Below are positions 1 to 43,960 of a stretch of 43,960 nt of DNA, piece after piece; positions within the stretch are counted from its first letter, which is position 1, and every line of letters starts with the position of its first letter. Position numbers and translations under genes: made by a program. Source of the DNA: Bacteroidota bacterium (GTDB lineage: Bacteria; Bacteroidota; Bacteroidia; Palsa-948); assembly GCA_016195025.1 (NCBI GenBank), contig JACQAL010000062.1:1-43960 (forward strand). Reading direction: 5' to 3'. The notes beneath the pieces were generated by a model. The model was not told the DNA's origin and made no database searches. It saw only the letters and a program-made list of their open reading frames with translations.

Positions 1-13
1 TGATGATGTAGTG

Positions 14-57
14 TTAATGTTCGGTAATAACTCGCCACGAGTTATTCTGAACATTAA
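14..57. repeat. Long imperfect inverted repeat (hairpin)
   Basis: The arms 14-22 and 49-57 are perfectly complementary, as are the inner arms 26-34 and 38-46, with a 3-nt loop and a small internal mismatch. Together they form a long, nearly continuous stem. No T-run follows, so it is not an obvious intrinsic terminator. It lies inside the putative insertion-sequence end described for 142-231 and may belong to that element. Confidence 0.6.
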
Positions 58-141
58 TACTGTTGCTCTAAAACAAAAAATGTAACTTTAAACTCTAAAC
101 CAAAAATCGCCTTGTTGCGCTAAGGCCTTGAATGCACCACA

Positions 142-231
142 TTAACGTCAGTCCACATTATCGTAACGTTTGTCCGCAAAATGTAACGGTTGTTTCACTT
201 TATCTTAATGTCTGTCCGCAAATCATTGACA
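142..231. mobile_element. Putative insertion-sequence end with repeated internal sites (IS21-like?)
   Basis: Four related segments of about 20-22 bp follow each other from 142, 164, 184 and 206. Each begins TAAcGt or TAAtGt, and most continue to a GTCCGCA-type core. Read on the minus strand, the array begins at about 231 with TGTCAATGA. A TGT-type tip followed by several spaced direct repeats is the known arrangement of IS21-family ends, where the repeats bind transposase. No transposase gene is visible, since it would lie left of the window. The family assignment is inference. The repeated motif itself is directly visible. Iterons or an operator array are alternatives. Confidence 0.4.
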
Positions 232-587
232 TTTTTTCACTTTATGTTTACATTTTTGGGACCGATGCATATTGTTTTTGTCAGAATGCTTTGAAATTGC
301 TATAAAAAGAAATGTTGTTTTCTCAGGGTGAAAAATTGAAGAAAAAGATCTCCGAATTTTTTTTGAAGAATTTTGAAAATACAGTTTTCCGAATGAAACA
401 CAGCAATAAGTAATTTTCAAAAATTTCTCATTGACTGGTTTTTCCTATAAGAATTATAAAATTATTACTGCTGGAAGGTGCAATTATGGCAAACTATGAA
501 TATTTATAATAGTCACTTTAGAATTGAAACATTCCCTTTGGGGGAGAGGGTTTGACTAATGCAATGCCATTAATGAAGGGAAAAAAA
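232..587. other. Intergenic stretch without recognisable gene
   Basis: This AT-rich stretch lies between the putative insertion-sequence end and the stop of the first T9SS gene. A 65-codon open frame on the minus strand (223-420) shows no domain, signal peptide or convincing start. I see no RNA gene, terminator or repeat here. Confidence 0.5.
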
Positions 588-1535
588 TTACCTGATAATA
601 AATTGACCTGAACTAACAATTTTGTTTTTATCTATAAGTTCAAATAAATAAGTTCCGCTTGATAATTCTCCACGCACAAGTTTGTCATTGTTTTTAATAG
701 GAACTGCGCGAAGCATTTTACCATTCATATTAAATATTTTTAACTCAAAGGTTTTATTTTCATTAAAGGAAATGGCTGCTTCATCAGAAAATGGATTGGG
801 GGAAATAGTAATGTCACTTTGTGAATGATAATCAGGAACTGCAGTTACATCAGATACCGAAATATCATCAATAAAATAATTACCATAAGGATTACTTCCG
901 GAAGTAAATTGAATGTGTGTGGTATTAGCGTCTGTTCTGAAGTTTCCTATGGTAATATAATGATAAGCGGAATCAGCGGTAAACTGAAAAGAAAATAATT
1001 GCCAACTCGGAATATTGAGAACACTTGTAATTTCTAATTGCGGAACAACATTGATAAATTGCCATCCGCTTTGGCTTAAGGGGTTTTTAGAAAACCGTGT
1101 GCCAATATTATTTGTCTGATAAATATATGTGCAACTGGTTCCATTCGTTAAGTAAAAAGATACATCATACGTTTTTCCTATAACCAATCCCGGGTCATTC
1201 AACTTAATCGAAATATATTCGCGGTAATCGGTTGCGTTATCATTCCAAGTTACAAAGCCAGCACAAGCGTTTCCGGTATTTGCATTTAAATAAGCATAAC
1301 CTGCGTTCGGTAGTTGTACGCCTCCGGTTCCATTGGTATGGTAATAGTCAGGACTGCCGGTATTGAAAGAAGGATAATAAACTCCATTGACATTTGACCA
1401 TCCTACACAGAGATTTAATTGATTACCAGCGGAAGGATAGCCGGTGTTTGTTTCAAAACCATTATTGGGAACAAGATTTTGTGCGATTGCAGTCCCACAA
1501 AATATAATTGAGAAGATGAGTAGTTTTGTTTTCAT
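588..1535 (-). CDS. Secreted protein with T9SS type A sorting domain
   Basis: This 315-residue protein starts with a clear signal peptide (MKTKLLIFSIIFCGTAIA, about 18 residues). The mature part opens with NLVPNNGFE, and the middle ends in YFIDDISVSDV. That is the start and end of the jelly-roll, carbohydrate-binding-like module often seen in Bacteroidota surface proteins. From about residue 243 (ITISPNPFSDEAAISF) to the C-terminus (SGQFIIR) it carries the T9SS type A sorting domain, which directs export across the outer membrane and surface attachment. The ligand cannot be deduced. It is monocistronic and divergent from the acetyltransferase at 1638. Family-level confidence is high; the biological role is unknown. 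Confidence 0.85.
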   Translation of the reverse strand: MKTKLLIFSIIFCGTAIAQNLVPNNGFETNTGYPSAGNQLNLCVGWSNVNGVYYPSFNTGSPDYYHTNGTGGVQLPNAGYAYLNANTGNACAGFVTWNDNATDYREYISIKLNDPGLVIGKTYDVSFYLTNGTSCTYIYQTNNIGTRFSKNPLSQSGWQFINVVPQLEITSVLNIPSWQLFSFQFTADSAYHYITIGNFRTDANTTHIQFTSGSNPYGNYFIDDISVSDVTAVPDYHSQSDITISPNPFSDEAAISFNENKTFELKIFNMNGKMLRAVPIKNNDKLVRGELSSGTYLFELIDKNKIVSSGQFIIR

Positions 1536-1637
1536 TTTTTGAAGTTTAGTTTTTTATTACTTGTAAACCAAATGAAAAAATTGTTTGTCGTATAAAGATA
1601 ATATTTTTACTATTCTTGTATCAGATTAAAAATTAAA

Positions 1638-2585
1638 ATGAGCGGTCATTCAGAAAATAAATACACTTTTCATAGAATTTCAAAAGATACGCTGCCTGTC
1701 ATTAAAGATTTATATAAAAATGTTTTTAACGTATATCTTTCTGATGATTTTGTTAAAAAAAAATTTAATACCTCTTTTGCAGAATGCGAGTATATCGGAT
1801 ACATGGCTTTCGCGGAAGATGGAACACCTGCTGCCTATTATGGGGTATTCCCTTGTATGATTGAGTTTCAGAATAAAAAAATATTAGCTGCTCAATCGGG
1901 CGATACAATGACACACCCTTTGCACCAGGGAAAAGGTCTTTTTACAAAATTGGCAAAAGCAACCTATGAATTGGCAGCACAAGAAGGAATACAATTCATA
2001 TTTGGTTTTCCAAATAAAAATTCATATCCCGGATTTACAAAAAAACTTAATTGGATTCATAAAGAAAATATGAAGTCATATATTTTCAGAATAAATACTT
2101 TGCCTTTAATAAAAATTGCAAAGAAGTTTAACTTGCAATCATTATATGAATCATTTGCATTTGCATTTCTGAAAAAATATCTTTCGAAAAAAAAATCTTT
2201 TTCTAATTCTTTGATTGCTTCTGAATACGGGGGATTATTACACGATGATTTATTTTTGAATTACAAAACATACACGAAAAGTTTTATCCTGGATTTGGAA
2301 GGGGTTAATATCTGGATAAAGCTTGATGGAAAATTATGGATAGGCGATATTGAAAAATCTTCACTTGAACAGTTCAAGAAAGCATTAAATAAATTGCAAC
2401 GAATATGTTTTTGGCTTGGATGCACGGAAATAATTTTAAATGTTTCTCCTAATTCTTACTGGGATGTTTTATTGCAAAAAGAATTTTCTTCTTCTGAAGG
2501 TTTGCCGATTGGATATCTTGATTTAAACAGCAACATAAATCTTGACAAAATTCTTTTTACTGGCGGTGATTTTGACACTTTCTGA
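1638..2585 (+). CDS. GNAT-family N-acetyltransferase
   Basis: The 315-residue soluble protein has an N-terminal GNAT fold. The acetyl-CoA-binding motif A is visible at about residues 94-105 as HPLHQGKGLFTK (Q-x-x-G-x-G type), preceded by the beta-4 strand AAQSGDTMTHP. GFPNKNSYPGFTKK at about residues 122-135 is a typical second core motif. The C-terminal half (residues 150-315) is less conserved and may form a second GNAT-like lobe. Members with this layout often sit in capsule or exopolysaccharide regions and may acetylate sugars or amino acids. The nearby deacetylase and glycosyltransferase genes fit that, but the substrate is unknown. Confidence 0.75.
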   Translation: MSGHSENKYTFHRISKDTLPVIKDLYKNVFNVYLSDDFVKKKFNTSFAECEYIGYMAFAEDGTPAAYYGVFPCMIEFQNKKILAAQSGDTMTHPLHQGKGLFTKLAKATYELAAQEGIQFIFGFPNKNSYPGFTKKLNWIHKENMKSYIFRINTLPLIKIAKKFNLQSLYESFAFAFLKKYLSKKKSFSNSLIASEYGGLLHDDLFLNYKTYTKSFILDLEGVNIWIKLDGKLWIGDIEKSSLEQFKKALNKLQRICFWLGCTEIILNVSPNSYWDVLLQKEFSSSEGLPIGYLDLNSNINLDKILFTGGDFDTF

Positions 2586-2601
2586 TTTTTTATTACCTTT
2601 G
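2572..2601 (+). promoter_or_regulatory. Bacteroidota-type promoter for the Kelch gene
   Basis: TTG at 2572-2574 is followed after 19 bp by TACCTTTG at 2594-2601. This matches the known Bacteroidota -33 (TTG) and -7 (TAnnTTTG) elements with standard spacing. The ATG at 2621 is 20 bp downstream, giving a short leader. Confidence 0.6.
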
Positions 2602-2620
2602 ATATTCTAATCAATTCAAC

Positions 2621-3841
2621 ATGAAAAAATTATTACTCTTTTCTATTTTATCAATTTTAATTTCTCAAAATCAAAATTCCTATTGCCAAGGAGTATGGAC
2701 ACAGCGAGCAAGCATTCCATTTACTGCAAGATGGGGAGCAGTTGGATTTTCTGTTGGAACAATGGGTTATGTTGGGTCAGGATATAATAATGGAACTAAT
2801 TACGGAGATTTCTGGCAATATAATCCTGCTTCAAACACTTGGAGCCAAATTGCATCCATTCCTGCAAGAAGAGCAGCAAGCGCTTTTTCCATAGGAAATT
2901 ACGGTTATGTATGTATGGGTATTCCTCCAAGCGGGAATTATTATACGGATATTTTGGAATATAATCCATCCAATAATACGTGGACACAAAAAGCTACCTT
3001 TCCCGGCACCCCGAGATATGGTGCATCGGGTATTGCAATCGGAACGAAGGGATACGTAGGATGCGGAAATGAAGGCAGCGCTTCAGGTCCATTTACAAAT
3101 GAGTTTTGGGAATTTGATCCGGCAGCAAATGCATGGACACAAAAAACAAATTTCCCCGGAACTCCGAGATATGGCTTGACGCACATGGGATGGGCAGTTG
3201 GAAATAAAGGATATTTAGGATTTGGATTGGATAATACTATGACTTGGCCATCTGATTTTTATGAGTATGACCCAACAACCGATACATGGACACAAAAAAC
3301 AAACTTTCCTTTGACAGGAAGAAGTTATGGAGTCGCCTTCGCAAGTTGCGGTAATTATTATGCCGGTTGCGGACAAAATAACAGTATAGCATTTTCGGAT
3401 ATTTGGAAATATGACCCGGTAACTGATACATGGACACAGAAAGCAAATTTTGGCGGAGGAAACAGATGGCTAATGGCAAGTTTTGTTATTAACGGAATTG
3501 GATATTGTGGAACAGGATATGATTTTACAAATTATTATAATGACTGGTGGGAATACACCTGTGATAATGCAGGAACAAATGAACAATTTGAATCTGAAAA
3601 TTTGATTTCATTTTATCCAACAATAATTAATGACAAAGCAGAATTAATAATTAAATCAGATAAAAATTTGGATAATACATTTTTAAAAGTATTCGATATA
3701 AATGGGAAATTAGTACGAGAAGAAAATATAAATACTAAAAATTATTCTTTCGCAAGAAAGAGCTTGCAGCAAGGAGTATATGCCTATGAGGTTTTAAGCG
3801 GCAGCAAAAGAATCGGTTCCGGGAAATTTATAATTGATTAA
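2621..3841 (+). CDS. Secreted Kelch-repeat beta-propeller protein with T9SS sorting domain
   Basis: This 406-residue protein has a signal peptide of about 22 residues. Six Kelch-like repeats of about 48 residues follow. Each starts with W-[TS]-Q-[RKI]-x2-[IF]-P and ends with F/W-x-[YF]-[ND]-P, so a six-bladed beta-propeller is expected at about residues 24-310. A T9SS type A sorting domain occupies about residues 325-406 and ends SGKFIID. Such propellers mediate protein or glycan binding on the cell surface; no catalytic motif is seen. A well-placed promoter lies just upstream. The stop codon overlaps the stop of the convergent deacetylase gene. Confidence 0.88.
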   Translation: MKKLLLFSILSILISQNQNSYCQGVWTQRASIPFTARWGAVGFSVGTMGYVGSGYNNGTNYGDFWQYNPASNTWSQIASIPARRAASAFSIGNYGYVCMGIPPSGNYYTDILEYNPSNNTWTQKATFPGTPRYGASGIAIGTKGYVGCGNEGSASGPFTNEFWEFDPAANAWTQKTNFPGTPRYGLTHMGWAVGNKGYLGFGLDNTMTWPSDFYEYDPTTDTWTQKTNFPLTGRSYGVAFASCGNYYAGCGQNNSIAFSDIWKYDPVTDTWTQKANFGGGNRWLMASFVINGIGYCGTGYDFTNYYNDWWEYTCDNAGTNEQFESENLISFYPTIINDKAELIIKSDKNLDNTFLKVFDINGKLVREENINTKNYSFARKSLQQGVYAYEVLSGSKRIGSGKFIID

Positions 3842-4848
3842 AATCCTCTTTTGCCAAAACCAAGATTTACCTGAATCATATTTGATTCAAAAGTAGTAGT
3901 GTTGCTTATTGTTAAGCGGGGAAGTATTCTTTTATCCTGCAAATCATCTGTGCATTGATAAGAAACAGCTACTAAATTTTTATATCCTGCTTCTTCTGAA
4001 ATTCTTTTGGTTTCATTTGTATAACTGCCATCGGGGTATGCAATAGTTTCTACTTCTTTTTGAATAACCTCTTCAATGATTTTTTTAGATTGAATTAATT
4101 CTTCTTTTGCTAATTCATTATTTACATTTCCTAAGTTATAATGACTGTGCGAATGAGAGCCAATTTCAATCAGGGCATTTTCCGAAATTTGTTTCAGTTG
4201 TTCTTTATTAATCATTTTATAATATTCTCTATTTGCTCTTGGAATAATTTTTGCAAATCCACACTTATTCATAATATCTCTAAGGATTGCATCTCTATCA
4301 GAACCCATTTTTTTTATGTAGTCGGAAGCCGATAGAGAAAGTTTATTTGAAAAAAAATTTCCATTAAGCTTAAATTTTTCGTCTCCTATTTCTAAAGTTT
4401 TGGTTCCAGAATACGATTTAATAATATCTAAAATATCAGGCCAATTAATAAAATTATCATCTACTAAAGATTGGCTAATAATAAAAAATGTCGCTGGAAT
4501 ATTTATCTTTTTTAAAAGAGGAAATAATGTTGTAAAATTATTCACATAACCATCGTCAAAAGTTAACGCGATTGTTTTTTTCTTCGGAACAATTCCATTT
4601 CTAAGAGAGAAAAAACATTCGGATAAAGAAACAATATTAAAATTTTTCTTGAAATAAATTAAATGTTCTTCCATTTGCTTACTGGAAATATGTCTTCCGT
4701 TGATTGAAAAATCAGGAGCATAAGAACATCCATGATAACATAACACCAAATAATTATTTCGGGCAATAGAAGAAAAAAATTTCTCTATTCCAATCATAGT
4801 AATAGTTGGAAAAATTATTTTCCTTGATACTGTTTTAACAATTGACAC
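3838..4848 (-). CDS. Polysaccharide deacetylase family protein (CE4)
   Basis: This 336-residue protein has the carbohydrate esterase 4 (NodB homology) motifs. ALTFDDGY at about residues 93-100 carries the catalytic and metal-binding aspartates. EIGSHSHSHYNLGNV carries the H-x3-H metal ligands. IAYPDGSYT near residue 270 corresponds to motif 3. The N-terminal LVLCYHG strand is also typical. No clear signal peptide is seen, so it may be cytoplasmic or membrane-associated. CE4 enzymes remove N-acetyl groups from hexosamine residues. Next to the glycosyltransferase at 4899-6005 on the same strand, it most likely modifies an exopolysaccharide or lipid-linked glycan. The exact substrate is inference. 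Confidence 0.88.
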   Translation of the reverse strand: MSIVKTVSRKIIFPTITMIGIEKFFSSIARNNYLVLCYHGCSYAPDFSINGRHISSKQMEEHLIYFKKNFNIVSLSECFFSLRNGIVPKKKTIALTFDDGYVNNFTTLFPLLKKINIPATFFIISQSLVDDNFINWPDILDIIKSYSGTKTLEIGDEKFKLNGNFFSNKLSLSASDYIKKMGSDRDAILRDIMNKCGFAKIIPRANREYYKMINKEQLKQISENALIEIGSHSHSHYNLGNVNNELAKEELIQSKKIIEEVIQKEVETIAYPDGSYTNETKRISEEAGYKNLVAVSYQCTDDLQDKRILPRLTISNTTTFESNMIQVNLGFGKRGF

Positions 4849-4898
4849 GGGAAATATTTTTGAATGTTTCTAACTCAAAAATACATATACGAAATGAT

Positions 4899-6005
4899 TC
4901 ATGCACAATAAATCTCATTAAATTGCCCTGCTATTTTTTCAACCGAGAATCTGCTATTAATATCCCCGCTGAATCTGGCATAATCAAATTTTTTATTCAT
5001 AGTTTGCTCAATGGCGGTTTGCCAGTCATCGGGATTATTGTTCGTTAAAATCCCATTCGTTTCATTCACCAATTCAGGAATCGCTCCCACATTGGAAGCA
5101 ATCACAGGAGTTCCGGTAGAAAGCGCTTCGGCTATCACTATGGAAAATGTTTCCACCTGCGAAGCATGAAGAAAAAAATCACTCTGCCAAAGCAGTTCGG
5201 CAATTTTTGTCCTGGGAATGTTTCCATGATAGTGAATTTCAAAATTCAAATTCAGTTTTTTGATTGCTTCGAGTTGTTCTCCTTCGCCCACCATATTCAG
5301 AATACTATTTTTGTTTTCCATTTTATTTAATGCCTCAATAAACAACATCGGTTCTTTGGGAGGTCTCCAGTGGGCAACTGCGGTAAAAATCACTTTGTCG
5401 GATTTTATTTTAGGTTTATAGAAAAATGTTTTTGTATCAACCACATTGGGAACGATTTTAATTTTAGAAGCATCATTCACATATTTTTCAATATTCTTTT
5501 TCAGAAAACCTGAAACTACGGTAATGGCTTTCGCATTTTGATACGCGCGTTTTCCATAGCGGGAAAAAATATTTTTCTTCATGTAGTTATCTACTTTCGA
5601 CCAATGCTCGGTAATCACGTGCGGCTTTTTCAAGTCCTTTGCCAGCCAGTCGCCAAGAATGGCGCAGGGGCTCAAAATATTGGAATGAATAAGAGCGGGA
5701 GAAAAATCAGCAAGAATATTTTTTTTACAATATGTTTTCAAAATTTTATAGAGATGAAAGGGATTAACATAAATCCATTTATAAAACAGGGAACGTATAT
5801 GAATAATATGCGTTTCAATTCCGTTTTCATCTGTAAATTTTTCAATTTCCTTTTCAAAAAAACTTTTCCCCCAGCAAACATTCAGAGCCGCCACCACAAT
5901 TTTATTTCCCGCGCTGTGAATCGCCTTCGCATGTTCTTTAATAAAAATTCCTTTGCTCGGAATTTCTTTGGTGGGATACCAGCAGGTGAGGAAGAGAATG
6001 TTCAT
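4899..6005 (-). CDS. Glycosyltransferase family 4 (GT-B fold)
   Basis: The 368-residue protein has the two-lobe GT-B layout. An N-terminal acceptor domain begins MNILFLTCWYPTKEIPSKGIFIKEHA, shortened here to its first motif MNILFLTCWYP. A C-terminal nucleotide-sugar domain contains the retaining GT4 signature E-x7-E (ETFSIVIAEALSTGTPVIAS). Further hallmarks are KIVPNVVDT and a glycine-rich loop, VGEGEQ. It presumably transfers a hexose from a nucleotide sugar to a growing surface glycan at the inner membrane face. The deacetylase follows 50 bp downstream on the same strand, so the two are probably cotranscribed. Donor and linkage cannot be read from sequence. Confidence 0.9.
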   Translation of the reverse strand: MNILFLTCWYPTKEIPSKGIFIKEHAKAIHSAGNKIVVAALNVCWGKSFFEKEIEKFTDENGIETHIIHIRSLFYKWIYVNPFHLYKILKTYCKKNILADFSPALIHSNILSPCAILGDWLAKDLKKPHVITEHWSKVDNYMKKNIFSRYGKRAYQNAKAITVVSGFLKKNIEKYVNDASKIKIVPNVVDTKTFFYKPKIKSDKVIFTAVAHWRPPKEPMLFIEALNKMENKNSILNMVGEGEQLEAIKKLNLNFEIHYHGNIPRTKIAELLWQSDFFLHASQVETFSIVIAEALSTGTPVIASNVGAIPELVNETNGILTNNNPDDWQTAIEQTMNKKFDYARFSGDINSRFSVEKIAGQFNEIYCA

Positions 6006-6070
6006 GTTACTATTTTCATCGGCTAATTTACTACACTAAATGAAATCAGGTTTCAGAATGATAAGGAAGC

Positions 6071-6189
6071 AGGACTTACGCATTTTCACCACTGAGATAC
6101 TAAGTCCACTTAGAAACACTAAGAAATTCTTTGTGAATCTTAGTGTTCTTTGTGCCTTAGTGGTAAAATTGAATTTTTGCGTAAGCCCT
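6071..6189. mobile_element. 119-bp inverted-repeat (MITE-like) element, copy A
   Basis: The 12-bp ends AGGACTTACGCA (6071-6082) and TGCGTAAGCCCT (6178-6189) are inverted repeats matching at 11 of 12 positions. The interior can fold on itself: an ACCACTgAG arm pairs with CTTAGTGGT, and AACACTAAG pairs with CTTAGTGTT. It has no coding capacity and lies between the glycosyltransferase and the HepT/MntA pair. An element with the same ends and exactly the same length occurs at 30836-30954 with a different core. A non-autonomous transposable element is the best reading; no target-site duplication is obvious. Confidence 0.6.
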
Positions 6190-6209
6190 GAAACAAATAG
6201 GAGAAAAGA

Positions 6210-6584
6210 TTAACTTTTCCTGTACCTGACAACGGGTTCAACAGCGATGCCGATGTTGGCGCCTCGCTCATAAATTATTTTGCCCTGCCTGTCAATCTGC
6301 TCTTTTAATTTTTTGTTATCAAGCGTGTCGTAATGCAAAACATCAAACCATAAGAGTGCAGGGCTTTCGTTTTCAAACATAAAATGCAGGTGAGCAATAT
6401 TCTGATGGGTTACTTTTTTTCCAACAATGGCTAAATCCACATCGGAGCCCTTTTCAAAATTGCCCGTGGCACGGCTTCCATAAATAATTACTTTTTCAAT
6501 TTCAGGAATTTCAGCGAAAAGGCGTTGGATGTATTGCATATCTTTTTCGCGCAAGCCATACGAGTTTGTATTATATGTAATCAT
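6210..6584 (-). CDS. mntA: MNT-domain nucleotidyltransferase antitoxin (MntA-like)
   Basis: This 124-residue minimal nucleotidyltransferase carries the GSx10DxD signature: GS at IIYGSRATG, then DVD in GSDVDLAIVG after ten residues. In HepT/MntA toxin-antitoxin systems this enzyme polyAMPylates the HEPN toxin to neutralise it. Its start overlaps the end of the upstream HEPN gene by 4 bp, so the two are translationally coupled. The last residues (GIAVEPVVRYRKS) are basic. A stand-alone nucleotidyltransferase with a different partner is possible, but the tandem arrangement makes the toxin-antitoxin reading strong. Confidence 0.85.
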   Translation of the reverse strand: MITYNTNSYGLREKDMQYIQRLFAEIPEIEKVIIYGSRATGNFEKGSDVDLAIVGKKVTHQNIAHLHFMFENESPALLWFDVLHYDTLDNKKLKEQIDRQGKIIYERGANIGIAVEPVVRYRKS

Positions 6585-6979
6585 TTTTTTGCCGCCATTT
6601 TATTTTTTAACTCGTTCAAAGCAGGAAAATAATCAAAAATAATTTTATCCAAATAAGTTCTGCTTTTCTTTTCATTATAAATATGGCTGAGTTCATTCCT
6701 GGCAAGCAGTAAGTCCTCCCAAATAAACGGGTCTAACATTCCATCCTGCGCCATTTGGGTAATGACGGGTCTTGGTCCCTTTAAATCATTGTAGCCAATA
6801 AATTTCAGGTAATCCTGCATTAGTTTCCATGCCAAATCAAATGTGAATTCAAACCGCTGAATCAAGCCGTCTTTTTCCAATTCACTCAACTCTTTATATC
6901 GCGGAATAATTTCTTCGAGTGTTTTTAATGCTGCGCAGTAATTTTCGAACCGTTGTTTCCATCTTATATCTTGACTCAT
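6581..6979 (-). CDS. hepT: HEPN-domain toxin (HepT / HI0074 family)
   Basis: This 132-residue all-helical protein belongs to the nucleotidyltransferase substrate-binding (HI0074) HEPN family. The motif RNELSHIY, about residue 95, is an exact Rx4HxY. In HepT this motif forms the RNase active site and supplies the tyrosine that the cognate MNT protein AMPylates. FEFTFDLAWKLMQDYL and a short conserved GPRPVI segment are further family marks. It is the first gene of a two-gene operon with the MNT antitoxin. Likely roles are plasmid or element maintenance or anti-phage defence; which of these cannot be told here. Confidence 0.85.
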   Translation of the reverse strand: MSQDIRWKQRFENYCAALKTLEEIIPRYKELSELEKDGLIQRFEFTFDLAWKLMQDYLKFIGYNDLKGPRPVITQMAQDGMLDPFIWEDLLLARNELSHIYNEKKSRTYLDKIIFDYFPALNELKNKMAAKK

Positions 6980-7061
6980 GACATACTATAAATATAAATT
7001 TATGCTAATGTACATTTTTTTTTCCGCGCCAAAAGTAAAAACAAAAAATGAATCACTCTTC

Positions 7062-7093
7062 CTTCCATCCTTCCATTATTCCAACCTTCCAAT
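7062..7093. repeat. Four-unit tandem repeat of 8 bp
   Basis: Four consecutive octamers are present: CTTCCATC, CTTCCATT, ATTCCAAC and CTTCCAAT (32 bp). They lie in the gap before the methyltransferase gene at 7140. The four-unit design matches the 7-bp repeats elsewhere in the window, but with period 8. Confidence 0.7.
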
Positions 7094-7139
7094 CCTCCGC
7101 ATGCACATTCGTACAGATTCTTACTTTAGCAGATGAATT

Positions 7140-7790
7140 ATGTACAACCTTAAAAAAAATCTGGACGAGTTCCTCCTTGGTCCATTTTACAGACAATTCA
7201 CCGATACAATAAAAAAAGAAACCAATGATTGCAAAACGCTTTGCGATATTGGCTGCGGGTTTTATCCCACGCTGAAAAAAGTTACGCAGGCAATGAATTT
7301 TTCTGTAGGTGTGGATGCCCACGCGCCCAGTTTGGAAAAAGCAAAAAAAGAAAATATCTACTCCGAATACGTTTGCTCCGACATTAAAAAATATCTGACT
7401 GAACTGCCTGCTCAAAGTTTTGATGCCGTGATGGCGCTCGACCTCATTGAGCATCTCACCAAAGAAGAAGGCAAATGGCTCATGCAGCAAATGGAGCGCG
7501 TGGCGAAAAAGAAAGTAGTGCTCTTTACTCCGAACGGATTTGTTCCCCAGCAGCCCTACGATAACAATCCTTACCAGGAACATAAATCGGGCTGGGATTG
7601 GAATGAAATGCAGGGCTGCGGTTACAAGGTGCTTGGCTTTGGCGGATATAAAACCCTGCGTGGCGAGCGCGCAGCCATCCAATACAAGCCGCGAATCTTC
7701 TGGAAATATTTTTCTTACTTCACTCAACTCTTCACTCATAAAAATCCCAAACATGCTTTTTCAATTTTATGCATTAAAAAGTTAAGTTGA
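7140..7790 (+). CDS. Class I SAM-dependent methyltransferase
   Basis: This 216-residue protein has the Rossmann-like methyltransferase core. Motif I is LCDIGCGFYPT at about residues 35-45. The acidic residue after beta-2 lies in VGVDAHAPSL. Motif IV is FDAVMALDLIEHL at about residues 99-111. No membrane segment or signal peptide is seen. It ends where the downstream GT2 gene begins, so the pair is translationally linked. A role in methylating a glycan or lipid intermediate of the surface polysaccharide is likely from context. Methylation of a small molecule cannot be excluded. Confidence 0.82.
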   Translation: MYNLKKNLDEFLLGPFYRQFTDTIKKETNDCKTLCDIGCGFYPTLKKVTQAMNFSVGVDAHAPSLEKAKKENIYSEYVCSDIKKYLTELPAQSFDAVMALDLIEHLTKEEGKWLMQQMERVAKKKVVLFTPNGFVPQQPYDNNPYQEHKSGWDWNEMQGCGYKVLGFGGYKTLRGERAAIQYKPRIFWKYFSYFTQLFTHKNPKHAFSILCIKKLS

Positions 7791-7792
7791 AA

Positions 7793-8806
7793 ATGCCTTC
7801 CCCTCTTGTCTCCATCATCACGGCTACTTATAATCACGAAAAATATATTGCGGATTGCATCCGCTCGGTGCAGGCGCAAACTTTTTCCGGTTGGGAAATG
7901 CTCCTTGTGAATGACGGAAGCATGGATAAAACGCTGGAAGTTGCAGAAAGTTTTTCAAAGCAGGACTCGCGCATAAAGGTTTTCAATCAGAAAAATATAG
8001 GCGTGTTCCGCCTGGCGGAAACCTACAACTTTGCGCTGTCAAAAGCGCAGGGAAAATATATTACAATTTTGGAAGGAGATGATAAATGGGAAAAAGATAA
8101 ATTAGAAAGGCAGGTAAAAACAATGGAGACCGATGAAAAAATTATACTAACATGGGGACCATCATATCCGTTTACTGCTAACATTTCAAAAATTCCTGGC
8201 GAGTATCCATCTCAGAATCCTGAAAAAGTAAAATATTATAACAACGAACCCGTTGGTTCTATTCTCAATCTTCTTTACTTTGAAAATTGCATGGGCGCTT
8301 TAACCCTCATGATTCGTAAAAAAACGCTGGAAGAAATTGGCGGTTTCAAACAAGGATTCGGTTTGCCGCTGGTGGATTTACCCACGCTGCTGGAGTTAAG
8401 CATGAAAGGAAATTTTTATTTCGATAATCATGATTTCGGCAAATGGAGGGTGTATGCAAAACAAATTACAAAAACCTACCCGGTGGAAATAATAAAAGGA
8501 AGATTTGAAGCGGCAAAAGCGCATTATGAAAAATACCGCCCGCAACTGGAAATAAATTTTTCAGAAGTGGAAAATTATTTTCAGAAAATTATTTTAACCG
8601 GCTACGCCAGGGCGGGAAGGTATAAACTCATTGCCAAAGATTTTGCAGGAGCAAGGAAGGACTATGCGAAAGCGATTTGTTATAAAGGTTTTTCTCAGTT
8701 CTCATGGCGGCTGCGCGCGGGCATGGGATATGTTTTAAGTTTTTTCCATCTGGATGTGGAATGGCTGGCAAAACTGCTTGGCAAAAAAACATACACAAAA
8801 AATTAA
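7793..8806 (+). CDS. Glycosyltransferase family 2 (GT-A fold)
   Basis: The protein begins PSPLVSIITATYNHEKYIADC, the canonical GT2 N-terminus. LLVNDGSMDKTLEV follows, and the metal-binding region is ILEGDDKWEKDK (an EGDD variant of DxD) near residue 95. The inverting GT-A domain covers about residues 1-230; the rest is helical. I chose the ATG at 7793. A TTG at 7787 overlapping the preceding stop is possible and would add two residues. The neighbours are a methyltransferase upstream and a flippase downstream, which places it in surface-glycan assembly. Donor and acceptor are unknown. Confidence 0.9.
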   Translation: MPSPLVSIITATYNHEKYIADCIRSVQAQTFSGWEMLLVNDGSMDKTLEVAESFSKQDSRIKVFNQKNIGVFRLAETYNFALSKAQGKYITILEGDDKWEKDKLERQVKTMETDEKIILTWGPSYPFTANISKIPGEYPSQNPEKVKYYNNEPVGSILNLLYFENCMGALTLMIRKKTLEEIGGFKQGFGLPLVDLPTLLELSMKGNFYFDNHDFGKWRVYAKQITKTYPVEIIKGRFEAAKAHYEKYRPQLEINFSEVENYFQKIILTGYARAGRYKLIAKDFAGARKDYAKAICYKGFSQFSWRLRAGMGYVLSFFHLDVEWLAKLLGKKTYTKN

Positions 8807-8880
8807 ACCTGATACTTATCTTAATATGGCATTTTGCAGTTCATTCGTAAATTCGCACCCATTCGTTTTTCGTTGATTCA

Positions 8881-10335
8881 ATGATTTCAAAAAAATTTCT
8901 TGCCTCTTCTTTTATTTACACTTTCATCGGTGCGCTGCCGCTGGCATCCAGCATTATCCTGCTTCCGTTCTACACGAATCTTCTTTCCATTTCTCAGTTT
9001 GGCGAACTTGCCCTTTATATCGGGTTCACTTTTCTCATCCAGGTTGTTGTGAATTTCGGATTGGATACTTCCATTGGGGTGCATTATTTTGAATACAGGG
9101 AAAATAAAAAAGAACTGAGCGAATACATAGGAACAGTGGTTGCATTGTTGTTGCTCATCGGAATCTTTTTTACTGCTGTTTCACTTCTCGCAGGGAATCT
9201 TGCATTTGAAAAAGTTTTTGCCGGAAGTGAAATTTCTTTTTTCCCATTCGGATTCATGTCGGTGCTTACTGCCATCTTCAACAGTTTTTTCAAAACCTAT
9301 TCCAATCTTCTCATCACGCAGCAGCGCCCGAAACTTTTTTTCTGGGTAAACTTTTTCAATTTCATTCTCACCATTGGAATTTCGCTTGCGGGATTGTACT
9401 TATATCCTCATTCATTGATTGGTCCTATGTGGGGAAGATTGCTTTCGGGTGTTGGAATTTTTCTGCTTGCCTTTTATTTTTTCGCCAGCGAGTTCGGCAT
9501 TCATTTCAAAATTGACTTGCTGAAAGGTATGTGGAGTTTTTGTTTTCCGGTTGCCGCGTATTTCATCCTCATGTGGATTGTCTCTTACATTGACCGCTAC
9601 ATTATTAATGACTATCTCACCACTTCCGATGTGGGCATTTATGATTTCGCGATGAAATGCACGCTGGGAATTGATTTTTTGCAGATGGGGCTGAGCAACG
9701 CCATTCAACCGAAAATTTTTTCCATCTGGAAAGAAAAAAATATCAGCGAAAGCACTGTGGAAGTGAACCGCTACTTCAATGCATTCACTGCAATTACTGT
9801 ATTGTTAATTCCTGCGACAGTATTCATCATGCCGGTTGTAGTTCCGCTGCTGGTTTACAAGCCGCAGTATTACGATGCATTTAATTATTTGCCGCTGCTC
9901 GCGCTTGGATTTGTTTTCCGGGGATTGTTCAACATGTATCTTGCTCCCGTTTATTTTTTCAAAAAGACAAAAGTGCTCACGAAAGTTTTTTTTCTCTCTT
10001 CTGTAATTCAGGTTGCACTCATGATTTTATTTATTAAGCAATGGGGAGTATGGGGAGTGGTGTGGGCGGGCTTGCTCACAAAACCGGTGCAGGTGTTTTT
10101 TCTCTGGCTGGAGAGCCGGAAAATTTTTCAATTCCGGTTTAACAAAACAAAACTGCTGTTGCTTCCGGTAATTTTTTCAATGCTGGTAATCCTTGCAGAT
10201 AGATTTATTCCTTTCAACTATATCCTTCTTGTTTCTGCAGGAGAAATTATTCTTGTCGGAATTTTTGTACTGCTTATTTACCGGAATGAATTAAAAATTA
10301 CATGGGAGAATCTGACTAAAAAAACCACGCAATAA
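8881..10335 (+). CDS. Oligosaccharide flippase (Wzx-like, MOP/PST family)
   Basis: The 484-residue integral membrane protein shows about 12-14 hydrophobic helices throughout. It has the polysaccharide transporter (PST) pattern: an N-terminal FIYTFIGALPLASSIILLPF with the LL-x2-SQFG motif, central YIDRYIINDYLTTSDVGIYD, and C-terminal paired helices. Such proteins flip undecaprenyl-linked oligosaccharide repeat units across the inner membrane. It follows the methyltransferase and GT2 genes in the same direction, 74 bp downstream, in a gap containing repeated ATTCG motifs. Its stop codon lies 3 bp from that of the convergent response regulator. O-antigen, capsule or another glycan are all possible cargos. 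Confidence 0.9.
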   Translation: MISKKFLASSFIYTFIGALPLASSIILLPFYTNLLSISQFGELALYIGFTFLIQVVVNFGLDTSIGVHYFEYRENKKELSEYIGTVVALLLLIGIFFTAVSLLAGNLAFEKVFAGSEISFFPFGFMSVLTAIFNSFFKTYSNLLITQQRPKLFFWVNFFNFILTIGISLAGLYLYPHSLIGPMWGRLLSGVGIFLLAFYFFASEFGIHFKIDLLKGMWSFCFPVAAYFILMWIVSYIDRYIINDYLTTSDVGIYDFAMKCTLGIDFLQMGLSNAIQPKIFSIWKEKNISESTVEVNRYFNAFTAITVLLIPATVFIMPVVVPLLVYKPQYYDAFNYLPLLALGFVFRGLFNMYLAPVYFFKKTKVLTKVFFLSSVIQVALMILFIKQWGVWGVVWAGLLTKPVQVFFLWLESRKIFQFRFNKTKLLLLPVIFSMLVILADRFIPFNYILLVSAGEIILVGIFVLLIYRNELKITWENLTKKTTQ

Positions 10336-10338
10336 ATT

Positions 10339-11034
10339 TCATTCAGAAAATTTATATCCTACTCCCCTAACCGAAAAAAAATGTTTCGGCTCGCGGGGAT
10401 TTTTTTCAAAATATTTCCGGAAGTTCACAATGTAATTATCAATGGTGCGGGTGGAAGGATACACATCGTATTCCCAGACATTTTTCAGAATTTCCTCCCG
10501 CGAAACCACTTCGTTCTTTTTTTCGATTAAGAGTTTCAGCAAATGAATTTCTCTTTTTGAAATAGTTTGTTTCTTTCCTCTGAAAGATTTTATTTCATAC
10601 GTGGCGAAATTAATTTCATTCCCTCCGAATTTATACTGCTGGTTCTGAATTCTCGATTCGCTGCTTTTAGTTTTTCTCTTCAGCAAATTGCTTACTCTCA
10701 GCAAAAGTTCCTGCAGGTTGAACGGCTTGGCGAGATAATCATCCGCTCCTAATTTTAAACCCTGCACGCGTTCATCGCTTGAACCTTTTGCGGTAAGAAA
10801 AAGCACCGGCACTTCGGTATTTTCCATTCTTATTTTCCGGCAAAGCGTATAGCCGTCCATTTCAGGAAGCATCACATCGAGAATGAGCAAATCAAAATGC
10901 GCAGAGCGGAAAGTATCGAACGCAATTTTTCCATCGCGTGCTTCGGTTACATGGTATCCTTCCAGTTCAAGATTCAAACGAATAGTATCGCGCAGGTTTT
11001 TTTCGTCTTCCACTAATAATATTCGTTGCGCCAT
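10339..11034 (-). CDS. OmpR/PhoB-family response regulator
   Basis: The 231-residue protein has a receiver domain at residues 1-120. It shows acidic residues E9-D10, phospho-acceptor D53 in LLILDVMLPEMDG, T81 and K103 in DDYLAKPF. A winged-helix DNA-binding domain follows (about residues 133-231, ending VRGVGYKFSE). It is a complete transcription factor expected to be phosphorylated by a histidine kinase, but no kinase gene is present in this window. The upstream yraN gene ends 2 bp before its start, so the two are likely cotranscribed. The regulon cannot be inferred. Confidence 0.95.
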   Translation of the reverse strand: MAQRILLVEDEKNLRDTIRLNLELEGYHVTEARDGKIAFDTFRSAHFDLLILDVMLPEMDGYTLCRKIRMENTEVPVLFLTAKGSSDERVQGLKLGADDYLAKPFNLQELLLRVSNLLKRKTKSSESRIQNQQYKFGGNEINFATYEIKSFRGKKQTISKREIHLLKLLIEKKNEVVSREEILKNVWEYDVYPSTRTIDNYIVNFRKYFEKNPREPKHFFSVRGVGYKFSE

Positions 11035-11036
11035 AC

Positions 11037-11399
11037 CTATGCGATGGGGTGAAATGCGTCTTCTATGTGATTAACGCGATGATTGTTTCCTGTCAGGATT
11101 ATTCCGATAATATCAAACCGCACTTCCAAATCGAGATTATTTTTTTCTACGTAGGCGTTGATGGCTTTAATGAGGTTGCGCTGCTTCTGGCGGTTTACAA
11201 ATTCTTCGGGCTCTCCGAAAAAATTTCCGCTGCGTGTTTTCACTTCGGCAACCACAAGGGTTTCGTCCTTCTGCGCAATAATATCAATTTCTTCCCGCCC
11301 GAACCGCCAGTTCTTTTCCAGAATGGTGTAACCCTTTCCTTCCAGATAAGCCGAAGCGAGTTCTTCGCCCTGAATGCCTGTATCGTTATGTTCAGCCAT
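11037..11399 (-). CDS. YraN/UPF0102 family nuclease-like protein
   Basis: The 120-residue protein matches the UPF0102 (YraN) family in length and motifs. GEELASAYLEGKGYTILEKN is the usual N-terminal block, with the nuclease-like core EEIDIIAQKDETLVVAEVKTR (key residues E, D and E-x-K). The fold resembles Holliday-junction resolvases. The cellular role is not established, though a DNA-processing function is often assumed. It precedes the response regulator by 2 bp, and its own upstream region contains repeated ACGAA motifs. Confidence 0.92.
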   Translation of the reverse strand: MAEHNDTGIQGEELASAYLEGKGYTILEKNWRFGREEIDIIAQKDETLVVAEVKTRSGNFFGEPEEFVNRQKQRNLIKAINAYVEKNNLDLEVRFDIIGIILTGNNHRVNHIEDAFHPIA

Positions 11400-11465
11400 G
11401 AATCAACGAAAAACGAATTTGTACGAACCTACGAAAAAATACATTTCGTATTTTTTTGCTTTGAA

Positions 11466-11481
11466 TCCCGATTTATCGGGA
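11466..11481. repeat. Short palindrome TCCCGAT-TT-ATCGGGA
   Basis: Two 7-bp arms flank a 2-nt centre between yraN and the DUF4412-type gene. It could be part of a dispersed palindromic repeat or an operator; no second copy is seen in the window. Confidence 0.5.
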
Positions 11482-11576
11482 CGCATTTCGCTTTTCGATG
11501 ATTTGGTATGATTGTTGAAATTACTCCTCGGGTTTCTAAAAAAAGATTATTTTCGTCCCACTAAAAAATCAACAAC

Positions 11577-12209
11577 ATGAAAAAAAATTTTTCTATCGCT
11601 CTTTGCCTTCTTTCTTCTTATCTGTTCTCGCAATCATTTGAAGGCACTATTGAATTCAAAAAGAAAACTCTCACCGATACGGTGAACTATGTTTACTATG
11701 TGAAAGGCGACAAAGTGCGCCTTGATGAAATCGGAAGCAAATCAAAAAAAGTGGAAGGCAGTTTTTTGATTGACTTAAAAACAAGCAGCATGGTTTCACT
11801 CAGCCACGACCGCAAACTTTACATCGAGCAGGCGCCCGGAACTCCGCCCGTAGTAAATGGAAAACCGGAAGTGAAGAAAACCGGCAACACTAAAAAAGTT
11901 CTGGGTCAGAATTGCACCGAGTATGTTGTAAAAAATCCGGATGAAAAAGTTCAGGTTACTTACTGGCTCGCAAACGGCAACTATACTTTCTTTTCAAAAC
12001 TTTTAAAAATCCTGAACCGCAAAGATAAATCAGCAGTTTATTTCCAACAGTTGACCGGTGTTGAAGGAACGTTTCCTTTTCTTTCCAGCCAGGTGAATCT
12101 TGCTACGAACGAAGAAGAAGTGAAAATGGAAGTAACAAAGGTTGACAAAAAAACTGTGGATGCAAGCATGTTTGAGATTCCGAAAGATTATCAGAAGTTT
12201 CAGAAGTGA
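11577..12209 (+). CDS. Exported DUF4412-like protein
   Basis: This 210-residue protein has a signal peptide (residues 1-19, ending SYLFS). Its beta-rich body begins SFEGTIEFKKKT and continues with YYVKGDKVRLDE and GSFLIDLKTSSMVSL. This is the pattern of DUF4412, a periplasmic or outer-membrane-linked fold related to lipoprotein carrier proteins. LGQNCTEYVVK and MFEIPKDYQKFQK at the C-terminus are also typical. There is no lipobox cysteine. The function is unknown. A strong intrinsic terminator for this gene lies beyond the stop, inside the convergent ldcA-type gene. A dispersed GTCAT repeat follows 13 bp after the stop. Confidence 0.78.
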   Translation: MKKNFSIALCLLSSYLFSQSFEGTIEFKKKTLTDTVNYVYYVKGDKVRLDEIGSKSKKVEGSFLIDLKTSSMVSLSHDRKLYIEQAPGTPPVVNGKPEVKKTGNTKKVLGQNCTEYVVKNPDEKVQVTYWLANGNYTFFSKLLKILNRKDKSAVYFQQLTGVEGTFPFLSSQVNLATNEEEVKMEVTKVDKKTVDASMFEIPKDYQKFQK

Positions 12210-12222
12210 CGAGCGAAGCAAA

Positions 12223-12249
12223 GTCATCCCGAACGAAGTGAGGGATCTC
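12223..12249. repeat. Dispersed GTCAT...GAGGGATCTC repeat, copy 1
   Basis: This 27-bp stretch begins GTCATCCCGAACGAAG and ends GGGATCTC. It is a variant of the widespread element that translates to CHSERSEES in one frame. It lies between the stop codons of two convergent genes, and a partial inverted arm (CAGCATGAC) follows. Related copies occur at 19189-19214 and, as an inverted pair, at 30865-30935. Confidence 0.65.
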
Positions 12250-12251
12250 TT

Positions 12252-13142
12252 TCAGCATGACAAAGTCACCTTCTCTCCCACACTGAGTTTAGCCCTTCTG
12301 CCAAACGGAAGGGCTAAATTTTTTGTATCATGTCCTGCAGGAAAATTAAAACAAACTGGGTAATCAAATTCTTTCACTGTATCGAAAATAATTTCTTCAG
12401 CCGTTTTTCCGAAGGGGGTTTGATTGTCTTTCATTTCGCTCAGCCCTCCAACAATTAATCCTTCGAGGTGAGAAAGTTTTCCTGCGCGCTTGAGGGAAAG
12501 CATCATGCGGTCAACGTGATAAAGGTATTCATCCACATCTTCAAGGAAAAGAATTTTTCCGCTGGTGGAAATTCCTGATTTGGTTCCTTTCAATGCATAT
12601 AATAAGGAAAGGTTTCCTCCCACTAAAACTCCTTCGGCTTTTCCTTTTTTGTTTAGCGTGTGAGAAGAAATTTTATAATTCATTTTTTCTCCGAACAAAA
12701 TTTTTTTCAGCGTGCCAACCGATTCTTCGTCCTTATGAAAATTAATGGGCATGGTGGCATGAAGCGTTTCAATATCGAAGTTCTGGTAAATGTGTGAATG
12801 AAGAACCGTAATATCGCTGTAACCGATAATCCATTTTGGTTTTTCGCAAAAAATTTTGAAATCAAGTTTATCTATGATGCGAAGCGTTCCGTAGCCGCCA
12901 CGCGCAGAAATTATTGCGCGAATGGAATTATCATCGAGCATTGTCTGAAAATCTTCTGCACGCTGCTCATCTCTTCCCGAAAACTGATTTTCATTTCCGA
13001 AAATATTTTTTCCCAATTCAATTTTCAATCCCCATTTTTCAAATGTGTCAATCCCCAGTTGAATTTCTTCTTTGGAAATTTTTCGTGCCGGAGCAACAAT
13101 TCCTATTTTGTCGCCACGTTTTAAAAAAGGAGGTGCGCTCAT
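12252..13142 (-). CDS. LD-carboxypeptidase / S66 serine peptidase
   Basis: This 296-residue protein fits peptidase family S66 (LdcA-like), which cleaves the L,D bond of tetrapeptides in cytoplasmic murein recycling. The N-terminal block GDKIGIVAPARKIS is typical. IISARGGYGTLRIID precedes the nucleophile serine in IIGYSDITVLHS. A glutamate in LFLEDVDE and the histidine in FPAGHDTKN complete the catalytic triad. No signal peptide is seen, as expected for a cytoplasmic enzyme. The last codons contain a perfect hairpin plus T-run reading on the other strand. It is divergent from metG. Confidence 0.9.
   Translation of the reverse strand: MSAPPFLKRGDKIGIVAPARKISKEEIQLGIDTFEKWGLKIELGKNIFGNENQFSGRDEQRAEDFQTMLDDNSIRAIISARGGYGTLRIIDKLDFKIFCEKPKWIIGYSDITVLHSHIYQNFDIETLHATMPINFHKDEESVGTLKKILFGEKMNYKISSHTLNKKGKAEGVLVGGNLSLLYALKGTKSGISTSGKILFLEDVDEYLYHVDRMMLSLKRAGKLSHLEGLIVGGLSEMKDNQTPFGKTAEEIIFDTVKEFDYPVCFNFPAGHDTKNLALPFGRRAKLSVGEKVTLSC
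12288..12324 (+). terminator. Intrinsic terminator for the plus-strand DUF4412-like gene
   Basis: A perfect 11-bp stem (12288-12298 with 12308-12318) and a 9-nt loop are followed by six T (12319-12324). The orientation suits transcription coming from 11577-12209. The hairpin is embedded in the last codons of the convergent LD-carboxypeptidase gene. Confidence 0.75.
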
Positions 13143-13171
13143 TTATTTATCTTTACCGCTAAAATAAATCA

Positions 13172-13199
13172 GTTAATCGTTAATCGTTAATCGTTAATA
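13172..13199. repeat. 28-bp tandem repeat, 4 x GTTAATC
   Basis: Three perfect GTTAATC units and a fourth, GTTAATA, fill exactly 28 bp. The repeat sits 25 bp upstream of the metG start and inside its presumed leader. It also lies in the shared promoter region with the divergent carboxypeptidase gene. Confidence 0.9.
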
Positions 13200-13224
13200 G
13201 TTTTTTATCAACAAAACTTCTGCC

Positions 13225-15279
13225 TTGAATTTCAAAAGACATACCGTAACTGCCGCGCTTCCTTACGCGAATGGCCCTTTGCACATCGGGCATCTGGCGG
13301 GCTGCTATATTCCTGCCGATATTTTTGTGCGTTACCTGCGAAGCAAAGGCGAAGATGTGAAATTCATTTGCGGCTCGGATGAACACGGAGTTCCGATTAC
13401 CATTAAGGCGAAGAAAGAAGGAATTACTCCACAGCAAGTGGTGGACAAGTATCACAAGATGATGAAAGATTCTTTTGCGGAATTTGGAATTTCATTCGAC
13501 ATTTACTCACGCACATCGAATAAAATTCATCATGAAACCGCACAGGAATTTTTCAAAACACTTTACGATAAAAAAAATTTCACGGAAGAAATCACCGAGC
13601 AGTATTTTGATGAGAAGGCAAATCAGTTTCTTGCCGACAGATATATAGTGGGTACTTGTCCGAAATGCGGAAATGAAAATGCGTATGGCGATCAATGCGA
13701 AAGATGCGGAAGTTCTCTGAGCCCGACTGATTTGATAAATCCGAAATCAACGTTATCCGGAGAAAAACCTGTTCTCAAGAAAACAAAAAACTGGTTTCTT
13801 CCTTTGGATAAAATGCAGCCGCAGATTGAAAAATATATTGAGACGCACAAGGATTGGAAAGTAAATGTGTACGGTCAATGCAAATCGTGGCTCGACCAAA
13901 AATTGCAGCCGCGTGCAATGACGCGCGATTTGGATTGGGGAGTAAAAGTTCCGCTGCGCGATGCAGAAGGAAAAGTTTTGTATGTGTGGTTCGATGCGCC
14001 CATCGGATATATTTCAGCAACGAAAGAATTTTTTGAAAGGGACAAGGGACAAGGGACAAGGGACGAGTGGAAAAAATATTGGATGGATAAAGAAACGAGA
14101 TTGGTTCATTTCATCGGGAAAGACAATATTGTTTTTCACTGCATAATTTTTCCGGCAATGCTGATGGCGCACGGAGAATATATTTTGCCGGACAATGTTC
14201 CCGCAAATGAATTTCTGAATCTTGAAGGAGATAAAATTTCCACTTCGCGCAACTGGGCGGTGTGGCTGCACGAATACCTGAAAGAATTTCCCGGCAAGCA
14301 GGATATGCTGCGCTATGTACTCACAGCAAATGCGCCTGAAACAAAGGACAATGATTTCACGTGGAAAGATTTTCAACAGAAGAATAACAGCGAACTCGTT
14401 GCTATTCTCGGAAATTTTGTGAACCGCACATTGGTGCTTACTCAAAAATATTTTGAGAATAAAGTTCCGCCAGCGGAAGAATTTACAAAGGGAGATATTT
14501 TGCTGATGGAAGAAATTTCCAAACATCCGAAAAAAATTTCCTCTGCTTTAGATGCTTTTAAATTCCGCGAAGCGCTGGCGGAAATGATGAACCTTGCGCG
14601 GCTTGGAAATAAATACTTAGCCGATAACGAACCGTGGAAACTTTCCGACCAAAAAAGAATTGGAACCATTCTGAATATTTGTCTGCAGCTTTGCGCGAAT
14701 CTTTCCATTGTGTGCGAGCCGTTTCTTCCGCGCACTTCTGAAAGTCTTTTTTCTATTCTCCATCTTGGAAAATTAAACTGGCGCGATGCCGGAAGAAACG
14801 ACATTCTGAAAAGCGGGCATCAACTCGAACGGGCAAAACTTTTATTTGAGAAAATTGAAGATGATGTAATTCAAAAACAAGTTGCAAAACTGCAAGGGAC
14901 AAAGGACAGGGGACAAGGGACAAGTGAAATACAAAATGCAATACTTATGGCAACCATTGACGATTTTAAAAAACTTGACATCCGCGTGGGGAAAATTATC
15001 GAAGTGAATGATTTTCCCGAAGCAAAAAAGCCAGCTTATAAATTGAAAATAGATTTCGGAAAAGAAATTGGCATTAAAAATTCCAGCGCGCAAATCACAA
15101 AGAACTATTCCAAAGAACAACTGAAAGGAAAATTAATTCTTGCAGTTGTAAATTTTCCTCCGAGAAAAGTGGGTCCATTCATTTCCGAAGTGCTCACGCT
15201 TGGCGTGCCGGATAAAAACAATGAAACAATTTTAGTGGAGCCGGAGAAAGATGTGGAAATCGGGGAAAGATTAAACTAA
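13225..15279 (+). CDS. metG: Methionyl-tRNA synthetase
   Basis: The 684-residue class I aminoacyl-tRNA synthetase charges tRNA-Met. The HIGH motif is HIGHLAG near residue 20. A zinc-knuckle [19 protein letters not shown] is at about residues 144-162. The KMSKS loop appears as [10 protein letters not shown]. An anticodon-binding helical domain covers about residues 380-545. A C-terminal EMAP/Trbp-type tRNA-binding domain covers about residues 575-684 ([15 protein letters not shown]). The start is TTG, because an in-frame stop lies 27 bp upstream with no ATG between. Two 28-bp heptamer repeats interrupt the frame without breaking it: one in a catalytic-domain loop, one in the linker before the tRNA-binding domain. 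Its stop abuts that of the convergent crotonase. Confidence 0.97.
14039..14066. repeat. 28-bp tandem repeat in metG, 4 x GGGACAA (first)
   Basis: Three perfect GGGACAA units plus GGGACGA lie in frame in metG and encode roughly [10 protein letters not shown]. The position is a loop before the conserved segment [19 protein letters not shown]. Confidence 0.92.
14896..14923. repeat. 28-bp tandem repeat in metG, 4 x GGGACAA (second)
   Basis: The units GGGACAA, AGGACAG, GGGACAA and GGGACAA lie in frame. They encode roughly [11 protein letters not shown], in the linker between the anticodon-binding domain and the C-terminal tRNA-binding domain. Confidence 0.92.
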
Positions 15280-16059
15280 TTATTTCCCGGTAAAATTCGG
15301 TTTTCTCTTTTCTAAAAATGCAGAAGTCCCTTCCTTAAAATCTTCCGTGGCAAAACAGTTGGAGAACTCTTCTATTTCTTTCGAGAAGCCGTCAACGCCT
15401 TCAGCAAAGTAAGCGTTCATGGAAGTGATGGCGCTGCCGATTGCTTTCGGTGATTTAGATTTTATTTTCTCTGCTAACTCCAAACATTTTGGAATGAGTT
15501 GTTCCTGTGCAACCACATAATTCACCAAACCCAATTGCAATGCTTCCTGCGCAGTAATCATATCCGCAGTGAGATGAAGTTCCATTGCTTTTGTTTTTCC
15601 TATATATTGAATCAATCGCTGCGTGCCTCCGTAGCCGGCAATCAAACCGAGATTCACTTCGGGCTGTCCGAACTTTGCATTCTCACTTGCCACTCTTAAA
15701 TGACAAGCCATTGCAAGTTCGCAGCCGCCACCGAGCGCGAAACCATTCACAGCAGCAATCACCGGCTTGGTACAGTCCTCAATTAATTTGAAAACATTCT
15801 GCCCGGCTTTCGCCATTGCTCTCCCCTCTTCCACCGATAAATCAATAAACTCAGAAATATCCGCGCCCGCAACAAATCCTTTTGTTCCCGAACCGGTGAT
15901 GATAATTGCTTTTACCTCGGAATTATTTTTTGCTTCCTGTATTGCCTGCCCGATTTCCTGCACGGTGAGTTTGTTCAGCGCGTTGAGTTTATCGGGGCGG
16001 TTAACGGTGATGGTGAGAACACCGTTTTCGGTTTTTGTGAGGAGGTTTTGAAAGGACAT
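15280..16059 (-). CDS. Enoyl-CoA hydratase / crotonase-family protein
   Basis: The 259-residue protein (ATG at 16057-16059, MSFQNLLTKTENGV) has the complete crotonase pattern. The oxyanion-hole segment is GFVAGADISEF. GGGCELAMAC and FGQPEVNLGLIAGYGGTQRL carry the two catalytic glutamates expected of hydratases. It presumably hydrates 2-trans-enoyl-CoA in fatty-acid or short-chain acyl-CoA degradation. The ATG gives a better N-terminus than an upstream in-frame start that would overlap the preceding gene. The small addiction-module-type gene ends 5 bp upstream, so they may be cotranscribed, although the functions look unrelated. Confidence 0.92.
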   Translation of the reverse strand: MSFQNLLTKTENGVLTITVNRPDKLNALNKLTVQEIGQAIQEAKNNSEVKAIIITGSGTKGFVAGADISEFIDLSVEEGRAMAKAGQNVFKLIEDCTKPVIAAVNGFALGGGCELAMACHLRVASENAKFGQPEVNLGLIAGYGGTQRLIQYIGKTKAMELHLTADMITAQEALQLGLVNYVVAQEQLIPKCLELAEKIKSKSPKAIGSAITSMNAYFAEGVDGFSKEIEEFSNCFATEDFKEGTSAFLEKRKPNFTGK

Positions 16060-16064
16060 ATAAA

Positions 16065-16277
16065 TTATTTTTTTCTTGATTGTAATTTTTTCATTTTCTC
16101 CCACTGGCTTAAATACGATGGCTTCTTCTCCGCAGAAATAATCCGCTGCTGAATTTCTTCCATCGCTTCTTCGCTGAGAGGATTTTTTTTGCGGTCGGCA
16201 GTAATGCTTTCCCAGATGGCGTCAATCAAAACAATTCGCTGTTGAACGCTGAGGCGGGCTATTTCGGAGAAGTTCAT
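16065..16277 (-). CDS. Putative addiction-module component (orphan antitoxin-like)
   Basis: This 70-residue protein begins MNFSEIARLSVQQRIVLIDAIWESI. It is the helix pattern of the 'putative addiction module component' family, usually paired with a RelE/ParE-type toxin. The C-terminus is strongly basic (KMKKLQSRKK). No toxin gene follows; the next gene, 5 bp away, encodes a crotonase. I chose the ATG at 16277 over a TTG nine bases upstream. It may be a solitary remnant or act with a partner elsewhere. Confidence 0.7.
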   Translation of the reverse strand: MNFSEIARLSVQQRIVLIDAIWESITADRKKNPLSEEAMEEIQQRIISAEKKPSYLSQWEKMKKLQSRKK

Positions 16278-16360
16278 TGCGTGCAAGATTAAAATATTTT
16301 TTCCATATATAAATGTATTATTCGTTCATTTGCATTCATTCGTATATTAGCAATGAAATT

Positions 16361-17266
16361 ATGTCTATCAAAGTACAAAACATCACCAAGATTTACGGAA
16401 AGCAAAAAGCATTGAACGATGTTTCGTTTGAAGTGAACGCAGGAGAAGTGGTTGGTTTCCTCGGACCGAATGGCGCTGGAAAATCCACCATGATGAAAAT
16501 TCTCACCTGCTTTCTTCCGCAAACATCGGGAACTGCAAGCGTGTGCGGGTTTGATGTGAGCGAGCAATCACTCGAAGTAAGAAAAAATGTCGGCTACCTT
16601 CCAGAAAGCAATCCGCTCTACTATGAAATGTATGTGAAAGAATATCTTTCTTTCGTTGCGGAACTTCACGAACTAAAAAATATTGCTGAAAGAGTAAAAG
16701 AAATTATTTCTGTTACAGGATTGGAAATTGAGCAGAGAAAAAAAATTGGCGCGCTGTCGAAAGGATATAAACAGCGCGTAGGACTTGCTCAAGCATTAAT
16801 TCACAACCCGAAAGTTTTAATTCTTGACGAACCTACCTCAGGACTTGACCCGATTCAACTGGTGGAAATAAGAAACGTGATAAAAGAAATAGGCAAAGAA
16901 AAAACCGTCATGCTTTCCACGCACATCATGCAGGAGGTGGAAGCCATGTGCGGCAGAGTAATTATTATCAGCAAAGGGAATATTGTGGCGGATAAATCCA
17001 CGAAAGAATTAAAACAATCTTCTTCTGATAAAATAATTGTGACTGTTGAGTTTGATAAACCCACTTCGCGTTCAGCGCTCACAAACATTTCAGGCGTTCA
17101 GGATGCAAAAAATATTTCTGGCAACGTGTGGCAGATTATTTCTTCTTCGGAAAAAGATATTCGTGCCGATGTGTTCAATTTCGCTGTGAAAAATAATCTT
17201 GCCGTGCTCACCATTCAAAAGGAAGAACAAAAACTGGAAGACATTTTTAAAGAATTGGCAGGGTAA
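16361..17266 (+). CDS. gldA: Gliding-motility ABC transporter ATP-binding protein GldA
   Basis: This 301-residue ABC ATPase has Walker A GFLGPNGAGKSTMMK, a signature region (GALSKGYKQRVGLAQALIHNP) and Walker B KVLILDEPTSGLDP. The switch histidine is in MLSTHIMQEVE. The extra C-terminal segment of about 80 residues and overall similarity are those of GldA. In gliding Bacteroidota, GldA works with the GldF and GldG membrane subunits. Those partners are not adjacent here. The start MSIKVQNITKIYG (ATG at 16361) is preferred over an upstream start that adds a non-conserved tail. Repeated ATTCG motifs lie in the promoter region. Confidence 0.88.
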   Translation: MSIKVQNITKIYGKQKALNDVSFEVNAGEVVGFLGPNGAGKSTMMKILTCFLPQTSGTASVCGFDVSEQSLEVRKNVGYLPESNPLYYEMYVKEYLSFVAELHELKNIAERVKEIISVTGLEIEQRKKIGALSKGYKQRVGLAQALIHNPKVLILDEPTSGLDPIQLVEIRNVIKEIGKEKTVMLSTHIMQEVEAMCGRVIIISKGNIVADKSTKELKQSSSDKIIVTVEFDKPTSRSALTNISGVQDAKNISGNVWQIISSSEKDIRADVFNFAVKNNLAVLTIQKEEQKLEDIFKELAG

Positions 17267-17398
17267 ATTTCTCGTTTCTCCTATCATAAAATAATTTTAA
17301 CTTCGTCCTCCGTTGTACGAAACACGAATGAATACGAATATCCGAATTGCTGCTCCATTTGTAAATTCGAATATTCGAACCTTTCGCGATTCGCACAA

Positions 17399-17433
17399 CT
17401 TCTAACTTCAAACCTCTAACTTCAAACTTAAAC
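17399..17433. repeat. Heptamer repeat in front of metK (CTTCWAA family)
   Basis: The units CTTCTAA, CTTCAAA, CCTCTAA and CTTCAAA fill 28 bp (17399-17426). A degenerate fifth unit follows and ends one base before the metK ATG. The repeat therefore occupies the whole ribosome-binding region. Confidence 0.85.
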
Positions 17434-17434
17434 T

Positions 17435-18718
17435 ATGTCTTACCTCTTCACTTCCGAATCCGTTTCTGAAGGCCACCCCGATAAAGTTGCCGACCAGATT
17501 TCTGACGCGCTCATTGACCATTTTCTCGCCTATGATGCAAATTCAAAAGTTGCCTGCGAAACTTTAGTAACAACCGGGCAGGTTGTTTTGGCGGGCGAAG
17601 TAAAATCGGATGCCTACCTCGATGTGCAGGATATTGCGCGCGATGTAATAAAAAAAATCGGCTATACAAAATCAGAATATATGTTCGAGGCGAACTCATG
17701 CGGAATTTTTTCTGCCATTCACGAGCAAAGCCCCGACATTAACCAAGGCGTGGTGCGCAAGAAAAAAGAAGAACAAGGCGCAGGCGACCAGGGAATGATG
17801 TTCGGTTATGCTTGCCGCGAAACAGATAATTACATGCCGCTTCCGCTCGAACTCGCGCACACTTTGCTTCGTGAACTTGCGATTATCCGCAGAGAAGAAA
17901 AAACAATGACCTATCTCCGCCCCGATGCAAAATCTCAGGTAACGATTGAATACAACGACAAGAACCAGCCCGTGCGCATTGATACAATTGTTATTTCCAC
18001 ACAGCACGATGCGTTTGATTCGAACGATGATAAAATGCTGGCGAAAATTAAAACCGATGTGATTAATATTCTTGTTCCGCGCGTGATGAAAAAACTTCCG
18101 AAGCGTGTGCAGGCGTTGTTCAACAATAAAATAACCTATCACGTAAATCCCACAGGAAAATTTGTGATTGGCGGTCCGCACGGAGATACTGGACTTACCG
18201 GAAGAAAAATTATTGTAGATACATACGGAGGAAAAGGCGCGCATGGCGGTGGAGCTTTCTCAGGAAAAGATCCTTCCAAAGTTGACCGCTCGGCAGCGTA
18301 TGCAACGCGCCACATTGCAAAAAATATGGTGGCTGCAGGAATCTGCGATGAAGTGCTCGTGCAGGTTGCATACGCAATCGGAGTTGCGCAGCCCGTTGGA
18401 CTGAATGTGACTACTTATGGAACTTCCAAAGTGAAAATGAATGACGGAGAAATTGCAAAGCACATTCTGAAAGTTTTTGACATGCGTCCTTACTCTATTG
18501 AACAAAGATTCAATTTGCGCTCGCCCATTTATTTTGAAACTGCTTCTTACGGTCACATGGGAAGAGAAACCGTGGAAGTAACAAAAACTTTTAACGCAGG
18601 AAAGCGCGATGAGAAAAAAGTGAAAGTGAAACTTTTCCCCTGGGAAGAATTAAATTATGTGGATGCGCTGAAGAAAGAATTTTCTTTAGCTGGGAAGAGA
18701 GAGATGGTGTTGGTGTAA
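17435..18718 (+). CDS. metK: S-adenosylmethionine synthetase
   Basis: The 427-residue enzyme makes S-adenosylmethionine from methionine and ATP. The N-terminal ATP-binding motif is [31 protein letters not shown], the P-loop-like [32 protein letters not shown] and [19 protein letters not shown] are all intact. Its length is somewhat above the E. coli enzyme, which is common in this phylum. No SAM riboswitch is recognisable in the 168 bp upstream. That region instead holds repeated ACGAA/TTCG motifs and a heptamer repeat reaching the start codon. The stop lies 2 bp from that of convergent tadA. Confidence 0.97.
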
Positions 18719-18720
18719 AA

Positions 18721-19167
18721 TTATTTTTCGCTGCGTTTCTTCTTAAAAAATTCTTTCATCAACTCCCCGCATTCCTCCGCAAGAATCCCCGATATGATTT
18801 TTGTTTTCGGATGAATTAATTTATTCGAGAACATGGAATAGCCGCGTTTTTCATCCTTTGCACCGTAAACAATTTTTCCAATCTGTGTCCAGAAACTTGC
18901 TCCCGCGCACATGGGACAGGGTTCAATGGTGACATAAAGCGTGCATTCATTTAAATATTTCCCTCCGAGAAAAGAAGACGCCATCGTGAACGCCTGCATT
19001 TCTGCGTGAGCAGTGGAATCGGTTAATTTTTCAGAAAGATTGTGTGAGCGCGCAATTATTTTTCCATCGCAAACAATCACTGCGCCCACAGGAACTTCAT
19101 CCAGTTCAAATGCCTTGCGCGCTTCTTTCAGCGCTTCACGCATAAAATGTTCATCATCCTTACTCAT
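18721..19167 (-). CDS. tadA: tRNA-specific adenosine deaminase / nucleoside deaminase
   Basis: The 148-residue protein has the cytidine-deaminase-like zinc site. TAHAEMQAF supplies the histidine and the proton-shuttling glutamate. EPCPMCAGAS supplies the two zinc cysteines. Size and spacing fit TadA, which converts A34 to inosine in tRNA-Arg. A guanine-deaminase-like relative cannot be completely ruled out. It is divergent from the ElaA-like gene, with a dispersed GTCAT repeat in the shared upstream region. Confidence 0.88.
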   Translation of the reverse strand: MSKDDEHFMREALKEARKAFELDEVPVGAVIVCDGKIIARSHNLSEKLTDSTAHAEMQAFTMASSFLGGKYLNECTLYVTIEPCPMCAGASFWTQIGKIVYGAKDEKRGYSMFSNKLIHPKTKIISGILAEECGELMKEFFKKKRSEK

Positions 19168-19188
19168 CTGAATACGAAAATACGAATT

Positions 19189-19214
19189 GTCATTCTGAGC
19201 GAAGCGAAGAATCT
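19189..19214. repeat. Dispersed GTCAT...GAATCT repeat, copy 2
   Basis: This 26-bp stretch begins GTCATTCTGAGCGAAGCG and ends AGAATCT. It is a half copy of the same dispersed element found at 12223-12249 and 30865-30935. It lies in the divergent promoter region between tadA and the ElaA-like gene, ending 14 bp before the latter's ATG. Confidence 0.65.
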
Positions 19215-19228
19215 ATATTTTTGGAACG

Positions 19229-19681
19229 ATGGAAAAAATAACATGGCATTGCAAACACTTTAAGGATTTATCAAATGAAGAACTCTACAAAATTTTTCAT
19301 TTGCGTTTATCTGTTTTTGTAGTTGAGCAAAACTGTCCTTACCAGGATGCGGACGGAAAAGATTTGAAATGTTTTCATTTATGGGGAGAGCAAAATGGGA
19401 AAATGATTGCGTATGCGAGAATTGTTCCAGCGAATGTTTCCTATAAAGAGCCATCGATTGGCAGAGTGGTTACATCCACTGAAGCAAGAAAAACCGGGGC
19501 GGGAAAAATTCTGATGGAAAAATCAATGGAGTTCATCAAAAAAGAATTCGGCAATGTTCCTGTACGAATTGGCGCGCAAAAATATTTGCAAAAGTTTTAT
19601 GAAAGTTTTGGTTTTATGCGCGAAGGCAATGAATACGATGAAGATGGAATTCCGCATATCATAATGCTATATGCTCCCTGA
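19229..19681 (+). CDS. ElaA-like GNAT acetyltransferase
   Basis: This 150-residue GNAT protein matches the ElaA subfamily. Characteristic blocks are ELYKIFHLRLSVFVVEQNCPY with DADGKDLKCFHLWG, ARIVPANVSYKEPSIGRVV, and the acetyl-CoA-binding segment ARKTGAGKILMEK. The natural substrate of ElaA proteins is not established. A TATTTTTG element at 19216-19223 resembles a -7 box but leaves almost no leader, so either it is not the promoter or the mRNA is leaderless. Confidence 0.88.
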   Translation: MEKITWHCKHFKDLSNEELYKIFHLRLSVFVVEQNCPYQDADGKDLKCFHLWGEQNGKMIAYARIVPANVSYKEPSIGRVVTSTEARKTGAGKILMEKSMEFIKKEFGNVPVRIGAQKYLQKFYESFGFMREGNEYDEDGIPHIIMLYAP

Positions 19682-19789
19682 TTGTACCGAAGTACGAATC
19701 TATACGAACTTACGAACTACGAATTGTAAATTCATTTACCTTCGCTCTCACTTTTGAATTTTGATTTTTAAACTTTTGACTTAGAAATT

Positions 19790-21574
19790 ATGCTTCGCAC
19801 AAACACCTGCGGTGAACTCACAATAAAAAATGTCGGCACAAGTGTTACGCTTTGCGGATGGCTCGCTCGTTCGCGCGATTTAGGCGGAATGACTTTTATT
19901 GATTTGCGCGATCGTTATGGAATCACACAATTGGTTTTCAATATGGAAACTAATAAAGATTTATGCGAGCAGGCGAGAAAACTCGGACGTGAATTTGTTT
20001 TGCGCGCAACAGGAAAAGTTTCAGAGCGTTCAAATAAAAATCTGAAAATTCCTACTGGGGAAATTGAAATCATCGTAGATAAATTAGAAGTGCTGAACGA
20101 ATCCAAAACTCCTCCTTTCACGATTGAAGATGATTCTGACGGTGGCGATGAACTCAGATTAAAATACCGCTATCTCGATTTAAGAAGAACTCCGGTAAGA
20201 AATAATTTATTGCAGCGCCATAAAGTTGCGCAGGCAGTGCGAGAATATTTTGATGCGAACGGTTTTGCCGATGTGGAAACTCCTTTCCTTATTAAATCTA
20301 CTCCAGAAGGAGCGCGCGATTTTGTTGTGCCATCACGAATGAATCAGGGGGAGTTTTACGCGCTTCCGCAGTCACCGCAAACTTTCAAGCAGTTGCTGAT
20401 GGTTTCCGGTTTCGATAGGTATTACCAGATTGTGCGATGTTTCCGCGATGAAGATTTACGTGCGGACAGACAACCGGAGTTCACACAGATAGATTGTGAA
20501 ATGAGTTTCGTGGAGCAGGAAGATGTGCTGAATATGTTTGAAGGAATGGTGAAGCACGTTTTCAAAAAAGTGCGCGGGCTGGATTTGCCAAAATTTCCGA
20601 GGATGAAATATGATGAAGCCATGATGTATTACGGAAATGATAAACCTGATTTGCGCTTCGGAATGAAATTTACCTATGTAAAAATTTCTCCCAATGCCTG
20701 TGCGCTGTTGGAACACGATGAAAAAAATTCCGGCTTCAAAGTTTTTGATGAATCGGAAATTGTTGTTGGCATTTGCGCAAAAGGTTGCGCGGAATATTCG
20801 CGCAAGCAACTGGATGAACTTACTGAATTTGTAAAGCGTCCGCAGCTTGGAGCAGGAGGATTGGCGTATATAAAAGTAAATGCTGACGGAGCGGTTAAAT
20901 CTTCCTTTGATAAATTTTACTCTGCAGAAAGATTGAAGGGAATTTCCGAATCATTCGAAGCAAAGCCGGGAGATCTGATTTTAATTCTTGCCGGAGAAAA
21001 AAATAAAACACGCAAAGCATTGTCGGAACTTCGCCTGGAAATGGGAAACAAACTTGGGCTTCGCGATAAAAATAAATTTGAATGTTTGTGGGTAATTGAT
21101 TTTCCATTGCTGGAATGGAACGAAGAAGAACAGCGCTGGTTTGCGATGCATCATCCGTTCACTTCGCCAAAGAAAGAAGATATTGACTGGATGTTCAACG
21201 GCTATACGAAAAAAGATTCTCATTCTCCCAAGGCAAATGCATACGATATTGTGATTAACGGTGTGGAAGTTGGGGGTGGCTCTATCCGCATTCACAATCG
21301 TGAACTTCAGCAGCAAATGTTCAAAGTGCTTGGCTTAACCAAAGAAGAAACGGAAAGAAAATTTTCTTTCATCCTGAACGCATTTGAATACGGTGCTCCT
21401 CCGCATGGAGGAATTGCTTTTGGTTTTGACCGCCTTTGCTCTATGGTCATCAACAACGAAGATTATATCCGCGATTACATTGCCTTCCCTAAAAATAATT
21501 CCGGACGAGATATCATGCTGGATTCTCCATCTGACATTGACGGGAAGTTGAAAAAAGAACTGGGATTAAAATAA
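19790..21574 (+). CDS. aspS: Aspartyl-tRNA synthetase (bacterial type)
   Basis: The 594-residue class IIb synthetase opens with an anticodon-binding OB-fold domain (residues 1-110, [25 protein letters not shown]). Class II motif 2 is at [18 protein letters not shown]. The bacterial GAD-type insertion domain covers about residues 300-420. Motif 3 is [13 protein letters not shown] near the C-terminus. Length and insertion identify the bacterial form. Whether it is discriminating or also charges tRNA-Asn cannot be read reliably here. The upstream region has repeated ACGAA motifs, a degenerate heptamer-like stretch (19751-19785) and a weak -7 candidate, TACCTTCG, at 19737-19744. Confidence 0.96.
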
Positions 21575-21673
21575 TTCACAATTATTTCCGTTACGTTCGC
21601 AAAAAAGAATGTACTGAGAAAGATTCTTCATAAATTCTTGTTACCTTCACCTAACAAAAAATTAAATTGAAAT

Positions 21674-23518
21674 ATGTGTGGCATTGTAGGATACATCGGA
21701 AGCAAAGAAGCATATCCCATTCTCATTAAAGGATTGCACCGTCTTGAATATCGCGGCTACGACAGCGCGGGAGTTGCCATTCTCAATAAGGAATTGCACG
21801 TTTATAAATGCAAAGGGAAAGTTGCTGACCTTGAAAAACACATAGACAAAAAAGACACGCACGGAACCATCGGTATCGGGCATACACGCTGGGCAACGCA
21901 CGGAGCGCCAAACGATATTAACGCGCACCCGCATTATTCACAGACAAAAAAATTAGTCATCATTCATAACGGAATCATTGAAAACTACGCACCGCTGAAA
22001 AAGGAATTACAGAAGCGCGGGCATAAATTCCAGAGCGATACTGATACAGAAGTTTTAATTCATCTCATCGAAGATATTTACGTGAACGAAAGCGTTGACC
22101 TGGCAGAAGCGGTTCGGCAAGCTTTGAACGAAGTGATTGGCGCGTATGCAATCGTTGTGCTTTCAAAAGATAATCCCGATGAACTCATCTGCGCAAAAAA
22201 ATCCAGCCCGCTTGTAATTGGCATCGGCAAGAATGAATTTTTCATTGCATCGGATGCAACTCCCATTGTTGAGTACACAAAAAATGTTGTGTACCTCGAA
22301 GATGAAGAGATTGCTGTTGTCCCGCGAAAAGGAAAATTGGAAATCAAAACCATTCGCAATAAAAAGAAAACTCCTTACATACATGAACTCGAACTTCATC
22401 TCGAAGCGCTGGAAAAAGGCGGCTATCCGCATTTCATGCTCAAGGAAATTTATGAGCAGCCGCGCTCGGTTCGCGACAGCATGCGCGGACGATTGGTGAC
22501 GAAAGAAGGAAAAGTAAAAGTGAACCTTGGCGGAATAAAAGATTACGAACAAAAAATGATTAACGCCAAGCGGATTATTTTTGTCGCCTGCGGAACTTCC
22601 TGGCATGCCGGACTTGTCGGAGAATATTTATTTGAAGACCTCGCGCGCATTCCCGTGGAAGTGGAATACGCTTCCGAATTCCGCTATAGAAATCCAATCA
22701 TTGGCGAAGACGATGTGGTGATTGCAATTTCACAATCGGGCGAAACTGCCGACACGCTTGCCGCCATCGAACTCGCGAAATCAAAAGGCGCAACCATTAT
22801 CGGAATTTGTAATGTAGTCGGCTCAACAATTCCGCGCACCACGCACGCGGGTTCTTACACGCACGCAGGACCGGAAATCGGAGTGGCATCTACCAAAGCA
22901 TTCACTGCGCAAATCACTCTTCTTACTTTAATGGCGCTTCGCATTGCGAAAAAGAAAGGCAGCATTTCCGAATCAAGATATTTTGAATTAATAAATGAAC
23001 TGGATGAAATTCCTGCGAAGATTGAAAAAATGCTGAAGAAAAATGATGAAGTAAAAAAACTTGCAAAGGTTTTCAAAGACGTTCACAACTTTCTTTATCT
23101 CGGAAGAGGATATACTTTTCCCGTTGCGCTGGAAGGCGCGCTCAAGCTGAAAGAAATTTCTTACATACACGCGGAGGGTTATCCTGCTGCTGAAATGAAG
23201 CACGGACCCATTGCACTTATAGATGATGACATGCCGGTGGTGGTGATTGCAACCAAAGGCGCATGGTATGAAAAAGTGATGAGCAACATACAGGAAGTGA
23301 AAGCGCGCAAAGGAAAAATAATTGCCATCGTTACCGAGCGCGATAAAGTTGTGAAGCAGCACGCAGATTATGTAATTGAAATTCCGGAGACCGATGAAAT
23401 TCTTGTCCCGCTGATTTCAGTAATTCCCCTGCAGCTTCTCGCTTATCATATTGCGGTAATGCGCGGCTGCAATGTTGACCAGCCCAGAAATTTAGCAAAG
23501 AGCGTTACAGTAGAGTAA
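21674..23518 (+). CDS. glmS: Glutamine-fructose-6-phosphate aminotransferase (isomerizing)
   Basis: The 614-residue enzyme makes glucosamine-6-phosphate, the entry to peptidoglycan and LPS amino sugars. The N-terminal glutaminase (Ntn) domain starts MCGIVGYIGSKEA; Cys2 is the nucleophile after Met removal. Two SIS isomerase domains follow (about residues 290-425 and 460-605). They carry VACGTSWHAG and AISQSGETADTLAA, and the protein ends with the conserved NLAKSVTVE. No glmS ribozyme is seen in the 99-bp leader, as expected for this phylum. TACCTTCA at 21642-21649 is a possible -7 element. Confidence 0.97.
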   Translation: MCGIVGYIGSKEAYPILIKGLHRLEYRGYDSAGVAILNKELHVYKCKGKVADLEKHIDKKDTHGTIGIGHTRWATHGAPNDINAHPHYSQTKKLVIIHNGIIENYAPLKKELQKRGHKFQSDTDTEVLIHLIEDIYVNESVDLAEAVRQALNEVIGAYAIVVLSKDNPDELICAKKSSPLVIGIGKNEFFIASDATPIVEYTKNVVYLEDEEIAVVPRKGKLEIKTIRNKKKTPYIHELELHLEALEKGGYPHFMLKEIYEQPRSVRDSMRGRLVTKEGKVKVNLGGIKDYEQKMINAKRIIFVACGTSWHAGLVGEYLFEDLARIPVEVEYASEFRYRNPIIGEDDVVIAISQSGETADTLAAIELAKSKGATIIGICNVVGSTIPRTTHAGSYTHAGPEIGVASTKAFTAQITLLTLMALRIAKKKGSISESRYFELINELDEIPAKIEKMLKKNDEVKKLAKVFKDVHNFLYLGRGYTFPVALEGALKLKEISYIHAEGYPAAEMKHGPIALIDDDMPVVVIATKGAWYEKVMSNIQEVKARKGKIIAIVTERDKVVKQHADYVIEIPETDEILVPLISVIPLQLLAYHIAVMRGCNVDQPRNLAKSVTVE

Positions 23519-23563
23519 GATTATTCTGGAAGTTTGTTATCTTAGCAGTATAATCCTATTCTA

Positions 23564-26500
23564 TTGAAAACAAAATTACTTTCTCTTTTTATTTTTTACT
23601 ATGTAGGTGCGGGTGCACAAACAAATGTTCCCGGAGGAAATGTATATGGAGCTTGGACGCTTGCTGGCTCTCCGTATAATGTGAGCGGACACATTACTGT
23701 TCCAAAAGACTCTACTCTTACAATACAACCCGGAGTGAATATTGTTTTTCAAGGGCATTATAAATTTAATGTGCGAGGCAGGGTGTTTGCGGCAGGAACA
23801 TCAAGCGATACGGTTGTTTTTACTGCTGCTGATACATCGATTGGATGGTGGGGAATGCGTTATGACAGCATTTTAGTAACCCAAGACTCTTCTCTTTTTG
23901 TTTATTGTAAACTGCAATATGGAAAAGCAAACACCGGAACCGGAAATGATTTGTATGGGGGAGCAATTATGGTAAATAATTTTTCTAAAATCAGAATTGC
24001 AAATTGCATGATTACAAATAATTTCTCTTCCGGAGGAGGCGGGATTTGTTTTAATTCTTCTAATGGCACCATTTCTAACTGTACTGTCAGCAATAATACC
24101 GCCTCGGTTTCTTCCGCCAATTCTAATACTTATTCTTACGGTGGCGGGATTTATTTTAGTTCTTTTTCGGGCACCATCTCTAACTGTACTGTTAGCAACA
24201 ACTCAGTGTTTTCGTCTTCTTCTAATTCTTATGGTTCTTATTCTTATGGTGGAGGAATTTATTTTATAACTTCTTTTTTAGCCACTATCTCTAACTGCAC
24301 CGTTAGCAATAACACCGCCTCTGCTTTTTCTTCTAATTCTCTTTATTCTTCTTCTTATGGTGGTGGGATTTATTTTGATTTAAGTGCCGCATTTCCACCT
24401 CCCACCGGTGGTACTATTACTAACTGCACCATTAGCAACAACACTTGCTCGAATGCTTATTATTCTTATGGCGGAGGAATTTATTTTTCTTCTTGGGCGT
24501 ATTCTAATTTTGCAGGAGGATTTATTACTAACTGTACCATCCAAGACAACTCATCTTCTTCCGGTGGCGGAGGGATTTATTTTGGTTCTTTGCACTCAGG
24601 CCCTGTCATTACTAATTGCATCATTAATAATAACACTTCGCGCTATGGTGCCGGAATTGATTGTAGTTCCTATGGTGGTACTATTACTAATTCCACAATC
24701 AGCAACAATTTTTCTATTTCTTCTTTTTCTTACGGTGGCGGTATTTACGGAGGCATGGATACCATTGCTGACTGTATTATCAGCAATAATTCTTCTTCTT
24801 ACGGTGGCGGAGTTTATTCTTCTTCTGGTGCCATCACAAATTGTGCTATTATTAATAATACCGCATTCAGTTCAAGTGAAGGAGGCGGAGGAATTTATTT
24901 TTTAGGTAGTCCTACAGTTACTAATTGTACCATTGCAAATAATGATGCAACTGGAACAAGCGGAGGAGGTGGAGGATTATTTTTCAAGAATAATTCTGAC
25001 CCGGATTTTATTAATTGTATTCTATATGGTAACACCGCCTCCAGCGGCAATGGAGCAAATATTTATTTATATGATAGTTTGAGCAATCCATCTTTTTCTT
25101 ATTGTGATATTCAGGGAAGCAGCGCGGCTATTTATAATAACTCGGGAACTTATTCGGGTTCTTATACTAACAACATAGATTCTGTTCCTCTTTTTGTTGC
25201 TCCTTCAGCGGGTGCTGGCACAGGTTTCAACGGGCTTATTGCAAACTGGCATCTTCAAACTACTTCTCCCTGTATTGATATGGGAGATCCGAACAACACA
25301 ATCGGTTTTTATCCTGCCAGTGATTTAGGAGGAAATCCACGCGTAGTAGTTTGCAGGATAGATATGGGTGCGTATGAAGATCAAAACGGGCTGCCGTTTT
25401 TAGTTTCACTCTCTATTCAGCAAAATATTTATTGCGTTGGTAATGGCAACGGTGCAGCAACTGTCACAGTAAGTAACGGCACACCTCCTTATACATATAG
25501 TTGGAGCAGCGGAGAAACTACTTCTGCAGTTACAGGCCTTTCAGCTGGAACGTATACAGTTATTGTAACGGATGCAGGTAACTGTTCAAAGACGGGTATC
25601 GTTACCATTACACAACCCAATCTTATTATAAGCATGACATCTGTCCAAACAGCATGTAACGCAAATACAGGAACTGCTTCTGCTTCTCCTTCGGGTGGAA
25701 CTTCACCTTATACTTTTATATGGAACAATGGCCAAACAACTTCAGTGACCACAGGGCTTGGCACAGGAAATTATACCGTTACAATTACGGATGCAAACGG
25801 GTGTACAAAAAATGCAATTGCTTATATTACACCAAAGCCCAGCCCCAATGTAACCACTTCTGCCACTCAAACTAATTGCTCGCCTTCGACCGGAACAGCA
25901 GCAGCCACCGCATTGGGTGGCGCCTCTCCTTATACTTATTTATGGAGCGATGGGCAAACTACTTCGGTGGCAACAGCACTTGCTGCCGGCAGTTATACGG
26001 TAGTTGTAACTGACAGCTATGGCTGTACAAAAACAGCAACTGTTTCTGTTACACAAAAATCTAATCCCAACGTAACTACTTCTACCACTCAAACTAATTG
26101 CTCTTCTCCAACAGGAACAGCGACCGCATCTGTATCTGGCGGCACCTTTCCCTATACGTATTTATGGAGCAACAATGCAACTACTCAGCAAGCAAATAAT
26201 TTGGCAGCAGGAAATTATTCGGTAACAGTAACAGATGCGAATGGCTGTACTTCTTCTGACAGTGTTACAATTTCACAATTTCCTTCAGTTCTTACAAATC
26301 AAAATGTTTCCATTTGTAATGGTGATAGCATCTTGGTTGGAGGTAATTATCAAACAACAGCAGGAACATACAATGATACTTTGCAAACGGTGAATGGGTG
26401 TGATAGTGTTATTGTAACAGCACTTACAATAAATTCCTTACCATCCGTTTCCCTTTCCCTCAACCCCGATACAGTTTGTATAAGTTCAGGAGCATACGCC

Positions 26501-26938
26501 CTTACAGGAGGTTCACCAAACGGAGGGATTTATTCAGGAGCAGGAGTAAGCGCTGGAAATTTTAATCCAAGTATGGCAGGCAATGGATTGCACAATATTA
26601 TTTACACCTACACCGATGCAAACAACTGTACCAACAGCGATACCGCGCATGTATTTGTAGATTTATGTACGGGAGTGCAAACTTATTTTAATAGTGAAGA
26701 AATTATTATTTCTCCCAATCCAACAACCGGAATTTTTACCATTCAATTTGCAGACCCTTCGACTTTGCTCAAGGTGACAGCCGTTGAAATTACAAATCTC
26801 TTGGGAGAAAAAATTTACTCATCGGTAATAAATTCAAGCAAGTCAGAAATTGATTTAAGCAAAACCTCCAAGGGAATTTATTTCATTAAAGTAATTTCAG
26901 AGGCGGGAGTTGTTACAAGAAAATTAATTCTCCAGTAA
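23564..26938 (+). CDS. Large secreted beta-helix protein with SprB-type repeats and T9SS domain
   Basis: The 1124-residue protein begins at TTG (MKTKLLSLFIFYYVGAGAQ, a signal peptide). Residues about 40-600 form a right-handed parallel beta-helix. At least ten serine-rich rungs carry the motifs GGGIYF and TISNCTVSNNT, as in Bacteroidota surface adhesins. Four SprB-type repeats follow (about residues 625-910), each with a PYTYxW segment, an xGTYTVxVTDA segment and an NGC motif. SprB is the gliding adhesin. A T9SS type A sorting domain starts at about residue 1046 (IIISPNPTTGIFTI). No catalytic residues are evident. A surface adhesin or glycan-binding role is inferred. Confidence 0.88.
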   Translation: MKTKLLSLFIFYYVGAGAQTNVPGGNVYGAWTLAGSPYNVSGHITVPKDSTLTIQPGVNIVFQGHYKFNVRGRVFAAGTSSDTVVFTAADTSIGWWGMRYDSILVTQDSSLFVYCKLQYGKANTGTGNDLYGGAIMVNNFSKIRIANCMITNNFSSGGGGICFNSSNGTISNCTVSNNTASVSSANSNTYSYGGGIYFSSFSGTISNCTVSNNSVFSSSSNSYGSYSYGGGIYFITSFLATISNCTVSNNTASAFSSNSLYSSSYGGGIYFDLSAAFPPPTGGTITNCTISNNTCSNAYYSYGGGIYFSSWAYSNFAGGFITNCTIQDNSSSSGGGGIYFGSLHSGPVITNCIINNNTSRYGAGIDCSSYGGTITNSTISNNFSISSFSYGGGIYGGMDTIADCIISNNSSSYGGGVYSSSGAITNCAIINNTAFSSSEGGGGIYFLGSPTVTNCTIANNDATGTSGGGGGLFFKNNSDPDFINCILYGNTASSGNGANIYLYDSLSNPSFSYCDIQGSSAAIYNNSGTYSGSYTNNIDSVPLFVAPSAGAGTGFNGLIANWHLQTTSPCIDMGDPNNTIGFYPASDLGGNPRVVVCRIDMGAYEDQNGLPFLVSLSIQQNIYCVGNGNGAATVTVSNGTPPYTYSWSSGETTSAVTGLSAGTYTVIVTDAGNCSKTGIVTITQPNLIISMTSVQTACNANTGTASASPSGGTSPYTFIWNNGQTTSVTTGLGTGNYTVTITDANGCTKNAIAYITPKPSPNVTTSATQTNCSPSTGTAAATALGGASPYTYLWSDGQTTSVATALAAGSYTVVVTDSYGCTKTATVSVTQKSNPNVTTSTTQTNCSSPTGTATASVSGGTFPYTYLWSNNATTQQANNLAAGNYSVTVTDANGCTSSDSVTISQFPSVLTNQNVSICNGDSILVGGNYQTTAGTYNDTLQTVNGCDSVIVTALTINSLPSVSLSLNPDTVCISSGAYALTGGSPNGGIYSGAGVSAGNFNPSMAGNGLHNIIYTYTDANNCTNSDTAHVFVDLCTGVQTYFNSEEIIISPNPTTGIFTIQFADPSTLLKVTAVEITNLLGEKIYSSVINSSKSEIDLSKTSKGIYFIKVISEAGVVTRKLILQ

Positions 26939-26951
26939 GATTTTCATTTCG

Positions 26952-26959
26952 TATCTTTG
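26952..26959 (+). promoter_or_regulatory. -7 element (TATCTTTG) for the VapBC-like operon
   Basis: TATCTTTG matches the Bacteroidota -7 consensus TAnnTTTG and lies 18 bp before the ATG at 26978. No convincing TTG -33 box is seen at the expected distance, so the promoter may be weak or regulated. Confidence 0.45.
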
Positions 26960-26977
26960 TATCACAATACTTTTAAC

Positions 26978-27148
26978 ATGGTTCTCACAATAAATAAAAA
27001 TTCATCTCTCAGGGAAGTGGAAAAACTTCTTTCCCGTCTTTTCAGCAAAAAGAAAAAAGGGCTGAACGCAAGAAAATATTGCGGAATAATTCATCTCAAA
27101 CGCGATGCCTTGCAAATCCAAAAGGATTTAAGAAATGAATGGGAATAA
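26978..27148 (+). CDS. Small antitoxin-like protein upstream of a PIN toxin
   Basis: This 56-residue basic protein (MVLTINKNSSLREVEKLL...) has no recognisable DNA-binding motif. It sits directly before a PIN-domain gene and overlaps it by 14 bp, the classic antitoxin position. The ATG at 26978 is preferred over an upstream TTG that would fall within the -7 promoter element. It is probably the VapB-like antitoxin that occludes the PIN active site and binds the operon promoter. The family cannot be named from sequence alone. Confidence 0.7.
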   Translation: MVLTINKNSSLREVEKLLSRLFSKKKKGLNARKYCGIIHLKRDALQIQKDLRNEWE

Positions 27149-27506
27149 TCTCGTAGCCGATACAAATATAATCCTGTATTTGTTTAACGGTGACGAACGT
27201 CTTGCAGAAATACTTTCCGAAAAACAAGTGTATGTATCCTTTATTACCGAATTAGAGGTTTTAAGTTTTCGTGAATTTTCCAAATCAGACCTTGCTAAAG
27301 CCGAGCAATTTCTTTCTCAATGCAAAATCATTGACATCAATGATTCCATTAAAAAGAAATCTGTAGAAATCAGAAAAAACTCTTCTTTAAAACTTCCCGA
27401 TGCTATAATAGGAGCAACTGCTATTTATCTCGGACTTCCGCTCATTTCTGCTGACAGCGATTTCAGGCGGATTAAGGAATTGGAATTGATACATTACGCG
27501 CTCTAA
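27135..27506 (+). CDS. vapC: PIN-domain toxin (VapC-like)
   Basis: The 123-residue protein has the PIN-domain acidic residues: D9 in VADTNIILYL, E41 in ITELEVLSF, D89 in KLPDAIIGATA and D107 in ISADSDF. These coordinate the metal ions of the ribonuclease active site. VapC toxins cut tRNA or rRNA when freed from antitoxin. The overlapping upstream gene is the presumed antitoxin. The pair sits between a surface-protein gene and pheT. Confidence 0.88.
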   Translation: MNGNNLVADTNIILYLFNGDERLAEILSEKQVYVSFITELEVLSFREFSKSDLAKAEQFLSQCKIIDINDSIKKKSVEIRKNSSLKLPDAIIGATAIYLGLPLISADSDFRRIKELELIHYAL

Positions 27507-27527
27507 ATTTTTATTTTTGCTGATCTT

Positions 27528-29987
27528 ATGAAAATTTCCTTCAACTGGCTCAGGCAATATATTCCTCTTGACATTTCCCCGGAGAAAACTGCCGAACTAT
27601 TGACCGATTCAGGATTGGAAGTAGAAAGCGTAGAAAAATTTGAAGCGGTGAAAGGCGGACTCGAAGGTTGCATCATCGGTGAAGTGAAGACAAAAGAAAA
27701 ACATCCCGATGCGGACAGGTTAAGCGTCACCACTGTTGACATCGGCACAGGAACTCTTCTCAATATTGTTTGCGGAGCACCTAATGTTGCCGCAGGACAA
27801 AAAGTAATTGTGGCAACTGCCGGAACAACTTTATATCCGACAAAAGGTGAACCCATCACGTTGAAGAAAGCAAAAATCCGCGGAGCAATATCAGAGGGAA
27901 TGATTTGCGCAGAAGATGAACTCGGACTTGGTGAATCGCACGAAGGAATTTTGGTGCTGGATGCAAAAGTGAAAGTAGGAACTCCCGCAAAAGAATATTT
28001 CAAAATAGAATCAGATTACATTCTTGAAATCGGATTAACGCCCAACCGTGCCGATGCCGCTTCGCATATTGGAGTTGCAAAAGATTTGTTCGCGAAATTA
28101 AATTGGAATCTTCCTGAAAATAAATTTGAATTGAATGTGCCTTCGGTGAATGAGTTTGCAGCAGAAAATAACAAACTAAAAATTGAAGTTAAGGTTGAAG
28201 ATGCAGAAGCATGTCCGCGATATTCGGGAATTATAATAAGCGGAATAACCGTAAAAGAATCTCCCGACTGGCTGAAAAAAAGATTGCAGTCCATCGGCTT
28301 GAAACCGATAAATAATATTGTGGATGCAACCAATTTTATTTTGCACGAAATCGGCCAGCCGCTGCACGCATTTGATGCAGATAAAATAGACGGGAAAAAA
28401 GTTATTGTAAAAAAACTTTCTGCCGGAACAAAATTCACAACGCTCGATGGAATTGAAAGAACACTTACTGCGGATGATTTAATGATTTGCTCCGCAAAAG
28501 AGCCAATGTGCATTGCAGGAGTTTTCGGAGGAATGAAATCCGGAATCACCAGAGAAACGACAACTATTTTTCTGGAGAGCGCTTACTTCTCCCCTGCTTC
28601 CATCCGCAAAACAGCAAAACATCACGCACTAAAAACCGATGCATCTTTTCGTTTCGAGCGCGGCACCGACCCGAACATTACCGTTTATGCTTTGCAAAGA
28701 GCCGCATTGCTCATTAAAGAAATTGCCGGAGGAAAAATTTCTTCCGACATTGCAGATATTTATCCGAAACCGATTGAAGAAAAGAAAATCGCTTTCTCTT
28801 TTCATTACTGCGACACGCTGCTTGGAAAACAAATTGACCGCGCGCAACTCAAACGGATTTTAAATCTTCTGCAAATAGAAATTGTAACCGAAGGAGGCGA
28901 AACGCTTCTGCTCGCAGTTCCGACTTTTAAAACCGATGTGGAAGGCGAGCACGACATTGTAGAAGAAATTCTCCGCATTTACGGATGCAACAATATTAAA
29001 ATTCCTTCGGCTGTCCGCTCATCTCTTTCATATATCACAAAACCCGATGCGGAAAAACTTCGCAACATAATTTCTGACTTACTCTGCGGAATGGGCTTCA
29101 CGGAAATTATGTCCAACTCGCTCACAAATTCCGGCTATCTTGATTTGCTTTCATCGGAAAAAGAAAATGCAATTGAACTGCTCAACCCTCTCAGCCCCGA
29201 ATTAAATGTGATGCGCTCCACGCTTTTCTTCAGCGGGCTGGAAGCAATTGCGTACAACCAGAACAGAAAAAATTCTGATTTGAAACTTTTTGAATTTGGA
29301 AAAACGTATAGTAAGTCAAAAGTCAAAAATCAAAAGTCAAAAGAAGAAGAAAACTTTATCGAAACAAATCATCTCGCATTATTTCTCTGCGGAAGAAAGC
29401 AAAATGAAAGTTGGAATGCCCAGCAGGGGAGCATAGATTTTTTTCATCTGAAATCTTTTGTGGAAAATGTTTTGGAGAGAGTCGGAATTGAAGCAGAGCA
29501 GGTTTCTGAAATGAGTTCGGAAATTCTTTCTTCCGGTTTATCTTATGAATCAAAAAATAAAAAAATTGTTGAACTTGGTTTTGTAAAAAAATCTTTTCTA
29601 AAAAAGTTTGATATTAAACAGGATGTTTTTTATGCTGACTTCAACTGGGATATTATTCTTGATTTGTCAAAAAATATTTCCATTCAATTTAAAGAAATTC
29701 CAAAGTTCCCTGAAGTGAGAAGGGACTTGGCATTGGTGGTTGACAGAAACATGAAATATGATTTGCTGGAATCACTCGCCTACCAAACCGAAAAAAATCT
29801 TCTGAAGAATGTGAACCTGTTCGATGTGTATGAAGGCGACAAAATCGAATCAGGGAAAAAATCCTACGCGCTGAGTTTTATTCTGCAGGATGAAAATGCC
29901 ACGCTTACCGACAAAGAAGTGGACAGCGTGATGGAAAAATTAATGAAAACCTATAAAGAAAAAGCCGGAGCGGAAATACGGAAATAA
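27528..29987 (+). CDS. pheT: Phenylalanyl-tRNA synthetase beta subunit
   Basis: The 819-residue protein forms the alpha2-beta2 enzyme with PheS. An N-terminal tRNA-binding domain covers about residues 40-150 (EGCIIGEVKTKEKHPDADRL). B3/B4 editing domains follow (NNIVDATNFILHEIGQPLHAFD). The B5 domain is followed by a degenerate class II core with FEFGKTY. A C-terminal ferredoxin-fold anticodon-binding domain begins about residue 727 (FKEIPKFPEVRRDLALVVD). A 28-bp heptamer repeat encodes the in-frame lysine-rich insert SKSKVKNQKSK after FEFGKTY. pheS is not adjacent. A bidirectional terminator follows. Confidence 0.97.
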   Translation: MKISFNWLRQYIPLDISPEKTAELLTDSGLEVESVEKFEAVKGGLEGCIIGEVKTKEKHPDADRLSVTTVDIGTGTLLNIVCGAPNVAAGQKVIVATAGTTLYPTKGEPITLKKAKIRGAISEGMICAEDELGLGESHEGILVLDAKVKVGTPAKEYFKIESDYILEIGLTPNRADAASHIGVAKDLFAKLNWNLPENKFELNVPSVNEFAAENNKLKIEVKVEDAEACPRYSGIIISGITVKESPDWLKKRLQSIGLKPINNIVDATNFILHEIGQPLHAFDADKIDGKKVIVKKLSAGTKFTTLDGIERTLTADDLMICSAKEPMCIAGVFGGMKSGITRETTTIFLESAYFSPASIRKTAKHHALKTDASFRFERGTDPNITVYALQRAALLIKEIAGGKISSDIADIYPKPIEEKKIAFSFHYCDTLLGKQIDRAQLKRILNLLQIEIVTEGGETLLLAVPTFKTDVEGEHDIVEEILRIYGCNNIKIPSAVRSSLSYITKPDAEKLRNIISDLLCGMGFTEIMSNSLTNSGYLDLLSSEKENAIELLNPLSPELNVMRSTLFFSGLEAIAYNQNRKNSDLKLFEFGKTYSKSKVKNQKSKEEENFIETNHLALFLCGRKQNESWNAQQGSIDFFHLKSFVENVLERVGIEAEQVSEMSSEILSSGLSYESKNKKIVELGFVKKSFLKKFDIKQDVFYADFNWDIILDLSKNISIQFKEIPKFPEVRRDLALVVDRNMKYDLLESLAYQTEKNLLKNVNLFDVYEGDKIESGKKSYALSFILQDENATLTDKEVDSVMEKLMKTYKEKAGAEIRK
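29313..29340. repeat. 28-bp tandem repeat in pheT, 4 x AAGTCAA
   Basis: The units AAGTCAA, AAGTCAA, AAATCAA and AAGTCAA lie in frame inside pheT. They encode a lysine-rich loop right after FEFGKTY, where the conserved core strand ends. Confidence 0.9.
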
Positions 29988-30022
29988 AAAATCCTCCCCA
30001 TTTTTGCAGAGAAGGATTTTTT
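29986..30022. terminator. Bidirectional intrinsic terminator after pheT
   Basis: A 10-bp stem (29986-29995 with 30013-30022) of the form AAAAAATCCT / AGGATTTTTT has a 17-nt loop. It carries T-runs on both strands and serves pheT and the convergent gene at 30039. Confidence 0.7.
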
Positions 30023-30038
30023 ATTCGCTCAACTTCAC

Positions 30039-30788
30039 TCAATCCACCAACAGTTCCAGCCACTGGCTCCAGCCGTGCGCTCCGTCTTTGAGCGTTACCT
30101 GAAAGCGGAAGAAATAGGTGGTTGCGTGCGTGAGCCCCGGCACTTTGGTGGTTCCTTTAGTGGTAACGGGCAAATCGGTGAAGGTTATTTTATCCAGCGT
30201 CAGCTGCCACTGAACGGAAAAGCGTTTTTCCCCGTGCATCACTTTTTTCACATTCACCGCAAGTTTCACCGTGCCTTTCACCTTGGTGTTCGTTGCCGTG
30301 AAATCATCTTTGCTGTGCGGGGTGCGGAGTTCCACATCAAAGCCCGAACTTTCAATCAGCGCCACTGCTTTTTCGGTGTTGTTGAGGTCATCCGCCAGCC
30401 CCTGCACATAGCCCTGGAGCAGGTGCATCTGGTTGGTCATTGGTTTTTTCGCCACCGTGCGCGCAGCGGCAGTTCCCCTCGCCTTGCTCAGCGCAGTGTT
30501 TGCAGCCACATCATACGCCTTTATAGTGTTGTCAAATGTTCCGGTATCTGCCACCGCAACGGGAAGATTAGCAGGAATAAAAACGCCCGGCTTATCCCGC
30601 ATGCTGGTTCGGATGAGTTCCATTTTGTTCCGGTAGCCGCTTAGGGTTTTCAATTTACGCAAGTGCAATACTGCCACCGCCCGTTTTTCGGTTACCACAG
30701 GCAGAGCGGGAGTAATTGCCAGCAGAAGGATGTGTTTGTAACCAAATTCATCCCGAATCTGAGTTACTTGAAATTGTGTTTTTTTCAT
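30039..30788 (-). CDS. Uncharacterised protein with C-terminal fibronectin-III-like module
   Basis: I do not recognise the family of this 249-residue protein. The N-terminal part (residues 1-150) looks helical and basic (FQVTQIRDEFGYKH, HLRKLKTLSGYRNKM). The C-terminal part has the strand pattern of a fibronectin type III domain, ending VPGLTHATTYFFRFQVTLKDGAHGWSQWLELLVD (core: ATTYFFRFQV, GWSQW). No signal peptide or T9SS tail is seen. It is the last gene of a minus-strand set after a LytTR regulator and a VPxxT-repeat protein. Its GC content and codon choice look higher than in the flanking T9SS genes, which could reflect transfer. Confidence 0.7.
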   Translation of the reverse strand: MKKTQFQVTQIRDEFGYKHILLLAITPALPVVTEKRAVAVLHLRKLKTLSGYRNKMELIRTSMRDKPGVFIPANLPVAVADTGTFDNTIKAYDVAANTALSKARGTAAARTVAKKPMTNQMHLLQGYVQGLADDLNNTEKAVALIESSGFDVELRTPHSKDDFTATNTKVKGTVKLAVNVKKVMHGEKRFSVQWQLTLDKITFTDLPVTTKGTTKVPGLTHATTYFFRFQVTLKDGAHGWSQWLELLVD

Positions 30789-30835
30789 TTTGAAAAATTT
30801 AAAGGTTTATGTTTGATTAATTTTTCGATTATTTC

Positions 30836-30954
30836 AGAACTTACGCAGAAGTTTAGTGAGTATTGTCATTTCGACCATAGGGAGAAATCTCGTATGTTTG
30901 GCACAAAGGAGATTCCTCGCTTCGCTCGGAATGACACCGTTTTGCGTAAGTCCT
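30836..30954. mobile_element. 119-bp inverted-repeat (MITE-like) element, copy B
   Basis: The 12-bp ends AGAACTTACGCA (30836-30847) and TGCGTAAGTCCT (30943-30954) are inverted repeats matching at 11 of 12 positions. They equal the ends of the element at 6071-6189. Length is again 119 bp, but the core is different: it is an inverted pair of the dispersed GTCAT element (30865-30891 and 30909-30935). The element lies in the 3' end of the VPxxT-repeat gene and supplies that gene's final codons and stop. Confidence 0.65.
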
Positions 30955-31383
30955 ATATTTATAAGATGAGTGTAAAATTGACCCGATTTTCGCTTCCGGG
31001 GACATGTACTTCGATACTAAGGACGTGTACTTCGATACTAAGGACGTGTTCTTCGGTACTGAGGACGTGTTCTGCGGTACTAAGGACGTGTTCTTCGGTA
31101 CTGAGAACGTGTACTGCGGTACTGAGAACGTGTTCTTCGGTACTGAGAACGTGTTCTTCGGTACTAAGGATGTGTACTGCGGTATTGGGAACGTGTACTG
31201 CGGTATTGGGAACGTGTGCTGCGGTACTGGGAACGTGTGCTGCGGTACTGGGGACGTGTACTCAGGAACTGAGGACGTGTTCTCAGGCGCTGAGTACACG
31301 TGCTGAACTGATGAATCCGGGGCATCAGCAACTTTTGCGTCTGCTCCTTTCTTGTCTTTTGTATCTGTTGCCTGTGTTTTCAT
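30853..31383 (-). CDS. Low-complexity protein with fourteen VPxxT heptapeptide repeats
   Basis: This 176-residue frame begins MKTQATDTKDKKGADAKVADAPDSSVQ, shortened here to its polar, charged start MKTQATDTKDKKGADAK. Fourteen 7-residue repeats follow, of the form [SF]-[SLP]-[VIA]-[PS]-[KQE]-[NYH]-T/M. The last 35 or so residues (including CHSERSEESP) come from the inserted 119-bp element. It has no signal peptide or known domain and is probably disordered. The plus-strand frames are also open through the repeat, so the coding strand is inferred. Support comes from a plausible ATG start and from colinearity with the genes on both sides. Function unknown. Confidence 0.5.
   Translation of the reverse strand: MKTQATDTKDKKGADAKVADAPDSSVQHVYSAPENTSSVPEYTSPVPQHTFPVPQHTFPIPQYTFPIPQYTSLVPKNTFSVPKNTFSVPQYTFSVPKNTSLVPQNTSSVPKNTSLVSKYTSLVSKYMSPEAKIGSILHSSYKYRTYAKRCHSERSEESPLCQTYEISPYGRNDNTH
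31000..31293. repeat. 21-bp minisatellite, 14 units
   Basis: Fourteen units of exactly 21 bp run without any indel from 31000. Each contains GGACGTGT or GAACGTGT followed by variants of TCTTCGGTACTGA. Units differ by point substitutions only, clustered at fixed columns. In the minus-strand frame, one unit equals one heptapeptide. Confidence 0.95.
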
Positions 31384-31446
31384 TTCTGTTTTTCCGTTTG
31401 GTTTCTGATTCTATATAGTTGAACGTAAAAACAGACACATTGATAC

Positions 31447-31467
31447 GCGCAGTTTGTGAAACTGCGC
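31447..31467. other. Perfect 9-bp hairpin between LytTR and repeat-protein genes
   Basis: GCGCAGTTT (31447-31455) and AAACTGCGC (31459-31467) flank a 3-nt loop. Only three T follow on the plus strand, so a terminator role is weak. It could be an attenuator, RNA-stability element or protein site in the 143-bp gap. Confidence 0.5.
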
Positions 31468-31526
31468 TTTAGGTTTGCCAAAAGCATGTTTCGGTTTGTG
31501 AAATGATTCGGATAAGAAGCGCGCTG

Positions 31527-31862
31527 CTATAGAGAAAAACCCATTTGAGCAAGATTTTTTCTTCCTTCTTCGGTAATGGGGACGGGTTTTTTGCTGTTCA
31601 TAATAAGGTAATGAGAATTATCGAAGCCATCTATTTCATTCACGTTTACAAAGTAGGAACGGTGAACGGAGCAAAATAATCCGCACGCTTTCAGAAGCTG
31701 GCAATACTGCTTCAGCGTAGCGGTGATTGTTTTAGGAGGTTTGCCGTTTGTAAAATGAAAGGTAACGTAAGAGCCATCGGCTTCAATAAATTCAATGCAG
31801 GAAGGAAAAACATACGAGGTGCGCCCGAGTTCGTGAAGCGGAATTTTCTTTTCCATTTCCAT
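31527..31862 (-). CDS. Stand-alone LytTR DNA-binding regulator
   Basis: This 111-residue protein consists almost entirely of a LytTR domain. IEFIEADGSYVTFHFTNGK, TATLKQYCQLLKACG, and the conserved FCSVHRSYFVNVNEIDGFD are the expected blocks. It lacks the receiver domain normally found in LytR/AgrA regulators, so it is not phosphorylated by the usual route. LytTR proteins bind spaced direct repeats. It lies upstream of the VPxxT-repeat gene on the same strand (143-bp gap) and divergent from a T9SS-gene remnant. Control of either neighbour is plausible but unproven. Confidence 0.88.
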   Translation of the reverse strand: MEMEKKIPLHELGRTSYVFPSCIEFIEADGSYVTFHFTNGKPPKTITATLKQYCQLLKACGLFCSVHRSYFVNVNEIDGFDNSHYLIMNSKKPVPITEEGRKNLAQMGFSL

Positions 31863-31971
31863 AGCAAATTTTTTTTGCCAATTCTTTTTCCATCATGGGT
31901 ATTTAAAAAAGAACAACGTATAACTTTTATTATTATTGCAACGAACAACACTAAACAAAGTTTGAACCAAA

Positions 31972-32187
31972 ATGATAAGTGGCGGGATTTTTTTAGTAAG
32001 TGGTAAGGGGAAGCGAATTATTTTTCTCGATGAGTTCGGCAGCAAACTCAACCAATTTAAAGTGGAAGAAAAAGGAATGGGGCAGTTGAATATTTCAGCC
32101 ATCAATCTTTCATCAGGCGTTTATTCTTATTCGCTCATTGTGAACGGAAAAATGGTTGATACGAAGAAGATGCTGAAGAATAAGTAA
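31972..32187 (+). pseudogene. Remnant of a T9SS C-terminal sorting domain
   Basis: This 71-codon frame encodes only the second half of a T9SS-like tail: IIFLDEFGSKLNQFK, then INLSSGVYSYSLIVNGK and VDTKKMLKNK. The normal body of a secreted protein and a signal peptide are missing. It is best read as the surviving 3' end of a deleted gene, with the ATG at 31972 fortuitous. It lies 22 bp before an intact T9SS gene. Confidence 0.6.
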
Positions 32188-32208
32188 CTTTGTTGAAATA
32201 GTAGAGAG

Positions 32209-33123
32209 ATGAAAAAGATATTAAGTATAATAGCAATTGCAACTGCAAATTTTTGTGCAGCACAAATTACCGGAGGACAATTTGCTCCTACTAATTCTCA
32301 ATGGTTGCAAGAATCAGACATTTGGCAAAATCCGCCACCACACTTAGTAACTACTTATTATCAGTTTATATTAAAAAATGACACTGTTATTAACGGTAAA
32401 AATTATGGCAGGTTATACAGTTCAAATACTCATTTACTTGATTCTTCTTTATCTTGTTATAGTTTTTGGAATTTTATTTACTATGATTCTAACAAAGTTT
32501 ATATTGGAAATAATCCTGATTCAATGAAATTGACTTTTGATTTCAATTTAGCAAAAGGAGATTCTTTTATTTTTTATACGAAATACTGCTTATCCCAACC
32601 ATCATATAAATGTGCAATTGACAGCGTTGATACTATTACATTAGGGAGCAAGCAAAGGAAAAGAATTTTTTTTAGTGCTTTTTATAATAATGTACAGCCG
32701 CATATTACTTGGGTTGAAGGCGTAGGAGATATGAGATATGGATGGTACACTGATTATGGCTGCCTTACATATTTAGTAGGGTTTGGCGACTCCTTTTATT
32801 TAGATTGTTTCACGGATAATACTCAAACAACATTTGGGACTTGTTCTTATGGAAGTTGCTCAGCAGGAGTTGAAGAGAGCAATTTAAATAGAGAATTAAG
32901 AATTTTTCCCAATCCATCAAATGGCATTTTTGTAATTCAAAAAGGATGGAAAGAAATAAATACTATTAAAGTTTTTAATCTACTTGGAGAAAGGATATAC
33001 TTTGCAAGTATTAATTCTGAAACAACTACAATTGACTTAAGTAATCAGAAAGACGGAATTTATTTTGTACAAATAAAAACTGAAGACGGAACTGCAAGCA
33101 AAAAAATAATCATCCAGCATTAA
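32209..33123 (+). CDS. Secreted protein with T9SS type A sorting domain
   Basis: The 304-residue protein has a signal peptide (MKKILSIIAIATANFCAAQ). A central region of about 210 residues shows no motif I recognise, although a paired-cysteine pattern (CSYGSCS) precedes the tail. The T9SS type A domain runs from about residue 228 (LRIFPNPSNGIFVIQ) to GTASKKIIIQH. The next gene's ATG directly follows its TAA. The last 24 bp of this gene, with the first codons of the next, recur exactly at the end of that next gene. No enzymatic function can be assigned. Confidence 0.82.
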   Translation: MKKILSIIAIATANFCAAQITGGQFAPTNSQWLQESDIWQNPPPHLVTTYYQFILKNDTVINGKNYGRLYSSNTHLLDSSLSCYSFWNFIYYDSNKVYIGNNPDSMKLTFDFNLAKGDSFIFYTKYCLSQPSYKCAIDSVDTITLGSKQRKRIFFSAFYNNVQPHITWVEGVGDMRYGWYTDYGCLTYLVGFGDSFYLDCFTDNTQTTFGTCSYGSCSAGVEESNLNRELRIFPNPSNGIFVIQKGWKEINTIKVFNLLGERIYFASINSETTTIDLSNQKDGIYFVQIKTEDGTASKKIIIQH

Positions 33124-33138
33124 ATGAAAAAGGTATTT
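33100..33138 (+). repeat. 39-bp direct repeat, left copy
   Basis: The stretch covers the end of one T9SS gene (KKIIIQH stop) and the first codons of the next (MKKVF). It is identical over 39 bp to 34669-34707, exactly 1569 bp away, which is the length of the gene between them. Confidence 0.9.
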
Positions 33139-34692
33139 TCTTCTTACCTCTTGCTTGTCAATTCTTACATGTGCTTTGCACAAATTACTTTTCAGAAGAC
33201 ATTTGGTGGAACAGATAGTGATGTTGGGCGCTCTGTTGTGCAAACCAGCGATGGTGGATTTATAGTGACAGGATATACTTGGGGTTTTGGCAATGGTGGT
33301 ATTGATGTCTATTTAATCAGGGCTGATTCAAATGGCAATACACTTTGGACAAAAACTTATGGAGGAACAAGTGACGATGTGGGTTATTCTGTTGAACAAA
33401 CAGCTGATGGAGGATTTATTGTATCAGGATTTACGGAGAGTTTTGGCAATGGCAATAGAGACGTTTATCTAATCAGGACTGATGCAAACGGGAACATGCT
33501 TTGGACAAAAACCTTTGGAGGAACACTTGATGAAGAAGGTTATTCCGTTCGGCAGACCAATGGAGGGGGGTTTATTGTTACGGGATATACAGATAGTTTT
33601 GGCGGTTCTTTTTATCAAGTATATTTAGTAAATACTGATGCAAACGGGAACATACTTTGGACAAGCACCTATGGTGACGGCAACGGTTATTCAGTACAAC
33701 AAACCAGCGATGGAGGTTTTATTGCTACAGGGTATACCGGCAATGTTGTTTATTTAATCAGGACTGATGCTACCGGAAATCAACTTTGGACCAAAACATT
33801 TGGAGGACCTACATGGGTAAATGCTGAAGGCAATATGGTTAAGCAGACGAGCGATGGGGGATTTATTATAGTAGGATACAGAGATACTGTAACCGTGCCA
33901 AATTATATAGATCATGTAGATGTTTATTTAATCAGGACTGATGCAAATGGCAACGCACTCTGGGCAAAAACCTTTGGTGGATTAGGCAATGAATTTGGCT
34001 ATTCCGTTGAGGAGGTAAACGATGGTGGATTTGTTGTGGCAGGTCGTACCTGGAGTTTTGGATTTGGCGGTTGGGATGTATATTTATTTAAAACCGATGC
34101 TAACGGTAGTAATCTTTGGTCAAAAACATTTGGAGGAACAAGTGATGATTTTTGTTATTCTGCTCAGCAAACCAGTGATGGAGGTTATGTTTTAACAGGG
34201 TTTACAGAAAATTTTGGTTCTGGGTTAACTGATGTTTATTTAATCAAAACCGATTCTAACGGAAACTCTTATTGCAATGAAACTTCACCAAATACTATTG
34301 TAGTCATTCCTGTAACTACTGTAAGTGCTGGCAGTACGCAAACAAATGTTTCCACAATTGTAACCTCACCTGCAACTATTGTTAGTACGGGCGGAGTCGA
34401 ATCTTCGCTTTGTTCAAATGCGGGTATTGGAACTGATTATTCAATAAATGCTGACCTAAACATATATCCTAATCCCGTGCAAAATAAGTTTTATTTAGAG
34501 ACAACATCAAAAAACAAAGATGAAATTGAAATCAATTTAGTTGATGTTTACGGAACGCAAGCAATTGAAAATGTAAAAAGCAACAATCAGTTAACGCAAA
34601 TAACTGTGAGCGGTTTAAGTGATGGAATTTATTTCGTCAGAGTAAAAACAGAGCAGGGAACTGCAACAAAAAAAATAATCATCCAGCATTAA
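33124..34692 (+). CDS. Secreted seven-bladed propeller-like protein with T9SS domain
   Basis: This 522-residue protein has a signal peptide (MKKVFSSYLLLVNSYMCFAQ). Seven repeats of about 50 residues follow, each built from TKTFGGTxDDxGYSV, QTxDGGFIVTGYT and DVYLIRTDANGNxLW. A closed seven-bladed beta-propeller at about residues 22-385 is expected. A T/V/S-rich linker leads to a T9SS type A domain (about residues 447-522, LNIYPNPVQNKFYLE to KKIIIQH). Ligand unknown; no catalytic motif is seen. Start and stop are immediately adjacent to neighbouring genes. The whole gene is bounded by a perfect 39-bp direct repeat. Confidence 0.85.
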   Translation: MKKVFSSYLLLVNSYMCFAQITFQKTFGGTDSDVGRSVVQTSDGGFIVTGYTWGFGNGGIDVYLIRADSNGNTLWTKTYGGTSDDVGYSVEQTADGGFIVSGFTESFGNGNRDVYLIRTDANGNMLWTKTFGGTLDEEGYSVRQTNGGGFIVTGYTDSFGGSFYQVYLVNTDANGNILWTSTYGDGNGYSVQQTSDGGFIATGYTGNVVYLIRTDATGNQLWTKTFGGPTWVNAEGNMVKQTSDGGFIIVGYRDTVTVPNYIDHVDVYLIRTDANGNALWAKTFGGLGNEFGYSVEEVNDGGFVVAGRTWSFGFGGWDVYLFKTDANGSNLWSKTFGGTSDDFCYSAQQTSDGGYVLTGFTENFGSGLTDVYLIKTDSNGNSYCNETSPNTIVVIPVTTVSAGSTQTNVSTIVTSPATIVSTGGVESSLCSNAGIGTDYSINADLNIYPNPVQNKFYLETTSKNKDEIEINLVDVYGTQAIENVKSNNQLTQITVSGLSDGIYFVRVKTEQGTATKKIIIQH

Positions 34693-34707
34693 ATGAAAAA
34701 GGTATTT
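34669..34707 (+). repeat. 39-bp direct repeat, right copy
   Basis: This copy is identical to 33100-33138. It again spans a T9SS tail (KKIIIQH stop) and the start MKKVF of the following frame. Confidence 0.9.
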
Positions 34708-35022
34708 GTATTAATTGCCTACTGCCTACTGCCCACTGCCTACTGCTGTTATAGCCAAATGCAGCCCGCTGATTCTTTGCCGGGGACTTATGCCGGAGAA
34801 TTATGGTTGGCTAATCCTTCAACAAACCCGTGGTCAATTACTAATGATACTCTTTTTGTTAATGTATTGCTGAATGAAGGATTCAGCATTGATAATAATT
34901 CAACCGTGTTGATTGACGTGCAGGACTGCCCTTTAAATCCCTTCTTCTATACAGGCACTGCTCCGCCACAACCCGCGCCTGCTTCTTATGTTCCTAAAAA
35001 CACTCCTATTCCTACTCAATAA
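34693..35022 (+). CDS. Truncated secreted protein (5' part of a decayed T9SS gene)
   Basis: This 109-residue frame begins with a signal peptide, MKKVFVLIAYCLLPTAYCC. Its hydrophobic core is encoded by a 28-bp heptamer repeat. The mature part (SQMQPADSLPGTYAGELWLA) resembles the start of a secreted T9SS cargo protein but stops after about 90 residues without a sorting domain. Fifty-five bases further on, a T9SS tail fragment (EGIITKKIIIQR) survives in another frame. The gene therefore looks broken by internal deletion, though a short functional product cannot be excluded. Confidence 0.55.
   Translation: MKKVFVLIAYCLLPTAYCCYSQMQPADSLPGTYAGELWLANPSTNPWSITNDTLFVNVLLNEGFSIDNNSTVLIDVQDCPLNPFFYTGTAPPQPAPASYVPKNTPIPTQ
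34717..34744. repeat. 28-bp tandem repeat forming a signal-peptide core, 4 x GCCTACT
   Basis: The units GCCTACT, GCCTACT, GCCCACT and GCCTACT encode AYCLLPTAYC, the hydrophobic stretch of the signal peptide of the gene at 34693. Confidence 0.9.
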
Positions 35023-35077
35023 AATTATTTTCTTCAACTGTCCACCATAGGTGGCTCCGCCTGCTCAATAGTAAATA

Positions 35078-35140
35078 AAAATAGATGTGAGCTATTTGAG
35101 AGAGGGAATTATTACAAAGAAGATTATTATTCAACGATAG
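35078..35140 (+). pseudogene. Fragment of a T9SS sorting domain
   Basis: In one frame the 63 bp read KIDVSYLREGIITKKIIIQR followed by a stop. This is the end of a T9SS type A domain with a segment deleted after LREGI. It is probably the 3' end of the broken gene at 34693. A CCACC/GGTGG palindrome at 35042-35054 lies between the two pieces. Confidence 0.6.
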
Positions 35141-35282
35141 TGCTCAACAGCGAAAGTTATCATTTTGCGAATCAAGATTTCCTATTTTCCCTGAATTAGA
35201 TTTCTAAGTTTTGAACCAGGTAAATTTGCTTTTCGGTTTTTGAACCCTTTCCTTTACACTACAAATTTTAAACACCACTGAC

Positions 35283-38200
35283 ATGAAACAAGCATTACTC
35301 TTCTTACTGGCACTGCCAATTCTCGCTTTTTCAGAAAACAAAATTTCTTCTCCGGAAAACTACAGCGCTTATTTTGAAAAAGCGTACCAGCAGTATCCTT
35401 CCATTCCGCGCGGAGTGCTGGAAGCGGTGGCATACACGAACACGCATATTCAGAACATCACGCATAACCCGGGCGATGCGGAGAGTTGCGCGGGGCTTCC
35501 TTATTATTATGGCGTGATGGGACTGGTGAAAGACGGGAAAAATGTTTTCAGAAACAATCTGGTAACTGTTTCGCAGATGTCGGGCATTGCAGTGAACGAT
35601 ATGCTGAATGACGCGGAAAAAAATATTCTCGCCTATGCAGCGGCTTATGCGCAGGCGCAGAACAACTTTTCACCCAACGGCAATCTTCCCAATGGAAAAT
35701 CAACAGTGGAATCACAACTTCCGGTGATTATTTATTTAAGTGAACTTCCGAACAGCGGTTCTTTGCAGGATAATTTTACGATGAATACTAATTTATATTC
35801 CGTTTTGAATTTTCTCAATGATAAAAATAATTCGAAGCAATATAATTTTCCGCAGTACAGCATCAATCTTGAAAAAGTTTTCGGCAAAGAAAATTACAAA
35901 GTGCTTTCTTCCTCTCATATAAAAGCAAGCGATTATAAAATAACCAATGAAAACGGAAATGAATATGAATATGATAATTCTATTCCGCAGAATAATTTGA
36001 AAAATGATTTGCCGGTAACCCAATCCACCGATTATGCTCCTGCCATCTGGAATGCGGCTGCAAGCTGCAATTATACGGTGGGAAGAAGTGTTGCAATTTC
36101 TGCCGTAGTTATTCACGACACGGAGGGAAGTTACGCAGGCGCGATTGCCTGGTTTCAGGATTGCTCGTCCTCTGTTTCTGCGCATTATGTGCTGCGCTCT
36201 TCCGATGGGCAGGTAACGCAAATGGTGCTGGAAAAAAATAAGGCGTGGCACGTGGGAACAGAAAATGGTTACACCATCGGAATTGAACACGAGGGCTACC
36301 AGGCGAAAACCGGCTGGTACACCACTGCCATGTATAATTCTTCCGCCAATCTTGTAAAAGATATTTGCAACAGCGGCTATGGAATCAATCCCGCCACTTG
36401 CTGGAACGGTCCTTCCTGCAATGGAATCTGCCTCCTCTCCACTTCTTACAGAATAAAAGGCCATCAGCATTATCCCAATTCCAACCACGATGACCCGGGA
36501 CCAAACTGGAACTGGTATACGTATTATAATTTGCTGAACGGTTCTTCGCCTCCGCCCTCTACTGCTCCCGCGAATGATAATTGTTCCGCAGCGCAAACGC
36601 TTACTCCGGGCACAACTTGCGTCAGCACTTCGGGCGATGTATCAGGCGCAACGCAGAGCGGACTTTCAAAAGCAAGTTGCGATGTTTACTCTGGAACTCC
36701 CGCGCTGAAAGATGTGTGGTATAAATTTACCGCCACTGCAACTACGCACACGATAACATTAACTCCCTCATCAGGAATGGATGGCGTTCTTTCTTTATAT
36801 ACTTCCTGCAGCGGAAATCAAATCGGATGTTCAGATAATGGCGGTGGTCCCGGTGGAACGGAAAAAATTTCTGCAAGTGCATTAACGGTTGGCTCCACCT
36901 ATTTCATCCGCGTGTATAGTTATGGTTCATCCACGCCTTCCACTACCACATTTAATATCTGCATAACTGCTCCGCCTGCATCCACTGCTCCTTCGAATGA
37001 TAATTGTTCGAATGCCATTGCGCTCACGCCCAACACCAGTTGTGTTTCCACTTCGGGAACGCTTGCAAATGCAACCGTGAGCGGGCTTTCAAAAGCAAGT
37101 TGCGATGCTTCCAGTTATTCTTCGCTGAAAGATGTTTGGTATAAATTCACCGCCACAGCAACTACGCATACAATTACCTGCACTCCTTCCTCCGGCTTGG
37201 ACGCGGTTTTGTCTTTATATACTTCCTGCAGCGGAAGCCAAATCGGATGTTCGGATAACGGAGGCGGTCCCGGTGGAACGGAAAAAATTTCTGCAAGCGG
37301 ATTAACGGTTGGCTCTGCTTATTATATCCGCATTTATCCTTACGGCTCTTCTTCTCCAACAACGAACACCTTTAATGTGTGCGTAACGGCTCCGTCTTCA
37401 ACTCCGCCACCCGCTGTGAACTGCACCAAAACTTACAAGACCACGATTGAAGGATTTGATGTGTACCAGCATAACTCGGGAGCCATTATGTTCCGCGCCA
37501 AGATGGCGATTGATGCCGATGGAAGCCCGCGCGCTTATGGTCCGAATGATTCGGGTTTGGATTACACCGCCAATGCCGGCTATCCCGGAAACTGGTGGGG
37601 AGTTGTTACCGATTCATACGGCAACCCGATTATTCAAACTTCGAGCGACCCGTATCCGGGATTATATGTTTCCACCACTTCACTTGTGAACAGTGCCTAC
37701 TCTTCCACAAAAACCCAGCACTATGTAAACTCCGAAGTCGTTCCGTTTTTTGTGCTTCCTTCGGCAATTACTTCCATGGGCGTGAAGTTGGGCGATGTGG
37801 CGTATGTGTACAACACTTCGAACGGAAAAAGTTGCTACGCGATTTTTGCCGATGGCGGTCCTTCCGGAAAATTGGGAGAGGGCTCCATTTATCTTGCGAA
37901 TCAACTCGGAATAAATTCCAACGCGCGCACGGGCGGAACTTCATCGGGAATTATTGACTATGTGATTTTCCCGAACTCCGGCTACGGGCAGGGAACCATT
38001 CCCTCTGTTTCACAAATCAACTCCATCGGCTCCACAAAACTGAATGCCATTGGCGGAAGCGGAATTACTTCCTGCATTCCTGCGGCTCCGCCCATTATTT
38101 CCCAAAGAGACGCATCAACTGCTGAAGAAGAAAAAAATTCTCCGGTTGAAGTTGCCGCGGAAAATTCTCTTGTGGTTTATCCGAATCCCTTTGACGGAAT

Positions 38201-38411
38201 TACGCTTCACGGAAAATTTTCGGTTGCCGGTGATAATGCAATGAGCGTAAAAATTTATGACATGACCGGAAGGGAAATTTTCTCCAGGCAACTAATTGTT
38301 TCAGTAGGAGAATTTACGCTTCCGTTTGATGAAAAACTTCAGAATGGAATGTACATTCTGCAGGGAATTGTAAACGATAAATCGTTTACGCAGCGATTGA
38401 TTGTGCGGTAG
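35283..38411 (+). CDS. Multidomain secreted hydrolase: amidase, 2 PPC domains, GH75-like chitosanase, T9SS
   Basis: The 1042-residue protein has a signal peptide (MKQALLFLLALPILAFS). Next is a helical region with PSIPRGVLEAVAYTNTH, reminiscent of a lytic-transglycosylase fold. A zinc-dependent N-acetylmuramoyl-L-alanine amidase domain (Amidase_2) spans about residues 265-415; its metal histidines are in VVIHDTEG (H278) and KGHQHYPNSNHDDPGP. Two pre-peptidase C-terminal domains (about 424-563 and 568-705) share DVWYKFTATATTHTIT. A GH75-type chitosanase-like domain (about 718-930) has IEGFDVYQHNSGA and YAIFADGGPSGKLGEGS. A T9SS tail follows from about 965. It should cut peptidoglycan and possibly a chitosan-like glycan outside the cell. 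GH75 activity is inferred. Confidence 0.85.
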   Translation: MKQALLFLLALPILAFSENKISSPENYSAYFEKAYQQYPSIPRGVLEAVAYTNTHIQNITHNPGDAESCAGLPYYYGVMGLVKDGKNVFRNNLVTVSQMSGIAVNDMLNDAEKNILAYAAAYAQAQNNFSPNGNLPNGKSTVESQLPVIIYLSELPNSGSLQDNFTMNTNLYSVLNFLNDKNNSKQYNFPQYSINLEKVFGKENYKVLSSSHIKASDYKITNENGNEYEYDNSIPQNNLKNDLPVTQSTDYAPAIWNAAASCNYTVGRSVAISAVVIHDTEGSYAGAIAWFQDCSSSVSAHYVLRSSDGQVTQMVLEKNKAWHVGTENGYTIGIEHEGYQAKTGWYTTAMYNSSANLVKDICNSGYGINPATCWNGPSCNGICLLSTSYRIKGHQHYPNSNHDDPGPNWNWYTYYNLLNGSSPPPSTAPANDNCSAAQTLTPGTTCVSTSGDVSGATQSGLSKASCDVYSGTPALKDVWYKFTATATTHTITLTPSSGMDGVLSLYTSCSGNQIGCSDNGGGPGGTEKISASALTVGSTYFIRVYSYGSSTPSTTTFNICITAPPASTAPSNDNCSNAIALTPNTSCVSTSGTLANATVSGLSKASCDASSYSSLKDVWYKFTATATTHTITCTPSSGLDAVLSLYTSCSGSQIGCSDNGGGPGGTEKISASGLTVGSAYYIRIYPYGSSSPTTNTFNVCVTAPSSTPPPAVNCTKTYKTTIEGFDVYQHNSGAIMFRAKMAIDADGSPRAYGPNDSGLDYTANAGYPGNWWGVVTDSYGNPIIQTSSDPYPGLYVSTTSLVNSAYSSTKTQHYVNSEVVPFFVLPSAITSMGVKLGDVAYVYNTSNGKSCYAIFADGGPSGKLGEGSIYLANQLGINSNARTGGTSSGIIDYVIFPNSGYGQGTIPSVSQINSIGSTKLNAIGGSGITSCIPAAPPIISQRDASTAEEEKNSPVEVAAENSLVVYPNPFDGITLHGKFSVAGDNAMSVKIYDMTGREIFSRQLIVSVGEFTLPFDEKLQNGMYILQGIVNDKSFTQRLIVR

Positions 38412-38431
38412 GAAAAATAATTCTTTCAGAA

Positions 38432-38458
38432 GAAGCAATCGGCAATTCCGGTTGCTTC
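38432..38458. terminator. Intrinsic terminator between the hydrolase gene and tgt
   Basis: Arms GAAGCAA (38432-38438) and TTGCTTC (38452-38458), with inner CGG/CCG pairs, form a stem followed by a T-rich tract. It lies between two convergent genes and may serve both. Confidence 0.7.
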
Positions 38459-38472
38459 TTTTATTTATATTC

Positions 38473-39657
38473 TCATAATTTATAATTCAACTGCTTCACC
38501 GTTTTATTTTTCCATTCCGAAAAAGTTCCGTCAATAATTTTTTTCCGTGCTTCGCGCATGAGCGAAGCATAAAATGCGAGGTTGTGAATGCTGGCAATCT
38601 GTGAAGCGAGCATTTCATCCGCCATGTTTAAGTGGCGCAGGTATGCTTTGGAATAATTTTTATCTACGAAAGAAGTTCCGTTTTCATCTATAGCAGAAAA
38701 GTCATCTTTATATTTCGCATTGCGGATGGAAATTGTTCCCTGCGAAGTAAAAAGCATTCCGTTGCGCGCGTTGCGCGTGGGCATCACGCAATCGAACATG
38801 TCAATGCCAAGCGCAATGCATTCCAAAAGTTGCGCGGGAGTTCCCACGCCCATTAAGTAGCGCGGTTTTTCTTTCGGAAGAATGCCGCAGACAATTTCCG
38901 CCATGGAAAACATTTCTTCTTCCTCTTCGCCTACCGATAAACCGCCAATTGCATTGCCTTCAAAGTTCATGGAAGAAATAAATTCTGCGGACTGAATTCT
39001 CAAATCTTTGTAAACGCTTCCCTGAACGATGGGAAATAACGCTTGAGCAAACTTCCCCCCTTCGGGGGGATAGAGGGGGGCTGTTTCATCAAATCTTTTT
39101 TTGCATCGCTTCAGCCAGCGATGTGTCATGTCCATGCTTTCTTTTGCATACGTGTATTCGCAGGGATAAGGCGTGCATTCATCAAACGCCATAATAATAT
39201 CCGCGCCAATCGAGCGCTGAACATCAATGGCTTTTTCGGGAGAGAAAAAATGAGTGGAGCCGTCAATCTCTGAAACAAATTTTACTCCTTCTTCCGAAAT
39301 TTTTGGTTTCGGCAATTTGAAACCATCCGGATTTTTTTTTCTCCGTTCATCACCGAGCGAAAAAATCTGGAAGCCGCCACTGTCGGTGAGCATGGGCAAA
39401 TCCCACCCGATGAATTTATGCAGCCCGCCTGCTTTTTCAATCACATCAATGCCGGGCTTGAGATAGAGATGATAGGTGTTTCCCAAAATGATTTGTGCGC
39501 CAATGTCATCTTTCAGTTCGTGCTGGTGAACTGCTTTCACGGTGCCGCGCGTTCCCACGGGCATGAAGACGGGCGTTTGAATTTTTCCGCGAGCCGTTTC
39601 TATTTCTCCCGCGCGCGCTTTTGTTTCTTTATTGGTATGTTCAATTCTGAATTTCAT
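38473..39657 (-). CDS. tgt: tRNA-guanine transglycosylase (queuosine pathway)
   Basis: The 394-residue TIM-barrel enzyme exchanges G34 for preQ1 in GUN-anticodon tRNAs. VFMPVGTRGTVKAVHQHEL, MLTDSGGFQIFSLG (catalytic aspartate), GGLSVGEEEEEM and FDCVMPTRNARNG (second aspartate) are all present. In the usual zinc site, the C-x-C-x2-C cysteines are absent: the segment reads DENGTSFVDKNYSKAYLRHL. The later histidine (ASIHNLAFY) remains. I chose MKFRIEHTN (ATG at 39657) over a start seven codons upstream. No queA or transporter genes are nearby. Confidence 0.95.
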   Translation of the reverse strand: MKFRIEHTNKETKARAGEIETARGKIQTPVFMPVGTRGTVKAVHQHELKDDIGAQIILGNTYHLYLKPGIDVIEKAGGLHKFIGWDLPMLTDSGGFQIFSLGDERRKKNPDGFKLPKPKISEEGVKFVSEIDGSTHFFSPEKAIDVQRSIGADIIMAFDECTPYPCEYTYAKESMDMTHRWLKRCKKRFDETAPLYPPEGGKFAQALFPIVQGSVYKDLRIQSAEFISSMNFEGNAIGGLSVGEEEEEMFSMAEIVCGILPKEKPRYLMGVGTPAQLLECIALGIDMFDCVMPTRNARNGMLFTSQGTISIRNAKYKDDFSAIDENGTSFVDKNYSKAYLRHLNMADEMLASQIASIHNLAFYASLMREARKKIIDGTFSEWKNKTVKQLNYKL

Positions 39658-39664
39658 TTTCCTG

Positions 39665-39764
39665 GTTACGAATGACAAATCTGTAACGAATTTTACGAAT
39701 CTAAAGATTTTTTCACTCGCGTATGATTTGTAACATTCGTAAAACTATTCGTTAATTCGTTACC
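39665..39764. repeat. Cluster of ACGAAT / ATTCGT motifs
   Basis: ACGAA or its complement TTCGT occurs at least six times in the roughly 200-bp divergent region between tgt and the GT2 gene. Similar clusters precede genes at 8881, 11399, 16361, 17435 and 19790. They could be a regulatory box or a degenerate repeat. Confidence 0.45.
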
Positions 39765-39853
39765 GGAAAATGTTAAGAAGAATGTTAAAATCTGTAAAAG
39801 ATAATTTACATCGCAAGAGCGGATGAAATTAACTTCGCCAAAAAAATATTTCC

Positions 39854-41002
39854 GTGCCTGAATTCAGTTTGCAGTTTGTTGTGTTTATTATTTTCTGTTT
39901 GTCCATTGCGGTTTTGCTCTGGTATTACTTTTTTTTCTTCGCGCGTCTTGCTTTTTATAAGGAACATCAACCGTCAACCATCAACCATCAACCGGTTTCT
40001 GTTGTCATTTGCGCCAAGAACGAAGACCATAACCTGCCGGAATTTCTTCCGCTGATTCTCTCGCAGGATTATCCGGAGTATGAAGTGGTGGTCGTAGATG
40101 ACTGCTCGTGGGATAACACGCCCGATGTGCTGCGCGAGTTTGAAAAAAAATATTCCAACCTGAAAGTGATTACGATTAAGGAAGACCTCAAACATTATCA
40201 CGGAAAAAAATTTGCGCTCATGGTGGGAATTAAAGGCGCTTCGCACGATTATCTGCTGCTCACCGATGGCGATTGCAAACCGCTCAGCAACCAGTGGCTG
40301 AAAAAAATGATGAGCAAATTTTCCGCAGGGAAAGAAATTATGCTCGGCTACAGCAAGTATGAAAAACTTCCCGGCTTGCTGAATAAACTAATCCGCTTCG
40401 ATACGTTTCACATTGCGCTTCAGTATTTTTCTTTTGCCATGGCGGGAAAACCGTATATGGGAATCGGAAGAAACCTCGCTTACAAGAAAGAACTTTTTTT
40501 CCGGCATAAAGGATTCGCCACGCATTACCACATTGAATCGGGCGATGATGATTTGTTCATCAACGAAGCAGCAACAGAAAAAAATGTGGCGGTGGAATTT
40601 TCGGAAGGAAGTTATACCGAATCGCGCGTGAAAAAAGATTGGAAAGGTTGGATTGAACAAAAGCGAAGGCATCTCACCACATGGAAAGAATATAAACTGT
40701 CAGATAAATTCCGGTTAGGGCTTTATCCGTTTTCGCAGGCAATTTTCTGGCTTTCGTTTATCGCGTTACTAATTGCGAACAAACATGAACTGTTTTTTGA
40801 ATATGATTTATATCTTATTCTCGGATTGCTCGCGCTGCGGTTAATTTCCCAATGGATAATTTTCAAGTTCGCCCTTGCTCAATTAAAAGAGAAAGATTTA
40901 TTCTTAACTTCGTTGTTCGCAGAATTGTTTTTGCTGGTGTTTTATCCGGCACTTTCAATTTCAAACGCGCTCTTCCGCAGAAAAAAATGGAAAAGAATAT
41001 AA
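39854..41002 (+). CDS. Membrane glycosyltransferase family 2
   Basis: This 382-residue GT2 enzyme starts at GTG, since no ATG is available upstream in frame. One N-terminal transmembrane helix (residues 5-30) precedes the GT-A domain: VSVVICAKNEDHNLPEFLP, VVVDDCSWDNTPDVL, LLLTDGDCKPLSNQW (DxD) and the acceptor-site motif QKRRHLTTW of the QxxRW type. Two or three C-terminal helices follow. This layout is that of processive or lipid-linked GT2 synthases. A 28-bp heptamer repeat encodes HQPSTINHQP just before the catalytic domain. The sigma factor gene begins inside its last codons. Confidence 0.9.
   Translation: MPEFSLQFVVFIIFCLSIAVLLWYYFFFFARLAFYKEHQPSTINHQPVSVVICAKNEDHNLPEFLPLILSQDYPEYEVVVVDDCSWDNTPDVLREFEKKYSNLKVITIKEDLKHYHGKKFALMVGIKGASHDYLLLTDGDCKPLSNQWLKKMMSKFSAGKEIMLGYSKYEKLPGLLNKLIRFDTFHIALQYFSFAMAGKPYMGIGRNLAYKKELFFRHKGFATHYHIESGDDDLFINEAATEKNVAVEFSEGSYTESRVKKDWKGWIEQKRRHLTTWKEYKLSDKFRLGLYPFSQAIFWLSFIALLIANKHELFFEYDLYLILGLLALRLISQWIIFKFALAQLKEKDLFLTSLFAELFLLVFYPALSISNALFRRKKWKRI
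39965..39992. repeat. 28-bp tandem repeat in the GT2 gene, 4 x CATCAAC
   Basis: The units CATCAAC, CGTCAAC, CATCAAC and CATCAAC lie in frame. They encode HQPSTINHQP, between the membrane helix and the first strand of the catalytic domain. Confidence 0.92.
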
Positions 41003-41598
41003 GCGGCAATCTTTCCGCCAAAGGAGTTTACGACTGGAAACTTATTCAGCGCGCCTTGAAAAAAGGCGACCAGAAAGCGTTTGCTGAACTGATGGGAAGA
41101 TACAAGGATACCATTTTTTTTACTCTGCTGAAAATGATTCGCGATAAAGATGACGCGGAAGATTTAACCATTGAAGCATTCGGAAAGGCATTCCGGAATC
41201 TTAGCCAGTACACTCCCGATTTTTCCTTCAGCACGTGGCTTTTTAAAATTGCCACCAACAACTGCATTGACTTTATCCGAAAAAGAAAAGAAGCAGTTTC
41301 TCTTGACCGTACGTATGAAACGAAGGATGGCAACACAGTTTCCATTGAACCGCCATCAAATTTCCTGAACCCCGAAGAAAAAGCCATTAAGAAGCAAAAA
41401 ATAAAACTCATGCATACAGTTGTGGAAAAACTTCAGCTCCGTTACCGCAGGTTAATCGAACTGCGGTATTTCCAGGAAAAAACATACGAAGAAATAGCCG
41501 CAGAACTGAAACTGCCCATAGGAACCGTGAAAGCCCAGCTTTTTCGCGCCCGCGAACTGCTCTATCATACCCTCAGGCGCATGGAAGACAAAATTTAA
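40987..41598 (+). CDS. ECF-type RNA polymerase sigma factor (sigma-70 family)
   Basis: This 203-residue sigma factor (start MEKNISGNLSAKG at 40987) has region 2 (FAELMGRYKDTIFFTLLKMIRDKDDAEDLTIEAFGKAF, core RDKDDAEDLT). TWLFKIATNNCIDFIRKRK marks the region 2.3-2.4 promoter-melting segment. Region 4 is at RRLIELRYFQEKTYEEIAAELKLPIGTVKAQLFRARELL (core YEEIAAELKLPIGTVK). The gene overlaps the upstream glycosyltransferase by 16 bp. The longer in-frame extension is not conserved-looking and is rejected. No anti-sigma gene is adjacent, so its control is unclear. Confidence 0.93.
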   Translation: MEKNISGNLSAKGVYDWKLIQRALKKGDQKAFAELMGRYKDTIFFTLLKMIRDKDDAEDLTIEAFGKAFRNLSQYTPDFSFSTWLFKIATNNCIDFIRKRKEAVSLDRTYETKDGNTVSIEPPSNFLNPEEKAIKKQKIKLMHTVVEKLQLRYRRLIELRYFQEKTYEEIAAELKLPIGTVKAQLFRARELLYHTLRRMEDKI

Positions 41599-41629
41599 TT
41601 CTTTCGCAGAATTATTCTCCAAAATATTT

Positions 41630-41659
41630 TTGTTTCATCTCAAATAAATTTTACCTTTG
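41630..41659 (+). promoter_or_regulatory. Bacteroidota-type promoter for the collagen-like gene
   Basis: TTG at 41630-41632 is followed by a 19-bp spacer and TACCTTTG at 41652-41659. These match the -33 and -7 elements and have the same spacing as the promoter at 2572. The start codon is 38 bp downstream. Confidence 0.6.
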
Positions 41660-41697
41660 TTGTTTGTATCTCAAAACACCTTCTTAAAAAACACCGG

Positions 41698-43728
41698 ATG
41701 AAAAAATTTTTACCCGTATTCTTCATCGCCCTGAATTTTTTCTTCACCGCAAAATTATTCGCGCAGGATAATGTTGGCATCGGAACCAACACGCCCAACG
41801 CCAGCGCGCTGCTGGAACTTCTTTCCACCAATAAGGGATTGCTGATTCCCAGAGTTCCTCTGCTATCGAACACCGATGTGGTAACTATTCCTTCCCCTGC
41901 GGTAAGTTTACTGGTATATAATACCAATGCCGCTATGGTGAACGGAGGATTAGGTTTCTGGTACTGGGACGGAACACAATGGGTGCAGGCAATTGGTCCT
42001 GCCGGTCCTATGGGCCCGATGGGTCCCACCGGTCCTGCAGGAGCAAACGGAGCCACTGGTCCGCAAGGTCCCACGGGTGCAGCAGGCGCTAACGGAAATA
42101 ATGGAGCAACGGGTCCAACCGGTGATACAGGTCCTGCCGGTGCAAATGGAACTAACGGAACAAATGGAGTAACCGGTCCCACAGGAGATACAGGCCCTGC
42201 CGGTGCGAATGGAACTAATGGAACCAACGGAACAAATGGCGTAACGGGTCCTACCGGTGCAAACGGAACGAATGGAACCAACGGAACAAATGGTACCAAT
42301 GGTACCAACGGAACAAATGGCGTAACGGGTCCTACCGGTGCAAACGGAACGAATGGAACCAACGGAACTAATGGTACCAATGGAACAAACGGAACAAATG
42401 GCGTAACGGGTCCTACCGGTGCAAATGGAACGAATGGAACTAACGGAACAAACGGAACTAATGGCGTAACGGGTCCTACCGGTGCAAATGGAACGAATGG
42501 AACTAACGGAACAAACGGAACTAATGGAACAAACGGAACCAATGGAACTAATGGCGCAACAGGTCCTACCGGTCCTACGGGAGCAAATGGAACCAACGGA
42601 ACAAACGGCACGAATGGAACCAACGGCACAAACGGAACAAACGGAACCAACGGCACGAATGGAACCAATGGCGCAACCGGTCCAACCGGTCCGGTTGGAT
42701 GCGCAACTACAAATTATCTTATAAAATATAACGGAGGCGCAACTTGCAGCCGCTTGTTTGATGACGGAACCTATGCAGGCATAAATCCTACTTACGGTCC
42801 TGTAAATGACTTCTGGACTATTCTGCAAGGAGGCGGTTCATTCGGAACCAATGGCGCATCAAGAGTGTTGGTTGGCTGGTACAGAGGAGCCGATCCCATT
42901 GTTGAGCCCACCAATAATGCAACCGGGTATGTGGGTTATTATGCCGCACCTTTCTTTAACGCATGGTGGGGAATGAATGCCTATAATTACTGGGTGATTT
43001 CCAAGCGTGAACAAAAAAGAAATATTAATTCTGTAAATGACGATGCGGCATTAACGGAATTGGTGATGGAAGACATTGACAAAATAAAACCTTCTTTCTA
43101 TAAATATATTACTGAGAAGGATAATCTTGACAATGATGTAAAATACAGGCACCAGATGCATTTGGGAGTTATTGCAGATGAATCTCCCGATTATATTTTA
43201 GGCGAAGCATTTGATAAAGTAGATATTTATGGAATTGCCACCTTATCATTGGCGGGAGTAAAAAATAACAGGAAAGAAATCAAAGAAATCAAAAGTTATC
43301 TGGGAATGAGTTCCAGCGTGAACGTAAGTGATTTCGGAAATGCTACCCTGAACGGCTCTGAAACATGGATTAATTTCTCTGAGGACTTTGCCAGAAAAAT
43401 TTCTTCCGGCAACTTGCCTGTCATCACGCTTACTTCCAATAATCCGTCTGTAACACTAAGCGTAACGGAGAAGAGCGCGCAGGGATTCAAAGTGGCTGCC
43501 TCCATGGCAACTTCCGATTTATCGGTTGACTGGATTGCAATGGCGAAAGTGAAAACAGAATCCTCACAGGAGAAATCAAATCTTTCTTCGCAGGTTTCAC
43601 CTTACCTGATGGAGCGGCTGCATGTTCCTGCATCCACGAAGAGTTCAATCATCAGCAATCTCGCTTCTTTGAACACCGCATCTCCTGCTGCCAAAGGGGC
43701 GCTGAATTTCGAAAATAGAATTCGCTGA
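41698..43728 (+). CDS. Secreted collagen-like protein with S74-type tail chaperone
   Basis: The 676-residue protein has a signal peptide ending LFAQ. A short head ([20 protein letters not shown]) follows, as in Bacteroidota fibre-like proteins. A collagen-like Gly-X-Y region covers about residues 100-334, mostly GTN triplets with GPTGA modules. The C-terminal part includes an intramolecular-chaperone-like domain (about residues 438-535) starting [15 protein letters not shown], similar to the Ser-Lys region of peptidase S74 tail-fibre domains. There is no T9SS tail, so its export route after the signal peptide is open. It probably trimerises into a surface fibre. A good promoter lies upstream and a strong terminator downstream. 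Confidence 0.88.
41995..42699. repeat. Collagen-like Gly-X-Y coding repeat with 9-, 63- and 81-bp periodicity
   Basis: Most of the region is built of 9-bp GGAACNAAY (GTN) units. A GTAACGGGTCCTACCGGTGC block recurs at 42241, 42322, 42403 and 42466, i.e. spaced 81, 81 and 63 bp. All periods are multiples of nine, so unit gain or loss keeps the frame and the triplet register. Confidence 0.9.
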
Positions 43729-43746
43729 CGCCTGCCTTCTTAAAAC

Positions 43747-43778
43747 AAAAAGCCGCCCCTATTTCGAGGCGGCTTTTT
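43747..43778. terminator. Strong bidirectional intrinsic terminator
   Basis: The stem AAAAAGCCGCC (43747-43757) pairs with GGCGGCTTTTT (43768-43778) around a 10-nt loop, with T-runs on both strands. It separates the collagen-like gene from a convergent partial gene. Confidence 0.88.
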
Positions 43779-43788
43779 TTTATTCCGC

Positions 43789-43960
43789 TCAGCCAATCAC
43801 CACCGGAACGGGCGCGCATAGTTCGCCAATGTTTCCTTTAGAATCCTCGTAGAGGGCGCTGTGCCATGCCACTTTGCGCAAATCCTTGTCTTCAAAATGC
43901 ACCGTGAAAAATCCGCGTTTGGCATCGCCCATGTATTTGAACTGGTCTGCCGAAGGCACA
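43789..43960 (-). CDS. 3' end of an unidentified gene (partial)
   Basis: A minus-strand frame enters from the right edge and ends at TGA (43789-43791). It gives the last 56 residues of a protein. The visible part includes FKYMGDAKRGFFTVHFED, VAWHSALYEDSKGN and the C-terminus APVPVVIG. I do not recognise the family. The strand-like pattern is loosely similar in style to the fibronectin-III-like protein at 30039, but that is only an impression. The terminator immediately downstream supports a real gene end. Confidence 0.65.
   Translation of the reverse strand, partial: VPSADQFKYMGDAKRGFFTVHFEDKDLRKVAWHSALYEDSKGNIGELCAPVPVVIG

Follow-up and report, generated by a model that had tools for sequence, protein, structure and literature searches.

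A T9SS-targeted fusion of Amidase_2 and GH75 domains in Bacteroidota: a candidate bifunctional cell-wall hydrolase

Gene and domain organisation

The window analysed here, a stretch of 43,960 nucleotides that constitutes contig C62 of a 3.5 Mb Bacteroidota genome (G000), carries a gene whose product joins a signal peptide, an N-terminal domain, an Amidase_2 domain, two GBD/PPC domains, a GH75 domain and a T9SS type A tail, in that order (Table 1). A previous sequence-only reading had described this locus as a fusion of an amidase and a GH75-like domain in one T9SS cargo, and profile and PDB searches place the amidase, the GBD/PPC domains, the GH75 domain and the T9SS tail in a single protein. 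By sequence comparison the ORF is real and intact, and no assembly artefact, because a full-length homologue with 70% identity is present in a second genome of the genus (G005).

Table 1. Features of the amidase-GH75 gene in the window
Feature	Residues	Coordinates	Strand	Basis or remark
Whole gene (ATG start)	1042 aa	35283..38411	+	ORF list; profile and PDB sequence searches
Signal peptide, Sec-type, MKQALLFLLALPILAFSEN	about 1-18	35283..35336	+	judged by eye
N-terminal domain	23-246 (~220 aa)	35349..36020	+	conserved in many Bacteroidota amidases
Amidase_2 (putative zinc ligands H278, H394, D404; putative catalytic E335)	271-407	36093..36503	+	Pfam, homologue alignment
GBD_T9SS_assoc/PPC copy 1	430-559	36570..36959	+	Pfam
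GBD_T9SS_assoc/PPC copy 2	about 568-703	36984..37391	+	Pfam; 78% identical to copy 1
GH75 domain, V-Csn type (D744, D746, D857, E866)	about 706-930	37398..38072	+	
T9SS type A sorting domain	965-1042	38175..38408	+	Pfam, NCBIfam

Between the two catalytic domains, Pfam recognises GBD_T9SS_assoc in two stretches (E 1.2e-29), and PPC also matches (E 9.5e-6). The two PPC domains proposed earlier are present, although their description as near-identical was generous for 78% identity. The secretion signal is likewise as proposed, since the C-terminus matches both Por_Secre_tail (PF18962, residues 965-1041, E 4.4e-7, above the Pfam cut-off) and the T9SS type A sorting domain TIGR04183 (NCBIfam, E 1.4e-10), and the host genome encodes the T9SS translocon SprA, split over two contigs.

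The neighbours of the gene include no wall enzymes. When the window is compared with G005, the gene itself is the sole shared item, the remaining matches being T9SS tails and repeats. Elsewhere in the window there are an ORF of 676 aa with collagen triple-helix repeats (41698-43728, Pfam E 1.4e-35) and a T9SS protein of 1124 aa with SprB repeats and a right-handed beta-helix region (23564-26938).

The GH75 domain

The assignment of the C-terminal catalytic domain to GH75 was borne out, although not by the expected profile. In the Pfam search, PF07335 (GH75) has no match at E<=1 on the window protein, whereas a phmmer search against the PDB matches residues 732-899 to the viral chitosanase V-Csn (7tvl) with an E of 1.5e-46. 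Additionally, the homologues L047, L049 and L061 (44-51% domain identity where a value is given) pass the PF07335 cut-off; as they belong to the same alignment, the window domain lies inside GH75 and the miss reflects the reach of the profile. The active-site acids named for V-Csn, D34, D36, D148 and E157 (PMC9485262), correspond to D744, D746, D857 and E866, so that all four are kept. Neither of the two outcomes named beforehand as a refutation, a failure to match GH75 or a loss of the catalytic acids, was thus observed.

A structure model of the domain, built on 16 homologues (pLDDT 68), points in the same direction. Its best Foldseek match is V-Csn (E 8e-18, TM 0.70), with an rmsd of 6.6 that stems from the poor prediction of the second subdomain, and the next matches, kiwellins and other double-psi barrels, are far behind. 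The domain is accordingly modelled as a double-psi barrel, as in V-Csn (PMC9485262). The window domain therefore resembles this soil-phage chitosanase (PDB 7tvl-7tvp; PMC9485262) in sequence, fold and the four acids. By contrast, V-Csn is a phage protein with a single domain, while the window domain shares its polypeptide with an amidase, beta-domains and a T9SS tail.

The presence of GH75 in a bacterium had been regarded as surprising, on the grounds that the family is best known from fungi. This was overstated: GH75 is already known in bacteria and phages (PMC9485262), annotated GH75 proteins are carried by plasmids of Vibrio, Mesorhizobium and Streptomyces, and it is the bacterial/viral V-Csn type that the window domain most resembles.

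The amidase and the N-terminal domain

The Amidase_2 domain was confirmed, with a Pfam E of 2.3e-26 (above the cut-off) and a conserved zinc site. Residues H278, H394, D404 and E335 are invariant across 22 homologues; by analogy with AmpD, we take the first three to be its zinc ligands and E335 its catalytic Glu. The domain thus has the fold family, the zinc-ligand positions and the catalytic Glu position of the N-acetylmuramoyl-L-alanine amidases of AmpD/AmiD type, but it differs from them in being T9SS-secreted, in having its own N-terminal domain and in belonging to a GH75-linked subclade. Between the window gene and G005, dN is far below dS both for the amidase (0.16 vs 1.70) and for the GH75 domain (0.13 vs 1.15), which indicates purifying selection on both catalytic domains. 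High GC3 was also considered as a sign that these two domains had been imported and was discarded, as amidase GC3 also exceeds N-terminus GC3 in the paralogues L063 and L102, which lack GH75.

The suggestion of a transglycosylase-like N-terminus found no support. Profile searches with this domain gave no Pfam and no PDB match, the Pfam search of 22 members with the N-terminal domain found no SLT (PF01464), hhalign gave a probability of 0.5% when run against 19 sequences from this class that contain SLT, and, by eye, the ES motif with its catalytic Glu is absent at the equivalent place. Lytic transglycosylase identity was consequently rejected. A structure model of the N-terminus plus amidase was set aside (three alignment rows, pLDDT 40).

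Within the class, this N-terminal domain and the amidase commonly occur together as a module, which about 20 of 60 sampled relatives carry with other C-terminal parts. For instance, a paralogue in the window genome itself (G000:C48) carries CUB domains on its C-terminal side. Such Bacteroidota T9SS amidases have the same N-terminal domain, Amidase_2 and T9SS tail as the window protein, but no GH75 and other modules towards the C-terminus.

Recurrence of the amidase-GH75 pairing

Relatives of the GH75 domain in public MAGs are nearly all from Bacteroidota. The search for further cases of the pairing, within one protein or as linked genes, covered Bacteroidota genomes together with the scanned viral and genome collections. 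The fused form is found in G000 and G005, which share a genus, and also in a genome of another family, G072, where the protein has 1257 aa and includes fn3 domains. As separate T9SS genes, the amidase and GH75 are contiguous in the MAG SW_35 and lie within one cluster in G103, from a third family; in both cases, the amidase and GH75 subtypes are those of the fusion.

In a tree of 32 amidases, the GH75-associated amidase domains from these five genomes fall into one clade (98/98). Three of the five (G000, G072 and G103) have, in addition, an ordinary member of the module that lies outside this GH75-linked clade. By contrast, a single clade is rejected for the five N-terminal domains (AU p=0.002), and the N-terminus of G072 groups with a paralogue from its own genome (96/90). 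The different histories of the two halves explain why the G072 row was unresolved in a combined tree and became resolved in separate trees per half. Since the amidases are one clade and the N-termini are not, the catalytic pair seems to travel together; it has probably spread jointly between lineages and been spliced behind resident N-terminal domains.

The fusion could be one of many shufflings of T9SS-cargo domains, brought about by chance and devoid of joint function, and the discordant N-terminal history shows that parts have indeed been shuffled. We give this explanation hardly any weight, as the linkage is repeated in both fused and unfused form, the catalytic residues are kept and dN is much lower than dS in each of the two catalytic domains. 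The protein is more coherent than a chance fusion.

An enzyme for remodelling the bacterium's own cell wall would fit the wide distribution of the N-terminal domain plus amidase module in the class, and also the sporadic GH75 genes of green sulfur bacteria. However, the T9SS tail would take the protein across the outer membrane, and away from the peptidoglycan of the cell itself, and the window-type GH75 is itself sporadic, being present in 13 of 395 genomes of the class; own-wall remodelling is thus improbable.

Gene context and substrate

The main rival to a joint substrate is independent action of GH75 on chitosan. Here, the bacterium would scavenge mixed remains, the amidase acting on peptidoglycan and GH75, separately, on chitosan from fungal walls or arthropod debris, so that the two enzymes would share a secretion chassis but not a substrate. 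In favour of this reading, V-Csn and its fungal GH75 counterparts, which have the same acids, are chitosanases (PMC9485262), and most Bacteroidota GH75 genes, including most of those coding for T9SS proteins, have no amidase beside them. On the other hand, one amidase subtype accompanies GH75 across families, and the cluster of G103 is made up of peptidoglycan-enzyme types, with no chitin or chitosan enzymes detected in it. Mixed-remains scavenging is a serious contender, although we consider it less probable than joint action on peptidoglycan.

In G103, a single genome and the one source of this peptidoglycan-type context, GH75 belongs to a group of five genes (L051:4951-16177, in G103:C62; also in L035) that code for an amidase, a 351-aa ORF with no family assigned, an NlpC/P60-like protein, GH75 and a SpoIID-domain protein. 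Each of the four enzymes has fn3 domains and a T9SS tail. The SpoIID domain (PF08486) is found in a T9SS protein of 950 aa with an E of 4.8e-7, above the cut-off, while the NlpC/P60-like protein (725 aa, T9SS) has a DCSGFV motif and a weak match below the cut-off (E 0.026); these two proteins share a 476-aa C-terminal chassis with 67% identity. Amidase, SpoIID and NlpC/P60 all count as types of peptidoglycan enzyme, and SpoIID cuts glycan strands that have been stripped of peptides. With such neighbours, the GH75 of G103 probably takes part in peptidoglycan breakdown, and the gene context points more to bacterial peptidoglycan than to fungal walls as the target. More generally, the pairing of the two enzymes, fused or as neighbours, suggests that they have a wall substrate in common, which is probably bacterial peptidoglycan.

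In the literature, we found no GH75 with demonstrated peptidoglycan cleavage, and the characterised GH75 enzymes act on chitosan. "Chitosanase-like" effectors of T6SS were also considered and set aside; the one described in detail is lysozyme-like and does not belong to GH75.

Proposed function and significance

We propose, with a probability of roughly 0.55, that the window protein is a secreted bifunctional cell-wall hydrolase that degrades the walls of prey or dead bacteria, with the amidase and GH75 both acting on peptidoglycan. After Sec export, the protein would cross the outer membrane through the T9SS and be surface-anchored or released. The zinc amidase would then cut the MurNAc-L-alanine bond, leaving glycan strands without stem peptides, and GH75, as an inverting endo-glycosidase with a preference for glucosamine, would cut bare and/or N-deacetylated stretches of the aminosugar backbone. 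The beta-domains (GBD/PPC) may serve as spacers or binding modules. A joint function is argued for by the intact catalytic residues of both domains, the repeated linkage and the purifying selection. What we infer is that the enzymes are active, that peptidoglycan is the substrate of both, that the cuts follow this order and that the target is prey or dead bacteria and not the cell's own wall. Predation or scavenging on walls, as also put forward in the sequence-only reading, is likewise something that we infer. As a precedent, the predator Bdellovibrio uses on its prey a glycosidase, DslA, that is specific for GlcN-containing (deacetylated) peptidoglycan (PMC7511926), but DslA has a lysozyme-superfamily fold unrelated to GH75 and no fused amidase.

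GH75 in bacteria and phages was already known, and Amidase_2 is common among the T9SS cargoes of the class. Their combination appears to be new as an arrangement of known families, as we found no report of both together. At present, GH75 enzymes are filed as chitosanases, and the GH75 genes of soil phages are read as carbon metabolism. The recurring pairing with an amidase, once beside SpoIID and NlpC/P60-like genes, poses a testable question, namely, whether this branch of GH75 cleaves peptidoglycan. A bolder and rather doubtful extension is that the V-Csn branch is basically a hydrolase of peptidoglycan glycan, acting on strands denuded by amidases or N-deacetylated, for which chitosan would be a surrogate substrate. 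On that view, the phage "chitosanase" auxiliary metabolic genes would be cell-wall lysins and not carbon-metabolism genes. If this branch of GH75 does cut peptidoglycan, many genes of bacteria and phages would need a changed annotation and the window protein would be a new bifunctional wall hydrolase. If it does not, the protein would be a mixed-substrate scavenging enzyme.

GH75 in other genomic settings

GH75 was also observed in several other arrangements. In family f84, proteins of about 290-318 aa (L125-L134) are found in 11 of 61 sampled genomes. This family corresponds to green sulfur bacteria, on the evidence of the FMO protein, which was present in each of three genomes examined for it; these are phototrophs that are not known as scavengers and have no obvious use for chitosan.

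A second form of GH75, of 273-288 aa and with a lipoprotein-like N-terminus, is encoded at L053:9234-11080, L036:5806-7662, L059:8981-10792 and L060:787-2649. In each case the gene that follows directly encodes a related T9SS protein, about 330 aa long, so that the two form a conserved gene pair; besides its tail, this partner matches no Pfam family.

Among named phage records (INPHARED), GH75 has no match at E 1e-5. In other viral sequences, one GH75 gene immediately precedes a terminase large subunit, with a weakly Rz-spanin-like ORF (E 0.0098) nearby (L083:6748-10060), and another adjoins tail genes (L073:7914-10100); such sites are more usual for lysins than they are for genes of metabolism. 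Finally, two further fusions were seen, one to an alpha/beta hydrolase (DUF900) in Candidatus Uabimicrobium amorphum (L047:4906-6579) and one to S-layer homology domains in a Bernardetia MAG (L049:4945-6591).
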